Shown here: positions 1-64,000 of the stretch, one piece after another
Numbering within the stretch: position 1 is the stretch's first letter
How the letters are laid out: every line of letters begins with the position of its first letter
Source of the DNA: Clostridiales bacterium
Lineage (GTDB): Bacteria; Bacillota; Clostridia; Christensenellales; Aristaeellaceae
Direction of reading: 5' to 3'
Assembly (NCBI GenBank): GCA_012517815.1
Contig: JAAYUF010000013.1
Location: 1-64,000, forward strand
Length of the DNA: 64,000 bases
Notes under the pieces: generated by a model
What the model was told of the DNA's origin: nothing
Database searches by the model: none
What the model saw: only the letters and a program-made list of their open reading frames with translations
Position numbers and translations under genes: made by a program

Positions 1-59
1 ACCATCGCATCAATGTCAATTACTTCAAATGCTATTTGCCCACTTTGCCGCCCCATCAT
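1..59 (-). CDS. Transposase, N-terminal fragment (cut by window edge)
   Basis: On the minus strand an ATG-ATG start is preceded by GAGGTG at a normal distance and by a TATAAT box (plus-strand ATTATA, 80-85). The 19 complete codons begin MMGRQSGQIAFEVIDIDAMV and run open off the window edge. The opening, a short polar stretch followed by hydrophobic residues and IDIDAMV, resembles the start of IS1182-like transposases, which commonly read MMG...VxIDxLVPxxHLLR. Only 19 residues are visible, so the family call is a resemblance, not proof. It lies divergent to the low-GC gene that follows and about 1 kb from the decayed C-terminal part of an IS1182-type transposase in opposite orientation. Confidence 0.5.
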   Translation of the reverse strand, partial: MMGRQSGQIAFEVIDIDAM

Positions 60-391
60 GACGATCACCTCATGCAATCATTATACCATATGCTGGGTTG
101 CGGAGCGACTTTGTCAACAGGTCCAATATTCTACCTTATCTTATTTTCACCATCATGGTGGTCAAAACGGTGGTCAAATCCATCTAGCGATAACGACCGC
201 CGTTATTGTGATCGTTCTCTGTAAATAGGGCGATATGCTTGTATGGTATTCGTGATAGCATCCGGCACGTCGGTTGCATATTTTTGTTGTATATGGTAAC
301 ATAAACCAAACATAATAACAGCGACACACCTCATTATCAGGGATAACCATTGCCGCACCGATCATTCGCCGAGATTGAAAGAGGAATTCAG

Positions 392-997
392 ATGTTTACA
401 GCTTATTCCGTTCTTCTTGCCTTATCATTCGTTTTGGCAGTTATTTCCTGGCGAACAGAGAAGCCGTTACTTGGTTATATAACGATGACAATCCTTGCGA
501 TTGGGTTGGTATGCGGTGTAATAGGATTCTTCCTGACAGACGATAATGTGGCTGACGGTTACCGTTACTATGTCTATGGCATCATTGAGGTAACGTCAAT
601 CATGCGTTCTCGCGCATTACAGCTGATTGTTGTGATCCCATCTTTTTGTGGCGTTAACGTTCTTGTCGTTTTCTCGTTAAGCTGGTTAATTGGACACAAA
701 CCATCAGCACAGACAATCGAGAAGAGAATCACGAGGATTAGTGGTCGCTCATCCCCAAAATCAATCATTCTCCTGATTCTTGATTTCCTTGGAATTGCGC
801 TTGGTGGAGCATTCATGTATATTCTATTCAAAGAATGGATCATACCACATGATGAGTTCTCGTTCCCGTACGCTGTTCTCATTGTGGTTGGAGGGATTTG
901 TTTAAAATGCGGCATCAAGGGAGTCAGGCATTTTGCTCTATGGAGAAAACATCGAAACCAACAACAGGTAATCCAAAAAAGAGCAGTGCATACCTAA
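392..997 (+). CDS. Unknown integral membrane protein
   Basis: This predicted 201-residue protein has about five hydrophobic segments (near residues 3-20, 27-47, 75-97, 122-142 and 155-172), a basic linker (HKPSAQTIEKRITRISGR) and a basic tail. I do not recognise the family. The start at the ATG at 392 is chosen because AAAGAGGAA lies just upstream; an upstream in-frame TTG at 350 has no such site. Codon use and base composition are clearly AT-richer than in the rest of the window, and transposase fragments lie on both sides, so acquisition by transfer is likely. It sits alone, with no partner gene in the same orientation. Confidence 0.7.
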   Translation: MFTAYSVLLALSFVLAVISWRTEKPLLGYITMTILAIGLVCGVIGFFLTDDNVADGYRYYVYGIIEVTSIMRSRALQLIVVIPSFCGVNVLVVFSLSWLIGHKPSAQTIEKRITRISGRSSPKSIILLILDFLGIALGGAFMYILFKEWIIPHDEFSFPYAVLIVVGGICLKCGIKGVRHFALWRKHRNQQQVIQKRAVHT

Positions 998-1103
998 AGG
1001 ATGCCTTCGATCCGAACATTCAGTAAGGTCTTATCCGTCTTTCCTGTTGACGTAGTAAGCGCTTGTGAGAAGCATGACTCTTATGGGTAGATTCTACTGA
1101 TAA

Positions 1104-1583
1104 GCATACAATAATTGCGTGCTCTGCCCGCAAAACCGTTTGCTTACCTACGCCACGACGAATCGCGAAGGGCGGCGTGCGTACAGGAGCAAACCGCACG
1201 GCTGCAAGGCGTGCCCCGTCCGAATACAGTGTACCCGAAGCAAAACGGCTTAAATCAGTACAGCGACATCTTTGGGAGGATTACAGCGACCAAAGCGAGG
1301 AAATCCGGCACTCCGACGTGGGCAAGGCGCTCTATCCGCTGCGAAGCGAGACCATTGAGCGAGCACTCGCCGATGCGAAGGAAAAGCACGCCGTGCGCTA
1401 TCCTTATTACCGGGGCTTGCCCGGGCGACGAAGCGGGGCAAGCGTACGTTCGCTGCCACGAAATATAAACTGGCGATGTGGCGTGGGCACTCCTCCCTTC
1501 TTCGTGGCTTTTTCTGTCTGGAGATGCTGTTACGCTTTCTATCTCTTCGTTCTAATATCAAAGAACCCGTGTTTCTGTTTTGA
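1104..1583 (+). pseudogene. IS1182-type transposase, C-terminal remnant with frameshifts
   Basis: Three successive reading frames together spell the C-terminal third of an IS1182-family DDE transposase. Frame one (1104-1253) gives NNCVLCPQNRLLTYATTNRE and then a cysteine cluster, CKACPVRIQCTRSK, before a stop. Frame two (about 1228-1470) gives VQRHLWEDY, then ETIERALADAKEKHAVRY and YYRGL, the region carrying the catalytic glutamate. Frame three gives AATKYKLAMWRG and ends at the TGA at 1581. The order matches the family, so at least two frameshifts have accumulated. A stop at 1101 and the missing N-terminal two thirds show the copy is dead. Confidence 0.85.
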
Positions 1584-1599
1584 AACACGGGTTCTTTGA
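1558..1599. terminator. 18-bp perfect inverted repeat at the end of the IS remnant
   Basis: An 18-bp arm (1558-1575) and its exact complement (1582-1599) flank a 6-nt loop. The transposase remnant ends inside the hairpin. IS1182-type genes often end in such a hairpin, so this is probably the old transposase terminator. It also separates the remnant from the convergent gene ending at 1686. Confidence 0.6.
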
Positions 1600-1685
1600 C
1601 AGCCTGACGGAACCCGGCCATCAGCGGCCGGGCTCCCATTGTGCCTGACGGGGGTTTCCCTCAGGGATACCCCCGTTGTTCCGGC

Positions 1686-2210
1686 TCAGATCTCGACGAT
1701 CTTCAGCGAATCGATCATCGTTTCCGCAACCGTCATATCGTCGTCGGTCAGGGTGTCATAGTTGACGTTCCACACAGAGATCTGGATGAAGTAACCGTCG
1801 TAGAGCAGTGCGATGATAGCCGAATCGGTCGCGGAGTTATCCTCGACCACCATGCACTCGTAGCCGCCGGCGGTGGTTACCATGGTGTAGGAAGGATCGT
1901 CCAGATCAGCGCTCAGCATGGCAAAGAGCGTGTCCAGCTCGTCATCGGAAAGATCGGCCAGCGTCTGCTCCTCATATTCTTCCGTAGGCGCAACGCTGAT
2001 GTAGAGCTCGGGCATGGTCTCATCCGCGAAAGACACAAAGGTGTAGGGAACGTCGTCGTTCGTCTGCACGCTCACAGTCGCGCCGGCGGGGAGGTCCACG
2101 GTAATGTCAAACCCGCTGGCGTTTTCGGTCAGCTTGACGGTTTCGGCCAGCGACAGGGGAGCCAGCGCCAGCATCATCAGCGCGGTAAGAAGAGCGAGAG
2201 TCTTTTTCAT
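1686..2210 (-). CDS. Secreted protein of unknown function
   Basis: The 174-residue product starts with a clear signal peptide (MKKTLALLTALMMLALAP, cleavage likely after LSLA near residue 22). The mature part is acidic and looks like a small alpha/beta domain: a beta-rich opening (FDITVDLPAGATVSVQ), a helix with many Asp/Glu and Leu, and a closing strand-helix (MTVAETMIDSLKIVEI). This layout recalls DcrB/PsbP-like exported domains, but I cannot assign the family. GGAGG lies 7 nt before the ATG. The SH3-domain protein gene starts about 600 bp upstream on the same strand with a 31-bp gap, so the two are probably one unit. Confidence 0.8.
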   Translation of the reverse strand: MKKTLALLTALMMLALAPLSLAETVKLTENASGFDITVDLPAGATVSVQTNDDVPYTFVSFADETMPELYISVAPTEEYEEQTLADLSDDELDTLFAMLSADLDDPSYTMVTTAGGYECMVVEDNSATDSAIIALLYDGYFIQISVWNVNYDTLTDDDMTVAETMIDSLKIVEI

Positions 2211-2241
2211 ATGCGTACCTCCATCTTTTGTGTGCGAACGG

Positions 2242-2808
2242 TCAGTTAACGGTGGTCAGGAACGACGCCATCATGAAGCCGGAAGCTTCGTTGACCTCGT
2301 CGTATATCTGGCACCAGGTGCCGTTCTGGGAGATCACGACCAGTTCGGCGCCGTTGTAATAATCCCGCTGTACCGGTTGGCTCTTGCTGGGCGCCCACCG
2401 CAGGTGAACATAGCCGCCTGGCGAAGAGGGGCGCACGTACGCGGTGTAGTAGCAGGGGGAGAAACCCACATACAGGCTGCTGGACTGCGTCGGCGTGGCG
2501 GTCTTGGTGGGCTGGGGCTTGGGGCCGGGCTTGTAGGTAACCAGATAGCGGCTCATGCAGTAACCGTCCACGCCGCTGAGGTACACATGCACCCAGGAAC
2601 TGCCCACGAAATCGTTGTCCACATCCACAGCCGTTCCGTAGGGAATGGAGGAGATCACTTTGCCGTCCTTGGAAGGATAATCGCGCACGTTGAGAGACTT
2701 GCCGTTGCTGGTATACACGTACATGGTCGAGGCGAGCGCCCCGACCGCCGGGATGAGGCTGATCGATAACGCAAGAATCAGGATAAGTGCCAGCATTCTC
2801 TTTTTCAT
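2242..2808 (-). CDS. Secreted SH3-like domain protein
   Basis: The 188-residue protein has a signal peptide (residues 1-26, ending VGALAS) and an SH3b-type bacterial domain at about 28-90, recognisable from the pattern YTSNGKSLNVRDYPS...VISSIPYGTAVDV...WVHVYLSG. A Pro/Thr/Lys linker (residues 92-110) follows, then a second divergent SH3-like unit (YVRPSSPGGYVHLRWAPS... GAELVVISQNGTWCQIYDE). Such domains bind cell-wall peptides, and the protein is predicted outside the membrane. AGGAGG precedes the ATG. A promoter with TATAAT and TTGTAT is present upstream. Confidence 0.88.
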   Translation of the reverse strand: MKKRMLALILILALSISLIPAVGALASTMYVYTSNGKSLNVRDYPSKDGKVISSIPYGTAVDVDNDFVGSSWVHVYLSGVDGYCMSRYLVTYKPGPKPQPTKTATPTQSSSLYVGFSPCYYTAYVRPSSPGGYVHLRWAPSKSQPVQRDYYNGAELVVISQNGTWCQIYDEVNEASGFMMASFLTTVN

Positions 2809-2861
2809 AGATGACCCTCCTGTATGATTGATCAGGCTCCGAAGCGGGACTTCTGAAAAAG

Positions 2862-2890
2862 ATTATACCATCCCGTGGAAGAAAATACAA
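2862..2890 (-). promoter_or_regulatory. Sigma-70-like promoter of the SH3-protein gene
   Basis: On the minus strand TTGTAT (plus 2885-2890) and TATAAT (plus 2862-2867) are 17 bp apart, about 55 bp before the start codon at 2808. Confidence 0.7.
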
Positions 2891-2971
2891 ATAATCTTTT
2901 GTAAAATCGGGCCGGTGTAACCAGTTCCCTCGCGCCCGGTCATCATACCGGCGCCGCGGACGTTCTTTTGG

Positions 2972-3490
2972 TTACGCGTCCGGTATTGCCTTGAGCGCAT
3001 CGTGCGGATAGAGACGGTGCAGGAACTCGATCCCCGCGGCTGTCCGAAAGACGGCGCGCTCTACCTGGGCGACGGCCGCCGGCGTCAGGCCGTCCTCATG
3101 AATATTCACCAGAAAATCCGCCTCTACAAGAATCCGGTAATCCGCCCCCCGAATCTCCGCATAAGTATGATGGTGTGCAATCAGCCAGCACACGCGCTCC
3201 ACAATGCCGGGATCGATCCCCTGGGCCGTGAGGAGCTTCCGCGCTTCGGGCGGGCCCTCGATCTGCTGGTACTCGCCGGCCGCGCTGTGGTGCTTGCGCT
3301 CGCTCTCGCGGATGCCGATGTCATGCGTCAGCGCCGCAATCTCCAGCGTCAGCTGCTCGGACTCTTCCAGCCCTTCCAAAGCTCCGATGGCTTTGGCGAA
3401 ACCGTACACCTTCAGGAAATGGTTGATCCGCCGCACATCGCCTGCGAAATAGGCAATCATAGCGCGCTGCACGCGGGCTACCGGATTCAC
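2972..3490 (-). CDS. HD-domain phosphohydrolase
   Basis: The product (172 residues from the GTG at 3490) carries the metal-binding pattern of HD hydrolases: H in RRINHFLKVYGFAKAIG, the HD pair in ALTHDIGIRESE, HH in LIAHHHTY and a final acidic residue in VEADFLVNIHED. The family hydrolyses phosphate from nucleotides or similar molecules; the substrate here is not evident. An ATG at 3496 is only 1 nt from AGGAGG, whereas the GTG at 3490 is 7 nt away, so I prefer the GTG. The gene stands alone, upstream of the secreted-protein pair. Confidence 0.85.
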   Translation of the reverse strand: MNPVARVQRAMIAYFAGDVRRINHFLKVYGFAKAIGALEGLEESEQLTLEIAALTHDIGIRESERKHHSAAGEYQQIEGPPEARKLLTAQGIDPGIVERVCWLIAHHHTYAEIRGADYRILVEADFLVNIHEDGLTPAAVAQVERAVFRTAAGIEFLHRLYPHDALKAIPDA

Positions 3491-3553
3491 GGGCATCCCT
3501 CCTCAGTTCCGCGGGCCATGCCGGCATGCGGATGCGCGGCGGGGGTTCCTGCG

Positions 3554-3699
3554 CTTTCAAACCCTGAACGGCTCCCTCGCACGGCGCTCTTCTCCTGTGG
3601 CATCGTCGTACATACTCGAAGCAGTCCCGCTGCGCCTTCGCTTCCGCTCCTCGCCCCGAAAGAAAACCGCTCGCGAGCTTTGATGCATTCATGCATGGA
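3554..3699 (+). repeat. Dispersed intergenic repeat, copy 1
   Basis: This is one of five related intergenic sequences of about 110-145 bp. The shared core reads CTGCGCCTTCGCTTCCGC, preceded by TTTCAAACC..TGAA, a CTCCCTC-GGCGC block and GGCATCGTCG, and followed by CGCTCGCGAG and a GATGCATTCATGCA end. This copy matches copy 2 (minus) across its full length with scattered changes. Confidence 0.75.
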
Positions 3700-3763
3700 A
3701 ATGGCATCAGAGCAGAATTCCCTCCGGATGAGGGGGATTCCTGCCGCGCGCATGTAAAAAGAA

Positions 3764-3797
3764 CCGCCCTCCCGCGCGTCGGTTCGCGGGAGGGCGG
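3764..3797 (-). terminator. Terminator of the hcp-ferredoxin unit
   Basis: A 13-bp perfect stem (3764-3776 with 3785-3797, 8-nt loop) is followed on the minus strand by TTCTTTTTAC. It lies 19 bp beyond the ferredoxin stop codon. Confidence 0.85.
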
Positions 3798-3815
3798 AGG
3801 GCGCTTCGCCGGCGC

Positions 3816-4004
3816 TCACTCGGCGGAAATCACGGAGACGGGGCAGTTGTCCACAGCTTCCTGCACGGCGCTTTCTTCGCCGGCCGGCACGGGGTCGGCG
3901 TGTACCTCGGCCAGGCCGTCGTCCGCCATGCGGAACACGGCGGGGCAGGTATCCGCGCACAGGCCGCAACCGATGCAGCCGTTACGGTCAATCCTTGCTT
4001 TCAT
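3816..4004 (-). CDS. Small 4Fe-4S ferredoxin
   Basis: The 62-residue protein has the cysteine pattern CIGCGLCADTCP (C10, C13, C16, C20) and a distal NCPV (C54). The second four-cysteine motif of 2[4Fe-4S] ferredoxins is missing, so one cluster, held by C10, C13, C16 and C54, is expected, as in single-cluster bacterial ferredoxins. It is acidic and cytoplasmic. It starts 20 bp after the hcp stop and a strong terminator follows it, so it is co-transcribed with hcp and is the likely electron donor to hydroxylamine reductase. Confidence 0.93.
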   Translation of the reverse strand: MKARIDRNGCIGCGLCADTCPAVFRMADDGLAEVHADPVPAGEESAVQEAVDNCPVSVISAE

Positions 4005-4024
4005 GGGTTTTCCTCCTTTTCAGA

Positions 4025-5650
4025 TCAGGCGTTCATGAAGAGAGCCACATCATCCTGCGCGGTTGTGATGCTTGCGATGCCGAACTTTTCCACCAGCACT
4101 CTGGCGACGTTGGGGGAGAGGAAGCCGGGCAGCGTGGGGCCCAGATGGATGTTGCGCACACCCAGGTACAAAAGCGCCAACAGGACGATCACCGCCTTTT
4201 GCTCATACCAGGCGATGTTAAAGGCGATGGGCAGCTTGTTGATATCGTCCAGTCCGAACGCCTCCTTGAGCGCTAGCGCGATGACCGCCAGAGAGTAGGA
4301 GTCGTTGCACTGGCCGGCGTCCAGCACCCGGGGGATGCCGCCGATATCGCCCAGCCCCAGCTTGTTGTAGCGGTACTTGGCGCAGCCGGCGGTCAGGATC
4401 ACGGTATCGGCGGGGAGCTTCCGGGCGAAATCGGCGTAGTACTCGCGGCTCTTCATGCGACCGTCGCAGCCCGCCATAACGAAGAACTTGCGGATCGCGC
4501 CGCTTTTCACGGCCGCCACCACCTGATCGGCCAGCGCGAGCACCTGATCATGCGCAAACCCGCCCACGATGCTGCCGGTTTCGATTTCTTCCGGAGGCGG
4601 CAGAGTCTTTGCCAGCGCGATGATCCCGGAGAAATCCTTGCGCCCGTTCGCGTCCGGCAGGATGTGCCGGCAGCCCGGGTAACCGGTGGCGCCGGTGGTG
4701 AAGATGCGGGCGCGCACCTCCTCGCTTCTGGGCGGCACGATGCAGTTGGTGGTAAACAGGATTGGGCCGCGGAAGGATTCGAACTCCGTGAGCTGCTTCC
4801 ACCACGCGTTGCCGTAGTTGCCGGCGAAATGGGCGTACTTTTTGAAGGCCGGGTAGTAATGCGCAGGCAGCATCTCGGAATGGGTGTACACATCCACGCC
4901 CGTGCCCTCGGTCTGTGCAAGCAACTGTTCCAGATCGGTCAGATCGTGCCCCGAGATGAGGATGGCGGGATTTGTACGCACGCCGATGTTCACCGTGGTG
5001 ATCTCGGGCTTGCCGAAACGGGATGTGTTCGCCTCGTCCAGCAGGGCCATGGCCTGAACGCCGTATTCGCCGGTTCTCAGCGTAAGCGCGACCAGATCGT
5101 CCGCGGTGAGCGTGTCGTCCAGGGTGGCGGCCAGCGCTTCGTACAGGAAGGCGTAGATGGCCTGGTTCTCCTTGCCGATGTTCAGAGCGTGCTCGGTGTA
5201 GGCGGCCATGCCCTTAAGGCCGTAGACGATCATTTCGCGCAGGGAGCGGACGTCCTCGTTTGCGGTGGACAGCACGCCGACGGTCGCTGCCTTCTCCCGC
5301 ATCGCTTCCAGTGTGTCCGCGTGGAACACGGCCGCGTCATGGGGCGTGCCGGCGGGCAGGGGGAGCGTGTCGCGCAGCCGAAGCATGAGCCGGATGCGCT
5401 CGGCAATCGAGGCTTCGTCGAAGTTCGCGTTGGTAATGGTGGCAAACAGGCTGGTGAGCGTCTCCCGGTGGATCTCGCCCAGACCGGTCACATCCGGTTT
5501 TCCCAGCGTGATCCGCTGCGCGATGCCTTTGAGGGTGTAGATCAGCAGATCCTGTAAATTGGACACTTCGGCGGTTTTGCCGCATACGCCCCGGAGGGTG
5601 CAGCCCTTGCCGCCGGCCGTTTCCTGACACTGATAACAAAACATGCTCAT
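4025..5650 (-). CDS. hcp: Hydroxylamine reductase / hybrid cluster protein
   Basis: The 541-residue product begins [17 protein letters not shown] and shows the N-terminal cysteine set Cx2Cx8Cx5C (C5, C8, C17, C23) for the cubane cluster. The hybrid-cluster ligands are visible in the conserved blocks [30 protein letters not shown] and the [13 protein letters not shown] and [12 protein letters not shown] blocks. The family reduces hydroxylamine to ammonia and also acts as a nitric oxide reductase, protecting anaerobes from nitrosative stress. The ATG at 5650 follows AGGAGG by 6 nt; the frame runs further upstream without a plausible start. Its neighbours are ferredoxin downstream and a broken cupin gene upstream. 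Confidence 0.96.
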
Positions 5651-5969
5651 GATGGGCCTCCTGTAGTGTAGGGTAGAGGAATGGCGGCGCTTCGAACGCC
5701 GGTGTTTCGGGAAGGCGGTTCCCGTGCCTGTGGTTAAGCGGCAAGAAAGCCGGTATGCAGCGAAGGGATTGCGCCGCGGACGCAAGCGCAGGAAGGCGCA
5801 CGGTCGGGCGTCACACAGCCGGAGCGATGGGCGGCGGCAACAGCGCCGGGCCTGCGCCCCGGAACGTCACGGCGGGCGGCAAGGCGGAGCACATCCGCAC
5901 GGGTGAACGAGCCGGTGCGCGCGGGGTGAACCGCAAGCAACAAGGCCGCAAGGCGCCGGCCGCGTCCGA
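5651..5969. other. Gap between broken cupin and hcp
   Basis: Apart from the hcp ribosome binding site I see no gene or clear promoter here. The read-through frame of the cupin pseudogene runs through most of it. Confidence 0.5.
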
Positions 5970-6259
5970 GGCTTTGATCACGATCAGCTCAAGCGGCGCC
6001 GGACGCAGGTTGCGCGCCTGCATGCGCGTATGGCGCGGAATGCTGAGCAGGCTGCCCGCCCGGTAAGCGGTCGCCTCCTGCCCGTGCAGCGTCATCGTCA
6101 GCGTGCCCTGAACGACGGTCATGGATAAGTACTGTTGGCCGGATGCTCGGGTAAGCCTTCGCCCTGAGCAAACAGCATGTGAAGGTAACGCAGATTCCCG
6201 TCGCAAATCACTTTCTGCATGCGCGGACCGGGATCGATTCGATACACTTGTTCTACCAT
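5970..6259 (-). pseudogene. Cupin-domain protein, frameshifted
   Basis: From the ATG at 6259 the minus strand reads MVEQVYRIDPGPRMQKVICD, continues through YLHMLFAQGEGLPEH, then stops at TGA after NSTYP. One frame over, without interruption, follows MTVVQGTLTMTLHGQEATAY and then SIPRHTRMQARN and LELIVIKA. Together they form a typical cupin barrel (GEGLPEH metal-binding motif, then the beta strands). The lesion lies near 6119-6135 and is a small indel; the second frame then runs meaninglessly on to 5811. The gene is upstream of hcp on the same strand, and cupins of this type commonly accompany hcp. The pseudogene call assumes the sequence is correct. Confidence 0.8.
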
Positions 6260-6562
6260 ACCGCTTCCCCCCTGTCAATAGGTCGGGGGCCGGGCGTCCG
6301 TCCGGAGCTCTCGCCACCGCCTTCCCGACGGATTCAGGATACGGCAACGCCGCTGAAAAGTCTGTTGGATTTCCAACAAACCAACTTCGCATCGACTGAA
6401 TCGGCCCGACCGCATCGGGCCGTTCCGGCGCAGGCGCGCAGAACCCCGCGCGCGGTTGCGCAGGGACGGGTCAAACCCCGCGCGCAGGCGCGCGCATCCT
6501 CACGGCGCGCATGGGTATGTGGCAGGCGGTACTGCCGTTTGCCAGCTCTCGAATTTCAAACG

Positions 6563-6593
6563 AAAGACCCGCCGGCAAGCCGACGGGTCTTTT
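6563..6593 (-). terminator. Terminator downstream of livF (bidirectional form)
   Basis: The stem 6566-6576 with 6579-6589 (one mismatch, AA loop) is extended by A-T pairs on both sides, giving a T-run in either direction. It lies about 50 bp after the livF stop. Confidence 0.85.
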
Positions 6594-6641
6594 AGGCAGA
6601 CTGTCTGTAAAATCGCCATGCGCCGGGTGAAACGGGTGCGC

Positions 6642-7346
6642 CTATACGCCCAGATAGGCTTTGCGCACGCGGTCGTCTTCCATCAGTTCGGCCGCGTTGC
6701 CGGCCATGGCGATGCTGCCCGTTTCCAGCACATAGGCGCGGCTGGAGATGGACAGGGCGACCTTGGCGTTCTGTTCCACCAGCAGGATGGTGATGCCCTT
6801 GGCGTGCAGCGTTTCGATGATGCGGAAAATCTCCTTGACCAGAATCGGGGACAGGCCCATCGAAGGCTCGTCCATCAGCAGGATCTTCGGATCCGCCATC
6901 AGCGCCCGGCCGGTCGCCAGCATCTGCTGCTCGCCGCCCGACAGGGTGCCCGCGATCTGCCTGGCGCGCTCCTTGAGCCGCGGAAAGCTCTTGAACACCC
7001 GTTCGATGTTCTGCTTGACCTGCTCCGGGTTGGACAGGGAGTAGGCGCCCATGCGAAGGTTTTCCTGCACCGTCATGCGGCTGAACACATGGCGGCCTTC
7101 GGGCACGTGCGCCATGCCCAGGCTCACGATCTTGTTGGGCGCGGTGGCGCGCAGGTTCACGCCGTCGTAGGTGATCGTGCCCGAGGTGGCGCGCACCAGG
7201 CCCGATACCGTGTGCAGGATCGTCGTCTTGCCGGCGCCGTTGGCCCCGATCAGCGAGACGATCTCCCCGTCGTTGACCTCCAGCGAAACGCCCTTGATGG
7301 CGTGGATCGCGCCGTAATGCACATGCAAATCCTTGATGCTCAGCAT
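6642..7346 (-). CDS. livF: Branched-chain amino acid ABC transporter, ATPase LivF
   Basis: This 234-residue ATPase shows Walker A (GANGAGKTT, near residue 34), the LivF-type VPEGRHVF block, the signature LSGGEQQ and Walker B ILLMDEPSMGL, ending VRKAYLGV as is typical of LivF. With LivG it powers uptake of leucine, isoleucine, valine or related compounds through LivH and LivM. It is the last gene of a livK-H-M-G-F series on the minus strand, 11 bp after livG, and is followed by a strong terminator. Confidence 0.96.
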   Translation of the reverse strand: MLSIKDLHVHYGAIHAIKGVSLEVNDGEIVSLIGANGAGKTTILHTVSGLVRATSGTITYDGVNLRATAPNKIVSLGMAHVPEGRHVFSRMTVQENLRMGAYSLSNPEQVKQNIERVFKSFPRLKERARQIAGTLSGGEQQMLATGRALMADPKILLMDEPSMGLSPILVKEIFRIIETLHAKGITILLVEQNAKVALSISSRAYVLETGSIAMAGNAAELMEDDRVRKAYLGV

Positions 7347-7357
7347 TGCAACCCCTC

Positions 7358-8122
7358 CTACTCGCCCAGATAGGCCGCAATGACCTTCGGGTCGTGAGAA
7401 ATCTCCTCCGGCAGACCCTGCGCAATGATCTCGCCGTAATCGATCACCACGATGCGCTCGCAGATGTTCATCACCAGGCTCATGTCGTGTTCGATCAGCA
7501 GGATGGAGATGTTGAACTTGCGGCGGATGGTGTTGATGCAGGCCAGCAGTTCCGCGGTTTCGGTCGGGTTCATGCCGGCGGCGGGCTCGTCCAGCAGGAG
7601 CATTTTCGCGTTGGTGGCCAGCGCGCGGGCGATCTCCAGCTTGCGCTGCTGCCCGTAGGGGAGGTTGCCGGCGTTCCAGTCCGCCTTGTCCTGCAGGTTG
7701 AACACGGAAAGCAGATCCATGGCCTTGTCCCGGATGTCCGCCTCTTCCTTCCAGAAGGCCGCGGTACGCAGGATGGAGCCGGGAAGCCCGTAGCGGATGT
7801 CCTTGGTGAAGGCGATCAGCACATTTTCCATCACGGTCATCTTTTTGAACAGGCGGATGTTCTGGAACGTGCGCGCGATCCCTGCGGCGACGATCTCGTG
7901 GGTTTTTTTGCCGTTCATCAGCTGCTTGCCAAGGTAGAAGGTGCCCTCCGTAGGCTTGTACACGCCGGTAAAGAGGTTAAACACCGTGGTTTTGCCCGCG
8001 CCGTTGGGGCCGATCAGCCCGACGAGCTCGCCTTCCTTGATGTCGATCTCGAAATTATGCACGGCTTTCAGCCCGCCAAAGGTGATGCCCAGATGTGAGG
8101 CTCTCAGGATGGTTTCAGGCAT
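7358..8122 (-). CDS. livG: Branched-chain amino acid ABC transporter, ATPase LivG
   Basis: The 254-residue protein has Walker A GPNGAGKTT (residues 37-45), the LivG-specific ARTFQNIRLF block, a signature near LPYGQQRKLEIARALA, Walker B MLLLDEPAAGMNP and a terminal DPKVIAAYLGE. It pairs with LivF as the ATP-hydrolysing dimer. Its start is 2 bp from the end of livM, indicating translational coupling. Confidence 0.96.
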   Translation of the reverse strand: MPETILRASHLGITFGGLKAVHNFEIDIKEGELVGLIGPNGAGKTTVFNLFTGVYKPTEGTFYLGKQLMNGKKTHEIVAAGIARTFQNIRLFKKMTVMENVLIAFTKDIRYGLPGSILRTAAFWKEEADIRDKAMDLLSVFNLQDKADWNAGNLPYGQQRKLEIARALATNAKMLLLDEPAAGMNPTETAELLACINTIRRKFNISILLIEHDMSLVMNICERIVVIDYGEIIAQGLPEEISHDPKVIAAYLGE

Positions 8123-8124
8123 GA

Positions 8125-9192
8125 TCAGGCGCCCCCTTTCGCGGCGGATCGTCCCGATCGCGGCGGCTTTCCGGTCAGCTTCCCGCGCAGCAGCTCGTAG
8201 AGCGAGAACTCATAATTGCCAAACAGGCCGATGGGGCGGAAGATCATCATCAGCACGAGGATGACCGAGTAGATGAGCATGCGGTACTGCGAGAAGGCGC
8301 GCAGCGCTTCCGGGATCACCGACAGGATGATGGCGGCAACCACCGAGCCCGTCATGGAGCCCATGCCGCCCAGCACCACCATGATCACATATTCGGTGGA
8401 TTTGAGGAACGTAAAGTCGCTGTGCTGGAGCGTACCCAGGCCGCGGTGGGCGTAAATGGCGCCCGCGATGCCCGCGAAGAAGGCGGACACCGTGAAGGTA
8501 AGCACCTTGTAGAAGGTGATGTTAAGCCCGGCGCTGCTGGACGCGATATCGTCCTCACGGATGGCGATGATTGCGCGGCCGAACTTGGAACGGACAAATG
8601 CCAGCATGATGGCCACGCAGACCGCCGTAACGCCGAAGATCACGTAGATGTCGTTCATCTTCAGGATGCCGACGAGCGCCTGCCCGGCCTGACCGTTGGC
8701 CAAGCCCTTGCCGCCCGCGAACGCCAGGTTCTGGATGATCACGCGGATGATTTCCCCAAAGCCCAGCGTGATGATGGCCAGATAGTCGCCCCGGAGGCGC
8801 AGCGCGGGAATGCCCACCACCAGGCCGAACAGGGCCGCGGCGACGGCGCCGCACAGGAGGCCGATGAAAAACTGCATAACGTTGGACATCGGCAGGATGG
8901 CGCCGGCCTTGATCCCCAGCCCGATCGCCTTGGTGACCAAGGCGGAGGTGTAGGCGCCCACGGCCATGAAACCCGCGTGGCCCAGCGCGATCTGCCCCAG
9001 ATAACCCATGACGAGGTTGAGCGACGTGACCATGATGATGGCAAAACAGCACTGGATGAATATGCCCCGGATGTAGTTATCGATCCAGCCCAGCGAATCC
9101 GCCGCGTAAACGGCCAGACCCAACACGCAGACGCCCAGCAGCGAAACCCAAAGCTTGCGGAGGCGTTCTTTTTTCTGATTCATGCTCGCCAC
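8125..9192 (-). CDS. livM: Branched-chain amino acid ABC transporter, permease LivM
   Basis: The 355-residue integral membrane protein has about nine hydrophobic segments and LivM hallmarks: LNLVMGYLGQIALGHAGF near residue 60, RLRGDYLAIITLGFGEI and VLGGMGSMTGSVVAA. It forms the membrane channel with LivH. It begins directly at the end of livH. Its C-terminus carries an extra basic tail (LTGKPPRSGRSAAKGGA). Confidence 0.95.
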   Translation of the reverse strand: MASMNQKKERLRKLWVSLLGVCVLGLAVYAADSLGWIDNYIRGIFIQCCFAIIMVTSLNLVMGYLGQIALGHAGFMAVGAYTSALVTKAIGLGIKAGAILPMSNVMQFFIGLLCGAVAAALFGLVVGIPALRLRGDYLAIITLGFGEIIRVIIQNLAFAGGKGLANGQAGQALVGILKMNDIYVIFGVTAVCVAIMLAFVRSKFGRAIIAIREDDIASSSAGLNITFYKVLTFTVSAFFAGIAGAIYAHRGLGTLQHSDFTFLKSTEYVIMVVLGGMGSMTGSVVAAIILSVIPEALRAFSQYRMLIYSVILVLMMIFRPIGLFGNYEFSLYELLRGKLTGKPPRSGRSAAKGGA

Positions 9193-10104
9193 CTACACTT
9201 TCTCGCCGATGTTCTTGCCCATGATCCCGGCGGGTTTCACCAGCAGAACAACGATCAGGATGCTGAACACGATGGCGTCGGAGAAGGCGGAGGTGATCAG
9301 GCCGCCGGTCAGGGGCGCAATGTAGGCTTTGGAAAGGCTCTCCACGATGCCGATCACCAGTCCGCCCAGCATGGCCCCGGGGATGATGCCGATGCCGCCC
9401 AGCACGGCCGCGACGAACGCTTTCAGGCCAAGCATCGAGCCCATCATGTTGGTCACCTGATTGTACTGCGCCACGTACATCAGCGAGGCGATGGCCGCCA
9501 GCCCCGAGCCGATGGCAAACGTGAGGGCGATGATGCCGTTGACGTTGATGCCCATGAGCTTGGAGGCGCTTTTATCCTCCGACACCGCGCGCATCGCCTG
9601 CCCGGCCTTGGTGTACTTGACAAACAGCGAATGGCCCACCATCACCACCACGCCGATGGCGATGGTCAGGAAGGTGTTGCCGCTGAACCCGAAGATCATG
9701 GGCAGGTCGAAGATCGTCTTGACCTGCTTGGGCGAAGCGCCAAACAGCGTCTGCGCGAGGTTTTCGAGGAACAGGCTCATCGCGATGGCGGTAATCAGCG
9801 CGGACATGTTGGTGCCCTTGGCGCGCACCGGCCGGTACGCCAGCTTTTCGACCAGCACGCCGGTGATGGCGCACACGATGATGGCCACGAAAACCGCCAT
9901 CCACGCCGGCATTCCCGCCGCGATCATCAGCGGAACCGTAAAAAACAGCGCGTAGGCGCCCACCATGATAAAGTCGCCGTGCGCAAAATTGATCAACCGG
10001 ATAATGCCGTAGACCATCGTATAGCCCAGCGCGATCAGGGCGTATACGCTGCCGACACGCAAACCGTTGATGATCTGCTGGATAAACAGCGTCAGTCCAT
10101 CCAT
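9193..10104 (-). CDS. livH: Branched-chain amino acid ABC transporter, permease LivH
   Basis: The 303-residue permease shows the LivH signature GLRVGSVYALIALGYTMVYG at the N-terminus, followed by IRLINFAHGDFIMVGAY, and VLGGIGIIPGAMLGG further on. The ATG at 10104 follows GGGAGAGG; the longer frame upstream lacks support. livM starts immediately after its stop. A GC-rich hairpin separates it from livK. Confidence 0.95.
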   Translation of the reverse strand: MDGLTLFIQQIINGLRVGSVYALIALGYTMVYGIIRLINFAHGDFIMVGAYALFFTVPLMIAAGMPAWMAVFVAIIVCAITGVLVEKLAYRPVRAKGTNMSALITAIAMSLFLENLAQTLFGASPKQVKTIFDLPMIFGFSGNTFLTIAIGVVVMVGHSLFVKYTKAGQAMRAVSEDKSASKLMGINVNGIIALTFAIGSGLAAIASLMYVAQYNQVTNMMGSMLGLKAFVAAVLGGIGIIPGAMLGGLVIGIVESLSKAYIAPLTGGLITSAFSDAIVFSILIVVLLVKPAGIMGKNIGEKV

Positions 10105-10276
10105 GCGTGACCTCTCCCTTCCAATTTTCCGACGCGGTCGGAACCATGGCAGCCTTCGGAACGCGTCCGAACCGATGAGGATATCTGAACTACGCCGGCT
10201 CCGGCATAGATGCATTCGAACTTAACCGTGGGCGCCCTGTGCGGCGGCCTTCCTCCATGCATAGAAAAGACGAGGC

Positions 10277-10300
10277 GGGGCGGACGTTGCCGTCCGCCCC
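10277..10300 (-). terminator. Hairpin between livK and livH
   Basis: A perfect 10-bp stem (10277-10286 with 10291-10300, TTGC loop) is followed on the minus strand by CCTCGTCTTTTC. The T-run is short and displaced, so partial termination or 3'-end protection of an abundant livK message is more likely than full termination. This is an inference. Confidence 0.6.
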
Positions 10301-10356
10301 ACGCCCCGGCGGATAGAAACGAGGCTCATCTCTATTCGCGAGTGAGTTGCGCCAGA

Positions 10357-11493
10357 TTACACGTACGAGTAGAACTTCGCAACGCCGTCCACGTATTCGA
10401 TCACGGGCGCGGCCTTCTGGGGCGTGCCGCTCTCGTCCAGCGTGAAGGTGCCGGTGACGCCGGCGAAGCTGATGCCGTACATCGCGTCGATGATCGCGGC
10501 GGTGTCGTCGGAGCCGGCGGCTTCGATGGCGGCCTTGAGCATGTAAGCGGCATCGTAGCCCAGCGCGGCCAGAGCGGTCAGGCTCGCGGCACCGAAGGTC
10601 TCGGTGTACTTGGTCACGAAGCCCTGCACGAGGTCGGAGGGATCGTCGGGCGCATAGTGGTTGGTGAAGAAGCAGTTGTTATACAGGCTCTTGTCTTCCA
10701 CCATGGTGTTCTGGGTGCCGTCCCAGCCGTCCGCGCCGGCGAAGTAACCGGTGAAGCCGGCCGCGCGGGCCTGGGGCACAATGTAGGGGCCGATGGAGTC
10801 ATAGTAGTACGGGGCGAAGATCAGCTCGGCGCCGGAGGCGACGATGTTGGTCAGCTGGGTGGTGTAGTCGGTGTCGGAGGTGCTGGAGGAGCTCTCCACA
10901 GCGACGATTTCCAGGCCCAGGTTCGCAGCGGCGGCCTTGAACGCCTCGTAGAGGCCGGCGGAGTAGGTGTCGCCGGAAGCGTAGAGGATGGCGACTTTCT
11001 TGACGCCAAGCTTCACGGCCAGTTTCGCGCCAACTTCGCCCTGGAAGGAGTCGCGGAAGCAGGCGCGGAACACGCCATGGACGCCGTCGGTCACGGTATC
11101 GGCGGTCGCGGTGGCGGTGAGGAGCAGCATGCCTTCGGAATCGGCGAGGGTGGCCAGACCCATGGTCACGCCGGAGGTTACCGAGCCGATGATGGCTTTG
11201 GCGCCGTCGGCAACCAGCTTGTTAAAGGCATTGGCGCCTTCGGTGGAGTCGCCCTTGTCATCCATGTAGGAAATGACCTGAAGTTCACGGCCGCCCAGAA
11301 CGCCGCCCGCGGCATTGATCTCGTCGATGGCGAGCTTGATGCCGTTGGTGGTGGATTCGCCGTAGGTCGCAAGGCTGCCGCTCATAGGCGCGATGACGCC
11401 GATTTTAACCGGATCGCCTTCGGCCATGGCCGGCACGACAAGCGTGCTCAGGAGCAGGACGATCGCAACGAGTAAAGAAACCTTTCCTTTCAT
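10357..11493 (-). CDS. livK: Branched-chain amino acid ABC transporter, substrate-binding protein LivK
   Basis: The 378-residue protein has a signal peptide (MKGKVSLLVAIVLLLSTL, cleavage after AMA near residue 23) and a type I periplasmic-binding fold: KIGVIAPMSGSLATYGES at the start, GAKAIIGSVTSGVTMGLATL for the ligand loop, and ALAALGYDAAYMLKAAIEAAGS near the end. No lipobox cysteine follows the signal, so anchoring may differ from lipoprotein binding proteins. The ATG at 11493 follows AAAGGGAGG. A consensus-like promoter lies upstream. Confidence 0.95.
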   Translation of the reverse strand: MKGKVSLLVAIVLLLSTLVVPAMAEGDPVKIGVIAPMSGSLATYGESTTNGIKLAIDEINAAGGVLGGRELQVISYMDDKGDSTEGANAFNKLVADGAKAIIGSVTSGVTMGLATLADSEGMLLLTATATADTVTDGVHGVFRACFRDSFQGEVGAKLAVKLGVKKVAILYASGDTYSAGLYEAFKAAAANLGLEIVAVESSSSTSDTDYTTQLTNIVASGAELIFAPYYYDSIGPYIVPQARAAGFTGYFAGADGWDGTQNTMVEDKSLYNNCFFTNHYAPDDPSDLVQGFVTKYTETFGAASLTALAALGYDAAYMLKAAIEAAGSDDTAAIIDAMYGISFAGVTGTFTLDESGTPQKAAPVIEYVDGVAKFYSYV

Positions 11494-11527
11494 GCGGTGG
11501 TACCTCCCTTTAATGTGATCTACCGGG

Positions 11528-11542
11528 CTGCATGCCATGCAG
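11528..11542. promoter_or_regulatory. 15-bp palindrome in the livK leader
   Basis: CTGCATG and CATGCAG are separated by one base, between the livK promoter and the start codon. The position is suitable for a repressor operator; no regulator gene is adjacent. Confidence 0.4.
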
Positions 11543-11613
11543 TCTGATGAAAAAAAGCAAAGAAGGGGAACGGTACGGTCTGTATCATTCTCAGCTCCAT
11601 TGCTTTCTTCACC

Positions 11614-11642
11614 ATTTTATGAATGTAAACGGTTTCTGTCAA
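11614..11642 (-). promoter_or_regulatory. livKHMGF promoter
   Basis: On the minus strand TTGACA (plus 11637-11642) and TAAAAT (plus 11614-11619) are exactly 17 bp apart. The predicted transcript starts about 115 nt before livK. Confidence 0.75.
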
Positions 11643-12285
11643 TTCACTTTACGGGCAAATCATCCGATAGTACAGGAAAAATGCAAGACCGAACGTTCGA
11701 AAATGCAATAAAACACAGATGGAGCAAGGGGTAGCGCGTGTTTTCAGGGTCTTTGGAAACGAGAAATTGAAAAAACGGTTCGCGCGCGGCCCGAACTGCA
11801 AAACGGAGGAACGCGCGGCGCGCGGACCGCCCCGGCCGCAAGGGGACCCGCGAGCCGCGCGGAAGCGCCGTGCGGAAAGGGTTTTCACGCGGGGTAACAG
11901 TCTACCGGGTTCCCCCTGCGGGTCGCCGCCGGTGCCTGGCGGATTCTCCGGGGGCCGTTCGCGCGCGGGCAAGCCGTTGAAAAACTCGGCCCGGCATGAT
12001 CCGTTGCCGTCCGGACGCGCACCGCCTCACGAACCCGGCCGGGGCGATCACCGGCATCCGCGCGCCATTGAACGGAGGGCGGGGTCGTGCGGACGGCAAG
12101 CGCCCGACGGGTTGCCTCCGCGCCCGCCGCCGGACGGCCACGGATATCCGCTCATCCGGACAGCATGCGGCAGGAACGGCCTGTGCCGCTGTCCGGATTT
12201 TGCGGGGGTTTCGCGTATTGCTTCCGGCAGGGGCGTTTGCCCCGGGCCCCGCCCTCCTACACGGTTTCCATACAGGAAAGCGCCA

Positions 12286-12394
12286 ACGCTCACGGGCGAT
12301 CTTCTGGCGGGACGAGGGGCGGAAGCGAAGGCGCAGCGGGGCTGCGTCAAGCTTTCACGGCGACGTCTCGGGAGAAAAGCGCCGTGAGAGGGAG
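12286..12394 (-). repeat. Dispersed intergenic repeat, copy 2
   Basis: On the minus strand this segment reads CTCCCTCTCACGGCGC, then TTTTCTCC, CCGCTGCGCCTTCGCTTCCG, CCTCGTCCCG and CGCCCGTGAG, aligning with copy 1 throughout. It lies between livK and the DUF2177 gene. Confidence 0.75.
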
Positions 12395-12429
12395 GCGCTC
12401 CGGACGGGAAACCGCATTACACGAAAACA

Positions 12430-12458
12430 GCTCCGGCGGGAGGCTTTCCCGCCGGAGC
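12430..12458 (-). terminator. Terminator of the DUF2177 unit
   Basis: A perfect 12-bp stem (12430-12441 with 12447-12458, 5-nt loop) is followed on the minus strand by TGTTTTCG, about 70 bp after the stop of the gene ending at 12529. Confidence 0.75.
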
Positions 12459-12528
12459 GCAAACGGCATCAACGATCAGGGGAACGGGATGGGGACACGC
12501 CTCCGGTAAGTCCGCGCAACGTTTCCCG

Positions 12529-12945
12529 TTAAGGAAGCCGCCGGATGATCCAGTAGCTGAACAGGGAGGTCAGCCCGCTGACCGTCGCGCCCCACAGCAG
12601 ATCGACGACCGTGATCAGCACCGGCCAGTTCCGTACCGTGGCCTGATTGGTCAGGTCATAGGTGGCGTAGGCGATCAGGCCAAACAGAAGACCGGGCAGC
12701 AGGGCGGCTTCCCAGCGGCCGACGACCAGCGCGGTCCGCACCACGAACAGCAGCAGGCCCAGCGCATAGAGCAGGTAGAACAGGCCCGCCGCGATCCATT
12801 TGGGCTTTGGGGCCATCAGCTCCTCCAGCTGTTTGGCGTAGAGGCCGCGGGCGATCCCCAGCAGCCACACCGCGTCAATCACCAGAAAAATCAACAGCAG
12901 GATCACGTAGTTTCGCAAATCCGTCCAGGTAAAGGATAGGTTCAT
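12529..12945 (-). CDS. DUF2177-family membrane protein
   Basis: The 138-residue protein has four hydrophobic segments and the DUF2177 landmarks FLVIDAVWLLGIARGLYAKQ, LMAPKPKWIAAGLFY, GLLFGLIAYATYDLTNQATV and VDLLWGATVSG. The family is widespread and functionally uncharacterised. AAGGAGGGAG precedes the ATG. It lies 35 bp after the DUF1295 gene and is the last member of a DAK2-DegV / DUF1295 / DUF2177 unit, so a membrane-lipid role is possible but unproven. Confidence 0.9.
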   Translation of the reverse strand: MNLSFTWTDLRNYVILLLIFLVIDAVWLLGIARGLYAKQLEELMAPKPKWIAAGLFYLLYALGLLLFVVRTALVVGRWEAALLPGLLFGLIAYATYDLTNQATVRNWPVLITVVDLLWGATVSGLTSLFSYWIIRRLP

Positions 12946-12980
12946 AGGGCTCCCTCCTTGTGATTGTCAGGGTAGAGATG

Positions 12981-13742
12981 TCAGGACGGTTTCTTTGGGA
13001 ACCAGGGGACAAACACACTGGTGCGGCGCGCGTATTCGGCAAACCCGGGCCGGTCCCGCATCGCCTTTTCCAGAGGAGGCACGCCGGAGACAAACAGCAG
13101 CAGCGCCGTGATGGCCAGGGGGCTGATGACGGAATACCACGCCGCCCCGTCGCTCAGGGCGATCAGCCAGAGGCCCCACCAGACCGTCGCTTCGCCAAAG
13201 TAGTTCGGGTGGCGGGTATAGCGCCACAGCCCGGTTGTCAGCAGCGTTCCGCGGTTGGTCGGATCGCGCAGGAACCGCCTGAGCTGCCGGTCGCCGACAG
13301 TTTCAAAGGCAATGCCGGCGGCAAAGACCATTAGCCCCGCCACGAACAGAGGCCATCGGATCGTGGCCGACCCGGAAGGCAGGATCATGCCCAGCGAGAT
13401 CACGTACATCAGAAAGCCCTGCAACATGTATACCTGCAGGAACGCGCGCGGCACCGCCCAACGGCCCCATGCCTTGCGAAAGGCCGCGTACCGGAAGTCC
13501 TCGGGCTTGCCGCTGTTGCGGCGCAGGATGTGGAGAAACAGCCGCAGCCCCCAGGCCGTTACCAGCAGCGTGAGCGTCGCCCGGGCGAGCGAGGGCGGCA
13601 GGCGGGTGAAGAACATCAGCCAGGCGACAGCCACGAAGCCAAGCCCCCAGAAGGTGTCCACAATGCCGTTGTTGCGGCGGACCGTGCCTGCGATAAACAA
13701 CGCCAGGAAATAGGCAAAGATGAAAACAGCGGCGAGTATCAC
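12981..13742 (-). CDS. DUF1295 / isoprenylcysteine-methyltransferase-like membrane enzyme
   Basis: The 253-residue product from the GTG at 13742 has about six membrane segments and the steroid 5-alpha reductase/DUF1295 pattern: [14 protein letters not shown] at the N-terminus, [13 protein letters not shown] in the middle, and the C-terminal [19 protein letters not shown] block that binds the cofactor in this superfamily. Such enzymes reduce double bonds or methylate lipids; the substrate is unknown here. The GTG overlaps the TGA of the upstream gene (GTGA), so the two are translationally coupled. Confidence 0.9.
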
Positions 13743-15535
13743 GACGCTTCCCCCTTTCGCGTGGTAAAGCAGACCGCGACGGTGCCTGGTCCGGCGTGCA
13801 GCGCCACCGCGGAGGAGATTTCGGACAGGAAGGCGGGTTCGCGGCCGGTCAGCCGGACGAGCTGGTCCCGGTACGCCATCGCCAGCGGCAGGTTGTCGCC
13901 GTGCACGATGCTGTACGCCTCGATGCCCCCGCGCTTCATGGCGCGCCGGACCAGCCGGAAGATGATGCGGGTGAGCCCCGCCTGGCTGAACGCGACGCCG
14001 AACGCCGCGCCGTGCCCGGCGGCGTCCAGGGTCATGATGGGCCGCATGCCCAGCTTCATGCCCACCTGGCCGACCGTATTGGGTACGCGGCCGCCGCGCA
14101 CGGCATAGGCGAGGGTGTTGAGGCAAACGTAGATTTTGGTGCGCGGGATCCGGTTTTCGATCTCCCGGACAATCTGCGCGTGCGGCAAGCCCTGCGCCGC
14201 CAGCTCGGCCGCACGGTACACCAGCAGGCCCTGCGCGCCGGAGTTGACGTGCGTGTCAAGGACTGTAATCGGCTTTTGCGGCGTGGCAAGTTCCGCCGCC
14301 GCCTGCCTGAGCGCCTGGTAGGTGCCGCTGAGCGGCGAGGCGACGGATAGCACGATCAGGGAATCAAACGTTTCCAACCGGGCGGCCAGCAGCGCCCGAA
14401 TGCGCCCCGGCTCGGGCTGGGAGCTGGTCGGGTAGGCGTCGGGGTCTTCCATGGCCCGAAACAGCTGGGGCAGGCGAATGGTCACCTTGTCCAGAAACGC
14501 GGTGTCGCGGGCCAGCACGCCCATGGGCAGCACGGATATCCCGTGCTGGAGCAGGTATTCGTCCGGCAGATCGGCAATGGAATCGGTCACCAGCCCCACG
14601 CCGCCGGTAACGGCACGGAGGCGGTTTTGCAGATGCATGTCGTCCGCCTTCTGTTCCAACAGCGCGCCCACGGTCAGCAGCCGTTCCATGACCTGCTCGG
14701 GCGCGTTGGTGTGGATGTGCGCTTTCAGGCGGCGATCCTGCAGGGATACGATCAGCGAATCCCCCAGCGGATGGAGCAGCCCTTTGATCTCGTCCGCCGT
14801 GATATCGCGGCTGGCTTCCACAAGTGCCTCGGTGCAGTAGCGGTACTCGGAGGGGGCATCGTCCGCCGCGAGGGGCCGGACAGCCTCGTTATCGGGAACG
14901 ACGGCGATGCGACCGCCGGTGATCACGCGGTTGATCCCTTCCAGAAAGCGCACGAAACCGGCCGCGCCGGAATCCACCACATTGTTGCGGCGAAGGACGC
15001 TCAGCTGCGTGCGGGTTTTTTCCAGCGAGACGGTCGCCGCGTGATAGGCGCCCTCGAACAGCTCCTGAAAGCTGCGGTACCGCTCGCAGTTATGGCTGAG
15101 GAAGGCCGCCCAGTCGCGGATGATGCTCATCAGGGTGCCTTCCTGGGGATGCTCCACGGCGCTGTACAGATGGCGCACCGCGCCGGAAGCGACCTTGGCG
15201 AATTCCCGGATGCCGACGCGTTCGTACGCCTCGCCTTCCAGCGCGAGGCCGTTGACGTAGGAAGCGAAAATTATGCCCGAGTTGCCGCGCGCGTTTTCCA
15301 TCGCCCGGCGTGAAAGCTGCTTGAGCGTGCGCCCGAAGGACGGCGTCTGCGACGGCACGGAAACCATCGCGCGCAGGGTGGTGCTCAGGTTGGTGCCCGT
15401 GTCTCCGTCCGCCACGGGGAATACGTTGATGAGGTTGAGGTACCGCCGGTGCGCGGACACCTCGTCCGCGCCGGAGGCGAACCAGGTGAGCACATCTGTG
15501 CCGTTGGCCAGTAAAAGCGGCGTAAGGTGTTCCAT
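13739..15535 (-). CDS. DAK2-DegV fusion, fatty-acid-kinase-like
   Basis: The 598-residue protein joins a DhaL/DAK2 nucleotide-binding domain (1-205, [14 protein letters not shown] for Mg-[19 protein letters not shown]) and a FakA-type middle domain (about 232-300, YCTEALVE and [10 protein letters not shown]) to a DegV fatty-acid-binding domain (about 310-598, [27 protein letters not shown]). In separate form, FakA phosphorylates fatty acids bound by the DegV protein FakB; here both activities would be on one chain. The ATG at 15535 is preceded by GGGAGG. It is coupled to the DUF1295 gene and heads this unit. Confidence 0.9.
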
Positions 15536-16591
15536 TGCGAACCCTCCCTGTCGGTTCAGGTGGTTACCGAAGCGCTTGTGCGCTCCGTTAGGCCCAAAGA
15601 TTACCCGATTCTTCCGCAGGTGAATCGCCGGGCGTCGCGTTTGGCGGGGCGGGCGGTTGATGCGTTCACACGGCCGGGGGCGCCGGCCGGCAGGCGCCTC
15701 GCGCAAGCCGGAGCCGCCCGGAAAGGAGCGCCGGCGCATGTGTATCGCCGGGTTCAAGCGGCGGAAACAACCCCCGGCTTCCGGTTTCGCGGATACCTGC
15801 GTTGGGCGCTGAGACTTCGGCGACTCCCGCGGGGCTCCCGTCCGGCGCGGGGGAGCGCATGGGGCGATGTTGGCGGAGATGGACGCATCCGACGGACGCC
15901 TGTGATCGATTGAAGGATTCTGTTCTTTTCGACTCTATTCGACGTTGAATACGGAAAATCCTTTCACGCACAGCGACCGCCGCCCGTCGGCAGTTCGACG
16001 GCGCCGCCGCGGTGGAACGGTCCGGCGAAGAGTCCGGCATTTTCCGCGGTTTCCTTTCCTGAATGCATGAAAGCCCGCTGGTGATCTGCTTGTGCAACCG
16101 GCAGCGGAAGCGAAGGCTAGCGGGGCGGCGTCGGGCTTTCGTGACGATGTTACGGGCGAAAGCGGTGAAAGCCGGAGGCTTCCAAACACAGACGGTCGAA
16201 AACCCCCGCCGCAGCGGAATCAGGACAAGGGTGAAACCCTTGCGGGCTTTGAGGCGGAGCCCCAAAGCCATATACCGGTGCATTTTGCCAAAGCGAGCGA
16301 ACCGCCCGAAGGGCGATGAGGCGAGCGGCACTGCCTGTTGCATGGGTTCTTGGACAGCCTGCGATGAAAGCCGAAGGCTTACATCATTATGAACAAGAAT
16401 CGCTTGCAGATCGTTCGCGTTCCTGCGGCGTGCGGCGGGCGGCGGCCCTGCGTGCAGCGGCGTTTCGCGGAAAGGCGGCCGCGCCGGCGTCCCTTTGCGG
16501 CGCGGGATTCCGCCGATTTTCAGAAAAGGGATTCGCTTTGGGAGTTGGCTGGGTATGCTTCCCATACACCCTATGGATTGGAGGCTGTACC
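15536..16591. other. Long intergenic region with repeat copy 3 and a second repeat-like block
   Basis: About 1 kb without a credible gene. It holds repeat copy 3 (16061-16177) and then a block (about 16177-16410) with internal echoes: GAAAGCCGGAGGCTT and GAAAGCCGAAGGCTT, GGGCTTTGAGGCGGAGCCCCAAAGCC-like palindromic stretches, and AAGGGTGAAACCCTT. Frames here have no ribosome binding sites. Confidence 0.55.
16061..16177 (-). repeat. Dispersed intergenic repeat, copy 3
   Basis: Read on the minus strand it gives CTCCGGCTTTCACCGC, AACATCGTCACGAAAGC, CCCCGCTAGCCTTCGCTTCC and an end in GGGCTTTCATGCATTCA, aligning with copy 1, including the terminal GCTTTGATGCATTCA. Confidence 0.7.
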
Positions 16592-17065
16592 ATGAATCTT
16601 TACGAACTGACGGTGCGCGACCGCGAGGATAACCCCGTTTCGCTGGAAACCTACAGGGGCAAGGTGTTGCTGATTGTGAACACCGCCACGGGCTGCGGCT
16701 TTACGCCGCAGTACACGGGCCTGCAAAAGCTCTACGACGCCTACCGCGACCGCGGGTTTGAAATTCTGGATTTCCCCTGCAACCAGTTTGCCAACCAGGC
16801 GCCTGGCTCCATCGAGGAAATCCAACAGTTCTGCACCCTCAACTACGGCACGACGTTCCCGCGCTTTGCGAAAATCGACGTCAACGGCGCGGCGGAATCC
16901 CCGCTGTACGCCTTTCTCAAATCGGAAAAGGGCGGGCTGCTGGGCGACGCCATCAAATGGAATTTCACGAAATTCCTGATCGACCGGGACGGACGGGTCG
17001 TCAAGCGGTTCGCGCCCATGGACGCGCCCGAAAGCCTGACCGGCGAAATCGAAGCGCTGTTGTAA
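16592..17065 (+). CDS. Glutathione peroxidase-family thiol peroxidase
   Basis: The 157-residue protein has the GPx signature NTATGCGFTPQY with peroxidatic Cys35 (cysteine, not selenocysteine), FPCNQF with Gln65, WNFTKF with Trp123-Asn124, and a candidate resolving Cys81 in QFCTLNYGTTFP. Bacterial proteins of this kind usually use thioredoxin to reduce hydrogen peroxide and lipid peroxides. The ATG follows GGAGG by 8 nt. A MarR-type regulator gene lies 104 bp downstream in the same direction, followed by the convergent msrAB gene. Confidence 0.94.
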   Translation: MNLYELTVRDREDNPVSLETYRGKVLLIVNTATGCGFTPQYTGLQKLYDAYRDRGFEILDFPCNQFANQAPGSIEEIQQFCTLNYGTTFPRFAKIDVNGAAESPLYAFLKSEKGGLLGDAIKWNFTKFLIDRDGRVVKRFAPMDAPESLTGEIEALL

Positions 17066-17169
17066 ATCAGACCACCGGACGCGAGAGGGGGAACCGGGCA
17101 GCCGGGCTCCCCTCCGGGCCGGTGTGTGGCGGACCCATGAAACCCGACGCTCCCGAAAGAAGGCGGCCC

Positions 17170-17682
17170 ATGAACCCGACGGATCGGCGCAGACTGGAAA
17201 ACCAGCCCGGCTTTCCGCTGTACGCCGCCTCACGCGAAGTCATGAAATGGCATAAACCGTTTTTGGACGCGCTGGGGCTTACCTACACCCAATATCTGGC
17301 GATGCTGACCCTGCGGGAAAACCGCGACCTGAACGTCAAGGCGCTCGGGCAATTCCTGTACCTGGACAGCGGAACCCTGACGCCGCTTCTCCAGAAGCTG
17401 GAACAGCGCGGGCTGGTCACCCGGGAGAGGACCGGCGCGGACGGACGCAACCGGATGCTGACCCTCACGGAAGCGGGCATCGCGCTGGTGGAACGCGCAA
17501 AAGACATCCCCGGGCGCATTCTGGAGCGCATGCCGCTGGCCGAGGCGGAAACCGCCGAAATGCAGGGATTTCTGCGGCGCATCCTGCGCTCGGAAGCGCC
17601 GCGTGCGGGGGACGCGAAACACATGCCGCGCGACTCCGCCCGCCTCGGGCGGAAAACCGCGACCCTGCCGGGCCGGAGGTAG
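17170..17682 (+). CDS. MarR-family regulator, OhrR-like without the sensing cysteine
   Basis: The 170-residue winged-helix protein matches the OhrR/SarZ branch of MarR: FPLYAASREVMKWHKPFLDA, then LGLTYTQYLAMLTL, the recognition region YLDSGTLTPLLQKLEQRGLV and the wing RERTGADGRNRMLTLT. In OhrR the peroxide-sensing cysteine lies in the motif LCFALY; here the equivalent is QPGFPLY, and the whole protein contains no cysteine. It therefore cannot sense by that thiol route. A basic tail of about 25 residues (DSARLGRKTATLPGRR) is unusual. The glutathione peroxidase gene lies upstream. Confidence 0.9.
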   Translation: MNPTDRRRLENQPGFPLYAASREVMKWHKPFLDALGLTYTQYLAMLTLRENRDLNVKALGQFLYLDSGTLTPLLQKLEQRGLVTRERTGADGRNRMLTLTEAGIALVERAKDIPGRILERMPLAEAETAEMQGFLRRILRSEAPRAGDAKHMPRDSARLGRKTATLPGRR

Positions 17683-17786
17683 CGCCTGTGCGGGAACCGC
17701 GGGGATCCTCCCTCCTGCGTTGCGTACGCCCGACCCAGCGCAAAGCGACCCGGGTACGCACGCTCTCCCTTACGCCGGTCCGACAC

Positions 17787-17822
17787 GGCAACGCCCGCCC
17801 CCGGAAAGAGGCGGGCGTTGCC
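17787..17822. terminator. Hairpin between convergent marR and msrAB
   Basis: A perfect 13-bp stem (17787-17799 with 17810-17822, 10-nt loop) lies between the ends of two convergent genes. No T-run adjoins, so it may act as a shared end hairpin. Confidence 0.55.
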
Positions 17823-17920
17823 GCATGATGTGCGCCGGGGTTCCGGCGATGCCGCGCCGGGGTTCCGGCAATCTCAGAAACGGCAAACCGCAGGTCGCCG
17901 CGCCTCCGGGCCGATGCCGG

Positions 17921-18892
17921 TCACGCCTTCCCGCCGCCTTCCGCGTCCACCAGTCCGGTCAGCGCGCCGTATCCTTCGCGCCCCATCATTTCCCGGGGGA
18001 TGAAGCGCAGGGACGCGCTGTTGATGCAGTAGCGAAGCCCGCCCCGGTCTTTGGGCCCGTCGGTGAACACATGGCCCAGATGGGCGTCGCCCACGCGGCT
18101 GCGAACCTCCGTGCGCATCCGGCTTAACGTCGCGTCGGGCTTTTCCCGAAGCACGGCGGGGTCGATCGGCTTGGCAAAGCTGGGCCAGCCGCAGCCGGAC
18201 TCAAATTTGTCGGCGGAGGAAAACAGAGGCTCGCCGGTGGTCACGTCCACATAGATGCCCGGTTGAAACGCGTTGTGGAATTCATTCTGGAAAGGGAGCT
18301 CCGTGGCGCTGTGCTGGGTAACCTCGTACTGCAGCGGCGTGAGACGTTCGCGGAGCGCGGCCGGGTCCGGCGCGGCATACGAGGCAGGGTTGACCACGGC
18401 CTGCGCGGCGCGCTCGAACCTCTCCGGGCCGATGTGACAGTATCCGCCGGGGTTTTTCTCCAGATAGCGCTGGTGGTAGGCTTCGGCGGCGAAAAAGTTC
18501 TCCAGCGGTTTGAGCTCGATGGCGACAGGCTCGCGGCAGCGGGTTTGCAGGTCGGAAAGGGCCTGCTCAATCACGGGCCGGTCGGCGGGGTCGGTATAAT
18601 AGATGCCGGTGCGGTACTGTGTTCCGTGATCGCCGCCCTGCCTGTTGACCGATACGGGATCGACCGCGTCAAAGTACAGAGCCAGCAGGAAAGGGAGCGG
18701 GACGACCGCCGGGTCATAGGCGACGCGCACGGTTTCGGCGTGCCCCGTATCGCGGCGGCATACGTCCTCGTAGGAAGGGTTTTCTGTTTTGCCGTTGGCG
18801 TAGCCGACTTCGGTTGCCTGTACGCCGCGGACGGAGGCAAGGTACTTTTCCATGCCCCAAAAACAGCCCCCGGCAAGATAGATTTCAGCCAT
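17921..18892 (-). CDS. msrAB: Peptide methionine sulfoxide reductase MsrA-MsrB fusion
   Basis: The 323-residue protein starts with MsrA (AGGCFWG, catalytic Cys10; [21 protein letters not shown]) and ends with MsrB ([43 protein letters not shown] with the catalytic cysteine). The zinc-binding CxxC pairs of many MsrB proteins are absent. It repairs both diastereomers of oxidised methionine in the cytoplasm. The ATG follows AGGAGG by 5 nt. It lies 108 bp downstream of the flavodoxin gene on the same strand. Confidence 0.95.
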
Positions 18893-19000
18893 AAATGCCT
18901 CCTGTGTTCATCTTCGGCGCGCGTGTTCCGGTAAAAGCGCCGGGTTGGCCGCCAAAACGAAAGGGAGGGGGCGAATGCCGACCTCCCTGAGTTTGCGCCA

Positions 19001-19429
19001 TTACATGGGTTGCTTGACATCCTTGTAGGATACTACCCGGCAACCGCGGTGCCGAATCAGGTTTTTGGTGTTCTTCTCACTCTTTTTGGTCGCGCCCGGC
19101 CCGCCGGCGGAAACCATGATCACCTGCACGTTCTTCCCCTTGGGCAGCAGTTGCACCATCGCGTTGAATGCCGGCGCGGGATAGCTCGCCCAGACGGGGG
19201 CGGCCAGCGTGATCAGATCGTACCCGGCCAGATCCTGCGTTACCGGCTTGATGGCCGCGCTGCGGCGCATCATGGCGCGGGGGCATTCCACCAGGTATGT
19301 CAGAAATTTGCCCAAGCGTTTTTTCGTTTGCACCTCAACCAGCTCCGCGCCCTGATGACTGCGCGCCAGTTTTTCCGCCCATTTCTTGGTGTGCCCATTG
19401 TAGGAATAGTACAGGATAATCGACTTCAT
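19001..19429 (-). CDS. Flavodoxin-family protein
   Basis: The 142-residue protein opens YYSYNGHTKKWAEKLA, the FMN phosphate-binding loop (S/T-x-T/N-G-x-T) of flavodoxins, and continues with YDLITLAAPVWASYPAPAFNAM, the second flavin loop, and VQVIMVSAGGPG. It is short for the family and has a basic C-terminus. It is expected to be a cytoplasmic electron carrier. A near-perfect promoter lies upstream; msrAB follows, so reducing power for repair is a plausible role. Confidence 0.88.
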   Translation of the reverse strand: MKSIILYYSYNGHTKKWAEKLARSHQGAELVEVQTKKRLGKFLTYLVECPRAMMRRSAAIKPVTQDLAGYDLITLAAPVWASYPAPAFNAMVQLLPKGKNVQVIMVSAGGPGATKKSEKNTKNLIRHRGCRVVSYKDVKQPM

Positions 19430-19490
19430 GCGGTTCCCTACCTCCCGGCGCTATCCGTTTTTCCGTTTTGGATAAGCCATGCTTTGGTTC

Positions 19491-19519
19491 ATTATATGTT
19501 GGCGGCATTCGGCTGTCAA
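19491..19519 (-). promoter_or_regulatory. Flavodoxin/msrAB promoter
   Basis: On the minus strand TTGACA (plus 19514-19519) and TATAAT (plus 19491-19496), both full consensus, are separated by 17 bp, about 60 bp before the flavodoxin start. Confidence 0.85.
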
Positions 19520-19581
19520 TAAGGGAATTGTACGGACCTGAAACCGCCGGGGAAAACCCCGCGCGGGTGGGCGGGCGGCGC

Positions 19582-22443
19582 TCAGCCTTCCCCGGGGGTC
19601 CCGGACAGCATAAGGGTGAAGGCATCCACCAGGCGGGGCTCCAGAAAGCTCCCCTTGCCGATGTCCAGCTCCCGCAACGCCTCCAGGATGGTCACGGGGC
19701 CGTTTTCCTGCCTGCGGCGGATGATGCGGTCGTAGTGCTCCGCCACGGCGACCACGCGCGCCAGCAGGGGGATTTCTTCTCCCCGGAGCCCCTTGGGGTA
19801 ACCGCCGCCGTCCCAGCGCTCATGGTGCGCCAGAACGATTTCCGCCAGGTTGACCGTCTGGTCAAAACAGTTGAGGATTCGATATCCGACAGTGGGATGC
19901 AGCCGGAACTCCTTCCACTCGGCGTCGGTCAGGGTGCGGCTGTCGTCCAGCAGCTGCGGCGCCATGATCACCTTGCCGATATCGTGGTAGTAGCCGGCGT
20001 CCCGAAGCCGCTTGATATCCTCCTCCGGGAGGCCCAGCGCCTGTCCCAGCCGCTCCGAGAGGCGGGAAACGGCCTTGGAATGCTCATGCTCCCAGGCGCT
20101 GTTGTGGAACACCGTGCCGATGATCTCCTGAAGCGCCTTTTTCTGATATTTATCGCGGCTCATCAGCTTGACGCCGTACATCGCCTCTTCCGCGAGGGTA
20201 AGCACCTTGGCGATTTCCGGATCAGGGCCGGTTTTGCTGGCCTGTCCCAGAGCGATGCTGCCCTGGAAGGCCTCCGCCTTCTCCTTGGCGACCTCCCGCT
20301 CGATCCGCCCGATCACGCGGCCGGCGTCCTCCGAGCCGGTGTGCGGCAGCAGGATCACAAACTCGTCGCCGCCCCAGCGCGCGATGATGTCGTCCGCGCG
20401 GCAGCACCGCTGGAACGCCTTGGATACCCGTTCCAGCAGCCGGTCGCCGGCGGCGTGGCCGAACACGTCGTTGGTCAGCTTCAGCCCGTTCACGTCGCCC
20501 ATCACGATGGTGAGAGGCCAGTTGCGGGGCGTATCCAGCCGCTTGAGCTCCTCGTTGAAGAAGCGGCGGTTGAAAAGCCCGGTCAGCGCGTCGTGGAAGC
20601 TCAGGTACTCGATCTGCTGGAGCTGCAACTTCTGGTTGCTCACATCGCGGAACACCAGCACGGCGCCTTCCATGGCGCCTTCCCCGTTGCGGATGGGGGC
20701 GACGCAATCCTCGATGTAGTAACGCGCGCCGGTTTTGGACAGGAGTTGGGTGTGGTTGCTCAGGCTCTGGATTTCGCCTGTGGCGAAGGTTAGCGCCACA
20801 GGGTCCGTGGCGGGGGTATCCGTGTTTTCCCGCCTGGTGGTGAAAATCTCCGTGTACTGCCTGCCGATCGCATCCGCCGCGCTCCAGCCGGTCAGCTTCT
20901 CGGCGACCATGTTGAGCATCTCCACCTGCCGGTCCGGCCCGATGACCATGACGGCGTCGCCGATGGAAATGAGCGTCTGCCGGTAGCGCGAGCGCTCAAT
21001 GGCAAGCTTCGCCTCAGCGTCCTGCCGTTGCAGATCGTTCCAGATGCCGGTGGTCATCAGGGTCAGCTCGTACACGTCGTTATCGTCGTAAGGCTCTTGC
21101 TTGTTGGCCAGCCCCACTACGGCGACGATGGCGTTATCCACCGTGACCGGCATGGTCAGCAGCCGCGTAATCGTTACGTGCCCCTCCGGGTAGCCGCGCT
21201 TCAGCGGGCTGGGCAGGTCGAAATCATTGATCACGATGGGCTTTCGCTGCCGAACGGATTCCGCCCACGCGCCGGCAGTGTGCAGCGGGCAGGGCGACGA
21301 CGTCGACGAAGGCTGGAGCCGGCAGGCTTCCATTACCTCGCGGCTCCAGGTGTTCAGGATGAACTCCTCGGTTTTCTCGTTGTACAGGTACACAAACCCG
21401 TAGCGGCTCTCGGTCAGCTTGAGCATTTCTTCCAGCAGGTAGGATAGCTGTTCATGCTGGGACGGGAAACGCTTGGACAGCATATCCGCCATCACGGTAA
21501 GCCTTTGCGTCACCTGCCGGCGCTGCCGCTCGGCCTTGTACTCGCCGGTAATCTCGCGGATATACGCGCCCACGCCCATCCGCCCGTCGCCCACGGGCAC
21601 CGGAAACTTGGTGGTCTGGTAGACGCGGCCTTCCCAGATGGTCTGGTTATGCACGACGCCGCCCTTTTCCAGCGCTTCCAGATCGGTCTGCCGCCGCAGT
21701 GCGGCGAAGGCGGGAACCGACAGGTCGGTATCCTCGAGGCCGACCATTTCCTGGGGGGTGCGGTTGTAAAACGTGGCGCAGGTTTCGCTGACGTACATGT
21801 ACCGGAGGCGCTCGTCCTTGAGGTAGACCAGATCGCCCGGCGCGTTGATGAAGGTCTGCAGCTGCCGGTTGGTTTGGGCGGCCTCGTCGATAACCCGCCG
21901 CAGCCTGCGCCTGCTGCGCGCCGTCATAACCAGCACGATCACCAGCACAAGGCTTAAAACGCCGCCCAGCAGGGAGGCAATCCACTGGGACGTGCTGAGC
22001 ATCTCCCGCGCGGTAACATCGACCACGGTGGACAGCAGCGCGTCCCGCCCCTGATACGCCACCGGATAGGAGCGTACCTCCACGGTGCGCAGTTCGCCGC
22101 CGGCCAGACGGTGCCGGAAGATGAAATTGTTCTGCTGGTACGTCCTGGCATCGTCCAGCCTGCCGATCACTTCGTCGGTTCCCAGGGTGTTGATCTGCAT
22201 GATATTCATGGCGCGCAGCTGCTCCTGGGAATACCCGTAAAACAGCGCCGCGGCCTGGTTGGCGTCCAGTATCTGCCCGGTACCGGGGTCCAGCAGCAAC
22301 ACGACGGTGCCGTACTGATCCAGAAACTGCGGCAGGCTGTCCGGCCAGGGCGCCGTTTCGGCCCCCGACGCCACGGAAACGGCCAGCACCACAAACAATA
22401 TACAGAGTACGCCTTGCAGGAAGGCCCTGAACTTTCGCTTCAT
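19582..22443 (-). CDS. PAS-GAF-GGDEF-HD-GYP membrane signalling protein
   Basis: The 953-residue protein has an N-terminal membrane segment (5-25), a first PAS domain (about 30-135), a second membrane segment near 150-170, a second PAS (190-300), a GAF domain (310-470), a third PAS (500-625), then GGDEF (motif at 691-695) and HD-GYP (HD at 820-821; HHERWDGGGYP at 873-883). An RxxD inhibitory site (RADD) lies five residues before GGDEF. Both catalytic motifs look intact, so it may both make and break cyclic di-GMP. The ATG at 22443 is chosen because GAGG is 7 nt away; an ATG two codons earlier is too close. Confidence 0.92.
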   Translation of the reverse strand: MKRKFRAFLQGVLCILFVVLAVSVASGAETAPWPDSLPQFLDQYGTVVLLLDPGTGQILDANQAAALFYGYSQEQLRAMNIMQINTLGTDEVIGRLDDARTYQQNNFIFRHRLAGGELRTVEVRSYPVAYQGRDALLSTVVDVTAREMLSTSQWIASLLGGVLSLVLVIVLVMTARSRRRLRRVIDEAAQTNRQLQTFINAPGDLVYLKDERLRYMYVSETCATFYNRTPQEMVGLEDTDLSVPAFAALRRQTDLEALEKGGVVHNQTIWEGRVYQTTKFPVPVGDGRMGVGAYIREITGEYKAERQRRQVTQRLTVMADMLSKRFPSQHEQLSYLLEEMLKLTESRYGFVYLYNEKTEEFILNTWSREVMEACRLQPSSTSSPCPLHTAGAWAESVRQRKPIVINDFDLPSPLKRGYPEGHVTITRLLTMPVTVDNAIVAVVGLANKQEPYDDNDVYELTLMTTGIWNDLQRQDAEAKLAIERSRYRQTLISIGDAVMVIGPDRQVEMLNMVAEKLTGWSAADAIGRQYTEIFTTRRENTDTPATDPVALTFATGEIQSLSNHTQLLSKTGARYYIEDCVAPIRNGEGAMEGAVLVFRDVSNQKLQLQQIEYLSFHDALTGLFNRRFFNEELKRLDTPRNWPLTIVMGDVNGLKLTNDVFGHAAGDRLLERVSKAFQRCCRADDIIARWGGDEFVILLPHTGSEDAGRVIGRIEREVAKEKAEAFQGSIALGQASKTGPDPEIAKVLTLAEEAMYGVKLMSRDKYQKKALQEIIGTVFHNSAWEHEHSKAVSRLSERLGQALGLPEEDIKRLRDAGYYHDIGKVIMAPQLLDDSRTLTDAEWKEFRLHPTVGYRILNCFDQTVNLAEIVLAHHERWDGGGYPKGLRGEEIPLLARVVAVAEHYDRIIRRRQENGPVTILEALRELDIGKGSFLEPRLVDAFTLMLSGTPGEG

Positions 22444-22627
22444 CTGCATACCTCGCTGTTGTCCCCGCAAGCGCGGTTTGCCCCCGCCGCAGGATCCGAT
22501 GGCCGGTTGCACCTGCGAGAGAACCGGACGCGCACCTCGGGGAACCCGACTTGGCCACCCGGAGAGGAGCGATAAAGGAAACCCTCGATTCACAGGTTTT
22601 CAGCGACGCTGCGATCACCGATACCTT

Positions 22628-22656
22628 ATTATAACAATATCGGGCCTGAAAAACAA
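22628..22656 (-). promoter_or_regulatory. Promoter of the GGDEF/HD-GYP gene
   Basis: TTGTTT (plus 22651-22656) and TATAAT (plus 22628-22633) on the minus strand are 17 bp apart, about 180 bp before the start codon. Confidence 0.65.
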
Positions 22657-22713
22657 TTCCATTTCAACGGGAACGGCCAAAGCATTTTCCCGGCCTGCCC
22701 AAACGCGCCGGCA

Positions 22714-24243
22714 TCAGGAGGGCTCCGTTACGCGGTAGAGCAGGAAGCGCTCAAAGGCGCTGTCATGTGAAAAGCGGGCGATCAGTTCCAGCTTGACGGC
22801 GCTGCGGTCGCCCATGGCCAGCGCTTCCGCCTCAGTCCGCCAGTCCACCAGCAGGTAGAAGGGGCCGGAGCGCCCACCGGCGCGCAGGAGCGCAATCTCC
22901 GCATCCAGATCTCCGGTCGCGCACCAGCCGCCCGGGGTTTCCTCATGCAGGGAGAACAGATGCCCGTTGTGCCGGAAGGGGTTGTACAGCACGCCGTCGG
23001 GCAGGTAGGCCGCCACCGCGGGCGCCGTGTCCTCGTTGTCGATCAGCACAACCGCGGTTTTCGGCAGTTCGGTTTGCAGGTACTCGGCCACGGCGGCGGA
23101 ATCGCTGGTCACGCCGCTGTCGGAGCATTCGTCCCGCATGGCCGGATACGCGCGTGCAAAGGTGAGCAGGCAAAGCGCGGCCGTCACGGCCGCCAGCGCG
23201 CGGGCCAGCCGCCTGTCCGCGGGGCGGGTTTCGCCGCCCGGCGGGAGGGCGAGTTCGTCCTTTGCCAGCATTACACAGAAAACAGCCGCCCACAGGAAGG
23301 TGACCATATGCTGCATATGGGCGCTGTAGACCAGCGTATGAACGCCCGTCTGCCAAGCGAACGCGGCGAGCATCAGGCAGGCGCTGCGCGGCGCCCGCAG
23401 CAGCCAGACGACGGCCAGCGCCGCCGCCGCGACGGCCGTCGGCAAAAGCAGGAACAGCCAGGCGGTGTTGCCCTGCTCGTAGAGCTGGATGGTGGTCAGG
23501 TACCAGCCGCCCCTGCCCAGCGCGGTACACAGCTCGCGCCGCATGTAGGCAAGATCGGTCCAATCCCGGATTGCGACCGCCTGATTGGCGTCCACGGCGC
23601 CTTCCAGCTGCCAGCCGAAAAAGGCGACGCCCGCCAGCATGATCAGCAGCGCGGCTGCCAGCCGGGCGGGGCCGGATTCCCCGCGGCGCGCGGCGCGCGG
23701 CGCGCCCAGCGCCCATTGCAGCATCAGCATGCCTACCAGCCCGCAGAGGATCACGTGCACCTGACAAAGCAGGAACAGCAGCGCCGCGTAGGGCAGGGGT
23801 CGGCTGTAACGGAGGGGGTACCCCGCGTAGATCAGCATCAGGAGCGCCGGCACCAGCGCGTAGCTGCGTGCCACCACCGGCAGGTAGTACATGCCGGCGG
23901 CGCTGAACACGACGGCCAGCTTCACCGGCCAGGAAAACGGCGCGCGCCTGAGGAACAGCCAAAGCCCCAGCAGCGTCAGCCCAAACGACAGCACGATGAC
24001 GGAGGCGTAGGGCAACCCCAGTTTGGCCAGGGGCATCAGCAGCAGAAACCACAGGCAAGGGTGCCCTTCGTACTTGAGCTGCGCAAACAGCTCCGGCAAA
24101 GAAAGCTTGCGCGCGATCATCCAGCTTTGCGCGACGTCGCGCCACGGCTCGTAGCGCAGCGCCACCCAGAGGTTCATCCAAAACCAGCACAGTAGGATGA
24201 CGGCGGTACACCATTGGTTCTTTCGCAGGCGGAAGGTGTTCAT
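22714..24243 (-). CDS. GT-C-like polytopic membrane protein, putative glycosyltransferase
   Basis: The 509-residue protein has about ten membrane segments and, in the first extracytoplasmic loop, the pattern EPWRDVAQSWMIARKLS followed by YEGHPCLWFLLL. This loop corresponds to the acidic catalytic loop of GT-C enzymes that use lipid-linked sugars (ArnT/PMT-like). A soluble C-terminal domain of about 130 residues follows. The acceptor and sugar are unknown. The ATG at 24243 follows GGAAGGGG; a TTG three bases earlier is less likely. A similar but partial gene lies at the right window edge. Confidence 0.75.
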   Translation of the reverse strand: MNTFRLRKNQWCTAVILLCWFWMNLWVALRYEPWRDVAQSWMIARKLSLPELFAQLKYEGHPCLWFLLLMPLAKLGLPYASVIVLSFGLTLLGLWLFLRRAPFSWPVKLAVVFSAAGMYYLPVVARSYALVPALLMLIYAGYPLRYSRPLPYAALLFLLCQVHVILCGLVGMLMLQWALGAPRAARRGESGPARLAAALLIMLAGVAFFGWQLEGAVDANQAVAIRDWTDLAYMRRELCTALGRGGWYLTTIQLYEQGNTAWLFLLLPTAVAAAALAVVWLLRAPRSACLMLAAFAWQTGVHTLVYSAHMQHMVTFLWAAVFCVMLAKDELALPPGGETRPADRRLARALAAVTAALCLLTFARAYPAMRDECSDSGVTSDSAAVAEYLQTELPKTAVVLIDNEDTAPAVAAYLPDGVLYNPFRHNGHLFSLHEETPGGWCATGDLDAEIALLRAGGRSGPFYLLVDWRTEAEALAMGDRSAVKLELIARFSHDSAFERFLLYRVTEPS

Positions 24244-24323
24244 CAATCGGCCCCTTCCCGGTGTTGCGCGGCCGCGCGGAGCGCGCGCCCGCGGATGAGG
24301 TGTGGCGACGGGAACTATCTGGT

Positions 24324-24351
24324 ATTATAGTACGGCGGAGCGATTTTGCAA
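24324..24351 (-). promoter_or_regulatory. Promoter of the GT-C-like gene
   Basis: TTGCAA (plus 24346-24351) and TATAAT (plus 24324-24329) lie 16 bp apart on the minus strand, about 80 bp before the start codon. Confidence 0.55.
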
Positions 24352-24558
24352 GCGAGCATCCACCGGAACGGAAAGGTTGCCCCGGCGAGCCCTCCCGACC
24401 TCGCGCGGGCTGGGGTGAACGCGTGATGCGTAAAAACAGGATGATCTTCGGCGCGCCGACGGAAGCCCGCGGCCTAAACCCCGCAAAAAATCACGATCAA
24501 TCGGGCGGACGGCCAACCGAAGAACGGAATGACCTGCGGGGACGACCGTAACCGGCGC

Positions 24559-24591
24559 TTGACAAAGAAGAGCGATATATAATAATATAAT
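24559..24591 (+). promoter_or_regulatory. Promoter region of the gntR gene
   Basis: TTGACA at 24559-24564 is followed by an unusually AT-rich run containing two TATAAT words (24578-24583 and 24586-24591) at 13 and 21 bp, and TAATAT (24583-24588) at 18 bp, the best-spaced -10. Confidence 0.65.
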
Positions 24592-24630
24592 GACAAATAC
24601 GCAACGATGCGATAAGGGGAGCGATCCGTC

Positions 24631-25362
24631 TTGGCGAAAATACAAGCCTATATGCGCGTTTACAACGTGCTCAAGAAGCAGATTCTGGAGGGCGGGTATG
24701 CCATCGGCTCGCTGCTGCCTACGGAGAGCGAGCTGGAGAAAATGTTCTCCGTCAGTCGCACCACGGTTCGCAAGGCGGTGGAAATCCTCTGCCGCGAGGG
24801 CTTCCTGGAAACGCGCCAGGGCCGGGGCACCGAGGTGCTGGATTACCGCACCAGCCAGAACCTCAACGTGGTCACCTCCACGTCCGAAACGCTGGAACGG
24901 CGCGGCTACAGGGTGGTCACCCGGGATATGTACATCGACCGCGTGCAGGCGCACGGGCGGCTGGCCTCCGACCTGGGGGTGGAGGAAGGCACGGAGGTGG
25001 TGCGCGTGCAGCGCATCCAGACCGCGGACGACGTGCCCATCGCCATCATGAAAAATTACCTGAAAGCCTCTCTGGTGCCGGGCATTGAAAGCCACAGCAA
25101 CCAGTTTACGCGGTTGTATGATTTTCTGCGGGATTTTTACGGCCTGGCGATCGACGCCGCGCAGGACCGCATCACCGCGAGAAACGCGAGCTTCGAGGAA
25201 GCCCAGATGCTTGGAGTGCCCGTGGGCACGGCGCTGGTCTACCTTTCGCGCGTATGCTTCCAAAACGGCGCGCCCGTGGACGTGGACCACGTGAGCCTGG
25301 TGGGCGGGCGTTACGAATTTGAAGTGTTTATGAACGGCAGATACCAGCGGCCGCAGAAGTAA
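24631..25362 (+). CDS. GntR-family (HutC type) transcriptional regulator
   Basis: The 243-residue protein has an N-terminal winged helix (about 8-72: LPTESELEKMFSVSRTTVRKA, then GFLETRQGRGTEVL) and a UTRA effector domain (about 85-235: LASDLGVEEGTEVVRVQRIQ and the closing GRYEFEVFMN). HutC-type regulators bind a sugar, sugar phosphate or amino acid and release an operator. It starts at TTG with AAGGGGAG upstream. The adjacent operon for an unknown sugar or polyol, 150 bp downstream in the same direction, is the likely target. Confidence 0.92.
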   Translation: MAKIQAYMRVYNVLKKQILEGGYAIGSLLPTESELEKMFSVSRTTVRKAVEILCREGFLETRQGRGTEVLDYRTSQNLNVVTSTSETLERRGYRVVTRDMYIDRVQAHGRLASDLGVEEGTEVVRVQRIQTADDVPIAIMKNYLKASLVPGIESHSNQFTRLYDFLRDFYGLAIDAAQDRITARNASFEEAQMLGVPVGTALVYLSRVCFQNGAPVDVDHVSLVGGRYEFEVFMNGRYQRPQK

Positions 25363-25409
25363 GGTGCGAGGGAATGCTCAGGCATAGGGCGGCGTGGGAG
25401 ACGGGTCGC

Positions 25410-25457
25410 AGCAGCGGGGCGTATAAAAGATCACTATCTTTTATACGCCCCGCTGCT
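25410..25457. promoter_or_regulatory. 22-bp perfect inverted repeat between gntR and deoC-like gene
   Basis: Arms 25410-25431 and 25436-25457 are perfectly complementary around the loop CACT. No T-run follows on either strand beyond the stem. The centre contains ATCACTATCTT, whose complement AAGATAGTGAT recurs in the spacer of the promoter at 25517-25545. It may be both a terminator for gntR and an operator. Confidence 0.75.
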
Positions 25458-25516
25458 TGCCATCAGGCTTTCTTTCAAAAGATGTGGAGAGCATTTCATC
25501 GAATGGAAAAATCCTG

Positions 25517-25545
25517 TTGACATTATAAGATAGTGATGTTATTAT
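25517..25545 (+). promoter_or_regulatory. Promoter and candidate operator of the sugar operon
   Basis: TTGACA (25517-25522) and TATTAT (25540-25545) are 17 bp apart. The spacer contains AAGATAGTGAT (25527-25537), within an imperfect palindrome ATAAGATAGTGATGTTAT overlapping the -10. Confidence 0.75.
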
Positions 25546-25574
25546 GTATTCGTCGAACAGAAAGGACGATGCAT

Positions 25575-26306
25575 ATGGAACAGGAACTGCTCAACCGGAT
25601 CGCGCGCATGGTCGACATCAGCGGGGTGCGGACCGATGTGACGCTCACGGAGATGAACTGGATCGTCCAGGCCGCCAAACATTACCGCTTCATCTGCGCA
25701 TTTGTGATGCCCTGCTTTACCGGGCGTCTGGTCCAGCTGCTCCGCGACGAGCCGGATATCCGCGTGGGCGGCACCGTGGGCTTCCCCTCGGGGGCGGATA
25801 CCACCGCCGTGAAGGTGGCCTGCGCGCGGGAAATGCTCGCCGTCGGCGCAGACGAGCTGGACATGGTGATCAACGTAGGCGCGCTCAAGAGCGGCCTGTA
25901 CGACGAGGTGTACCGGGATGTGCGCGCGGTGGTGGACGCGGCCGAGGGCAAGCCCACCAAGTGCATTCTGGAGATCGCCTACCTGACGGACGACGAGATT
26001 CGCCGCGGCGCCGAACTGGCCGTCAAGGCGGGCGTGCAGTTTGTGAAAACCGGCACCGGCTGGGCGGACAAGCCCACCACGGTCGAAAGCATCCGCCTGA
26101 TCCGCGACGCGATCGGCGACAGCGCCCGCATCAAGGCGGCGGGCGGCGTGCGAACGCTGGACGCGATGCTTTCCATGATCGATGCGGGCTGCTCGCGCTT
26201 TGGCATCGGGCTTCGCAGCATCATGACCATCATGAAGGAAGTGGACAAGCGCCTGGGGCGCGACGATCCCTTCCGACTGGAAACGTCGGGAACCGACCGG
26301 TACTGA
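25575..26306 (+). CDS. DeoC-family aldolase
   Basis: The 243-residue TIM-barrel protein shows DeoC catalytic residues: Lys158 in FVKTGTGW for the Schiff base, Asp96 in ELDMVIN, and Lys187 in IKAAGGVR. DeoC cleaves 2-deoxyribose 5-phosphate to acetaldehyde and glyceraldehyde 3-phosphate, but related enzymes act on other sugar phosphates. The opening MVDISGVRTDVTLTEM differs from standard DeoC. The ATG at 25575 lies 8 nt from AAAGGA; an ATG at 25569 is too close. It heads an operon with an FGGY kinase and an ABC transporter, an unusual partner set for deoxyribose use. Confidence 0.88.
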   Translation: MEQELLNRIARMVDISGVRTDVTLTEMNWIVQAAKHYRFICAFVMPCFTGRLVQLLRDEPDIRVGGTVGFPSGADTTAVKVACAREMLAVGADELDMVINVGALKSGLYDEVYRDVRAVVDAAEGKPTKCILEIAYLTDDEIRRGAELAVKAGVQFVKTGTGWADKPTTVESIRLIRDAIGDSARIKAAGGVRTLDAMLSMIDAGCSRFGIGLRSIMTIMKEVDKRLGRDDPFRLETSGTDRY

Positions 26307-26319
26307 GAGGAGATCACCC

Positions 26320-27855
26320 ATGCGCTACATCATCGCCTGCGATATCGGCACGGGCGGCACGAAAGCCTCGGTCTTTGACGAGCGCGGAACGTCCGTCGCC
26401 AGCGCGTTCGTATCCGTCGATACGCTGTTTACGCCGGAAGGCTTCCACGAGCAGCGCCCCGAGGACTGGTGGGGCAGCGTGGTTCAGGCTACGCGCAACC
26501 TCATGGACGCGTCGGATGTGCCGCCGGCTGCCATAGCCGGCATGGCCGTTTCCGGGCACAGCCTGGCCGCCGCGTCCCTGGCGGCGGACGGCGCCCTGCT
26601 GACGCCCCAGACGCCTATCTGGACGGACAGCCGCGCCGGCGCGCAGGCGAAGCGCTTTTTTGCGGAGATCGACGAGCCTCAGTGGTATACCGTGACCGGC
26701 AACGGCTTTCCCGCGCCGCAGTATGCGCTGTTCAAGATGATGTGGCTCAGGGAGCGCAAGCCCGAGCTGTATCGCCAAACCGCCTGTTTCCTGGGCACCA
26801 AGGATTATGTCAACTGGAAGCTGACCGGCGTGATGGCGACCGATCACTCCTACGCGTCCGGCAGCGGCTGCTATGACCTTCGGGCGATGGCCTACCGCGC
26901 GGACTATGTGCGGGCCGCGGGCATCGATCCGGCCAAACTCCCCCGACTGCTGACTTCCAGCGAGATTGTCGGCCGCCTGACGGCGCAAGCCGCCCGGGCG
27001 CTGGGCCTTACGGAAGGGCTGCCCGTGGCGGCCGGCGGCGTGGACAACGCCTGCATGGCGCTGGGCGCGGCCTGCGTTGAGGATGGCGACGCCTACACGT
27101 CGCTGGGCACCTCGGCGTGGATCGCCGTGGCCTCCCACGAGCCCATCGTCAACCCGGCGCGGCGCAGCTATGTGTTTTCGCACTGCATTCCGGGGATGTT
27201 TGCCAGTGCCACCTGCATTTTTTCCGCGGGCAACAGCCTGCGCTGGGTTAAAAACACGCTTTGCCAGGACCTGAGCGAACGGGCCGGGCGGGAAGGCAGG
27301 GACGTGTACGACCTGATCACCGAGCTGGCGGCGAACGCGCCGGTCGGCGCGAACCGACTGCTGTTCAACCCCAGCATGGCCGGCGGCAGCGCCACCGAAA
27401 AATCCCCGGAGATCCGGGGCGCGTTTCTGGGCCTGCAACTGAAGCACACCCGGGAGGATGTGCTGCGCGCGACGCTGGAAGGCGTGGCGCTGAACCTGCG
27501 GCTGTCGCTGGATGTGATGCGCTCCATCACCCCCGTCGGGCAGGATATGCTGCTGGTGGGCGGCGGCGGAAAAAGCCGCGTGTGGCGCCAGATTTTTGCG
27601 GACGCCTACCGCATGAACATCCTGCAGACCAACGTGGGGCAGGATGCCGGAAGCCTCGGCGCGATGGCGTGCGCGGCGGTGGGCGTGGGCCTGTGGGGGA
27701 GTTTGCGGGAGGTGCGGCGCGTCCACAAGCCCGAAGGCAGAGTGACGCCGAACCCGGCGGCCGCAGCCGCCTACGAAAACATGCTGCCCGTGTTCCGCCT
27801 GGCCGCGGAAATGCAGGCGGATCTGGGCGAGGCGCTGGCGGGCCTGCGCCTGTGA
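26320..27855 (+). CDS. FGGY-family carbohydrate kinase (xylulokinase-like)
   Basis: The 511-residue protein begins IACDIGTGGTKASVFD (phosphate 1 loop) and has the FGGY repeats: WTDSRAGAQAK, LGTKDYVNWKLTG, GVDNACMALGAA with the catalytic aspartate, SLGTSAWIAV, and VGGGGKSRVWRQIFAD for the adenosine motif. Members phosphorylate ketoses or polyols such as xylulose, ribulose, erythritol or glycerol. It starts 13 bp after the aldolase gene. In the operon it should phosphorylate the imported compound, or its oxidised form, before aldol cleavage. Confidence 0.92.
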   Translation: MRYIIACDIGTGGTKASVFDERGTSVASAFVSVDTLFTPEGFHEQRPEDWWGSVVQATRNLMDASDVPPAAIAGMAVSGHSLAAASLAADGALLTPQTPIWTDSRAGAQAKRFFAEIDEPQWYTVTGNGFPAPQYALFKMMWLRERKPELYRQTACFLGTKDYVNWKLTGVMATDHSYASGSGCYDLRAMAYRADYVRAAGIDPAKLPRLLTSSEIVGRLTAQAARALGLTEGLPVAAGGVDNACMALGAACVEDGDAYTSLGTSAWIAVASHEPIVNPARRSYVFSHCIPGMFASATCIFSAGNSLRWVKNTLCQDLSERAGREGRDVYDLITELAANAPVGANRLLFNPSMAGGSATEKSPEIRGAFLGLQLKHTREDVLRATLEGVALNLRLSLDVMRSITPVGQDMLLVGGGGKSRVWRQIFADAYRMNILQTNVGQDAGSLGAMACAAVGVGLWGSLREVRRVHKPEGRVTPNPAAAAAYENMLPVFRLAAEMQADLGEALAGLRL

Positions 27856-27984
27856 TCTTCCTTCCCGTTGCGCCCCGGGCGTTAGCCGGGGTTCCCGCGC
27901 GGCCGGGCCGGTAACCCGACCGCGCGCAAAGACGAATCAAACACAGGATTTGTGTTTTGGTAAATCAATAAAGGAGGATTTCCC

Positions 27985-29004
27985 ATGAAAAGAGTGCTAC
28001 CCTTCCTTCTGACGGTGGTCCTGCTGATGACGCTGTGCGCGGGCGCGACGGCCGATGCGGTCGACGGCGCCGGCAAAGTCGTGGGCGTTGCGACGCAGCA
28101 CATGGGCAATGCCTGGAACAAGAACTGCGTGCAGGCGATCAAGGATACGCTGGAGCCGCTGGGCTTCACCGTGGAGCACCAGGACGGCGGCGGCGACACC
28201 GCGCAGCAGGTGGCCGCGGTGGAAAACTTCATTACCAAGAAGGTTGACTTCATCATCGTTTCCGGCGGCGAGGGCGGCGCCTTCAACGAGGCTTCGCTCA
28301 AGGCCAGGGATGCCGGCATCCCCGTGATCGGCGTGGATATGTTCCTGGACGGTGCTATCACCGGCATCATGTGCGACAACTGGAGCGGCGGCGTGCAGAT
28401 GGGCATCTACGCGGCCAACATGATGCAGGGCGCCGGCAAGTACATCCTGCTGGATACCTCCGGCTGGGCGACGCTACTGGACCGCGGCGAGGCGGCCGAG
28501 AGCGTGCTGTCCTCCTTCAGCAAGATCAGCAAGGTGGGCGAGACGCGCGAAGTCGCGGCCTCCGACCCCGTAACGCAGGGCTACGACGTCACCAAGGCCG
28601 CGCTGACCGCCGACCCGGACATCAAGGCCGTGCTGGTCACCTGGAACATGCCGGCGGTGGGCGTGTACAACGCGCTGCTGGAGATGAACAAGGTGGAAGA
28701 CGTGACCATCATCTCCGCCGATACGGGCGACGACGTCATCAGCGCCATGCTGGAGGACACGGCCGGCCACTGGGGCTTTATGGGCCAAAACTCCTACGAG
28801 CTGGGCACGATGGCCGCCAACTCCGTGATCACCACCCTGCAGGGGGGCGCCGTGCCCTTTGCGCAGATCGGCACCTCCTACTTTGTGAGCAACGACGATT
28901 ACGTAACCGGCGGCATCAAGACCGTGAAGATCCAGACCCCCGCGGAGCACTGGAGCGAGGTGCTACAGCCCGTCCTGGGCCCGCTGGAAGAGTACCTGAA
29001 ATAA
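27985..29004 (+). CDS. Sugar ABC transporter substrate-binding protein (RbsB type)
   Basis: The 339-residue protein has a signal peptide (MKRVLPFLLTVVLLMTLC, cleavage near ATADA) and a type I sugar-binding fold: VGVATQHMGNAWNKNCVQAI, a hinge VDFIIVSGGEGGAFNEA, IPVIGVDMF and VTIISADTGDDVI. Signal-peptide Cys18 is followed by AGA but lacks a good lipobox. AAGGAGG precedes the ATG. The 129-bp gap from the kinase is the longest within the operon, as is usual before a binding protein. Confidence 0.93.
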   Translation: MKRVLPFLLTVVLLMTLCAGATADAVDGAGKVVGVATQHMGNAWNKNCVQAIKDTLEPLGFTVEHQDGGGDTAQQVAAVENFITKKVDFIIVSGGEGGAFNEASLKARDAGIPVIGVDMFLDGAITGIMCDNWSGGVQMGIYAANMMQGAGKYILLDTSGWATLLDRGEAAESVLSSFSKISKVGETREVAASDPVTQGYDVTKAALTADPDIKAVLVTWNMPAVGVYNALLEMNKVEDVTIISADTGDDVISAMLEDTAGHWGFMGQNSYELGTMAANSVITTLQGGAVPFAQIGTSYFVSNDDYVTGGIKTVKIQTPAEHWSEVLQPVLGPLEEYLK

Positions 29005-29130
29005 CCGGCGGCGCTCCCTTCGCCTGCCGCGCGGGGACGGGGTGAGGCCCGTCCCCGCGCCCGCGGGCTATTTCCGGCCCGGGCCGCGCGCACCGTTCGA
29101 CGCGGCCTTGCGGCATGCAGGGGTGAAACC

Positions 29131-30633
29131 ATGAGCGAACAGGCGATCCTCCGGATGGAGGGCATCCACAAATCCTTCGGCGCGACGCACGCGCTGCGCG
29201 GCGTAGACCTGTCCGTAATCCGCGGCAAGGTCAACGCCGTGGTGGGGTCCAACGGCGCGGGCAAATCCACCCTGATGAAAACCCTTGCGGGCATTTACCA
29301 GCCCGACGAGGGGCACGTTTATTTTGAGGAGGAGGATATCACCGGGCTTTCGCCCATGCAGCTGCAGCGGATGGGCATCCAGGTGGTGCATCAGGTGCTC
29401 AACATCGTGGGCAGCATGACGGTGCTGGAAAATATCCTGCTGGCCAACCCGCCCGTTTCCGGCGGCGTGCTGCGCTGGAAACAGGGCGCCAAGACCGTGC
29501 GGGAGGTGCTCCGGCGCATCGATTTTCCGCTGGAGCTGGATCTCCCCGTGCGCTCGCTGTCGGTGAGCGAGCAGCAGTTTGTCATTCTGGCGCGCGCGCT
29601 GATCCACCGGCCAAGGCTGCTGGTGCTGGACGAGCCCACCGCGCGCCTGGGGATGGAAGAAACGCAGAAGCTCTTCGGCCTGATCCGCCGGCTCAAGGAG
29701 CAGGGCACGACGCTGATCTATATCTCCCACCGGCTGGATGAAATCTATGCCATCTCGGACCGCATCTGCGTGTTCCGCGACGGGCTGCATGTGATCAGCC
29801 GGGATACGGAGGCGTTTTCCGAGGCGGAGCTGGTGCAGGCGATGCTGGGCAAGAAGATGGATACGTTCTTCCCCAAGGCCGACGCGCCTGTCGGGGAAAC
29901 GCTGCTTTCCATCGAGGGGCTCACCCTGCGCGGCCGCCTGCGCGGGATCGACCTGACCGTGCGCAGCGGGGAGATCGTTTCACTGGTGGGCGCGGTGGGC
30001 GCGGGCAAGACGGAAATCCTGGACTGCCTCTTTGGCAGCCGCAAGGCGGACGGCGGCACCGTGCGCCTGCGCGGAACGCCGGTGCGCGGCGGCTACGGCA
30101 TCGGGCGGGCGATCCGCAACGGCTTTGCCATGGTGCCCGAGGACCGGGCCCTCCAGGGGATGCTGGGGGACTGGAGCGTCAAGGAAAACCTGACCTCCGT
30201 GGAGATGAAAAAGGCCAGCCGGGGCCCGGTGCTCAACCGCGGCGTGGAAAACCGGGAGGCCGAGAAACTGGTAACCCTGCTGGATGTTCGTCCGCACGAC
30301 ATCGATTACCGCATGACGGGGCTTTCCGGCGGCAACCAGCAAAAGGTGGTCATCGGCAAATGGCTCACGCGCGACTACCCCCTTTACCTGATGGACGAGG
30401 TGACCGCCGGCGTGGATATTCAGGCCAAGGCGGCCATTTACGAGCTGATGGGCCGCGTGGTCAAGCGGGGCGGCGCGGTGCTGCTGGCGACCGGCGACAT
30501 TGAGGAGGCGCTGGGCGTGAGCGACCGGATCATGGTATTATACAAGGGCCGGATCGTGTTTGAGGCCAGCCCGGACTCGGTGACCAAGGCGCGGCTGCTG
30601 GGCTACATCATGGGAGGTGGCGCGAGTGCGTAG
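29131..30633 (+). CDS. Sugar ABC transporter, tandem ATPase (RbsA/MglA type)
   Basis: The 500-residue protein has two nucleotide-binding domains. The first has GSNGAGKST, the signature LSVSEQQ and LLVLDEPTARLG; the second has GAVGAGKTE, LSGGNQQK and LYLMDEVTAGVD. In relatives the second Walker A is often degenerate, but here it looks nearly intact. It energises uptake through the two permeases that follow. Its end overlaps the next start by 8 bp. Confidence 0.95.
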   Translation: MSEQAILRMEGIHKSFGATHALRGVDLSVIRGKVNAVVGSNGAGKSTLMKTLAGIYQPDEGHVYFEEEDITGLSPMQLQRMGIQVVHQVLNIVGSMTVLENILLANPPVSGGVLRWKQGAKTVREVLRRIDFPLELDLPVRSLSVSEQQFVILARALIHRPRLLVLDEPTARLGMEETQKLFGLIRRLKEQGTTLIYISHRLDEIYAISDRICVFRDGLHVISRDTEAFSEAELVQAMLGKKMDTFFPKADAPVGETLLSIEGLTLRGRLRGIDLTVRSGEIVSLVGAVGAGKTEILDCLFGSRKADGGTVRLRGTPVRGGYGIGRAIRNGFAMVPEDRALQGMLGDWSVKENLTSVEMKKASRGPVLNRGVENREAEKLVTLLDVRPHDIDYRMTGLSGGNQQKVVIGKWLTRDYPLYLMDEVTAGVDIQAKAAIYELMGRVVKRGGAVLLATGDIEEALGVSDRIMVLYKGRIVFEASPDSVTKARLLGYIMGGGASA

Positions 30634-31591
30634 CAAACGGTTTTCCGCGCTGGCGGAAAAGGTCGCCATGCCCGTGGTGCTTACGCTGATGATCCTGGGC
30701 TTGCAGATCGCGCGGCCCGAAGCCCGGCTGCTGTCGGGCGAAAACATCAAGACCATCTTCCTGCAGGCGAGCGTGCTGGGCTTCCTGTCGCTGGGCCTGA
30801 GCTTTGTGATGATCGCGGGCGAAAGCGACATCTCCTTCGCGGGCACGCTGGGCATGATGAGCGCCACATTTACCATGCTGGTGAACGCGGGGCTTGGCTA
30901 CCTGCCTGCGCTGCTGCTCGTGATGGCGATCGGCGCGGCCATCGGCCTTGTGACCAGCTGGATGGTCACGCGGTTTGGGTTTTCGGCGTTCATCGTATCC
31001 ATCGCGGTGATGTTTATGGGCCTGGGCATCGAGCGCTCGTTCAACGAGGGCATCACCATCTGGATGGAAAACGACGCGGTGCTCTCCATCGGCAGGCTGG
31101 AACCCGGCGGCTTTTACGCCCTGGGCTGGGCGCTGATCGCTCTGTTCGCGCTGGCACTGTTCGTGGTGCAAAAGACGCGCTTCGGGTTTGACGTGCGCAT
31201 CGTGGGCGAAAACATGAACGCCGCCACCGAAGCGGGCATTAAAAGCGTGCGGATCAAGATCTTCGCCTTCCTGATCGCCGGCGCGCTGTTCGGGCTGGCC
31301 TCCGCCACCGAGCCGATCCGTTACGGCGGCTCCATCGTGGGCGCGGGCCAGAGCTACATGCTGCCGGCGCTCTCGGCCTGCTACATGGGCTCCACCATGT
31401 TCAAGCCCGGCCGCGTGAATATCGGCGGCACCCTGGTGGGCGCGCTGTTCATGATCTGCGTGAGCAACTTTATGACGCTTCTGTCCCTGCAATACTATTT
31501 CACCCCGCTGATGCAGGGGCTGATCCTGATTTTCGCGGTCGGCCTGAGCTGTTTTAAAACCCGCCGGACCATCCGGCAGGTCAAGATATGA
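30626..31591 (+). CDS. Sugar ABC transporter permease 1 (RbsC type)
   Basis: The 321-residue protein has eight to nine membrane segments and BPD_transp_2 landmarks: SLGLSFVMIAGESDISFAGT and GENMNAATEAGIKSVRIKI. The GTG at 30626 lies 8 nt after GGAGG and overlaps the preceding stop; a GTG at 30617 overlaps the ribosome binding site. The first permease of a heteromeric pair, suggesting an RbsC/AraH- or Lsr-type arrangement with two non-identical subunits. Confidence 0.92.
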   Translation: MRSKRFSALAEKVAMPVVLTLMILGLQIARPEARLLSGENIKTIFLQASVLGFLSLGLSFVMIAGESDISFAGTLGMMSATFTMLVNAGLGYLPALLLVMAIGAAIGLVTSWMVTRFGFSAFIVSIAVMFMGLGIERSFNEGITIWMENDAVLSIGRLEPGGFYALGWALIALFALALFVVQKTRFGFDVRIVGENMNAATEAGIKSVRIKIFAFLIAGALFGLASATEPIRYGGSIVGAGQSYMLPALSACYMGSTMFKPGRVNIGGTLVGALFMICVSNFMTLLSLQYYFTPLMQGLILIFAVGLSCFKTRRTIRQVKI

Positions 31592-31604
31592 GGAGGGACG
31601 ACCG

Positions 31605-32594
31605 ATGAAAGCGATTCGCAGATTCCTCCCCACGGCGCAGACGGTTTCCTTCGTGCTGCTGATGCTCCTTTGCCTGCTGGTGTTCGGCCTTCTGAAACCT
31701 TCCTACGCCACGTGGGACAACCTCTACAGCATGGTGCTGAGCGCCTGCGTGGCCGCGGTGCTGGCGGCGGGCATGGGCGTGGTGATCTCGGCGGGCGGGT
31801 TCGACCTGTGCGTGGGGCACACGGCCGGCTTTTCCGCGCTGATGTGCGGGTTTTTCCTGCGCACGCTGGATTTTGACCCGATCCCGGCGATGCTCCTGGC
31901 CATCGGCATGGCCGTCGCCATCGGCGCGATCAACGGGCTGCTGGTTTCCAGGATGGGCATCTCGTCCTTCATCGTCACGCTGGGCATGCAGTTCGTGCTG
32001 GTGGGCGCGCGGCAATGGATCACCGCGGGCAACAGCTACCGGGTCAGCAACCTCATCAAGGGCATGGTGCAAAGCGCCTTTCTGGGCGTTTCCAACCTGG
32101 TGTGGATCAGCGCCGCGATGCTAGGCGTGATCGGCTTTGTCATGCAGAAAACCCCTTTCGGGCGCAAAATCCAGTTTACGGGCGCCAACATCGTCGCCAC
32201 GGCGCTCAACGGCACGCCGACCCGGCTGTACACATTTCTGGCGTTCCTGATCTCCGGGGCGATCTCCGGCGTGGTGGGCATCCTGCAGTTTGGCAAGCTC
32301 ACCAGCGCCACCATCAACATGGGGGACGGGTGGCTGTTCAACGCCATGACCATCGCCGTGTTTTCCAGCGTGATCTTCGGGCGCTTCAAGGCCCACGGGC
32401 TGGCGCTGGTTTCCTTCCTGATCACCATGATCACAACGGGGATCAACATGCAGGGCGTGTCCTCGGCATGGACCAATTTCGTGCTGGGCGTGATCCTGCT
32501 GGCCTCCCTGTTTGCGGGCAAGTTTATCCACTTTGACAGCTTTGGGAAAAAACCGAAAAGGAGCGAGGACAATGGATGTCAGGCGACTGTTTAG
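31605..32594 (+). CDS. Sugar ABC transporter permease 2 (RbsC type)
   Basis: The 329-residue protein has eight to nine membrane segments, GMGVVISAGGFDLCVGHTAG in the place of the family's conserved SAGGIDLS block, and TGANIVATALNGTPTRLYTF for the cytoplasmic coupling region. AGGAGGG precedes the ATG. It follows permease 1 by 13 bp and overlaps the SDR gene by 23 bp. Confidence 0.92.
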   Translation: MKAIRRFLPTAQTVSFVLLMLLCLLVFGLLKPSYATWDNLYSMVLSACVAAVLAAGMGVVISAGGFDLCVGHTAGFSALMCGFFLRTLDFDPIPAMLLAIGMAVAIGAINGLLVSRMGISSFIVTLGMQFVLVGARQWITAGNSYRVSNLIKGMVQSAFLGVSNLVWISAAMLGVIGFVMQKTPFGRKIQFTGANIVATALNGTPTRLYTFLAFLISGAISGVVGILQFGKLTSATINMGDGWLFNAMTIAVFSSVIFGRFKAHGLALVSFLITMITTGINMQGVSSAWTNFVLGVILLASLFAGKFIHFDSFGKKPKRSEDNGCQATV

Positions 32595-33345
32595 CATCGA
32601 GGGGAAAAAGGGCTTTATCACGGGCGGCGCGCAGGGGATCGGCGAGTGCCTGGCCAGGGCGTTCGCCGGGTTGGGCGCCGAAGTCGGGATTGCGGATATC
32701 AACATGGAAAAAGCCAAGGCTACCGCGGAGCGCATCGCCGCGGAAACCGGCGCGAAGGTGCGCGCCTACGCCTGCGATGTAACCAGGGCCGAAAGCGCGC
32801 AGCGGATGGTCGAGATGTTCGCGGCGGACTTCGGCGGGCTGGATTTCGCCATCAACAACGCCGGCATCTTCACCGGCATCCCCATGCTGGAGATCGACCA
32901 GAAGGCGTTTGAGTCCGTGATCGACGTTAACCTTACCGGCGTGTTCCTCACGGCGCAGGCGGCCGCGCGGCAGATGGTCAAACAGGGGCATGGCGGCTCG
33001 ATCGTTTCCACAGCGTCGATGAGCGGGCACATCGTCAACGTTCCGCAGACCATCGCCAACTACAACGCCAGCAAGGCCGGCGTGATCCACCTGACCAAGT
33101 CGATGGCGGTGGAGCTCGCGCCCCACCGGATCCGGGTCAACTGCATCAGCCCCGGCTACATGCAAACCGACCTGATCGCCGGCATGAAGGACATGCTGCC
33201 CGTGTGGCTGAGCAAAATGCCCGAGGGCAGCCGCCTGGGATTCCCGGAGGACCTGATCGGCGCGTATGTGTACTTTATCAGCGACGCGTCCCAGTACGCG
33301 ACGGGCGCCGATCTGGTGGTGGACGGCGGCTATACGCTGATCTGA
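32572..33345 (+). CDS. Short-chain dehydrogenase/reductase
   Basis: The 257-residue protein has the classical SDR layout: TGGAQGIG (17-24) for the nucleotide, CDV (68-70), NNAG (95-98), Ser149, Tyr164 and Lys168, and a C-terminal DLVVDGGYTLI. IADINMEKA after the second strand carries an aspartate, favouring NAD over NADP. Polyol dehydrogenases of this branch oxidise sugar alcohols to ketoses. It starts inside the end of permease 2 with GGAGCGAGG upstream and closes the operon. It may convert an imported polyol to the ketose used by the FGGY kinase. Confidence 0.92.
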   Translation: MDVRRLFSIEGKKGFITGGAQGIGECLARAFAGLGAEVGIADINMEKAKATAERIAAETGAKVRAYACDVTRAESAQRMVEMFAADFGGLDFAINNAGIFTGIPMLEIDQKAFESVIDVNLTGVFLTAQAAARQMVKQGHGGSIVSTASMSGHIVNVPQTIANYNASKAGVIHLTKSMAVELAPHRIRVNCISPGYMQTDLIAGMKDMLPVWLSKMPEGSRLGFPEDLIGAYVYFISDASQYATGADLVVDGGYTLI

Positions 33346-33619
33346 GCCGCGCCGCGCCGGAAAGCACGCGCGGCGCCGGGCTCGGGGCGGAGGGGAGCGT
33401 CGCGGGCTCACCCTCCGCTTTTCCCGTTACGCGGGACGGAGAACGACCGGGGGGGCTACCACGCCGCCTGCTACCCAACAGGAGCTTCGAAAAACAAAAA
33501 GAAAACAAACGCCGGAAAGCCAACGGGAACCGCGGGCTTCGCCTTGTCTGGACGGACTTTTTCGCGGGCTTGGGCCACCGCGGCCCTTGGGCGCGGCGCA
33601 AACCGAGGCGGTACGGCTG
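33346..33619. other. Intergenic gap after the sugar operon
   Basis: About 270 bp with GC-rich partial palindromes near 33350-33385 but no clean terminator with a T-run, and no gene. Confidence 0.4.
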
Positions 33620-33672
33620 TTCCATCCGCGCCGCAGGTGTGGTATGATCGGGATGATCTTGCGGTATCATCC
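33620..33672 (+). promoter_or_regulatory. Promoter of the symporter gene with an adjoining inverted repeat
   Basis: TTCCAT (33620-33625) and TATGAT (33643-33648) are 17 bp apart. Immediately downstream, GGATGAT (33651-33657) and ATCATCC (33666-33672) form a 7-bp inverted repeat that would overlie the transcription start and could be an operator. Confidence 0.5.
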
Positions 33673-33707
33673 GCGCGGAAAATGCCATAGGAACGGGAGA
33701 TGGAGCC

Positions 33708-35267
33708 ATGTCATCGGCAACCATCGGTATGTTGACGGCCATTCTGGTGTATCTGGCAGGCATGATTCTCATTGGGTTCTGGAAAACCAAGCAAAATAAA
33801 ACTTCGGACGACTTCTACCTGGGCGGCCGCCGCCTGGGCCCGCTGGTGACGGCCATGAGCGCCGAAGCCTCGGACATGAGCAGCTGGCTGCTCATGGGTC
33901 TGCCCGGCGTCGCCTACCTCACCGGCATGGCGGAAGCCAGCTGGACGGCGATCGGCCTGGCGATCGGCACCTATCTCAACTGGCTGTTCGTAGCCAGGCG
34001 CATCCGGCGTTACACGCAGGCGTGCGGGAACGCCATCACCCTGCCGGACTTCTTCTCCAACCGGTATCACGCCAGAAACAAAGCGCTGCTGAGCATTGCC
34101 GCGCTGATCATCGTTATCTTCTTCATTCCCTACACGGCCTCGGGTTTCGCCGCCTGCGGCAAGCTGTTCAGCAGCCTGTTCGGCGCGGATTACCTGATCG
34201 CCATGATCGTGAGCGCCGTCGTCATCGTGGCCTATACGATGCTTGGCGGCTTCCTGGCCGCGAGCACGACCGACCTGGTGCAGTCCATCGTGATGACGGC
34301 GGCGCTACTGGTGGTGCTCGTATTCGGCACCGTATCCGCGGGCGGCGTGCAGGCTGTGATCGACAATGCGCGCGCGCTGCCGGGCTACCTGAGTCTGGTG
34401 GCCGCCAACAACGTCAACACCGGGGCGGTCGGCGGCTACGGCTTCCTGACCATCGTATCCACGCTGGCGTGGGGCCTGGGCTACTTCGGCATGCCGCACA
34501 TCCTCCTGCGCTTCATGGCGATTGAGCAGGAGCGGAAGCTGACGCTGTCGCGGCGGGTCGCCACGGTATGGGTGGTTATCTCGCTGGCGGTGGCCACGCT
34601 GATCGGCGTGATCGGCTACGGCATGACCGGCGCGGGCAAGCTGAACCTCCTGCAGGGGAATGCCAGCGAGACCATCCTGATCAAAATCGCCGAGCTGCTG
34701 AGCACCTACGGCTTCTTTTTCGCGCTGCTGGCCGGCGTCGTGCTGGCGGGCATCCTGGCCAGCACCATGTCCACGGCCGACTCGCAGCTGCTGGCGGCGG
34801 CCTCCTCGGTATCGCGCAACCTGATGGAAAGCACGTTGGGCATCCAACTCTCGACCCGTGCCAGCATGCTGGCGGCCCGGTTGACGGTGCTGGTCATTTC
34901 GGTGATCGCGGTTTTCATTGCCGTAAACCCGGACAGTTCGGTGTTCCGCATCGTTTCCTTCGCCTGGGCGGGCTTTGGCGCGGCGTTTGGCCCGGTTGTG
35001 CTGCTGGCGCTGTTCTGGCGGCGCAGCAACCAGTGGGGGGCGCTGTGCGGCATGATCGGCGGCGCGGGCATGGTGTTCGTGTGGAAGTTCCTCCTCAAGC
35101 CCATGGGCGGCGTATGGGGGATCTACGAGCTGCTGCCGGCTTTCCTGTTCGCCATTGTGCTCAACGTCGTGGTCAGCCTGTGCACCAAAGCGCCTGAACA
35201 GGCCGTGCTGGACGAGTTCGATCTGGTGGCTTCCAAACAGGACCTCGCGGGCGCGCAACAGGCCTGA
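33708..35267 (+). CDS. putP: Sodium:solute symporter, PutP-like
   Basis: The 519-residue protein has about thirteen membrane segments with PutP features: DDFYLGGRRLGPLVTAMSAEASDMSSWLLMG (split over residues 32-64) carrying the Na+-site serines, GNAITLPDFFSNRYH and ILASTMSTADSQLLAAAS in the eighth-ninth helix region. PutP imports L-proline with sodium; a related amino acid is possible. GGAGATGGAG precedes the ATG. It is transcribed alone from its own promoter and followed by a 14-bp-stem terminator. Confidence 0.92.
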   Translation: MSSATIGMLTAILVYLAGMILIGFWKTKQNKTSDDFYLGGRRLGPLVTAMSAEASDMSSWLLMGLPGVAYLTGMAEASWTAIGLAIGTYLNWLFVARRIRRYTQACGNAITLPDFFSNRYHARNKALLSIAALIIVIFFIPYTASGFAACGKLFSSLFGADYLIAMIVSAVVIVAYTMLGGFLAASTTDLVQSIVMTAALLVVLVFGTVSAGGVQAVIDNARALPGYLSLVAANNVNTGAVGGYGFLTIVSTLAWGLGYFGMPHILLRFMAIEQERKLTLSRRVATVWVVISLAVATLIGVIGYGMTGAGKLNLLQGNASETILIKIAELLSTYGFFFALLAGVVLAGILASTMSTADSQLLAAASSVSRNLMESTLGIQLSTRASMLAARLTVLVISVIAVFIAVNPDSSVFRIVSFAWAGFGAAFGPVVLLALFWRRSNQWGALCGMIGGAGMVFVWKFLLKPMGGVWGIYELLPAFLFAIVLNVVVSLCTKAPEQAVLDEFDLVASKQDLAGAQQA

Positions 35268-35300
35268 GATGAGCCGCGCGCTTGACCGCTTAAACCACAG

Positions 35301-35335
35301 ACAGGGCTGCCCGCCTGAAACGCGGGCAGCCCTGT
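35301..35335 (+). terminator. Terminator of the symporter gene
   Basis: A perfect 14-bp stem (35301-35314 with 35322-35335) with a 7-nt loop, followed by TCCGTTTC, lies 33 bp after the stop codon. Confidence 0.8.
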
Positions 35336-35398
35336 TCCGTTTCAAGGAGACGTGGGGAAACTGCTGACCTGCCGATGCCTTCCGATTTGCTGTTGAAA

Positions 35399-35428
35399 AA
35401 GCCTCCCGCCTGACGCAGCGGGAGGCTT
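35399..35428 (-). terminator. Terminator of the response-regulator gene
   Basis: An 11-bp stem (35399-35409 with 35418-35428, 8-nt loop) is followed on the minus strand by a run of Ts (GGCTTTTTCAAC). Confidence 0.85.
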
Positions 35429-35527
35429 CAAAGATGCCGTGTCGGCTGTCCGCCATAAAAACACGCGAACAGCTCACGGCCCACCGTATGTCGGAAGGCG
35501 CTTATCGCCGCCGTACCGGGCGGTTGG

Positions 35528-36157
35528 TCAGGCCATTTTCAGGCGATACCCGCATTTATAGACGGTTTCGATCCGCTCCACGCCCAGCTTCTTGCGCAGG
35601 CGCTGCACATGCACGTCCACGGTGCGCGTTTCTCCGATGCTCTGGTATCCCCAGGCCTTGCGCAGCAGCTGCTCGCGGCTGATGGGCATGTCCGGGTTCT
35701 CCATCAGGGCCAGAAGCAGCGCAAATTCCTGCGCGGTAAGCTCCACACGCTCACCGTCCAGCACGGCCACGCGCTCGGATTCCACGACGGTCAGTTCCCG
35801 CATGGGCTCCATGTGCCGCAGAAGCATCTGCGCCTTGACGAGCGCGACCTTCGGGGAGAGAGGCAGCATCAATACATCCGACGGCCCGCGGTAGAGGGCG
35901 CGCAGGTGCGACATCATCTCCTGATCGGCGGTGAGGAACAGCACCGGATAGCCGGCGGTCTGGATTTCGTGAAACAGGGGGCGGCACACGGACCACTTCA
36001 GCCGCGCGTCCAAAACGACGAGGGTCGGTTCGGCGATGGGGGCCGGCAATGCTTGCGGAACGTCGCGGCACTCCACGGCATACCCTTCCCTGCGCAGCGC
36101 GAGGGCAAGCTTGCGGGACACGCTTTCGTCTGTTCCATAGATCAAGATTCTAGCCAT
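35528..36157 (-). CDS. OmpR/PhoB-like response regulator with atypical receiver
   Basis: The 209-residue protein pairs an N-terminal receiver fold (1-118) with an OmpR winged helix (125-208: ELTAQEFALLLALMENPDMP, REQLLRKAWGY, RTVDVHVQRLRKKLG, YKCGYRLK). Asp50 is at the phosphorylation position and Thr76 is present, but the conserved lysine of the KP(F) motif is replaced by Leu98 (MLPLSP) and the acidic pair is reduced to Asp10. Signalling through ordinary phosphorylation is therefore doubtful. No histidine kinase gene is adjacent. Confidence 0.88.
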   Translation of the reverse strand: MARILIYGTDESVSRKLALALRREGYAVECRDVPQALPAPIAEPTLVVLDARLKWSVCRPLFHEIQTAGYPVLFLTADQEMMSHLRALYRGPSDVLMLPLSPKVALVKAQMLLRHMEPMRELTVVESERVAVLDGERVELTAQEFALLLALMENPDMPISREQLLRKAWGYQSIGETRTVDVHVQRLRKKLGVERIETVYKCGYRLKMA

Positions 36158-36280
36158 AGGATCACCTCTCTTGTATTATGACGATGAAAAGTGACCGATT
36201 GTTGCACGGAATGTAAACAAATTGTGACGAATACGGGAACATCCGGCGCATCGCTGAGAACCGCCGGACGGAAACACATA

Positions 36281-36350
36281 CAAAAACGCCCCCGCCGGCT
36301 GCGCGGGCGTATGCACAAAACGCGCCCCCGCCGGCCGCGCGGGCCCGGGG
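36281..36350 (-). terminator. Two tandem GC-rich hairpins downstream of the GGDEF gene
   Basis: Two similar units, CGCCCCCGCCGGCTGCGCGG (from 36287) and CGCCCCCGCCGGCCGCGCGG (from 36323), each preceded on the plus strand by AAAA(A)CG, form imperfect stems followed by T-runs on the minus strand. They look like a duplicated terminator about 180-240 bp after the stop codon at 36528. Confidence 0.55.
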
Positions 36351-36527
36351 ACGCTGCGGTTCTTGGCTCCGGAAAGGCCGCTGATCGGCGCGCCGTGCCT
36401 CGGAATTCGCCCGCAAACCGTCGGTATCGCGGGAGACGCCTCCGCGGCGGGGCGCGCCGCCGCGCGTGACCGGTGACCCGCGGGCGTTGCCCCGTCCGGA
36501 GCAGCGCGGGAGGAACGGCACGGCCTC

Positions 36528-38051
36528 TCAGGCCGGGTCCGGTTGCGCAAAAATCATGTTCTTGCCCTGATGCTTGGCTTTGTAGAGCGCCTCGTCGGCC
36601 AGGTGGAGCAAATCGGAAAGCGAGCATTCCTCAAACCGGCAGGACGCGATGCCCACGCTGATCGTATAGCGGATGCTGTGGTTGAGGTACGGCACCGTAC
36701 GCTCGGCCACCCGCAGGCGAAGCTGTTCGGCCAGGCGGGTGGCCTCGTCCAGCCCCGCCGGCAGAACCGCGACGAACTCGTCGCCGCCAAGCCGCCCCAG
36801 AAAGTGCTTCTCCGAAAGCAGCGACTGCGCGATCCGCACAAAATCCCGAAGGATCACATCACCGCCGAGATGCCCGTACGTGTCGTTGATGTGCTTGAAA
36901 TCGTCCAGATCGATAATCATGGCGGAAATGCTGGGGATGCCCATCGAAACCTTCTGCAAGCCGGAAAATGCGTTGGACAGCCCTTCCCGGTTGTAGCTGC
37001 CCGTCAGGGAATCGATCTCCGCGCGCACTTTGAGAAGCGTGATATCGGTCAGGACGATCACATACCCTGCCAGCTTGCCCTTGGGCGAGGTCAGCGCGTG
37101 GCACGCCAGCGCGACGGTGCGGTTTCGCTGGGCGTCCTGCAATTCCGCCGGCAGGCTGTCGGCCGAAAAGACGCTCGCCGGGATTTCCCGCCGCTGCCGG
37201 ATCAGCGCCATGAAATCCGAGCCGGTTTCAATCCGGCTTGGCGCGGCGATATCCTCCATCAGCTCGGCAGCCCGCCTGTTGAACTCCAGCACGGCCCCGG
37301 CCCTGTCCACGATGATGATGCCCTGATCAATGACCTCAAACACCTTGTTGAAGGCCGTCGGCGTCACGCCGATAAAGCCGCCGCGCAGCACCGCGTAGGC
37401 AAACAGCGCGAGGCACGGCAGGTTGAGCACCGGTATCGGGATGTTGACGCCGCAGGGGCTGAGCACGGAGGATTGCAGCAGCGCCAGCAGAAAGGTTGCC
37501 AGCATGCTTACGATAATCAGCCAGAGCGGCCGCTTGAGCTTGACGGAGACCCTGCGCGTGAACAGGATCAGGTTGGCGACGGAGAGCAGCGGAATGCAGA
37601 AGTTGAGCGCGACCAGCGCAGAACCAAGCTTGGTTGACTCCACCGTGACCGATCGCCCGAACACCGCGTCGGACGCCACCGCCACGCTTGCGCGCATGAG
37701 GTGATGCAGGGGATCGGTAAAAATCAGGAGGACGGAAAGAATCTCCACCACGGTAAAGAAGCACGCGAACGGCTTCAACCGGGCGTTGGACGTATAGGCG
37801 ATGCTGAAATACAGGGTGCAAAGCGGCGTAAAGAAGACGCCCAGCTGCTGAATGTTCCTGCCCGCGAGCATCCACTGAAAATCGGGGGAGTTGACCTCGA
37901 TCAGATCGCCGATCACCCATACCCAGTAGAACATGATGATCGCAAACAGCGCCGGGATCCCGGTCAGCTGCAGGCTGGCCCCGGTGCGCAACGCCAGCGC
38001 CGCCAGCAAAAAGCAGGAGGCGATCAGCAGAATATTCAGCAGCAAATTCAT
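36528..38051 (-). CDS. 7TM-PAS-GGDEF diguanylate cyclase
   Basis: The 507-residue protein has seven N-terminal membrane segments (about 5-225) of the histidine-kinase-N-terminal-7TM kind, a PAS domain (about 235-345, VIDQGIIIVDRAGAVLEFNR), and a GGDEF domain with an intact motif at 422-426 (RLGGDEF). No RxxD inhibitory site precedes the motif. It should make cyclic di-GMP from GTP in response to a membrane-sensed cue. The ATG at 38051 lies 7 nt from GAGGG, whereas the ATG at 38057 nearly touches it. Confidence 0.92.
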   Translation of the reverse strand: MNLLLNILLIASCFLLAALALRTGASLQLTGIPALFAIIMFYWVWVIGDLIEVNSPDFQWMLAGRNIQQLGVFFTPLCTLYFSIAYTSNARLKPFACFFTVVEILSVLLIFTDPLHHLMRASVAVASDAVFGRSVTVESTKLGSALVALNFCIPLLSVANLILFTRRVSVKLKRPLWLIIVSMLATFLLALLQSSVLSPCGVNIPIPVLNLPCLALFAYAVLRGGFIGVTPTAFNKVFEVIDQGIIIVDRAGAVLEFNRRAAELMEDIAAPSRIETGSDFMALIRQRREIPASVFSADSLPAELQDAQRNRTVALACHALTSPKGKLAGYVIVLTDITLLKVRAEIDSLTGSYNREGLSNAFSGLQKVSMGIPSISAMIIDLDDFKHINDTYGHLGGDVILRDFVRIAQSLLSEKHFLGRLGGDEFVAVLPAGLDEATRLAEQLRLRVAERTVPYLNHSIRYTISVGIASCRFEECSLSDLLHLADEALYKAKHQGKNMIFAQPDPA

Positions 38052-38173
38052 GCCCATCCCTCAAACGCAGACAGACGAACGGCTGAGGGGTCATGGACGG
38101 AACGCCGGAACCGCTGCCGGCCAACGGGAGAGTGCCGCGTCAATCCAATCACATCCAGACTAGATGATAACCG

Positions 38174-38202
38174 ATTATACTATGCTTTTCACGGAATATC
38201 AA
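38174..38202 (-). promoter_or_regulatory. Promoter of the 7TM-GGDEF gene
   Basis: TTGATA (plus 38197-38202) and TATAAT (plus 38174-38179) lie 17 bp apart on the minus strand, about 115 bp before the start. Confidence 0.75.
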
Positions 38203-38752
38203 ACGAAAACTCGCTAAAAGCCTCCTGCCTCCACGCGGCTGAGAAGCGAGCGACCGGCGGGGAAATCTTCTTTTCGGCTGTCGGATCCAAGCCGGAGATA
38301 CCATCGCGGAAGATGGGGATAAGCGGACGGCTTGCCCGGCAGGCACAAGGCTGAGTAAGGCGCGCGGGTTCCAGGGCGGCATCTGATAAGGGGAGAAGGC
38401 GCCTCCGCCCGAGCCGCCGCCCGCGCTCGTTTTTCGGTTCGCGCCGATCCCGGTGAAAAACAAGCCGGCCCGGGCGACACGCGCGCGTTTCCCGGGCCGG
38501 CAGGAACGGTTCCGGCGCGCCGATCATTCGGGGCGGAAGCGGCGTGCCCGCCGCGGGTGGAGCGTGCGGTACCTTCCCGCAACGGTTGACGGGCTTGTAT
38601 GCCCGGCCGGTGCGCCGCCTGCCCCGGAAGGGGTCTGAGGCGGCTGGGACGAGCCGCCGGGCAAGCCGGAGGCTTGCATCGGTTTGCCGTGCCGTAAGCC
38701 GCCTGCCGGACGCAAGCGCCCAACGAACCGATGGGGGGCGACGACCCGCCTG
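38203..38752. other. Intergenic region between YhfC-like and GGDEF genes
   Basis: About 550 bp with one terminator (38464-38501) and no credible gene. It is rich in short GC palindromes, none shared with the dispersed repeat. Confidence 0.5.
38464..38501 (-). terminator. Probable terminator of the YhfC-like gene
   Basis: An 11-bp stem (38464-38474 with 38491-38501, 16-nt loop) is followed on the minus strand by TTGTTTTTCACC. It is about 250 bp beyond the stop codon, so the assignment is provisional. Confidence 0.6.
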
Positions 38753-39592
38753 TTACTGAACCGCCGCTTCCACGGCGGGAAGGTTCGGCTGCTGCGCGGT
38801 ATGCCTGCGGTACACGGTAACCGCCAGCACCGCGCATGCGCCGCACATCAGGTAAATGGCGGCCATCACAAACCAGACGTTGGAAACATAGCCGGCCATG
38901 ATCACGGCGACCGCATTGACCAGCGTGTGCAAAAGGATCGCCAGCGGATAAAGCCACAGCTGCCGGCCGCCTCTTTTCGCCGCGAACCATACCAGCGTGG
39001 ACAGAGACAGGTGCAGCGTAACCGCCGCCAGCCGTTCCACGATGCTCATCAGGAAGAGCGCGGGCGAGGCGCCGGCCAGCGTGGCCAACGAAGCTTCCAG
39101 CGCCTGCCGTGCGGCATCGGTGGTCGCGTTGGCGGTCAAGGGTTCGATGTTGCCGGAGTTGACCAACAGCGCGACGGAAAGGTTGGAGGCCATCCCCAGA
39201 ATCAGGATGTAGAGCGCCTCAAACCCGCCGTGACCCGCGCCGTACATCAGCGCGTTATGATCGTTGCCCCGCTGTTTGCGCAGCAGAGTCTGAAACGCGG
39301 CAAAGCGGCCGGTTTCCTCAAACAGGCCGGCCATCAGGCCGCCAAACAGGCCGTACAGCCAGCGGTTGCCCATGATGGCCGTGCCGGCGGCGGAGTGGAG
39401 GATACCGTAGTTGATCGCGCCTTCCAGCACCAGCGCGAACACGATGAACACCAGACTGCCGACGAAAAAGGGCTTGATATCCGCGCCGTACCGCCTGCGC
39501 AACACCAGAAAGAGCGCCAGCGGAATCGCGATTCCGGCCAGCGCGGCAACCGCCATGAATACGATGGAAAGGGTGGGAACATGATAGGCCAT
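38753..39592 (-). CDS. YhfC-family intramembrane metalloprotease-like protein
   Basis: The 279-residue protein has about seven membrane segments. The pattern GLFEETGRFAAFQTLLR supplies the EExxR motif, and GAGHGGFEALYIL and LSLSTLVWFA supply further polar residues in helices, as in the YhfC/CPBP-like glutamic protease superfamily. Substrates are unknown. The ATG at 39592 lies 9 nt after AGGAG; the longer upstream frame is Arg/Pro-rich and unlikely to be translated. It has its own consensus-like promoter about 290 bp upstream. Confidence 0.87.
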   Translation of the reverse strand: MAYHVPTLSIVFMAVAALAGIAIPLALFLVLRRRYGADIKPFFVGSLVFIVFALVLEGAINYGILHSAAGTAIMGNRWLYGLFGGLMAGLFEETGRFAAFQTLLRKQRGNDHNALMYGAGHGGFEALYILILGMASNLSVALLVNSGNIEPLTANATTDAARQALEASLATLAGASPALFLMSIVERLAAVTLHLSLSTLVWFAAKRGGRQLWLYPLAILLHTLVNAVAVIMAGYVSNVWFVMAAIYLMCGACAVLAVTVYRRHTAQQPNLPAVEAAVQ

Positions 39593-39806
39593 CGGACAAC
39601 ACTCCTGTTCAATTGGATTGACGCCGCCGGGAAGACCGCGCACCCTGACCCGGTGTGTGCGGGGGGGGCTTGGGAACGGCGGCTGCCTGGCGCGGCCGCA
39701 GTCGCGGGAGGCTCGCTGCCGGGCTTGCCGTGGCCGGCCTTCGGCCCGTGACCGGCGCTTGACCCTGCGTTGCGCCATCCGCGGGGCGGGCGCACCGGCA
39801 GGGAGA

Positions 39807-39832
39807 ACCCCGCGGCGTCGGTCGCCGCGGGA
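39807..39832 (-). promoter_or_regulatory. Hairpin in the long YhfC-gene leader
   Basis: A stem CCCCGCGGCG/CGCCGCGGG around TCGGT lies within the roughly 290-nt leader between the promoter and the start codon. No second structure or T-run was seen, so a regulatory role is only a possibility. Confidence 0.35.
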
Positions 39833-39889
39833 TCGCACCGGAGGCACAGGGCGCTGTTTGTCGCGGACAACACGCAATCCTGATTCATC

Positions 39890-39918
39890 ATTGTAAACAA
39901 AGGCGCAACCCGTGTCAA
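39890..39918 (-). promoter_or_regulatory. Promoter of the YhfC-like gene
   Basis: On the minus strand TTGACA (plus 39913-39918) and TACAAT (plus 39890-39895) are 17 bp apart. Confidence 0.75.
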
Positions 39919-40195
39919 TAGGACGGGTTTCCCTCGGTCGTCAGGGCAGGGACGGCGCATCGGCCTTCCGGCGTCGCCGCGAAGGCAAGCCCCGTCCAAG
40001 GCAAGGCGCGCGCTGAGAAGGGCGGGCGGCAGCCTGTCAATGGGGAAATGAAAACACCTGACGACACCGCGACCGCCCGCGATGGCTGGAAATGAGGATG
40101 CACCGCAACCGACGCTTGAGGCCCCCGAAAGCGAAGGAACCGCAACCGACGCCTGCCGCCCGGCAACGGACCGTTGCGCCCGCATCCGAACGGGG
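39919..40195. other. Gap between the repair cassette and YhfC-like promoter
   Basis: About 280 bp without a gene. A short direct repeat (CCGCAACCGACGC near 40105 and 40140) is the only structure noticed. Confidence 0.4.
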
Positions 40196-41365
40196 TTATA
40201 CGCAAAGCCATACCACGGCCTGCGCTTCGTGATCCATCGGCGGAATCAGATCGGCCAGCAGGTGGCGGATCACCCCTTCCGGCACGGATTCGCGCCGGGC
40301 GGCGTTGCGGCCAAGCAGCGCAGCCCAGCCCGTTTCCAGGTACACGATCCGCGTGGACGCCCCGTACCGGGCGAACAGGCTGGTTTGCTTCTGCCGGATC
40401 AGCGGCGTGGTATCGGTCGCGTTCCAGACGAACGCCTCTCGCCTGCGCAGATGCTCCCTTGCCGCTTCCCGGGCGGCGGCCGCCACCGCGCCCTGAGGCC
40501 GGAGCGGATCGACGCCCATCGACCGGCGCAGGGCATCCAGCGATACCATGGGGAGCTGGGCGAGGCTGCCTGCGCGGTAGGTATCCTTGCCGACGCCCGG
40601 CAACCCGGATAGCAGCACCACCTCACCCCAGGTTTCATCATACGGCTCGTACCCCGGCCACGCGCTTTTCCCAGTGAGATAGGCGTAGCGGGCGGCCGGC
40701 GACACGAACGGATACGGGCCGTCCAGACAGCCGGCTTCCAGCGCGAACTCGCCGTAGAAGGCAACCCGCTCCAGCACGGCTTCCGTATCCGAGGCGATCC
40801 GGCCGAGCGCATCGGCCTGCGCGAGCATGGTCAACAGACGGTTTGTGAAATGCGGGATCAGCCGACCTTCCGCGGCGACGGCGATCGCCTTGCGCGTTGG
40901 GTCCGTCAGGGAGGCGGCGCGGGCCGGGATCATGTGGTGCCGCACCAGCGAACAGACGGTTTCCCGAAACGCCTGTTTGTCCGGGGTTCCGCACAGCTCA
41001 AAGTCTGTCCAGAGCAACTGCCGGACCATGCCCGCGCCGCGGACGGCATGCCGGGGCGAAGTCCAGGCGCCGTCCTCCCAACGGGTGGTCACGGTTTTTC
41101 CCAGATCGTGCAACAGCGCGGCGAGAAACAGCTCCTGACGCTGCGTTTCCGGCAACCGCCGCCATGCCGGCAGTTCCGCCAGCCGTTCGCACACCAGCCG
41201 GGTATGGGCCAGCACATCGCCTTCGCCATGCCAGCGGGGGTTTTGCGGCGTGTCGGCCATCGGCCGCAGAACAGGCCGCAACGGGCTTGCGAGCACGGTT
41301 TCCCAATCCGGCCGCGCGCCCGGTGCCGGCGCAAGGGCCAGCACAGCCTCCCACGCGCGGGTCAT
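40196..41365 (-). CDS. HD-Pnk: HD phosphoesterase fused to polynucleotide kinase
   Basis: The 389-residue protein has an N-terminal HD domain (His54 in LAHTRLV, His86-Asp87 in LLHDLGK, HH at 143-144, Asp185 in QADALG) and a C-terminal P-loop kinase (Walker A GLPGVGKDT at 254-262, then the lid and specificity region VWNATDTTPLIRQKQ). This matches the HD-Pnk enzymes first characterised from Runella slithyformis, which remove 2',3'-cyclic or 3' phosphates and phosphorylate 5'-OH ends, and which are often encoded next to an ATP-dependent ligase. Here the ligase gene overlaps it by 4 bp. Confidence 0.9.
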   Translation of the reverse strand: MTRAWEAVLALAPAPGARPDWETVLASPLRPVLRPMADTPQNPRWHGEGDVLAHTRLVCERLAELPAWRRLPETQRQELFLAALLHDLGKTVTTRWEDGAWTSPRHAVRGAGMVRQLLWTDFELCGTPDKQAFRETVCSLVRHHMIPARAASLTDPTRKAIAVAAEGRLIPHFTNRLLTMLAQADALGRIASDTEAVLERVAFYGEFALEAGCLDGPYPFVSPAARYAYLTGKSAWPGYEPYDETWGEVVLLSGLPGVGKDTYRAGSLAQLPMVSLDALRRSMGVDPLRPQGAVAAAAREAAREHLRRREAFVWNATDTTPLIRQKQTSLFARYGASTRIVYLETGWAALLGRNAARRESVPEGVIRHLLADLIPPMDHEAQAVVWLCV

Positions 41366-42198
41366 CGGAGGGCTCCGGTTACGGGCGGCAGAGCGGTCTC
41401 AAAGAGAGCCTCCACCGGGTAAAGCAGCCGGTTGGGGATCACCGGCCGCTGATGCCACCCGGTTTCGTGGGCCGCGACGCCTTGCAGGTAACTGGCGCGC
41501 ACAAACTTCATGCGCGCCGTGACGACGCCGTTTGCTTCCGCTTTCAGGTAGAGCCCCTCCATCAGCCGCGTGGCGTCGGTCTGCGCGCAGCGCAGGTCCG
41601 CGTCCTCGCCCGCGCCTTGGCAGTACGCGCGGAGATCCGCCAGCGGGTCCCCCTGAATCAGCCCGGAAACGCCCAGCAGGGAGGTAAGCGCCGGCAGCGT
41701 CGCAAACGACGCGCGCGCAAGAACGGGCGCCGATACGATGGGGAGCCCGCCCAGCAGCGCCCGGCGCGCGGAGGTATCCAGAAACACATTGCGTTCCCGA
41801 TCCAGCACATCGAACTCCAGAAAATAATGGGGAAGCGCGTTGTAGTACACGGTATGCTTGGCGTAGAGCCATTCGCCGTACATCACGTACCGCGCGCCCA
41901 GCGCCTTACGCAGCGCGGCCTGATGAACCGTCGCCCACCGCTTGAGCAGACCGTAGTGGCGCTCGCGGTACCCGCCGGTCAGGTAATGCCCGCGGCTTTG
42001 CAACCGCAACCCGCCTTGCGCGTCAAACGACACGGCGGCGTTGGCGCCGTCGCACTTTTCTTCCACGACGATCGTCCGCCCCGCGATGGCGGCGAACGGA
42101 ACCTGCGATAAATCCTCATCCCCGGGCTGGAGGCGCGAACCCTCCAGATGGGGCGTGCGCGGGTATTTAACCAGCGGCGTGGCGCACATGGGCATCAT
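41362..42198 (-). CDS. ATP-dependent RNA/polynucleotide ligase
   Basis: The 278-residue protein carries nucleotidyltransferase motifs: KYPRTPHLEGSRL at the N-terminus, motif I KCDG with adenylated Lys48, motif III (YGEWLYAKHTVYY, then HYFLEFDV), motif IV EGLYLKAE and motif V RMKFVR. The size and the EKxDGxN form resemble Rnl2-like RNA ligases rather than DNA ligases; there is no OB-fold domain. It would seal 3'-OH/5'-phosphate ends prepared by HD-Pnk. Start and stop overlap both neighbours by 4 bp. Confidence 0.9.
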   Translation of the reverse strand: MMPMCATPLVKYPRTPHLEGSRLQPGDEDLSQVPFAAIAGRTIVVEEKCDGANAAVSFDAQGGLRLQSRGHYLTGGYRERHYGLLKRWATVHQAALRKALGARYVMYGEWLYAKHTVYYNALPHYFLEFDVLDRERNVFLDTSARRALLGGLPIVSAPVLARASFATLPALTSLLGVSGLIQGDPLADLRAYCQGAGEDADLRCAQTDATRLMEGLYLKAEANGVVTARMKFVRASYLQGVAAHETGWHQRPVIPNRLLYPVEALFETALPPVTGALR

Positions 42199-42950
42199 CC
42201 TTCCCGGGTCGCGATCAGCAGCAGGTGATCGCGTACGGCGTCAAACCGGAGGCGGAAAGGCCCCGCGGTTTCAAACAGCGCCGTCAGCCGTTCCCTTGTC
42301 AGCAGGTGCAGATGCTCCGGGTTTTCGTCGGGGCGGGACGGGACGGACACCACCACATACCGGCGCGCGAGCCGCGCCGCCGCCGACAGCGCGACGGCGA
42401 CATCGGGGATGTGCTCCAGCACTTCCAGCAGCGTTACCACGTCAAAGCAGCCGGGCTGGGCTAGAAAGTAACGGATATCCGCCCGGATCGGCTGAAGGCT
42501 TTCCACGCCGCCCGCACGCACGGCGGTCAGGCACGCGATCCGCGGGGCCAGAATATCCAGACTGGTAACGCGCGCCTTGGGAAAATCGGCCAGCAGCGGC
42601 CACAGGAACGCGCCCCGGCCGCTGCCCACATCCAGCAGCGTGTCGAAGCTTACACCGTGCAGGAAGCCAAGCACCGCGCGCACCCGGGGCAGATCGCCGT
42701 GGCTTTTCTTGAAGGGATGCAGCCGAAGACCCGCTGCCCGGCCGAGGGTGAGCAAGGCACGGCAGTCGTGCGCGGGCAGTTCGTCCAACGGCGTTTCCAG
42801 CAGGTGGGCGGGTATCGTCAGCGGCTGTTCGGCCTGAGCGGGGGAAGAGCCGTCCCCTTCGCATCCGCCGGCCCGGTTGAGCAGCGCCGCGCCGCGCACG
42901 TAGGCGGCCGCCAGCCGCAGGTAGTATTCGCCCAAATCGTTCACGACCAT
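42195..42950 (-). CDS. SAM-dependent methyltransferase of the repair cassette
   Basis: The 251-residue protein has an N-terminal helical region of about 90 residues and a class I methyltransferase core: LLDVGSGRGAFLWPLLADFP (motif I), TSLDI, DVVTLLEVLEHIPD and VVVSVPSRPDENPEHLHLLT. The EVLEH and later H-x-H residues recall the ExxEH metal site of Hen1 3'-end methyltransferases, but EVLEH is also common in UbiG-type enzymes, so the RNA 3'-end role is only inferred from context. AAAGGAG precedes the ATG. It is the first gene of the cassette. Confidence 0.85.
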   Translation of the reverse strand: MVVNDLGEYYLRLAAAYVRGAALLNRAGGCEGDGSSPAQAEQPLTIPAHLLETPLDELPAHDCRALLTLGRAAGLRLHPFKKSHGDLPRVRAVLGFLHGVSFDTLLDVGSGRGAFLWPLLADFPKARVTSLDILAPRIACLTAVRAGGVESLQPIRADIRYFLAQPGCFDVVTLLEVLEHIPDVAVALSAAARLARRYVVVSVPSRPDENPEHLHLLTRERLTALFETAGPFRLRFDAVRDHLLLIATREG

Positions 42951-43674
42951 CAGCTCCTTTCGGATTGCCGGCATCCGCGGCATCGGCAGGGGACTGGGAC
43001 CCCGGAGACCGCCGTTGCGGTTTGGGGCTGCGCAAGCAGGCGACGTGCGCCCGGACGGTTGCGCGCGACGCATGCGCCGCGAACGCCGGACGGCGACTCC
43101 CGCCTGTCGCGTTCCTCCCCGGCGGCCGGCGCTGCCGGGGCTTCCCTAGCGGAACAGCGTCAGCATACCATGCCGGCGCGCGCAAGAGTTGCCGCGGAGT
43201 ATACCGTCCGGCCGAGAAGGCGCGGCTGCTTGTCATAACGGACGTAAATGGGCTGAAAGCCCGCGCCGCGGGATGTATCCGATTTCAAACCATGAAGCAT
43301 TCCTCTAGCGGCGTTTTTTTCTGCGGCATCGTTGCGGAAGCTCGGCGCAGCGTCGCTGCGCCTCCGCTTCCGCCGCTCGTCCCGGAAGCGCGTCGCTCGT
43401 GAGCCCGGATGCGTTCCTGAAGGGAAACGTAATGCGGCATATCGGTCGCCACGGGTATCAGCCCCGGGGCAGGGGGAAAGGATGCTTCGGCAAACAAACC
43501 GCTCAGGCGGGTATTCCTCCCCGGCGGCTACCAAGGGGCCGATCGCCGGAACTGAAAATCCGGCGGGCGGCGGGGAACGGAACCCGAGAACCGATCGCGC
43601 AGGAACCGGCCGCCATGCGCCGGGGATCGGCGGTTGACGGCCCTTTCCCGGGCGACGCGAACGGCGAAATGCGC
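42951..43674. other. Intergenic region upstream of the repair cassette
   Basis: About 720 bp with repeat copy 4 and no credible gene. A weak -10 (TATGCT on the minus strand near 43165) lies about 215 bp before the methyltransferase gene; no good -35 was seen. Confidence 0.45.
43281..43425 (+). repeat. Dispersed intergenic repeat, copy 4
   Basis: It shares TTTCAAACCATGAAGC, GGCATCGT, CGCTGCGCCTCCGCTTCCGC, CTCGTCCCGGAA and CGCTCGTGAG with copy 1, in the same order and orientation. Confidence 0.75.
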
Positions 43675-44121
43675 TTACGCGCGGTACACAACCACGAATT
43701 CCTCGCAGACGACCGGCATGGTTTCGGTGAACACGGACCGGATCGATTCCATTTCCGCGGTGAAAAAGCGCCTGTGCGCTTCCCGCCAGTAGGCGAGGCT
43801 GCGGTCGCCCTCGCCTTCCAGAAAAGCCTGCTTCTCACTTACCTGCGCAAACGGCACCACGGTGACGCGCGTGGTGCGGATGATGCACCTGGCTTCTCCG
43901 CAGCTGCTCAGCAGCACGCTGAAATCGCCCGCTTTGGGGATGGCTTCGCCGCTGTGTTCGTAGACCGGCACGGCGGAGGCGGTGGCGGTTTTCACGCCGC
44001 GCAGGGTCAGCTCAAGCAGGGCGTCGGGCTCGTTGCTGCCGTACGGCCACGCCTGATAGGGGTGGTGGGCAAATTGGGGATTCTCCGCAACATACCGTTG
44101 CCACAGCGCATCGGGTGTCAT
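43675..44121 (-). CDS. ASCH-domain protein
   Basis: The 148-residue protein has ASCH-fold landmarks: LTLRGVKTATASAVPVYEHSGEAIPKAGDFSVLLSS (residues about 38-73) and the helix-strand core GDRSLAYWREAHRRFF, then EFVVVYRA. ASCH proteins are PUA-like and are thought to bind RNA; one group (YqfB) hydrolyses N4-acetylcytidine. The function here is not fixed by the sequence. It lies 46 bp after the GNAT gene on the same strand. Confidence 0.88.
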   Translation of the reverse strand: MTPDALWQRYVAENPQFAHHPYQAWPYGSNEPDALLELTLRGVKTATASAVPVYEHSGEAIPKAGDFSVLLSSCGEARCIIRTTRVTVVPFAQVSEKQAFLEGEGDRSLAYWREAHRRFFTAEMESIRSVFTETMPVVCEEFVVVYRA

Positions 44122-44167
44122 CCTGTCGCTCCGTTCCTGCCCGGGTCGCCGGCTTGGGGTCGGCGTT

Positions 44168-44680
44168 TCAGGGCAACCTCATTTCATAGTCAATGGACGG
44201 GAAGGTTTCGCTGCCGTCCAGCTTGCTGTAGGTGCCGGTGCCGACGGGCTTCAGGCCGCATTTGACCAGCACCCGGCCGGAGGCGGGGTTGGCGACCGCG
44301 TGGTGCGCCGCAAAGTGCCGGCCGCCCAACTCGTTGCGCACATATTCGATCACGCGGCGCATGGCCTCGGTGGCATAGCCGCGGCCCCAGTACGCGGGCA
44401 GCAGGTTGTAGCCGAAATCCCACGCGCCGTCCTCCCTGCGCGTGATGCCGCCGCTGCCGATTAACAGCCCCGTTTCCGCGAGCGCGATGCCAAACACCAG
44501 GCCGGGCTGCCCGGCGAGCTGTTCCAGCCAGCGCGCGACCGCCTCCCGGTCGCGGTACAGGGGATAGACCATGAAGCGGTTGACCTGCGGGTTTGCGCAC
44601 CAGGAGAAAACCGCGTCGGTATCCTCGGGGGTCAGGGGGCGCAGCATCAGCCGCTCCGTGGTGAGGATAGGTTCGTTCAT
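44168..44680 (-). CDS. GNAT-family N-acetyltransferase (RimJ/RimL type)
   Basis: The 170-residue protein opens ILTTERLMLRPLTPEDTDAV and has GYNLLPAYWGRGYATEAMRRVIEYV, the acetyl-CoA-binding R/QxxGxG/A loop of RimJ-like GNATs, and NPASGRVLVKCGLKPVG. The ATG at 44680 lies 8 nt from GGAG; a GTG nine bases earlier overlaps that site. The acceptor (N-terminal amine or small molecule) is unknown. Confidence 0.9.
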   Translation of the reverse strand: MNEPILTTERLMLRPLTPEDTDAVFSWCANPQVNRFMVYPLYRDREAVARWLEQLAGQPGLVFGIALAETGLLIGSGGITRREDGAWDFGYNLLPAYWGRGYATEAMRRVIEYVRNELGGRHFAAHHAVANPASGRVLVKCGLKPVGTGTYSKLDGSETFPSIDYEMRLP

Positions 44681-44726
44681 CGGGGGCACTCCTTTTCAGA
44701 ACCAAACGGGCGCGTCAGGCACCGCT

Positions 44727-45413
44727 TTACCACAAGCCGTACAGCGGGCCGGCGAAATAGAACGCGACCAGCCCGATGGTGTTGAGGAATCCGTGCACCA
44801 GCACCGACGCCCAGACGCTTTGATACCGGCGGCGGATCCAGCTGAAAAACACGCCGTCGATCGCGGTTACCGCAACGCCCACCGGTCCCTGTTCGGCGTG
44901 CAGCAGGCCAAACAGCGCGGAGGTGGCCACCACCGCGACCACAACGCCTATGGCGGGGTTATCAAACAGGCTGATGATCCGCCGCCGCATCAACCCGCGG
45001 AAAGCGAACTCCTCCGCGACCGCGGCCAGCGTCCAGCTGAGCAGCAGGAGCAGGAGCAGCGCGGGGAGGTTCCCGCGCACCTGCGCAAAGGCGTCCACAT
45101 GGCGCGTTTCAGCCAGTAGATGGTTTTGCAGCGGCAGGATCAGCGCGTACTCCACCGCCGTCCACACAACGGCCCAGCCCAGCAGCGTCAGGATGAGCCT
45201 GCCCTTGCCGGGGCGGCGAAACACAGGCCCGTCCGGTGCAAGGCGCTCCCGGCGAAGCAGTGATAACAGGACGCCGATCAAGATGATCACCAGCGAGGGG
45301 ACGAGCACATCCAGCCAGACCGCCGCGCCCATCAGCAGCAGTTCGAGCAGGGCCAGCCAAAACAGCCTTGTTTTTCGGGCGTCGCGTGCGGCCGGTTCAT
45401 GTGGCGAATTCAT
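44727..45413 (-). CDS. CPBP-family intramembrane metalloprotease
   Basis: The 228-residue membrane protein has six to seven hydrophobic segments and the CPBP motifs EEFAFRG (motif 1), FGLLH (motif 2) and HGFLN (motif 3). Relatives process CAAX-like or bacteriocin-related substrates; none is evident nearby. GGAGGG precedes the ATG. It heads a short minus-strand series with the GNAT and ASCH genes. Confidence 0.93.
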   Translation of the reverse strand: MNSPHEPAARDARKTRLFWLALLELLLMGAAVWLDVLVPSLVIILIGVLLSLLRRERLAPDGPVFRRPGKGRLILTLLGWAVVWTAVEYALILPLQNHLLAETRHVDAFAQVRGNLPALLLLLLLSWTLAAVAEEFAFRGLMRRRIISLFDNPAIGVVVAVVATSALFGLLHAEQGPVGVAVTAIDGVFFSWIRRRYQSVWASVLVHGFLNTIGLVAFYFAGPLYGLW

Positions 45414-46106
45414 GCGCGTTCCCTCCGCTGCAAGGTTGATGGATGGATCTCCCGCGTTGCCGGCAGTTGCCGAAAAAAACGGCTTGGGTATGAACGGTGC
45501 CGCCGCGCGCCGGGTTTTTAAAAATCATCGGGCGCGGCCTGAAACGGTGGCAAAGCATCGTCCGGCGAGCGCGATCGGTGGTCCGGTTCAAACGCCCAAA
45601 CCGGCAACATGCATCCCGCGCCGCCGTATCGGGGGGAACTGTCGAACGCGCCTATTGTAACATAATTCGGATGTAAAAGTACATCGTTGCCAGCGCAGGC
45701 CAACGAAAAATGCCCGCGCGTGCGTCGCGCGGGCATCGGTCGGGCCGGGTCCGGCATACCGTGCCTGCCTCGGAACGGACGGACGCAGGGTCACCCTATG
45801 CCCATGCGGCGTTTGGCAGGCTGTGACACCAGGCGCCACCCGTGAAGGTTGTGTGACGCGGAGCCCTGCCTCGGCCGGAGAGCACGGAATCGCTTCCCCC
45901 TCGCGGGCGCTGTAGGAAGCCCGCGCCGACCGCCGCTGGAACCGACCGCCGGTAACGACGCGGCATCGAAAAATCACGGCGCGACATTGCGAAGCCACGT
46001 CTCGGCTTCACAAAGCCACGGCGCGCCCCGCGGTCGTGTGAAACCCGAAAGGGCGAGAAATCGGCGGCGGCAGGCGCAAACGCTACGCCCGCCGTTCGCC
46101 CGGCCC
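45414..46106. other. Intergenic region between polyamine operon and CPBP gene
   Basis: About 690 bp without a credible gene. It holds the terminator at 45710-45736 and, on the minus strand near 45655-45660, a TACAAT that could be the -10 of the CPBP gene but has no good -35. Confidence 0.5.
45710..45736 (-). terminator. Probable terminator of the polyamine operon
   Basis: An 11-bp perfect stem (45710-45720 with 45726-45736, 5-nt loop) is followed on the minus strand by TTTTTCG. It is about 370 bp after the nspC stop codon, with no gene between. Confidence 0.75.
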
Positions 46107-47246
46107 TTACGAAAGCCTGCCGCGGAAATCCTCGTAACCGAAGGCGCGCACCGTTTGCAGGGTTCCGTCCGCCTTTCGCAGCACGATGGCGGGCAGGGGC
46201 ATGCCGTTGAAGGTGTTGTTCTTCACCATGGTATAGAGGGCCATATCCTCAAACACGAGCAGGTCGCCCGGTTGCAGAGGCTGGTCGAACGAATAGTCGC
46301 CGATGATGTCCCCGGCCAGGCAGGTGGGGCCCGCCAGCCGGTACGGATACGGCTTTACGCCGGGCAGCGCGCCGCCGCGCAGGGGCGGGCGGTAGGGCAT
46401 CTCCAGCACATCGGGCATGTGGCACGCGGCGGAGGCGTCCAGAATGGCGATGGACATGCCGTTTTCAACGAGGTCGACCACGCGCGTTGCCAGATAGCCG
46501 GCGTTGAGCGCCACGGCTTCGCCCGGCTCCAGATAGACTTCCACGCCGTAACGCTTGCGGAACTCTCGGATGCGCGCCACCAGCGCATCGGTATTGTACC
46601 CCGGCTTGGTGATGTGGTGGCCGCCGCCGAAGTTAACCCACTTCATGCGGGGGATGAATTCGCCGAAAGAAGCCTCCACCGCGTCCAGCGTCCGAAGGAG
46701 CGCGTCGCTGCCCTGCTCGCACAGGGTGTGGAAATGCAGGCCGTCCAGGCCGTCCAGCAGCCCGGGGCGGAACTGCGCGCGCGGGACGCCCAGCCGGGAA
46801 AACGGCGCGCAGGGATCGTACAGCACGTGCTCCTGCGTGGAGCACTCGGGGTTGATCCGCAGGCCGAAGCTCCTGCCGGAGGCCAGCGCGCGCTCGCGGA
46901 AATGCTCCCACTGCGAAAAGGAGTTGAACACGATGTGATCGCACAGGCGCAGCACCTCGTCAAACTCCGCGTCGCGGAAGGCGGGGGAGAAGATGTGCGT
47001 TTCCCCGCCCATCTCCTCGCGCCCAAGCCGGGCCTCATAAAGCCCGCTGGCCGCCGTGCCCGCGAGGTAGCGGCCGATGAGCGGATACACCGCGAACATC
47101 GAAAACGCCTTCTGTGCGAGCAGTATCTTGCAGCCCGCCGCGTCCGCGACGGCTTTCAGAGTGGCCAGGTTATCGGTCAGCCGCGCCTCGTCCACCACGT
47201 AGCAGGGGGTGGGGAGCGCGCGCAGGGATTCTGCCAGCGCGTCCAT
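46107..47246 (-). CDS. nspC: Carboxynorspermidine/carboxyspermidine decarboxylase
   Basis: The 379-residue protein is a fold III PLP decarboxylase: LLAQKAFS with PLP Lys46, HFHTLCE, VNFGGGHHITKPGYN, YLEPGEAVALNAGYL and GPTCLAGDIIGDYSF with the active-site cysteine. NspC removes CO2 from carboxyspermidine or carboxynorspermidine, the last step of the alternative spermidine pathway. The ATG at 47246 overlaps the CASDH stop by one base (TGATG). It is the last gene of the polyamine operon. Confidence 0.95.
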   Translation of the reverse strand: MDALAESLRALPTPCYVVDEARLTDNLATLKAVADAAGCKILLAQKAFSMFAVYPLIGRYLAGTAASGLYEARLGREEMGGETHIFSPAFRDAEFDEVLRLCDHIVFNSFSQWEHFRERALASGRSFGLRINPECSTQEHVLYDPCAPFSRLGVPRAQFRPGLLDGLDGLHFHTLCEQGSDALLRTLDAVEASFGEFIPRMKWVNFGGGHHITKPGYNTDALVARIREFRKRYGVEVYLEPGEAVALNAGYLATRVVDLVENGMSIAILDASAACHMPDVLEMPYRPPLRGGALPGVKPYPYRLAGPTCLAGDIIGDYSFDQPLQPGDLLVFEDMALYTMVKNNTFNGMPLPAIVLRKADGTLQTVRAFGYEDFRGRLS

Positions 47247-48445
47247 CAGTCCACCAGCACGGGGTTGAAGTCCTCCACCCATGGCAGCCCCCAGCGGTTG
47301 AGCGCGTCCATGAACGGGTCGGGGTCGAACTGCTCCATGTTCCACACGCCGGGTTTGTTCCACGTGCCGTTCATCACCAGCATCGCGCCGATCATCGCGG
47401 GCACGCCGGTGGTGTAGGAGATGGCCTGGCTGCCCACTTCGCGGTAGCATTCCTGATGGTCGCACACGTTATAAAGATAGTAAGTCTTGGGCTTGCCGTC
47501 CTTGACGCCCTGGAAGATGCAGCCGATGTTGGTTTTGCCCACCGTGCGGGGGCCAAGCGACGCCGGGTCTGGCAGCACGGCTTTCAGAAACTGCAGCGGG
47601 ACGATCTTCCGCCCCTGAAAATCGATGGGCTCGATGGAGGTCATGCCCACATCCTGCAGGCACTTGAGGTGCGTGAGGTAGCTCTGCCCGAAGGTCATGA
47701 AGAACCGAATGCGCCGGATGCCTTTCAGGTTCTGGGCGAGGCTTTCCAGCTCCTCGTGGTGCAGAAGGTACATATCCTTCTTGCCGATCTGTCGGAAATC
47801 ATACTCCCGCTTGATTTCCATGGGCTCGGTTTCCACCCAGCGGCCGTCCTCCCAGTAGCTGCCCTTGGCCGTCACCTCGCGGATGTTGATTTCCGGGTTA
47901 AAGTTGGTGGCGAAGGGGTAGCCGTGGTCGCCGCCGTTGGCGTCCAGAATGTCCAGATAGTGGATTTCGTCGAACTGGTGCTTTTGCGCGTATGCCGCGA
48001 AAACGCCGGTGACGCCGGGGTCAAACCCGCTGCCCAGCAGCGCGCAGAGGCCCGCCTCCTTAAAGCGCTCCCGGTAGGCCCACTGCCAGCCGTACTCGAA
48101 CCTGGCCGTTTCCGGGGGCTCGTAGTTGGCGGTGTCCACATAGTGGGTTTTGGTCGCCAGGCACGCTTCCATGATGGTCAGATCCTGATAGGGCAGGGCG
48201 AGGTTCAACACCACGTCGGGCTGAAAATCCCGGATGAGGGCGACCAGTTCGTCCACGCTGTCGGCGTTGACCTGCGCGGTGTGAATTTTGGTCTTGCCGC
48301 CGGAGAGTTTTTCTTTCAACGCGTCGCACTTGCTTTTGGTGCGGCTGGCAATCAGGATTTCCTCAAAAACCTCGCTGTTCTGGCAGCATTTATGGATGGC
48401 GACGGAAGCTACGCCGCCGCAGCCGACAATCATGCATTTTCCCAT
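47246..48445 (-). CDS. Carboxy(nor)spermidine synthase (saccharopine dehydrogenase family)
   Basis: The 399-residue protein starts with the Rossmann motif MIVGCGGVASVAIHK and has saccharopine-dehydrogenase-family blocks VVLNLALPYQDL, YVDTANYE, GFDPGVTGVFAAYA and GGDHGYPFATNF. Next to nspC this is CASDH, which condenses putrescine (or diaminopropane) with aspartate semialdehyde using NADPH. AAAGGAG precedes the ATG. It lies 5 bp after speB. Confidence 0.95.
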   Translation of the reverse strand: MGKCMIVGCGGVASVAIHKCCQNSEVFEEILIASRTKSKCDALKEKLSGGKTKIHTAQVNADSVDELVALIRDFQPDVVLNLALPYQDLTIMEACLATKTHYVDTANYEPPETARFEYGWQWAYRERFKEAGLCALLGSGFDPGVTGVFAAYAQKHQFDEIHYLDILDANGGDHGYPFATNFNPEINIREVTAKGSYWEDGRWVETEPMEIKREYDFRQIGKKDMYLLHHEELESLAQNLKGIRRIRFFMTFGQSYLTHLKCLQDVGMTSIEPIDFQGRKIVPLQFLKAVLPDPASLGPRTVGKTNIGCIFQGVKDGKPKTYYLYNVCDHQECYREVGSQAISYTTGVPAMIGAMLVMNGTWNKPGVWNMEQFDPDPFMDALNRWGLPWVEDFNPVLVD

Positions 48446-48450
48446 AGGGG

Positions 48451-49302
48451 TTACGCTCCTTTCATTTGCAAGAGGATTTCACGGGTGAGTTTGCAGGCGG
48501 CCGCTGTGGAGATGCCGCTGGGGTCGTAGTGCGGGGCGAGTTCCACGATGTCCGCGCCGATCAGGTTAAGCCTGTGCAGGGAAAGCAGCGCGTTCAGCAG
48601 TTCCGTAAAGGGGATCCCGCCGCCTTCCGGCGTGCCGGTGCCCGGCAGGCAGGAGGGGTCCAGCACATCCAGGTCGAGCGTCAGGTAGACGGGCGCGCCT
48701 TCCAGCGCGCCGAGGGTTTCGGCCCAGCCGTCCAGCGTGAAACGGTGCATGCGGGTGTGCCGGTCGGCAAAGACGAACTCCTCCCGTTCCCCGCTACGGA
48801 TGCCAAACTGGTGAATGCGCCCGTCGCCCAGCAGTTCCCACGCCCTGCGCAGGACGCAGGCGTGGGAGAGCGTTTCGCCCAGATAATCGGCGCGCAGATC
48901 GGCATGCGCGTCCAGGTGCAGGATGTGCAGCGCGGGGTAGCGCGGGAGCGCCGCCCTGAGCGCGCCCAGCGTTACCAGATGCTCGCCCCCCAGCATCAGC
49001 GGTCGCTTGCCTGCGGCCCAGATTTCTTCCGCCCGTTCCCGGATCATGTCGACCGCGCGCCCGGGATTGCCGAAGGGCAGCTCCAGATCGCCCGCGTCGC
49101 ACACGCGCAGCTCAGTCAGGTCGCGGTCGCAGTAGGGCGAATAGGTTTCAATGCCGAAGGATTCGCCGCGGATGGCCGCGGGGCCGAAGCGCGCGCCGGG
49201 CCGGAAGGAGGTGGTGCCGTCAAACGGCGCGCCGAACAGCACGATGTCCGCCTGCCCGAAGGGGGAATCGCACCCCAGGAACGTGTGCACGTTGCTATTC
49301 AT
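48451..49302 (-). CDS. speB: Agmatinase-family ureohydrolase
   Basis: The 283-residue protein has the two-manganese ureohydrolase motifs GGEHLVT, LDAHADLR and LTLDLDVLDPSCLPGTGTPE. Agmatinase releases urea from agmatine to give putrescine; in pathways with carboxyaminopropyl-agmatine-type intermediates a related ureohydrolase is used. It overlaps speE by 8 bp. With the upstream decarboxylase it suggests an arginine-agmatine-putrescine route. Confidence 0.93.
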   Translation of the reverse strand: MNSNVHTFLGCDSPFGQADIVLFGAPFDGTTSFRPGARFGPAAIRGESFGIETYSPYCDRDLTELRVCDAGDLELPFGNPGRAVDMIRERAEEIWAAGKRPLMLGGEHLVTLGALRAALPRYPALHILHLDAHADLRADYLGETLSHACVLRRAWELLGDGRIHQFGIRSGEREEFVFADRHTRMHRFTLDGWAETLGALEGAPVYLTLDLDVLDPSCLPGTGTPEGGGIPFTELLNALLSLHRLNLIGADIVELAPHYDPSGISTAAACKLTREILLQMKGA

Positions 49303-50149
49303 CCCGGCGAAGCGCCTCCTCCACGTAGTTGGGCAGGCAGAACGAGCCCCGGTGCAAATTGGTGTTGTAGTAGCGGGTGGGGATGCGCAGGGCCTTCCAG
49401 TCCGCGGCTTGCAGATCGCGCAGGGGGTGAAGCCCGCGGGAGGCGAACCCGAACAGCCAGTGCCCGGAGGGGTAGGTCGGGATGTGCGCCTGATAGACGC
49501 GGCTGACCGGGAACACGCTCAGGATGCGCTTGTGGGAGCTGCGCATGGCCGCCGCGTCCTCCTGATAAAAGGGGCTTTCGTGCTGGTTTACGAGGATGCC
49601 GTTCTCCGCCAGCGCGCCGTAGCAGCCGCCGTAAAACTCCTTGGTAAACAGCACCTCGCCCGGGCCGGAAGGGTCGGTGGAATCCACGATGATCAGATCG
49701 TAGGTTTCCTTCGGATGCCGGATGAACTTGAGCCCGTCGGCGAAGTGCAGGTTCACGCGCGGGTCGTCAAACCCGCAGGCGGTTTGGGGCAGGTACTCGC
49801 GGCAAACCTCCACCACGCGGCGGTCGATTTCCACCACGTCCACCGACTCGATGCCCGGATATTTCGCCAGTTCCCGCGCCACGCCGCCGTCGCCCGCGCC
49901 GATCACCAGCACCCGGCGGATGCCGGGGTTTACGGCCATTGGCACGTGGGTGATCATCTCGTGGTAGACGAACTCGTCCCGCTCGGTGAGCATCAGCACG
50001 CCGTCCAGCGTGAGGATGCGGCCGAACTCCGGCGACTCGTACACGGAAATGCGCTGATAGTCGCTTTCCTCCTGATGGAGCTGCGCGCTGACCCGGATGG
50101 AAAACCGCACGTCCGGGGTGTGATACTCGCTATACCAAAGATCATCCAT
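49295..50149 (-). CDS. speE: Polyamine aminopropyltransferase (spermidine synthase)
   Basis: The 284-residue protein has the spermidine-synthase signature VLVIGAGDGGVARELAKYP, the catalytic block YDLIIVDSTDPSGPGEVLFT and the N-terminal YQRISVYESPEFGRILTLDG. It transfers aminopropyl from decarboxylated SAM made by SpeD. The ATG at 50149 overlaps the decarboxylase end by 8 bp. Confidence 0.95.
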   Translation of the reverse strand: MDDLWYSEYHTPDVRFSIRVSAQLHQEESDYQRISVYESPEFGRILTLDGVLMLTERDEFVYHEMITHVPMAVNPGIRRVLVIGAGDGGVARELAKYPGIESVDVVEIDRRVVEVCREYLPQTACGFDDPRVNLHFADGLKFIRHPKETYDLIIVDSTDPSGPGEVLFTKEFYGGCYGALAENGILVNQHESPFYQEDAAAMRSSHKRILSVFPVSRVYQAHIPTYPSGHWLFGFASRGLHPLRDLQAADWKALRIPTRYYNTNLHRGSFCLPNYVEEALRRDE

Positions 50150-51599
50150 TGCCGAGAACCTCCGTAACGATGTTGAGCCGGGAGACATCCATGGCCTCGG
50201 GGCCGGTAAGCGTACAGCCCTTGTCCCGCGCGTAGCGGATGTAGGCCACGATTTCCGGGGTCACGCGCTCGCCGGGCGCCAGGATGGGGATGCCGGGCGG
50301 GTAGCTCATCACAAACTCGCCGCTGATCCCGCCTGCGCAAGCCTCCAGCGGGGTGCTGCGCTTGCCTGCGTAGAAGGCGGCCTGCGGGGAAAGCACCACC
50401 TCGGGGCCGATGTATTCGGTCTCCCACAGGCCCTTGCGCTCGCGTCTGTACAGCCGCCGGATGTCGGACAGCGCGCTGATCAGCCGCTCGATGTGCTTGG
50501 TCTTGTCGCCCACGGACACGTAGGCCAGAATGTTGCCCAGATCGCCGAACTCGACCTGAATATCGTACTTGTCGCGCAGCAGATCGTACACCTTGATGCC
50601 GGCCAGCCCCAAATCCATGGTGTTCACGGAGAGCTTGGTCTCGTCGAAGGCGAAGATGCTGTCGCCGTTGACCAGCTCCTTGGAAAAGGCGTAGTAATCG
50701 CCCAGCTCGTTGATCTCCTCTCGGGCGTAGCGGGCGAAGCGGGTTACCTTGTCAAAGATCGCCGCGCCGTCCAGCGCCAGGTTGCGCCGGGAGATATCCA
50801 GGCTTGCGAGCAGCAGGTAGCTGGCGCTGGTGGTCTGGGTCAGGTTGATCACCTGGCGCACATAGTCCGCGTTGACGCGCGGGCCGCACAGGAGCAGCGA
50901 ACTTTGCGTGAGCGAGCCGCCCGACTTGTGCAGGCTGACCGCCGCCATATCCGCGCCGGCCGCCATGGCGGAAACCGGCATGGCGCGCCCGAAATAGAAG
51001 TGCGTGCCGTGGGCTTCGTCCGCCAGCACGCGCAGGCCGCGGCTGTGCGCCAGCTCGGTGATGCGTCTTAAGTCGGAGCAGACCCCGTAGTAGGTGGGGT
51101 TGTTGACCAAGATGGCCTTCGCGTCCGGCGCGGCGGCGACGGCGCGCTCCACCGAGGCGAAGGACATGCCCAGCGCGATGCCCAGCTTGCGGTCGGTCTC
51201 CGGGTTCACGTACGCGGGAATCGCGCCGCACAGCACCATGGCGTTGATCACGCTCTGGTGCACGTTGCGCGGCAGGATGATCCTATCGCCGCTTTTAAGC
51301 GTGGAAAGCATCATCGCCTGCACGGCGGAGGTGGTGCCCCCCACCATAAAAAAAGCGTGCGCCGCGCCAAAGGCGTCTGCGGCCAGCGCTTCGGCGTCCT
51401 TAATCACGCTCACGGGATGGCACAGGTTATCCAGCGGCTTCATGGAGTTCACGTCCACGCTGAGGCAACGCTCGCCCAGAAATTCGCTGAGCGGTTTGTT
51501 GCCCCGGCCGCGCTTGTGGCCGGGCACGTCGAAAGGGACGATCCGCTCGTTTCGCATGGCCTCCAAAGCGTCGTACAGCGGCGCCCTAGACTGATCCAT
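50142..51599 (-). CDS. speA: Orn/Lys/Arg decarboxylase (probable arginine decarboxylase)
   Basis: The 485-residue fold I PLP enzyme has PGHKRGRG, FMVGGTTSAVQAM, DEAHGTHFYF (Asp194, His197) and the PLP lysine Lys225 in SLHKSGGSLTQSS, with a C-terminal YPPGIPILAPGE. This is the compact Gram-positive form lacking the wing domain. Substrate among arginine, lysine and ornithine cannot be read with certainty; an agmatinase gene in the operon favours arginine. Its ATG shares one base with the speD stop. Confidence 0.93.
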   Translation of the reverse strand: MDQSRAPLYDALEAMRNERIVPFDVPGHKRGRGNKPLSEFLGERCLSVDVNSMKPLDNLCHPVSVIKDAEALAADAFGAAHAFFMVGGTTSAVQAMMLSTLKSGDRIILPRNVHQSVINAMVLCGAIPAYVNPETDRKLGIALGMSFASVERAVAAAPDAKAILVNNPTYYGVCSDLRRITELAHSRGLRVLADEAHGTHFYFGRAMPVSAMAAGADMAAVSLHKSGGSLTQSSLLLCGPRVNADYVRQVINLTQTTSASYLLLASLDISRRNLALDGAAIFDKVTRFARYAREEINELGDYYAFSKELVNGDSIFAFDETKLSVNTMDLGLAGIKVYDLLRDKYDIQVEFGDLGNILAYVSVGDKTKHIERLISALSDIRRLYRRERKGLWETEYIGPEVVLSPQAAFYAGKRSTPLEACAGGISGEFVMSYPPGIPILAPGERVTPEIVAYIRYARDKGCTLTGPEAMDVSRLNIVTEVLGNG

Positions 51600-52405
51600 C
51601 AATGCGCGTCCTCCTGAAAAATATTCATGCCGCTGAAAATCTCCAGCATTTCCCGGCGCAGGGCGTTGGCGATGCTCAGGCGCACCTGCGGCTTGATCTC
51701 GTACACATCGGCGTTGAAGAGGTAGTTTTGCAGCTCGATATCCTTGATGAGCATCTTGGTGTGAAACAGGTTGGCCTGATAGACGTTGATATCGACCGCA
51801 TCGTACTTTTGCAGGGTTTTCCGGTCGATGTAATCCTGAATGGAAGTGATGCTGTGATCCATGAACAGCTTGCGGCCCCGCACGTCCCGGGTGAAGCCGC
51901 GCACGCGGTAATCCAGCGTGATGATGTCGGAATCAAAGCTCCCCAGCAGAAAATCCAGCGTGGATAGCGGAGTGATTTCCCCGCAGGTCGCCACGTCGAT
52001 ATCCACCCGGAAGGTGGCGATGGAGGTTTCCGGATGGTACTCCGGGTAGGTGTGAACGGTCACATGGCTTTTATCCAGATGGCCGACCACCGCCTCGCCC
52101 TCGCCCTTGCCGACCATCGTCGCCCCGGCGCGCTTGCCGATCATGGTTTCCTCGGCGATCAGGCAGGTGACGCTCGCCCCCTGCGGCTCGTAATCCTGCC
52201 GGGAGATGTTGAGCACCACCGCGCCGATCATCTCGGTCAGCTTTTCAAGGATCGCGGTCAGACGCGCGGAATTGTACTGCTCGTTGATGTACTGGATATA
52301 GTCCTGCTGTTCGCGCGCGGTTTTCGCGTAGCAGATGTCGTAAATATTGAAGCTCAGGGATTTGGTGAGATTGTTAAACCCGTACAGTTTCAGTTTCTCG
52401 CCCAT
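51599..52405 (-). CDS. speD: S-adenosylmethionine decarboxylase proenzyme
   Basis: The 268-residue protein has the self-cleavage block LDKSHVTVHTYPEYHPE, with Ser113 as the expected pyruvoyl precursor, and DVATCGEITPL with a catalytic cysteine. The length is that of the class with a long C-terminal part, as in E. coli SpeD. The ATG at 52405 follows GGAGG by 8 nt. It is the first gene of the polyamine operon and stands just after an intrinsic terminator, so its expression should be set by read-through. Confidence 0.94.
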   Translation of the reverse strand: MGEKLKLYGFNNLTKSLSFNIYDICYAKTAREQQDYIQYINEQYNSARLTAILEKLTEMIGAVVLNISRQDYEPQGASVTCLIAEETMIGKRAGATMVGKGEGEAVVGHLDKSHVTVHTYPEYHPETSIATFRVDIDVATCGEITPLSTLDFLLGSFDSDIITLDYRVRGFTRDVRGRKLFMDHSITSIQDYIDRKTLQKYDAVDINVYQANLFHTKMLIKDIELQNYLFNADVYEIKPQVRLSIANALRREMLEIFSGMNIFQEDAH

Positions 52406-52429
52406 GGGGTCGCCCTCCGCTGCCATACA

Positions 52430-52465
52430 AAAATAAAAAGATGCGCCCTGCGACCGGGGCACATC
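52430..52465 (-). terminator. Intrinsic terminator in the speD leader
   Basis: Stem 52440-52448 with 52457-52465 (9 bp with one G-U, 8-nt loop) is followed on the minus strand by TTTTTATTTTT and ends only about 25 nt before the speD start codon. Placed between promoter and first gene, it is suited to transcription attenuation. Confidence 0.88.
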
Positions 52466-52802
52466 CTGCAAAACATTCTGCGGTTTCGGCGGCATCTTCG
52501 CACGCGGTGCAAACGGCCATACGCCGCCCGTGCCGCCCCAACCCGTGGACCATCCAGAGTCTATACAGTAAGAACTTACTTTTACTACTCTTTTTGACCG
52601 TTTTACAAGCGTGTACCCAAGTACACTTGGTTATGAAGTAACCAACTGGCTATTCAGTAGCCAACTCATAAAAGTTGCGCTTGCGCGCAATCAAACGTGC
52701 GGATGGCATCCGCACTCGGCAGTTGACCCGGCTGTCCGTAAGGCCGTTGCTCCCCGGTGGGGAGTGGGTCAGTAAGTCCTTGCCGCCTGAGCGACTCGAA
52801 AC
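52466..52802 (-). ncRNA. Structured leader of the polyamine operon, candidate riboregulator
   Basis: From the promoter downstream, the minus strand can form in order: an outer TGACCC/GGGTCA helix (52724-52729 with 52766-52771) enclosing CTCCCC/GGGGAG (52750-52764) and CGGC/GCCG (52729-52732 with 52743-52746); an 8-bp hairpin GTGCGGAT/ATCCGCAC (52697-52715); TTGCGC/GCGCAA (52675-52690); then three back-to-back hairpins, 52647-52663 (TGGCTA), 52627-52645 (TTGGTTA) and 52611-52626 (GTGTAC). An A-rich single strand and the terminator follow. I do not recognise it as a known riboswitch class. The conserved-looking packing of stems argues for a functional RNA. Confidence 0.7.
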
Positions 52803-52808
52803 ACCAGT

Positions 52809-52837
52809 ATCATAATCTGATTTACCGCGGTTGTCAA
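52809..52837 (-). promoter_or_regulatory. Polyamine operon promoter
   Basis: On the minus strand TTGACA (plus 52832-52837) and TATGAT (plus 52809-52814) are 17 bp apart, about 400 bp before speD. TTGACAACC also overlaps a GGTTGACAACC palindrome. Confidence 0.8.
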
Positions 52838-52953
52838 CCGTGCGCGAGAGATTTCGTTCGGCGGGGCGTCGCGCAACGGGCGGCGAACACGGCCATGCCG
52901 CGCGCCGCCATCGGGCGACGCCGATCAACCTCCCGCCGACGCGCCAATGGAAA

Positions 52954-52979
52954 ACCGCCCCGCAACCGGGCGGGGCGGT
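52954..52979 (-). terminator. Terminator of the nucleoside-transporter operon
   Basis: A perfect 10-bp stem (52954-52963 with 52970-52979, 6-nt loop) is followed on the minus strand by TTTTCC, about 100 bp after the last permease gene. Confidence 0.78.
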
Positions 52980-53082
52980 CGGAATGCCGGAACACAGGGC
53001 AGCGGATGGCCGAATGGATTGCCCGACGGATGGCCTGGATTGCGCGCCGGGCGCGGTTCGGGCCCCCGTGCGTGTTTATCGC

Positions 53083-54066
53083 CTAGCGGCTGCTCTTGTC
53101 GTACGGGATGCCTTCCGCCTTGGGCGCGCGGCTCTTCTTGCTGGTCAGGATCAGCACGATCATCGTGACGATGTAGGGAAGCATCAGGTAGATGTATTCC
53201 GCGCTCTTCACCGTATCAAACTGCGGCAGGAACGGGATCGACCCCGCGTAGGAGCCGATGATCTTGAACAGGGCGAAGAACAGGCTGGCGCCCAGGATGT
53301 TGAGGGGCTTCCAGTTGCCGAAGATCATCACGGCCAGGGCCAGGAAGCCGTAGCCGGCGACGGTGCTCTGAAAACCCGAACCGGCCGCGACCGTAAAGGC
53401 CAGCCCGCCGATGCCGCCCAGAAAACCCGAGATCGCCACGCCCAGGTAGCGCATGCGGTACACGTTGATGCCCACGCTGTCCGCCGCCTGCGGGTGCTCG
53501 CCGCAGGCCCGCAGCCGCAGGCCCGTCTTGGTCTTGTACAGGAAGACCGTAGCCGCGATCAGCAGCAGGAACGCGACCGGCGCGGTCAGGTACAGGCTTT
53601 TGAACAGCAGCCGGGACAGGAAATCCGTCCCCTGCGCCATGCCCAGGCTCTCCTGCGTCATGCGGATCCATTTGGGGATCAGGATAGTGGTCTGCGCCTG
53701 GCCCTGCGCGGCCCAGGTGACCACGACCGCTAGCGCGGGCGCCAGCATGTTCAGCGCCGTGCCGCCGATGGTTTGGTCCGCCTTGAGCTTGATGGAGGCG
53801 AACGCCAGCAGCATGCTGAACAGGATGCCCGACGCCCCCGCGATGAGGATGGCGATGAGCATGTGCAGCTGCGGCGCGTTCGCCCCGAAGCCCGCGTCGT
53901 CGGTGTAGCGCAGGTACAGGCAGCTGCACAGCGCGCCCACGATCATGATGCCTTCCAGCGCGATGTTGACAATGCCGCTGCGCTCGGAAAACATGCCGCC
54001 CAGCGCGACCAGCAGCAGGGGAACCGCAAACAGGACGGTGGCGCTCAAGATATCGGCAAAGATCAT
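53083..54066 (-). CDS. BmpA-type nucleoside ABC transporter, permease 2
   Basis: The 327-residue permease has eight or more membrane segments and the features GGMFSERSGIVNIALEGIM, the cytoplasmic CGEHPQAADSVGINVYRMRY and ALAVMIFGNWKPL. It corresponds to YufQ/NupQ of nucleoside importers. The ATG overlaps the previous stop (ATGA). It is the last gene of the operon. Confidence 0.94.
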   Translation of the reverse strand: MIFADILSATVLFAVPLLLVALGGMFSERSGIVNIALEGIMIVGALCSCLYLRYTDDAGFGANAPQLHMLIAILIAGASGILFSMLLAFASIKLKADQTIGGTALNMLAPALAVVVTWAAQGQAQTTILIPKWIRMTQESLGMAQGTDFLSRLLFKSLYLTAPVAFLLLIAATVFLYKTKTGLRLRACGEHPQAADSVGINVYRMRYLGVAISGFLGGIGGLAFTVAAGSGFQSTVAGYGFLALAVMIFGNWKPLNILGASLFFALFKIIGSYAGSIPFLPQFDTVKSAEYIYLMLPYIVTMIVLILTSKKSRAPKAEGIPYDKSSR

Positions 54067-55238
54067 GCTTGTTCCCCCTTCTTGACGGCGGCGTTCTCGT
54101 TGCCGGCCTCCAGCCGGGTTTCCAGCGCGATTTCCGCATTGGCGTTCTCCAGGGAATTGCGCAGGAACAGCTTGGCGATCCAGCCCTTCATCAGCAGGGC
54201 GAAAGCGCTCAGGTAGATGATCGCGGCGATGATGATGTCGATGTTTTCCTTGATGAAGTGCGGCTGCAAAGCGTCGCCGCCCACCTGAATGTAGGAAACG
54301 AACAGCGAGCTTAAAATGACGCCGATGGGGTTGGAGCTCGCCAGCAGCGCCACGGGGATGCCGTTGAAACCCATGCCCAGCAGCGCCTTGATGAGCGTGT
54401 ACTGGCCGGTGCCGCTGAGGTAGTATACCCCGCCGCCCAGGCCCGAAAGCGCGCCCGCGATCACCATCGAAAGGATGATGTTGCGCTTGGCGTTGATGCC
54501 GGCGTACTGGCTGGCGTGGCGGTTGTAGCCGCAGGCCTTAAGCTCGTAGCCGAACACCGTTTTTTGCAGCACCAGCCAGATGATCACCGCGGCGATCACC
54601 GCGATGAAAATGCCGATGTTGATGTAGTTGCTGTTCATCAGCGTATCCAGCCCGCCCTTGGGGAGCACCGCCGCGGGGTTGGCGTCCAGCAGGGGCGCGG
54701 TGCGATCCTTGATGGAGCTCTTGGCCCAGTAGTTGGTGAGCATCATGGGCATGTTGTTGATGGAGAGGTTCACCGCGTACATGGTGATCCAGTTGAACAT
54801 GATGGAGGTGATCACCTCGTTGACGTTGAACAGCGCCTTGCAGATGCCGGGGATGGCGCCCAGAATCGCGCCGCCCACCATGGCGAAGAGCAGCGCCACA
54901 TACCAGGGCAGCTGCAGCGCGATGGCCGCGGACAGGGCGCAGAACGCGCCCATGGTGTATTGGCCGGTCGCCCCGATGTTAAACAGGCCGGTCTTGAACG
55001 CAAACGCCACCGACAGGCCGCACAGCATCAGCGGAGAGGCCTGGTAGAGCACCTTGGCGAGCTTTTCGGACGTGGCCAGGCCCGTGGTCAGGATCTTGCC
55101 AAACCCGGTCAGGGCGTGGCTTGCGTTGAGCACGTACAGAAGCGCCAGGCCGACCAGCAGCCCGATCGCGACGGACAGCAGGGAGGCCATCAGGCTGGTG
55201 ATGCCCTGCGAGAAGCGGGGGTGCGGTTTCTTCATCAT
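54063..55238 (-). CDS. BmpA-type nucleoside ABC transporter, permease 1
   Basis: The 391-residue permease shows FNIGATGQYTMGAFCAL, VNEVITSIMFNWITMY, KACGYNRHASQYAGINAKRN and GMGFNGIPVALLA, as in YufP/NupP. The charged C-terminal tail is longer than usual. The ATG at 55238 lies 7 nt from GAGG and overlaps the ATPase stop. Confidence 0.94.
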   Translation of the reverse strand: MMKKPHPRFSQGITSLMASLLSVAIGLLVGLALLYVLNASHALTGFGKILTTGLATSEKLAKVLYQASPLMLCGLSVAFAFKTGLFNIGATGQYTMGAFCALSAAIALQLPWYVALLFAMVGGAILGAIPGICKALFNVNEVITSIMFNWITMYAVNLSINNMPMMLTNYWAKSSIKDRTAPLLDANPAAVLPKGGLDTLMNSNYINIGIFIAVIAAVIIWLVLQKTVFGYELKACGYNRHASQYAGINAKRNIILSMVIAGALSGLGGGVYYLSGTGQYTLIKALLGMGFNGIPVALLASSNPIGVILSSLFVSYIQVGGDALQPHFIKENIDIIIAAIIYLSAFALLMKGWIAKLFLRNSLENANAEIALETRLEAGNENAAVKKGEQA

Positions 55239-56785
55239 GCTTCCACCTCGCATTCCGAGTTCATCGTTTGTTTGCTGGCGCCGGACATGTACAGGCCCAG
55301 TTCCTGCGCGGTCGCGTACTTCGCGTCCACGTTGGCGACCAGTTCCCCGTCGTGGATCACCAGAATGTGATCGCTCAGGCTCATGACTTCGTCCAGCTCC
55401 AGGGAGACCAGCAGCACCGCGCATCCGGCCTCCCGGGCGGCCAGGATCTGCCGGTGGATGTATTCGATGGCCCCGACGTCCAGCCCGCGCGTGGGCTGCA
55501 CGGCGATCAGCAGGCTGGGCTTGAGGTCCAGTTCGCGGGCGACGATGGCCTTTTGCTGGTTGCCGCCGCTCATGCTCTTGGTTGGGGTCAGGCCGCCCTG
55601 CCCGCAGCGGATGTCGAACCGGTCGATCAGCTGATCGGCATGGCGGTAGATTTCGTCAAAGCGCAGGAAACCCGCCCGCTGGTAGTCCGGGTCGAAGTAG
55701 CTTTTCAGCACCAGGTTTTCCGCGAGGGAATAATCCAGCACCAGCCCGTGCTTGTGCCGATCCTCCGGAATGTGCGAAAGGCCCATGTTGTTGCGCTCGC
55801 GCACCGTCGCGGTGGTAATCTCGCGCTCGCCGATGAAGATGTGCCCCCGCGTAGCGGCTTCCAGCCCGGTGAGCGCATGCACCAGCTCGGTCTGGCCGTT
55901 GCCGTCGATGCCGGCGATGCCCACGATCTCCCCGCGGCGTACGCTGAAGCTCACGTCGTTGACTTTGTTCTTGCCGCTGTTTTTACCGGCCACAAACAGG
56001 TTTTGCACCCGCAGCACCGCTTCGCCGGCGTGCAGGGCGCTTTTTTCAATGGAGAAGTTCACCTTGCGCCCCACCATCATCTCCGCCAGCTCGTCTACGG
56101 TGGTATCGGCCACGTCCACCGTGCCGATGCCCTTGCCCTTGCGCAGCACCGTGACCCGGTCCGCCACCGCCATGATCTCGTTGAGCTTATGGGTAATAAA
56201 CAGGATGCTCTTGCCTTCGCGGGCGAAGTTGCGCATGCTCTGCATCAGCTCGTCGATCTCCTGCGGGGTCAGCACCGCGGTCGGCTCGTCGAAGATCAGG
56301 ATTTCGTTATCGCGGAACAGCATCTTGAGGATTTCCACGCGCTGCTGCATGCCCACGCCGATGTCCTCAATCAGCGCGTCCGGGTCCACCTGCAGGCCGT
56401 AGCGGTCGCAAAGCTCCAGGACCTTTTTGCGCGCGTCCCGCTTTTGCAGGATGCCCCGGCAGGTCTGTTCCGCGCCCAGAATGATGTTATCCAGCACCGT
56501 GAACACTTCCACCAGCTTGAAGTGCTGGTGCACCATGCCGATGTGCAGGCGGTTGGCGTCGTTGGGGTTGCTGATCCTGACGACCTTGCCGTCCTTCTTG
56601 ATGGTGCCGCTCTCGGGCTGGTAGAGGCCGAAAAGGACGCTCATCAGCGTGCTTTTGCCCGCGCCGTTCTCCCCAAGCAGCGCGTGGATTTCCCCTTTTC
56701 GCAACTGCAGGGTGATATCGTCGTTGGCGACGATGCCCGGAAACTTTTTGGTGATGTTGAGCATCTCAATGACGTAATCGTTCAT
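55235..56785 (-). CDS. BmpA-type nucleoside ABC transporter, tandem ATPase
   Basis: The 516-residue protein has a first domain with GENGAGKST, IGMVHQHFKLVEVFTV, VGMQQRVEILKML and ILIFDEPTAVLTP, and a second with degenerate Walker A GIDGNGQTE, SGGNQQK and AVQPTRGLDVGA. The VHQHF and QPTRGLD blocks identify the BmpA-associated (NupO/YufO) subgroup. The ATG at 56785 lies 7-8 nt after GAGGAA. It follows the binding-protein gene after a 270-bp gap containing two hairpins. Confidence 0.95.
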   Translation of the reverse strand: MNDYVIEMLNITKKFPGIVANDDITLQLRKGEIHALLGENGAGKSTLMSVLFGLYQPESGTIKKDGKVVRISNPNDANRLHIGMVHQHFKLVEVFTVLDNIILGAEQTCRGILQKRDARKKVLELCDRYGLQVDPDALIEDIGVGMQQRVEILKMLFRDNEILIFDEPTAVLTPQEIDELMQSMRNFAREGKSILFITHKLNEIMAVADRVTVLRKGKGIGTVDVADTTVDELAEMMVGRKVNFSIEKSALHAGEAVLRVQNLFVAGKNSGKNKVNDVSFSVRRGEIVGIAGIDGNGQTELVHALTGLEAATRGHIFIGEREITTATVRERNNMGLSHIPEDRHKHGLVLDYSLAENLVLKSYFDPDYQRAGFLRFDEIYRHADQLIDRFDIRCGQGGLTPTKSMSGGNQQKAIVARELDLKPSLLIAVQPTRGLDVGAIEYIHRQILAAREAGCAVLLVSLELDEVMSLSDHILVIHDGELVANVDAKYATAQELGLYMSGASKQTMNSECEVEA

Positions 56786-56888
56786 GCGCTGATTCCTCAT
56801 CCTTTCGTATCCGATACTGGACTGACATCTATGCGCTGGCGGCCTGCCGCCTGCCAGCGCCCACATCTCAGCCCGGTATGAAAAGTAA

Positions 56889-56914
56889 AAAGGCTAAGCA
56901 TCCACCTAGCCTTT
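56889..56914. promoter_or_regulatory. Small hairpin before the ATPase gene
   Basis: AAAGGCTA and TAGCCTTT (56889-56896, 56907-56914) form an 8-bp stem about 100 bp before the ATPase start. Its role is unknown; it could influence the level of read-through from the binding-protein gene. Confidence 0.35.
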
Positions 56915-57014
56915 CGAAGCTCATGAAGAGCATGACGGGCCGCGCGACGTCTGACGAATCCTTCCGATCCGGCGGCGCGCGCCGTACCGCCATCCGCCCA
57001 CGCTTCATGAACGG

Positions 57015-57050
57015 GCGAGCCGGGTCGGGCGTAAGCCCGGCCCGGCTCGC
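57015..57050 (-). terminator. Strong hairpin after the BMP-family binding-protein gene
   Basis: A 16-bp stem with one G-T pair (57015-57030 with 57035-57050, GTAA loop) begins 9 bp after the stop codon. There is no T-run on the minus strand, so it probably stabilises the upstream message and limits read-through rather than ending transcription. Confidence 0.65.
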
Positions 57051-57058
57051 TGAAAAGG

Positions 57059-58117
57059 TTAGTTCTGGTAGTCCACCGTTACGTTGGTGGTGACGGGCTG
57101 CGCAACGATATCGTTGCTGATGGCGATGGTGCCGTCGCTGATGGCGTTAAACACCTTGGTGTACTCATCCACCGTGAAGGTCTTAAAGCGCCAGGAAGCG
57201 GCTTCGGTGGGCAGGCCCACGGCGCCTTCCTTGATGCCCTGCAGCACGTTGACGCCCGCGATCTCGGCCGGCCACGCGTTGTTGTTGGCCACATACATGT
57301 CCAGCAGGTTCTTGGTGGCGACGGTCAGCTTCTTGTAAGCGGAGGTGATGATGCGCTCGGAGATGTAGCCCTGATCCAGGTCCACGCCGATGATCTTGCC
57401 GTCGCCCTCTTCGGCGGCGGAGATGCAGCTGTACAGGATGCCGCCGCCGCAGGCGAACACGATCTGCGTGCCGTCGGCGTACCAGCTGTCCATCTTGGCC
57501 TTGATCTCATCGGTGGGCCAGAAGGCGCCGGAGTACCAGTACTTCATGTCCACGGTAACGCCCAGTTCCTTGGCGGCCGCGTCGGCGCCCTGCACATAGC
57601 CAAAGCCGTAGCGGATGACGGCCGGCACGTCGATGCCGCCCAGGAAGCCCAGCTTGGTGTAGCCGTCTTTCACCGCGGCGTAGCCGGCCAGATAGCCGCT
57701 GACTTCCTCGGTGAACTTGATGTTGGTCACGTTGGGGGTGTAGGATTCGGGGCTCAGGTCCACGCCCAGGAAGGCCACGTCCGGGAACTCGGCGGAGGCG
57801 GTGACCACGGCGTTATCCCACAGATAGCCGGGCAGCACGATCACTTTCGCGCCGGCTTCGATGGCGGCTTTGATGGACTCAATGCGCGCGTCGTCGCTGT
57901 CCTCGGAGGGGCGGTAATACGCGTAGTCGACTTTCTCGACCAGGCCCTGTTCTTCCGCGAAGGCCTTGACGCCCTCCCACGTGCCCTGGTTGAAGCTCTG
58001 GTCGTCAATATTGCCGACGTCCGTCACCAGCGCGTAGGTAATGCCTTCCGCCATCGCGGAAACGCCCAGGGCCAGTACGAGTGCCACAGCTAAAAGGATG
58101 GTAACAACCTTTTTCAT
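57059..58117 (-). CDS. BMP-family nucleoside-binding protein
   Basis: The 352-residue protein has a signal peptide (MKKVVTILLAVALVLALG, cleavage after AMA near residue 23) and the BMP fold: ALVTDVGNIDDQSFNQGTWEGV, VIVLPGYLWDNAV, LGFLGGIDVPAVIRYGFGYVQG and IIGVDLDQG. Unlike most Gram-positive BMP proteins it lacks a lipobox cysteine. AAGGAGGAG precedes the ATG at 58117. It delivers nucleosides to the transporter encoded downstream. Confidence 0.94.
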   Translation of the reverse strand: MKKVVTILLAVALVLALGVSAMAEGITYALVTDVGNIDDQSFNQGTWEGVKAFAEEQGLVEKVDYAYYRPSEDSDDARIESIKAAIEAGAKVIVLPGYLWDNAVVTASAEFPDVAFLGVDLSPESYTPNVTNIKFTEEVSGYLAGYAAVKDGYTKLGFLGGIDVPAVIRYGFGYVQGADAAAKELGVTVDMKYWYSGAFWPTDEIKAKMDSWYADGTQIVFACGGGILYSCISAAEEGDGKIIGVDLDQGYISERIITSAYKKLTVATKNLLDMYVANNNAWPAEIAGVNVLQGIKEGAVGLPTEAASWRFKTFTVDEYTKVFNAISDGTIAISNDIVAQPVTTNVTVDYQN

Positions 58118-58173
58118 GCTTGGTCTCCTCCTTGCAATTTTCGGTGCATCGCTGCACAACGAACTTCGCCTTG

Positions 58174-58202
58174 ATTATAGCAGATCGCAACCGAAATGGA
58201 AA
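58174..58202 (-). promoter_or_regulatory. Promoter of the nucleoside transporter operon
   Basis: TATAAT (plus 58174-58179) with a weak -35 TTTCCA (plus 58197-58202) at 17 bp on the minus strand. Confidence 0.6.
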
Positions 58203-58288
58203 GAGGCTTCGCCGCCGCCCGCCGTGGAAATTTTGCCGGCCGGGACGCGGGGGAACGCGCAAAACGTACAAGTTTGGCGCCCGGATCA

Positions 58289-58318
58289 TTGCCTGACGGG
58301 CCCGGGCCGTGCTATAAT
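58289..58318 (+). promoter_or_regulatory. Promoter of the NagD-like gene
   Basis: TTGCCT (58289-58294) and TATAAT (58313-58318) are 18 bp apart, about 95 bp before the start codon. Confidence 0.65.
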
Positions 58319-58413
58319 GGATTTGCCGCAAGGCCATTTCCGGGAGCGCCCGCCGGGAGGGATGCGCGCCGCCGCAGGATGCAACCGGGCGGCAGGACGA
58401 GAAAGGTGATAAC

Positions 58414-59232
58414 ATGCTGGATCGGATCACTTTCACGATGGAAGCCCTTCGGGGAAAGAAGGGCTTCATCATCGACATGGACGGTGTCATCTACCACGGC
58501 AACATGCTGCTGCCCGGCGTAACGGAGTTTGTCAGCTGGCTGAAAACCGAGGACAAGGCCTTCCTGTTCCTGACCAACAGCAGCGAGCGCGCCCCGCGGG
58601 AGCTTCAGCAGAAACTGGCGCGCCTGGGGCTGGAGGTGGACGAAAGCCATTTCTACACCAGCGCGCTTTCCACGGCCGCCTTCCTCAAGCAGCAATGCCC
58701 GGGCGGCAGCGCCTACGTGATCGGCGAGCCGGGCCTGGTGGGGGCGCTGTACGACGCGGGCTTCACCATGAACGAAGTGAACCCCGATTACGTGGTGCTG
58801 GGGGAAACGCATTCCTACAGCTTCGACCGCATTGAGCGGGCCGTTTCGCTGGTGCGGGGCGGAGCCAAGCTCATCGGCACCAACCCGGACCTGACCGGGC
58901 CGGTGGAAGGCGGCATCATCCCGGCGTGCAAGGCGCTCATGGCCCCCATCGAGCTGGCGACCGGCCGCAGCGCGTACTATCTGGGCAAGCCCAACCCCCT
59001 GATGATGGCCCACGGCCTGCGCAGGCTGGGCGTCAAGGCAGAGGAAGCCGCCATCATCGGCGACCGCATGGATACGGACATCGTCGCGGGCGTGGAAAGC
59101 GGGATCGACACCGTGCTGGTGCTAAGCGGCGTGACCACCGAACACGAGATGCGCAAGTTCCCCTACCGGCCGATGTATGTGCTCGCAGGCGTTGGGGAGA
59201 TCGCGCCCGCCTACCAGCCTGCGGCGCGCTGA
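58414..59232 (+). CDS. HAD-IIA family phosphatase (NagD-like)
   Basis: The 272-residue protein has HAD motif I DMDGVIYHGN (Asp21 and Asp23), motif II FLTNSSERA, a C2-type cap (about 85-185), motif III Lys in LGKPNPLMM and motif IV IIGDRMDTDIVAG. NagD-type enzymes dephosphorylate nucleotides and sugar phosphates. GAAAGGTG precedes the ATG. It is transcribed alone and diverges from the nucleoside transporter operon, so a nucleotide substrate would fit. Confidence 0.93.
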   Translation: MLDRITFTMEALRGKKGFIIDMDGVIYHGNMLLPGVTEFVSWLKTEDKAFLFLTNSSERAPRELQQKLARLGLEVDESHFYTSALSTAAFLKQQCPGGSAYVIGEPGLVGALYDAGFTMNEVNPDYVVLGETHSYSFDRIERAVSLVRGGAKLIGTNPDLTGPVEGGIIPACKALMAPIELATGRSAYYLGKPNPLMMAHGLRRLGVKAEEAAIIGDRMDTDIVAGVESGIDTVLVLSGVTTEHEMRKFPYRPMYVLAGVGEIAPAYQPAAR

Positions 59233-59312
59233 CCCGTAAGCCGGGATTCTCCGCAGCATGCGGCCAGACGCGCGGGCGCGCCGCGGGGACAAACCGTACG
59301 GGATAACAGGAA

Positions 59313-59337
59313 AACGCCCGGGTCAAGCCCGGGCGTT
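59313..59337. terminator. Bidirectional terminator between convergent genes
   Basis: A perfect 10-bp stem (59313-59322 with 59328-59337, TCAAG loop) is followed by GTTTC on the plus strand and by TTTTCC on the minus strand. Confidence 0.8.
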
Positions 59338-59414
59338 GTTTCGGCAAGGTTGGCGGGGCGGCTCCCTGCGTGACCCGCCGCCCGCGGGATGCCGGCGGCG
59401 GGAGCGCCTGCCCG

Positions 59415-61088
59415 TCAGTCCGTGATATCGATGCCGGTCATTTCCTTCCACTTCTTGCGGATCGCCTTCTGGTGGGTTATGCCGTAATCGGGATCGTTGG
59501 CGGCGCATTCCTCCAGCGTGCGCAGGAAGTGCACGCACAGGTGGCCGTTGAAGTCGTTATCCTGGATGGAGCCGGAAAGATGCGGCACGTTGTGCATGGT
59601 GGCCAGCGTCCATACCCCGCTGGGCAGTTTTACGTACACGGGCTTGGGCGTCCAGGTGTTGGTGTAGCCGAACGCCTTGTACATGATGGCCGTATCGGTG
59701 GCGGTCAGCGGTTCGCTGTCGGCATGGTGGCCCAGGCTGTAGAGCCTGAGCGTCCACTGCAGGCTGGTGGCGGGGTCAAAGATCGTGATCTGCTGCCCCG
59801 ATTTGATGGTGGGCTTGACCTCGGTGTACCAGTACAGGCATTTGACCGAGCTGACGCTGGGGCCGGTGGCCTTGCCGGTATCGTCGGTGATGATGGTGCT
59901 GGTATCGGCGGAACTGTCGTAGGCGACCGCCGAGCCGCCGTACAGCGTGGCCTGCGTAAGCGCGCCGGCTACGCCGTCCACCGTCAGGCCGTTGAGCTTC
60001 TGGAAAGCGGTGATCGCCGACTGCGTCAGCGAGCCGTAGTCGCCGTCCACCACCACGTTGTAGCCCAGGTTCTTGAGCGCTTTCTGCAGGGCTTTGACCT
60101 CGTCGCCGCTGGAACCGTAGGAAAGCGAGGCGTAGGTGGTCGTGCCGGAGGAGGAACTGTCGGAGGAGGAACTGTCGGAGGAAGAACTGCTGTCTGTCGT
60201 GGTGGAGCTGCCGCTGGCGACTGCGCTGGAGGAATAGAGCTTCGCGTAGGTTTTGGAGCCGACCAGGCCGTCCACCGACAGGTTGTTCTTCTTCTGAAAC
60301 GCGGACACGGCGGCCATCGTTCCGGAGCCGTACACGCCGTCGATGGTGCTTGTGTAGTAGCCCAGGCTGCTCAGCTGCGTCTGTACGCCGGAAACGTCGC
60401 TGCCGGTATACCCCTTGCGCAGCGTGCGCGTGAAGCCGGAGGAACTGGAGGAACCGGACGAGCTCGAATCCTCGGTGGCGTCGGACGAACTGGACGAGCT
60501 GCTGTCCGCCGCGCTGGCGAGGCTGTAGAGCAGGTTCTGCGTTTTGGTGCCCGCCAGACCGTCCGCGGTCAGCTTGTTGGCCTTCTGAAAGGCGATGACC
60601 GCCTTCTGCGTGCCCGCGCCAAAGCGGCCGTCCACGCCGTTGGGATCGTACCCCAGCTTGGTGAGGGCGGTTTGCAGCTCGGTCACGCGGTCGCCGCTGT
60701 CGCCGTACTGCAGCGTGTTGGGGTTGGTGGCGGTGGTCGTGGTGGTGGTCGTATCGGTTGAGGAGGAGGAACTATCGCTGTCGGCGACGTCCGCGTACAG
60801 GGCGGTCAGGGTCTGGGTACCGGCTTTGCCGTCGGCGGTCAGCCCCTTGCTGGTCTGGTACAGGATCACGGCGCTTTCCGTGCCGCGGCCGAACTTGCCG
60901 TCCGTGCCGCTGGGGTCAAACCCCAGGGCGAGCAGAGCTTTCTGCAGCGCCAGCACATCGGAGCCCCGGGAACCGAATTCCAGCGTGCTGTAACGGGTCG
61001 CCGCCAGCGCCTCCGACGCGAAAAGCATCGTCAACGTCAGCACAAGCGCCGTAAGGCGGCTTGCGAGGCGTCTGGATCCTATCATCAT
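59415..61088 (-). CDS. Secreted peptidoglycan-binding protein with four PG_binding_1 repeats
   Basis: The 557-residue protein has a signal peptide (about 1-29), four PG_binding_1 domains (about 33-97, 122-190, 222-290, 318-385; each has LQ.AL..LG(Y/F)....DG.(Y/F)G..T..AV..(Y/F)Q) joined by Ser/Thr/Asp-rich linkers, and a C-terminal domain of about 150 residues with LYWYTEVKPTIKSGQQITIF and HNVPHLSGS...GHLCVHFL. The His-x-Cys-x-His cluster in that domain looks catalytic and recalls cysteine peptidase or L,D-transpeptidase sites, but the domain is not one I can name. GGAGG precedes the ATG pair by 8 nt. Four repeats is many for this family. Confidence 0.9.
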   Translation of the reverse strand: MMIGSRRLASRLTALVLTLTMLFASEALAATRYSTLEFGSRGSDVLALQKALLALGFDPSGTDGKFGRGTESAVILYQTSKGLTADGKAGTQTLTALYADVADSDSSSSSTDTTTTTTTATNPNTLQYGDSGDRVTELQTALTKLGYDPNGVDGRFGAGTQKAVIAFQKANKLTADGLAGTKTQNLLYSLASAADSSSSSSSDATEDSSSSGSSSSSGFTRTLRKGYTGSDVSGVQTQLSSLGYYTSTIDGVYGSGTMAAVSAFQKKNNLSVDGLVGSKTYAKLYSSSAVASGSSTTTDSSSSSDSSSSDSSSSGTTTYASLSYGSSGDEVKALQKALKNLGYNVVVDGDYGSLTQSAITAFQKLNGLTVDGVAGALTQATLYGGSAVAYDSSADTSTIITDDTGKATGPSVSSVKCLYWYTEVKPTIKSGQQITIFDPATSLQWTLRLYSLGHHADSEPLTATDTAIMYKAFGYTNTWTPKPVYVKLPSGVWTLATMHNVPHLSGSIQDNDFNGHLCVHFLRTLEECAANDPDYGITHQKAIRKKWKEMTGIDITD

Positions 61089-61134
61089 GGGCGGTACCTC
61101 CTTGCGAACGGAGCGCTGTCCGGTTGGTGAGGCT

Positions 61135-61163
61135 AGTATACCAAAACGTGAACAAAAAGTAAA
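61135..61163 (-). promoter_or_regulatory. Promoter of the peptidoglycan-binding protein gene
   Basis: TTTACT (plus 61158-61163) and TATACT (plus 61135-61140) are 17 bp apart on the minus strand, about 47 bp before the start codon. Confidence 0.65.
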
Positions 61164-61325
61164 GGGTTTATTACGAATATGTTACGATTATTCCCCGACC
61201 CAATGGAAACAAGCCGCGCCGATCATCCGTCGGCAGACCCCGGATGATCCCCGCGGGATGATACCGCGTTGCGTTTTCGTTGTTTAGGTATCCCGGGCAG
61301 CCGGGCCGAAAAAGGAGTTTTCACC

Positions 61326-62432
61326 ATGCGAAAGATGATACGGGCCCTCCTCCGCGTTTTGGTCTGCCTGGCGCTGATCGGCTCGACGGCGCTGGCGGAG
61401 GATTGCTTCGTGATCGACGTGGACGCGCTGGATCTGTCGCGCCTCAACAGCAACGACTACGTGGCCGAGCATCTGACCGCGCCCGCGGAGGGCGTGCGCG
61501 TGCGCAAGTACATCAGCGACAGCAACGAGCTGGCGGCGCAGGTTCGCCTGACCATCACCCAGGCCGAGACCGGCACGCTGGTTTTTGACAAATACTACGG
61601 CTACGTCAGCGGAACCTTTGACAGCGGCGCGGTCTACCTGCCCTACGTGGACAACAACACCATCCCCTACCTGATCACGCTGAACGTTGAAAGCTGGACG
61701 TACGCGATGCCCTTCATGCGCCGCCAGCCGCGGCTGGAGTACAACAGCGCCTGTACCTACGGCGTGCGCCTGCGGGACTATGACCCCGTCCTGACCGGCA
61801 ACTGGGTGATGGGCACCATGCTTGACCTGGACGAGCTGCGCCGGACGGGCGGCGCCACCATTCCCCTATGCGCCAGCAACCTGTATACGGCGGGCCGGGC
61901 GATGGTTTCCGTCGCGGGCGACGCCCTGACGGTCCGGCTGGAATGGAACGCCGACGCGAATGTGGAGGTGCACGCCGTTTCCGTTTTCCTGACGGGGGAT
62001 GTGTCCGCCCTGACGACGGACAATCCGGCGGCCATCGGGCTGCCCGCCTAGGCCGTGGGGCAATCCATCGATATTGCGGGGCTTTCCACGGCGCTGCTGT
62101 ACGTGCCCGTTTCACTCAGCTATGATCCCGCGGGGTTGAGCCGGTTTGCCTACGATCTGGGGAGCGCGGACCTGAGCCGCCAGCTGGCGCTTTGGAACCG
62201 GGCGCTGTCGGGCAACGGTGCGAACGCGCCCGCGGTTACGCAGGCCGCATCTGAAACCCCGTTCCCGGAAGAGACGGCGACGGTACCCCCGGAAGAGACG
62301 GCGGTACCCCCGGAAGAGCCCGCGGCAGCGGAGCCGGCGGCGGATGGAGAGCAGCAGTCTCAGCAGGCGCTGGAGACCGAGGATGCGACGGCCGATCCGT
62401 CCGGCGAAGCGAACGGCGCCGCGCAGCCCTGA
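61326..62432 (+). pseudogene. Secreted protein gene interrupted by an in-frame amber codon
   Basis: From the ATG at 61326 (AAGGAG upstream) the frame encodes a signal peptide (MRKMIRALLRVLVCLALIG, cleavage after ALA) and a beta-rich exported domain of unknown family. A TAG at 62049-62051 stops it after 241 residues. The same frame then continues for 126 codons: SIDIAGLSTALLYVPVSLSYDP, a globular remainder, and a Pro/Glu/Ala-rich tail. Continuation of similar character, with no ribosome binding site after the stop, shows one gene split by a nonsense codon. TAG is used as an ordinary stop elsewhere in the window, so recoding is unlikely but not excluded. Confidence 0.75.
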
Positions 62433-62970
62433 CGGCGGAATCCGGCGGATGCACGGCGGACACCGGGGGTTGCGCAGCCTGAGGCGGAACGCGAACGGGC
62501 CTGCCGGTAGCCCGCGAAAGCCGCCGTCCCGATTCAGGCAATGAAAACCGCATCGCCGGGGCTTGCCGCAGCGGGCACTGCCGGGCAAAGCCCTCGCCGG
62601 GAAGCGGGCGGGAATGCCTGCCCGACGGAAGCCGCACCCCGTTGCGCGGCGATCTGCGGGCCTGTGACGCGGCTTTGGCACGGCGCAGAAGGAGCCCCGC
62701 CGCGCGGGGGGATCGCGAGCCTACGCCGCGGGGACCGCGAGCCTGCGCGTCCTGCGGTGACAAGCCGTCAGCGCCGCAGTCTCGCGGCGATCGGATGCCG
62801 CGACGTTGTCGCGAAAGCCGCATGGGCCCCCGCCGCGCCTTCGCTTCCGCTAAGCGCCACGGCGGGAAACCGCTCGCGCGAGGACGCATGCATGCATGCA
62901 TTGTAATCGAGTAACGGCAAATGCCGACGCGAGAACCGAAGGCACGCAACCGATTTGGAGGGAAAGCGCC
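62433..62970. other. Intergenic region with repeat copy 5
   Basis: About 540 bp. Apart from repeat copy 5 and the HPt gene's ribosome binding site I see nothing; the frames are Arg/Pro-rich and lack start signals. Confidence 0.5.
62771..62905 (+). repeat. Dispersed intergenic repeat, copy 5
   Basis: The most diverged copy. It keeps CGCGCCTTCGCTTCCGCT, AAACCGCTCGCGCGAG and an end of repeated GCATGCATGCATGCA, which corresponds to GATGCATTCATGCA of copy 1. Confidence 0.6.
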
Positions 62971-63327
62971 ATGGAACCGGCAATCGAAAACGCGCTGACG
63001 GAGGCGGGCGTCCGGGTGGCGGCCGCCGTGGAGCGCTTCGGGGGCAACGAGGCCCTCTATGTGAAATATGTGCGACGGTTCCCGACGGAACCGAGCTTTC
63101 AGGGCTTGCAGAAAGCCATGGCTTCGGGCGATCGGGAGGCTGCCCGCATCGCCTGCCATACGCTCAAGGGCGTCAGCGGAAACCTGGGGTTCACGCCGCT
63201 GTACGACGCCTGCGTACGGCTGCTGGAAACGCTTCGCCGCGAGGCGTCCGGCAGCGACGCGGAACCCTTCGCGGCGGTTTGCGCCGCCTACGGCAGGGTG
63301 ACCGATCTGCTCGGCGGCATCGCCTGA
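62971..63327 (+). CDS. Stand-alone HPt phosphotransfer protein
   Basis: The 118-residue helical protein has the HPt motif ARIACHTLKGVSGNLGF with the phospho-accepting histidine at about residue 67, followed by LYDACVRLLETLRRE, and an N-terminal helix GVRVAAAVERFGGNEALYVKYVRRF. HPt proteins relay phosphate between receiver domains in multi-step phosphorelays. GGAGGG lies 8 nt before the ATG. No hybrid kinase lies nearby. Confidence 0.92.
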   Translation: MEPAIENALTEAGVRVAAAVERFGGNEALYVKYVRRFPTEPSFQGLQKAMASGDREAARIACHTLKGVSGNLGFTPLYDACVRLLETLRREASGSDAEPFAAVCAAYGRVTDLLGGIA

Positions 63328-63339
63328 CAGTGACAGCCG

Positions 63340-64000
63340 TCAATCCGAAAGGCTCTTCAGGCGGTACAGATACACATGCTCATACCAGAAGCCGGGCGGG
63401 GCGTCGGCCGTTGCGACCAGTTCGTAACGCTCGGCGATCGAGTCCGGCTGTTTGCCGCGCGTGACCACGTAGTCCGTAACGCCCTCGGCGATATAACGCG
63501 CCTGTTCGTCCAGCATTTCCTGCAGGTGCACGTTGGTCTGGTGGAAATACTTCACGCTTGGCGTGATGCCGCAGGCGGTGTAGAAACCCGCGTCCATGAA
63601 CCCATAGTTGAGCAGGGTCGCGTTCGGCGTTTGCGCCGTGACGGCGGCAAACTGGTACTGCATGGTGGCCGACCGGGGCTTCAGGAGGTCCGGCGTGTTG
63701 GGGCTGACGGCCAGCGTGGCCGGCGCGGCGGCCAGCAGACACAGGACCGCGAGCGCGGCGGCCGGCGCCGGACGCACGACCGGCGACCGATCCAGCAAAG
63801 CGCAAAGGGGCAGCGCGCCCAAAGCGGCAAACGCCGCCAGAATGAAACCATAGTAAAGGTAGCTCTTGCCCCCGGCAAACACGCCGAGCGCGGCAAACCC
63901 CGCCATCGCCCACAAAAAGGCCTTTTCGGGGAACGATACAATCACGGCCGTGCCGTTCTCCCGCAAGGCGGCCTTATGTTTGCGCGCGTGCGCGCCGGTC
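63340..64000 (-). CDS. Membrane glycosyltransferase-like protein, C-terminal part (cut by window edge)
   Basis: The visible 220 or so residues begin with three or four membrane helices (FLWAMAGFAALGVFAGGKSYLYYGF and AAALAVLCLLAAAPATLAV, each within residues 25-110) and end with a soluble extracytoplasmic domain (about 120-218: PNATLLNYGFMDAGFYTACG, HLQEMLDEQARYIAEGVTDY). The layout matches the C-terminal end of GT-C/GT39-like transferases. The frame stays open to the last base of the window on the minus strand, so the true start lies outside; a TTG at 63966 is not the real start. Confidence 0.75.
   Translation of the reverse strand, partial: TGAHARKHKAALRENGTAVIVSFPEKAFLWAMAGFAALGVFAGGKSYLYYGFILAAFAALGALPLCALLDRSPVVRPAPAAALAVLCLLAAAPATLAVSPNTPDLLKPRSATMQYQFAAVTAQTPNATLLNYGFMDAGFYTACGITPSVKYFHQTNVHLQEMLDEQARYIAEGVTDYVVTRGKQPDSIAERYELVATADAPPGFWYEHVYLYRLKSLSD

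Follow-up and report, generated by a model that had tools for sequence, protein, structure and literature searches.

The locus lies in a window of 64,000 nucleotides (contig JAAYUF010000013.1 of a Clostridiales bacterium), the whole stretch of DNA analysed here. Its minus strand carries, from 52405 onward, a polyamine operon in the order speD-speA-speE-speB-carboxynorspermidine synthase-nspC (Table 1). The speA-like decarboxylase passes the cut-off of the Pfam family OKR_DC_1 and no NCBIfam cut-off, and the carboxynorspermidine synthase-like protein scored 409.8, below the NCBIfam cut-off of 800. An earlier note, made from the sequence of this window, had placed a promoter TTGACA-17-TATGAT about 400 nt ahead of speD. 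As shown in Table 1, this promoter was confirmed, with about 404 nt between its -10 box and the speD start at 52405. Two promoter-like sites were found in the 7 kb scanned, where shuffled sequences lead one to expect 1.5, and for this reason position and context outweigh the consensus match in its assignment. From the promoter spacing, transcription would start near 52802. For the 241 nt at 52797-52557 the folding energy is -91.9 kcal/mol, compared with -69.5 ± 4.6 kcal/mol for 200 dinucleotide shuffles (z -4.9), none of which was equally stable. The three adjoining hairpins that had been noticed in this leader (P7, the second P7-like hairpin and P8) were all recovered in the window fold, as was the terminator before speD, with its U-rich tail. 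The leader had also been described as less GC-rich than its surroundings. This holds against the DNA upstream of 52800, where GC is 0.595-0.71 in comparison with 0.495-0.565 in 200-nt windows over 52400-52799, but it is weak on the other side, since windows inside speD also go down to 0.51-0.53.

Table 1. Features of the speD leader and its operon in the window (RNA letters read along the minus strand)
Feature	Coordinates	Strand	Basis
Sigma-70-type promoter TTGACA-17-TATGAT	52809..52837	-	11/12 consensus positions
P0 5' strand: GAGUC 52797-52793, GCGG 52786-52783, AAGGACUUACU 52781-52771	52771..52797	-	duplex energy, unconstrained MFE
RF02440 domain: P1 GACCC/GGGUC, hairpin P2, core helix P3 GGC/GCC, loop CUUACGGACA, then ACUGCCGA	52716..52771	-	cmscan
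Variable hairpin GUGCGGAUGCCAUCCGCAC	52697..52715	-	helix 4: 6/6 pairs changed on both sides
P4 5' strand UUUGA, partner UCAAA 52597-52593	52691..52695	-	helix 5, window MFE
P5 hairpin UUGCGCGCAAGCGCAA	52675..52690	-	helix 6: 3/3 pairs changed on both sides
P6 5' strand UUUUAUGAG, partner CUUGUAAAA 52609-52601	52665..52673	-	helix 7, window MFE
P7 hairpin GGCUACUGAAUAGCC	52648..52662	-	helix 8 in A1, window MFE
Second P7-like hairpin GGUUACUUCAUAACC	52629..52643	-	window MFE; also in L014, L019, L084
P8 hairpin GUGUACUUGGGUACAC; 3' strand common to antiterminator	52611..52626	-	window MFE, antiterminator duplex
Putative switching strand CUUGUAAAA, pairing with P6 5' strand (OFF) or UUUUGCAGG 52473-52465 (antiterminator, ON)	52601..52609	-	
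Nearly invariant GAGUAGUAAAAGUA, 5' strand of local hairpin competing with P0	52577..52590	-	conservation; helices 11, 12 of A1; forced ON fold
P0 3' strand: AGUAAGUUCUU 52580-52570, CUGU 52568-52565, GACUC 52561-52557	52557..52580	-	duplex energy, window MFE
Antiterminator 3' strand UUUUGCAGGAUGUGCCCC, overlapping terminator 5' arm	52456..52473	-	window fold, duplex
Intrinsic terminator AGGAUGUGCCCCGGUCGCAGGGCGCAUCUU, then U-rich tail	52438..52467	-	11 pairs; window MFE
speD, adenosylmethionine decarboxylase, first operon gene	51602..52405	-	NCBIfam TIGR03331, 408.1 bits, cut-off 255.8
Remaining operon: Orn/Lys/Arg decarboxylase (speA-like), speE, speB, carboxynorspermidine synthase-like, nspC	46110..51602	-	

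A search of the leader with cmscan revealed that 52771-52716 matches the Rfam family RF02440, "SpF59_sRNA (ldcC RNA)", at 52.8 bits against a gathering threshold of 37.2, with 56 nt of the window covering the full model (positions 1-54). The window is thus a member of the family by its curated cut-off. The earlier note had named such a match beforehand as counter-evidence to its claim, and one is present here; the leader is not an orphan. No other Rfam family was found in the leader, either at gathering or at E-values up to 1. This includes every Rfam SAM model, in line with the statement that the leader resembles no known SAM class. The T-box covariance model of Rfam gave no match in the leader or in 20 related loci, where RF02440 was again the sole family above gathering (no SAM family, no T-box).

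The RNA that is conserved spans about 240 nt, and RF02440 represents no more than its 5' quarter. Rfam models 54 positions under the type 'Gene; sRNA', whereas the full element also has P0, P4-P8 and a linked terminator/antiterminator. Loci picked on the first ~55 nt alone have about 150 nt more in common. R1, a covariance model of the whole element (196 positions, 57 pairs, 36 sequences), matched every one of the 100 loci on which it was run, 97 of them along the entire model and 3 clipped by contig ends; this set includes the sources of the 36 training sequences, and a few of its loci are duplicates with different ids. In L015 the element is interrupted near its 3' end. Among variant loci found with R1, one of the 13 scanned reached the RF02440 cut-off, and some variants without the RF02440 core retain the 3' part of the element; L179, L180, L223 and L224 are variants in which the first domain is missing. 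A structured RNA is present where the earlier note had seen one, but it is larger than was thought and is closed by a helix from near 52797. Because the family is a 54-position piece filed as sRNA, the match to RF02440 is no argument against a switch.

The stems were assessed in A1, a MAFFT alignment of 36 rows that had not been adjusted to the structure. An earlier one, made with MAFFT from 123 sequences, had too many gaps for use. In A1, 89.1% of the cells are paired, against 34.9-45.7% with partners slid by 1-3 columns, and 119 cells are changed on both sides, against 42.9 ± 5.8 after shuffling (0 of 500 shuffles as high). Clear compensatory change is seen in P1 (outer pair), P2, the variable hairpin, P5 and P7, and several of the predicted stems are supported by covariation. 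The stems proposed earlier had been expected to be conserved and to covary in relatives, and this was borne out. By eye, the core helix P3 changes from GGC/GCC to AGC/GCU in L038 and L040, to GAC/GUC in L021, and to GCC/GGC in a streptococcus-like group (L208, L219). P6 is conserved more than covarying, and P4 and P6 are nearly invariant: P4 (helix 5) is paired in 94% of cells with one of seven pairs doubly changed, in the window's own row, most relatives having UUAUUGA/UCAAUAA, while P6 (helix 7) is paired in 96.8% of cells, with one of nine pairs doubly changed and four varying on one side only. P8 is poorly aligned in A1 (helix 10, 52.6% of cells paired).

RNAalifold run without a guide on A1 found 29 pairs and missed P4, P6 and P7, so that these three stems rest on conservation, pair counts and single-sequence folds. 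The single-sequence fold agrees fully for the window and largely for a distant variant, L174, which forms P0 and P4-P8 unaided. The fold of L219 contains P1, the core and P4-P8, with closure by strands other than P0, and that of L209 contains P0 and P6-P8 without P4; the closing P0 was not seen in the folds of L179, L180 and L224. A further helix of the window MFE, ACUGC/GUAGU, has all five pairs in 42 of the 70 loci parsed (3 of the 73 loci were skipped). It is not claimed here, since at least one pair is mismatched in the remaining 28. Judged by eye, the loop of P7 (UUACUU) could form a kissing contact with that of the local hairpin (AAGUAA); this was likewise not adopted, because L016, L018, L022 and L067 lost P7 yet retain the second loop.

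P0 is a long-range helix between the strand that directly precedes P1 and the element's 3' end, which are complementary, and it starts almost at the inferred transcription start. Neither this helix nor the Rfam match had been noticed in the earlier note. In the window its duplex reaches -25.3 kcal/mol, compared with a mean of -18.2 kcal/mol with foreign 3' strands, of which 1 in 72 equals it. Over 73 non-redundant loci, own partners averaged -14.8 kcal/mol and foreign partners -12.5 kcal/mol, and 0 of 2000 permutations matched the own-partner mean. The strands vary by clade with complementarity kept, being AAGGACUUACU/AGUAAGUUCUU in the window, GCAAAUAUUU/AAAUAUUUGC in many other loci, GAACUACUU/AAGUAGUUC in L028 and GGUAAAG/CUUUACC in L020. 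Individually, 12 of the 73 loci alone beat 95% of the foreign partners. Counting P0 as present when both halves are paired failed to separate own from foreign partners (66/73 own pairs vs 619/721 foreign swaps). Owing to the strong conservation of both strands, most foreign partners pair as well, and hence the case for P0 rests on the energy difference. Its 3' strand is also complementary to the adjoining, nearly invariant GAGUAGUAAAAG, so that two structures compete for this strand.

Terminators were picked in 67 of the 73 loci, at a median of 77 nt past the element. Of these picks, 57 exceed the 95th percentile of letter-shuffled spacers, and some low-scoring ones are evidently false. None was picked in 6 of the 73 loci; the spacer of L063 had just 43 nt. 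When 12-nt probes along the element were compared with the terminator 5' region in 54 loci, complementarity peaked just once, at the P8 3'/P6 3' strand (mean z -1.98), against a mean z of about -0.25 to 0.35 elsewhere. With a 22-nt probe the predicted antiterminator averaged -12.8 kcal/mol over 54 loci, compared with -8.4 kcal/mol for letter-shuffled targets. It was individually significant (at most 5 of 100 shuffles as good) in 30 of the 54, and not so in the remaining 24, in some of which more than half of the shuffles were equal. In the window itself the antiterminator duplex has -21.3 kcal/mol, against -10.6 kcal/mol shuffled, with 0 of 100 shuffles as good. The unconstrained MFE of the window, -150.3 kcal/mol, is the comparative OFF fold, in which P0, P1-P8 and the terminator are all formed. 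When the antiterminator was forced, the energy became -144.3 kcal/mol, a cost of 6 kcal/mol, and a local hairpin appeared at GAGU...ACUC. Since the complementarity of the common strand to the terminator 5' side is position-specific, P6/P8 and the antiterminator are predicted to be mutually exclusive. Stabilised P6/P8 would then mean termination, which gives an OFF switch, as end-product control predicts. Two properties by which a riboswitch is recognised were found, namely a conserved structured RNA in the 5' leaders of metabolically related genes and, by computation only, mutually exclusive structures able to control termination. The riboswitch-like terminator attenuator proposed in the earlier note is supported by the terminators, by the antiterminator complementarity and by the structured, conserved leader.

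The genes downstream were surveyed at 157 loci found via the first part of the element, which represent 149 distinct DNAs. Seven of these have less than 450 nt downstream, and in the other 142 the first gene was determined by tblastn. SpeD came first in 50, SpeA in 46, Lys9/CASDH (carboxynorspermidine synthase) in 26 and PotA in 16, the remainder being C39-like in 2 and none of the tested genes in 2. A polyamine synthesis or import gene is thus first in 138 of 142 distinct loci (144 of 148 with duplicates). Among the 16 loci with PotA, 13 have PotB after it, and the remaining 3 contigs end too early; in L105 a P-II gene sits ahead of PotA. In L043, PotA scored over the spermidine/putrescine transporter cut-off of the family models, and PotB and PotD had their best scores to polyamine transporter models, yet below cut-off. 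In other cases the element precedes a secreted C39-like protein (L016, L018) or, by eye, a peptidase-like ORF (L021). In L089/L218 the likely speD start is about 50 nt past the element, with little space for a separate terminator. The association with polyamine genes and the attenuator anatomy are both well supported by computation.

These neighbours bear on the ligand and on the mode of action. The earlier note had offered SAM or a polyamine as ligand; gene association favours the polyamine, and SAM is unlikely because the same RNA precedes a spermidine/putrescine importer and the carboxynorspermidine synthase-decarboxylase pair. A switch of the same anatomy responding instead to putrescine, agmatine, dcSAM, MTA, arginine or SAM could appeal to speD, which uses SAM, and to speA, which uses arginine or a related amino acid. 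We regard this as doubtful, although still a real minority chance, since the same RNA leads carboxynorspermidine synthase and potABC and its targets share spermidine-like polyamines. What two synthesis routes and import have in common is polyamines, not SAM, arginine or agmatine; within this group, putrescine is a possible ligand. The Rfam filing would make the RNA a trans-acting sRNA, an independent short transcript lying at polyamine genes incidentally, and a terminated leader would indeed look like a short RNA. Such a reading is highly improbable, as 138 of the 142 distinct loci run into polyamine genes on the same strand and the element has a strand complementary to the terminator side, for which a purely trans-acting RNA has no need. 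The terminated leader may have a second role in trans as well.

RF02440 is present in 22 of 200 relatives and, in a sample of 398 genomes from the phylum, in 18, the window's own genome being counted in both. R1 was found in 25 of the same 398, including all 18 with RF02440. In the 7 extra genomes the element precedes speD or speA, and its first domain is lost or changed. In the class of a Paenibacillus-like genome, R1 is present in 40 of 398 genomes, and the matches there appear to include a genus whose speA looks streptococcal. The exact core pattern occurs in at least 117 titled loci. Among the matches listed, its carriers comprise Paenibacillus, Fontibacillus, Neobacillus, Lederbergia, Kurthia, Blautia, Lachnotalea, Faecalibacterium, Gemmiger, Flavonifractor, Acidaminococcus, Phascolarctobacterium and many uncultured Clostridia, together with one MAG contig labelled spirochaete and one Synergistaceae, such assignments of MAG contigs being insecure. 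A speD over cut-off is found in 95 of the 398 phylum-drawn genomes, and R1 lies directly ahead of it in 11 (coordinates compared by hand), so that speD control by this element is one mode among several. On 30 other speD loci R1 gave one weak match (L231, 18.8 bits, E 0.0027). In 20 further speD upstream regions neither R1 nor any of six motif fragments was found. The host genome and each of 9 further genomes have one copy of the element; in one relative (G186) two matches were found, each of them at the end of a contig. The exact core pattern had no match in viral contigs, and there are no tandem repeats in the window leader. A mobile element was rejected on these grounds. The transposed element beside unrelated genes that the earlier note had named as counter-evidence was not observed, given the single copy in the host genome and the polyamine genes that follow 138 of the 142 distinct loci.

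We therefore propose that the element is a cis-acting OFF switch, a candidate riboswitch for a polyamine, most probably spermidine, and we give this reading a probability of about 0.7. The polyamine-bound RNA would be closed, with P0 joining the transcript start to 52580-52557 around the RF02440 core and the domain P4-P8. With the strand 52618-52601 then held by P6 and P8, the terminator at 52467-52438 would form, and transcription would stop before speD. In the ligand-free RNA, the strand 52618-52601 would pair with 52473-52456, which holds the terminator 5' arm, and the operon would be transcribed; the P0 3' strand could form a local hairpin with GAGUAGUAAAAG instead. The ligand is probably bound by the RNA directly and is probably spermidine, control would be negative in sign, and the closure of P0 is presumably coupled with P6/P8.

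A protein could sense the polyamine in place of the RNA. In such an attenuator a polyamine-responsive RNA-binding protein would shift the balance between terminator and antiterminator, with the same anatomy and gene association as a result, and the nearly invariant ACGGACAGCC and GAGUAGUAAAAGU could be its sites. We think this unlikely, as the element crosses genera with a large, elaborate fold that is typical of aptamers. Leader peptides provide another known route: speF leaders act by leader-peptide attenuation, and polyamine operons elsewhere use arrest peptides. Here, a polyamine or an amino acid would cause ribosomes to stall on a short ORF in the leader. By a simple filter, an ORF of at least 6 codons with an SD-like stretch was found in just 7 of 54 loci, and 5 of the 8 such ORFs start upstream of the conserved element. 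The lengths of the conserved 3' part differ, by eye, by non-multiples of three (L001, L003, L006). The scarcity of leader ORFs with an SD-like stretch disfavours this mode of control, which we find hardly credible.

Several known systems resemble the OFF switch proposed here. As described by Salvail et al. (2023, PMC10853860), the spermidine riboswitch that has been validated is a rare variant of SAM-I, with 13 examples in a few genera, and acts as a transcriptional OFF switch by termination at Gram-positive genes of the ldcC/speB/speD/speE type, in which closing helix and antiterminator compete for a common strand. OFF control by termination and the competition for a common strand are likewise proposed for the present RNA, but the latter has no match to the Rfam SAM models, by which the two are set apart, is larger, and is present in 25 of 398 phylum-drawn genomes. 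The authors of PMC10853860 state that further polyamine riboswitch classes must remain undiscovered. T-box and multi-stem terminator leaders are also long, with several hairpins and then a terminator/antiterminator; the present RNA differs in giving no Rfam T-box match and in preceding genes related to polyamines, not to aminoacylation. The speF, odc1 and potE motifs are leaders of polyamine genes as well. According to PMC8632094 and PMC11477304, the speF and odc1 motifs are alpha-proteobacterial and the potE motif belongs to Veillonella. The present leader has no Rfam match to speF, and is set apart from odc1 and potE by the distribution described there. In the open-access literature, we found no description of RF02440/ldcC RNA or of this RNA as a switch. 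The association with a decarboxylase gene is not new, since the Rfam name 'ldcC RNA' shows an earlier link. As far as open-access searches can tell, what is new here is how far the RNA extends and how widely it occurs, its association with the importer and its switching anatomy.

In summary, our results suggest that the element is likely a new polyamine riboswitch class, a large and widespread attenuator-type RNA for polyamine homeostasis. We would give even odds to a stronger claim, that it is a major unrecognised class of Bacillota, in which an RNA of about 240 nt binds spermidine directly, perhaps more than one molecule in view of its size and its two conserved domains, and controls both synthesis and import, the catalogued 'sRNA' being merely its 5' domain. 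Polyamines are abundant RNA-binding molecules in cells, and the only validated spermidine riboswitch found is a rare SAM-I derivative (PMC10853860). The Rfam entry would grow from a 54-position sRNA to a full leader. If the proposal is true, it becomes a structural question by what means a fold of this size recognises a small, flexible polycation, and a broad class in gut Clostridia, Paenibacillus and relatives, with a streptococcus-like variant, would be a general answer to polyamine sensing in these bacteria.

The number of P7 hairpins in the leader varied among its copies. P7 is doubled in the window, where the two copies read, in order, GGCUACUGAAUAGCC and GGUUACUUCAUAACC, and at three related loci (L014, L019 and L084), and most other rows of the 36-row MAFFT alignment (A1) carry a single copy. 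At two further loci (L179 and L180) the first domain is missing, and what is left upstream of speD is the 3' conserved block together with a P0-like complement, the latter recognized by eye. This arrangement is a minimal version of the element. In three further genomes of the same genus (L256-L258), searches of the speD upstream regions with the covariance model of the whole element (R1) and with motif fragments did not find even this minimal version.

At L015 an insert interrupts the element from about position 488, following AGAGTAGTA. Its long inverted repeats have arms of 108 nt that are 73% complementary, and it resembles a miniature mobile element. In one genome of a streptococcus-like genus (L225), the leader is directly followed by an ORF that occupies the place of speA in relatives, and a family scan of its first 90 residues matched an IS200-like transposase domain (PF01797).

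Genes other than polyamine genes were also observed downstream of the leader. In two related genomes (L016 and L018) the next gene encodes a secreted C39-like/papain-like protein, as assigned by a family scan on the L018 protein. At L021, a diverged element copy with the core helix GAC/GUC in place of GGC/GCC precedes a secreted peptidase-like ORF, judged by eye to be M28-like.

Coordinates of features in the window and at related loci
Locus	Feature	Position	Remark
Window	ABC importer genes	53083-58159 (-)	upstream of leader, same strand
Window	terminator-like hairpin	52973-52955	after ABC importer genes
Window	doubled P7	52662-52629 (-)	
L016	leader	1501-1696	C39-like/papain-like protein gene next
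L018	leader	636-829	C39-like/papain-like gene at 946-1695
L021	diverged element copy	1364-1561	46 bits (R1)
L225	transposase-domain ORF	1206-1613	directly after leader

The ABC importer genes upstream of the window leader include one for a Bmp/PnrA-like binding protein (PF02608). At another locus (L105), the leader is followed by a P-II nitrogen regulator gene (PF00543) and then by potA, a position hinting that polyamine import may be tied to nitrogen control.
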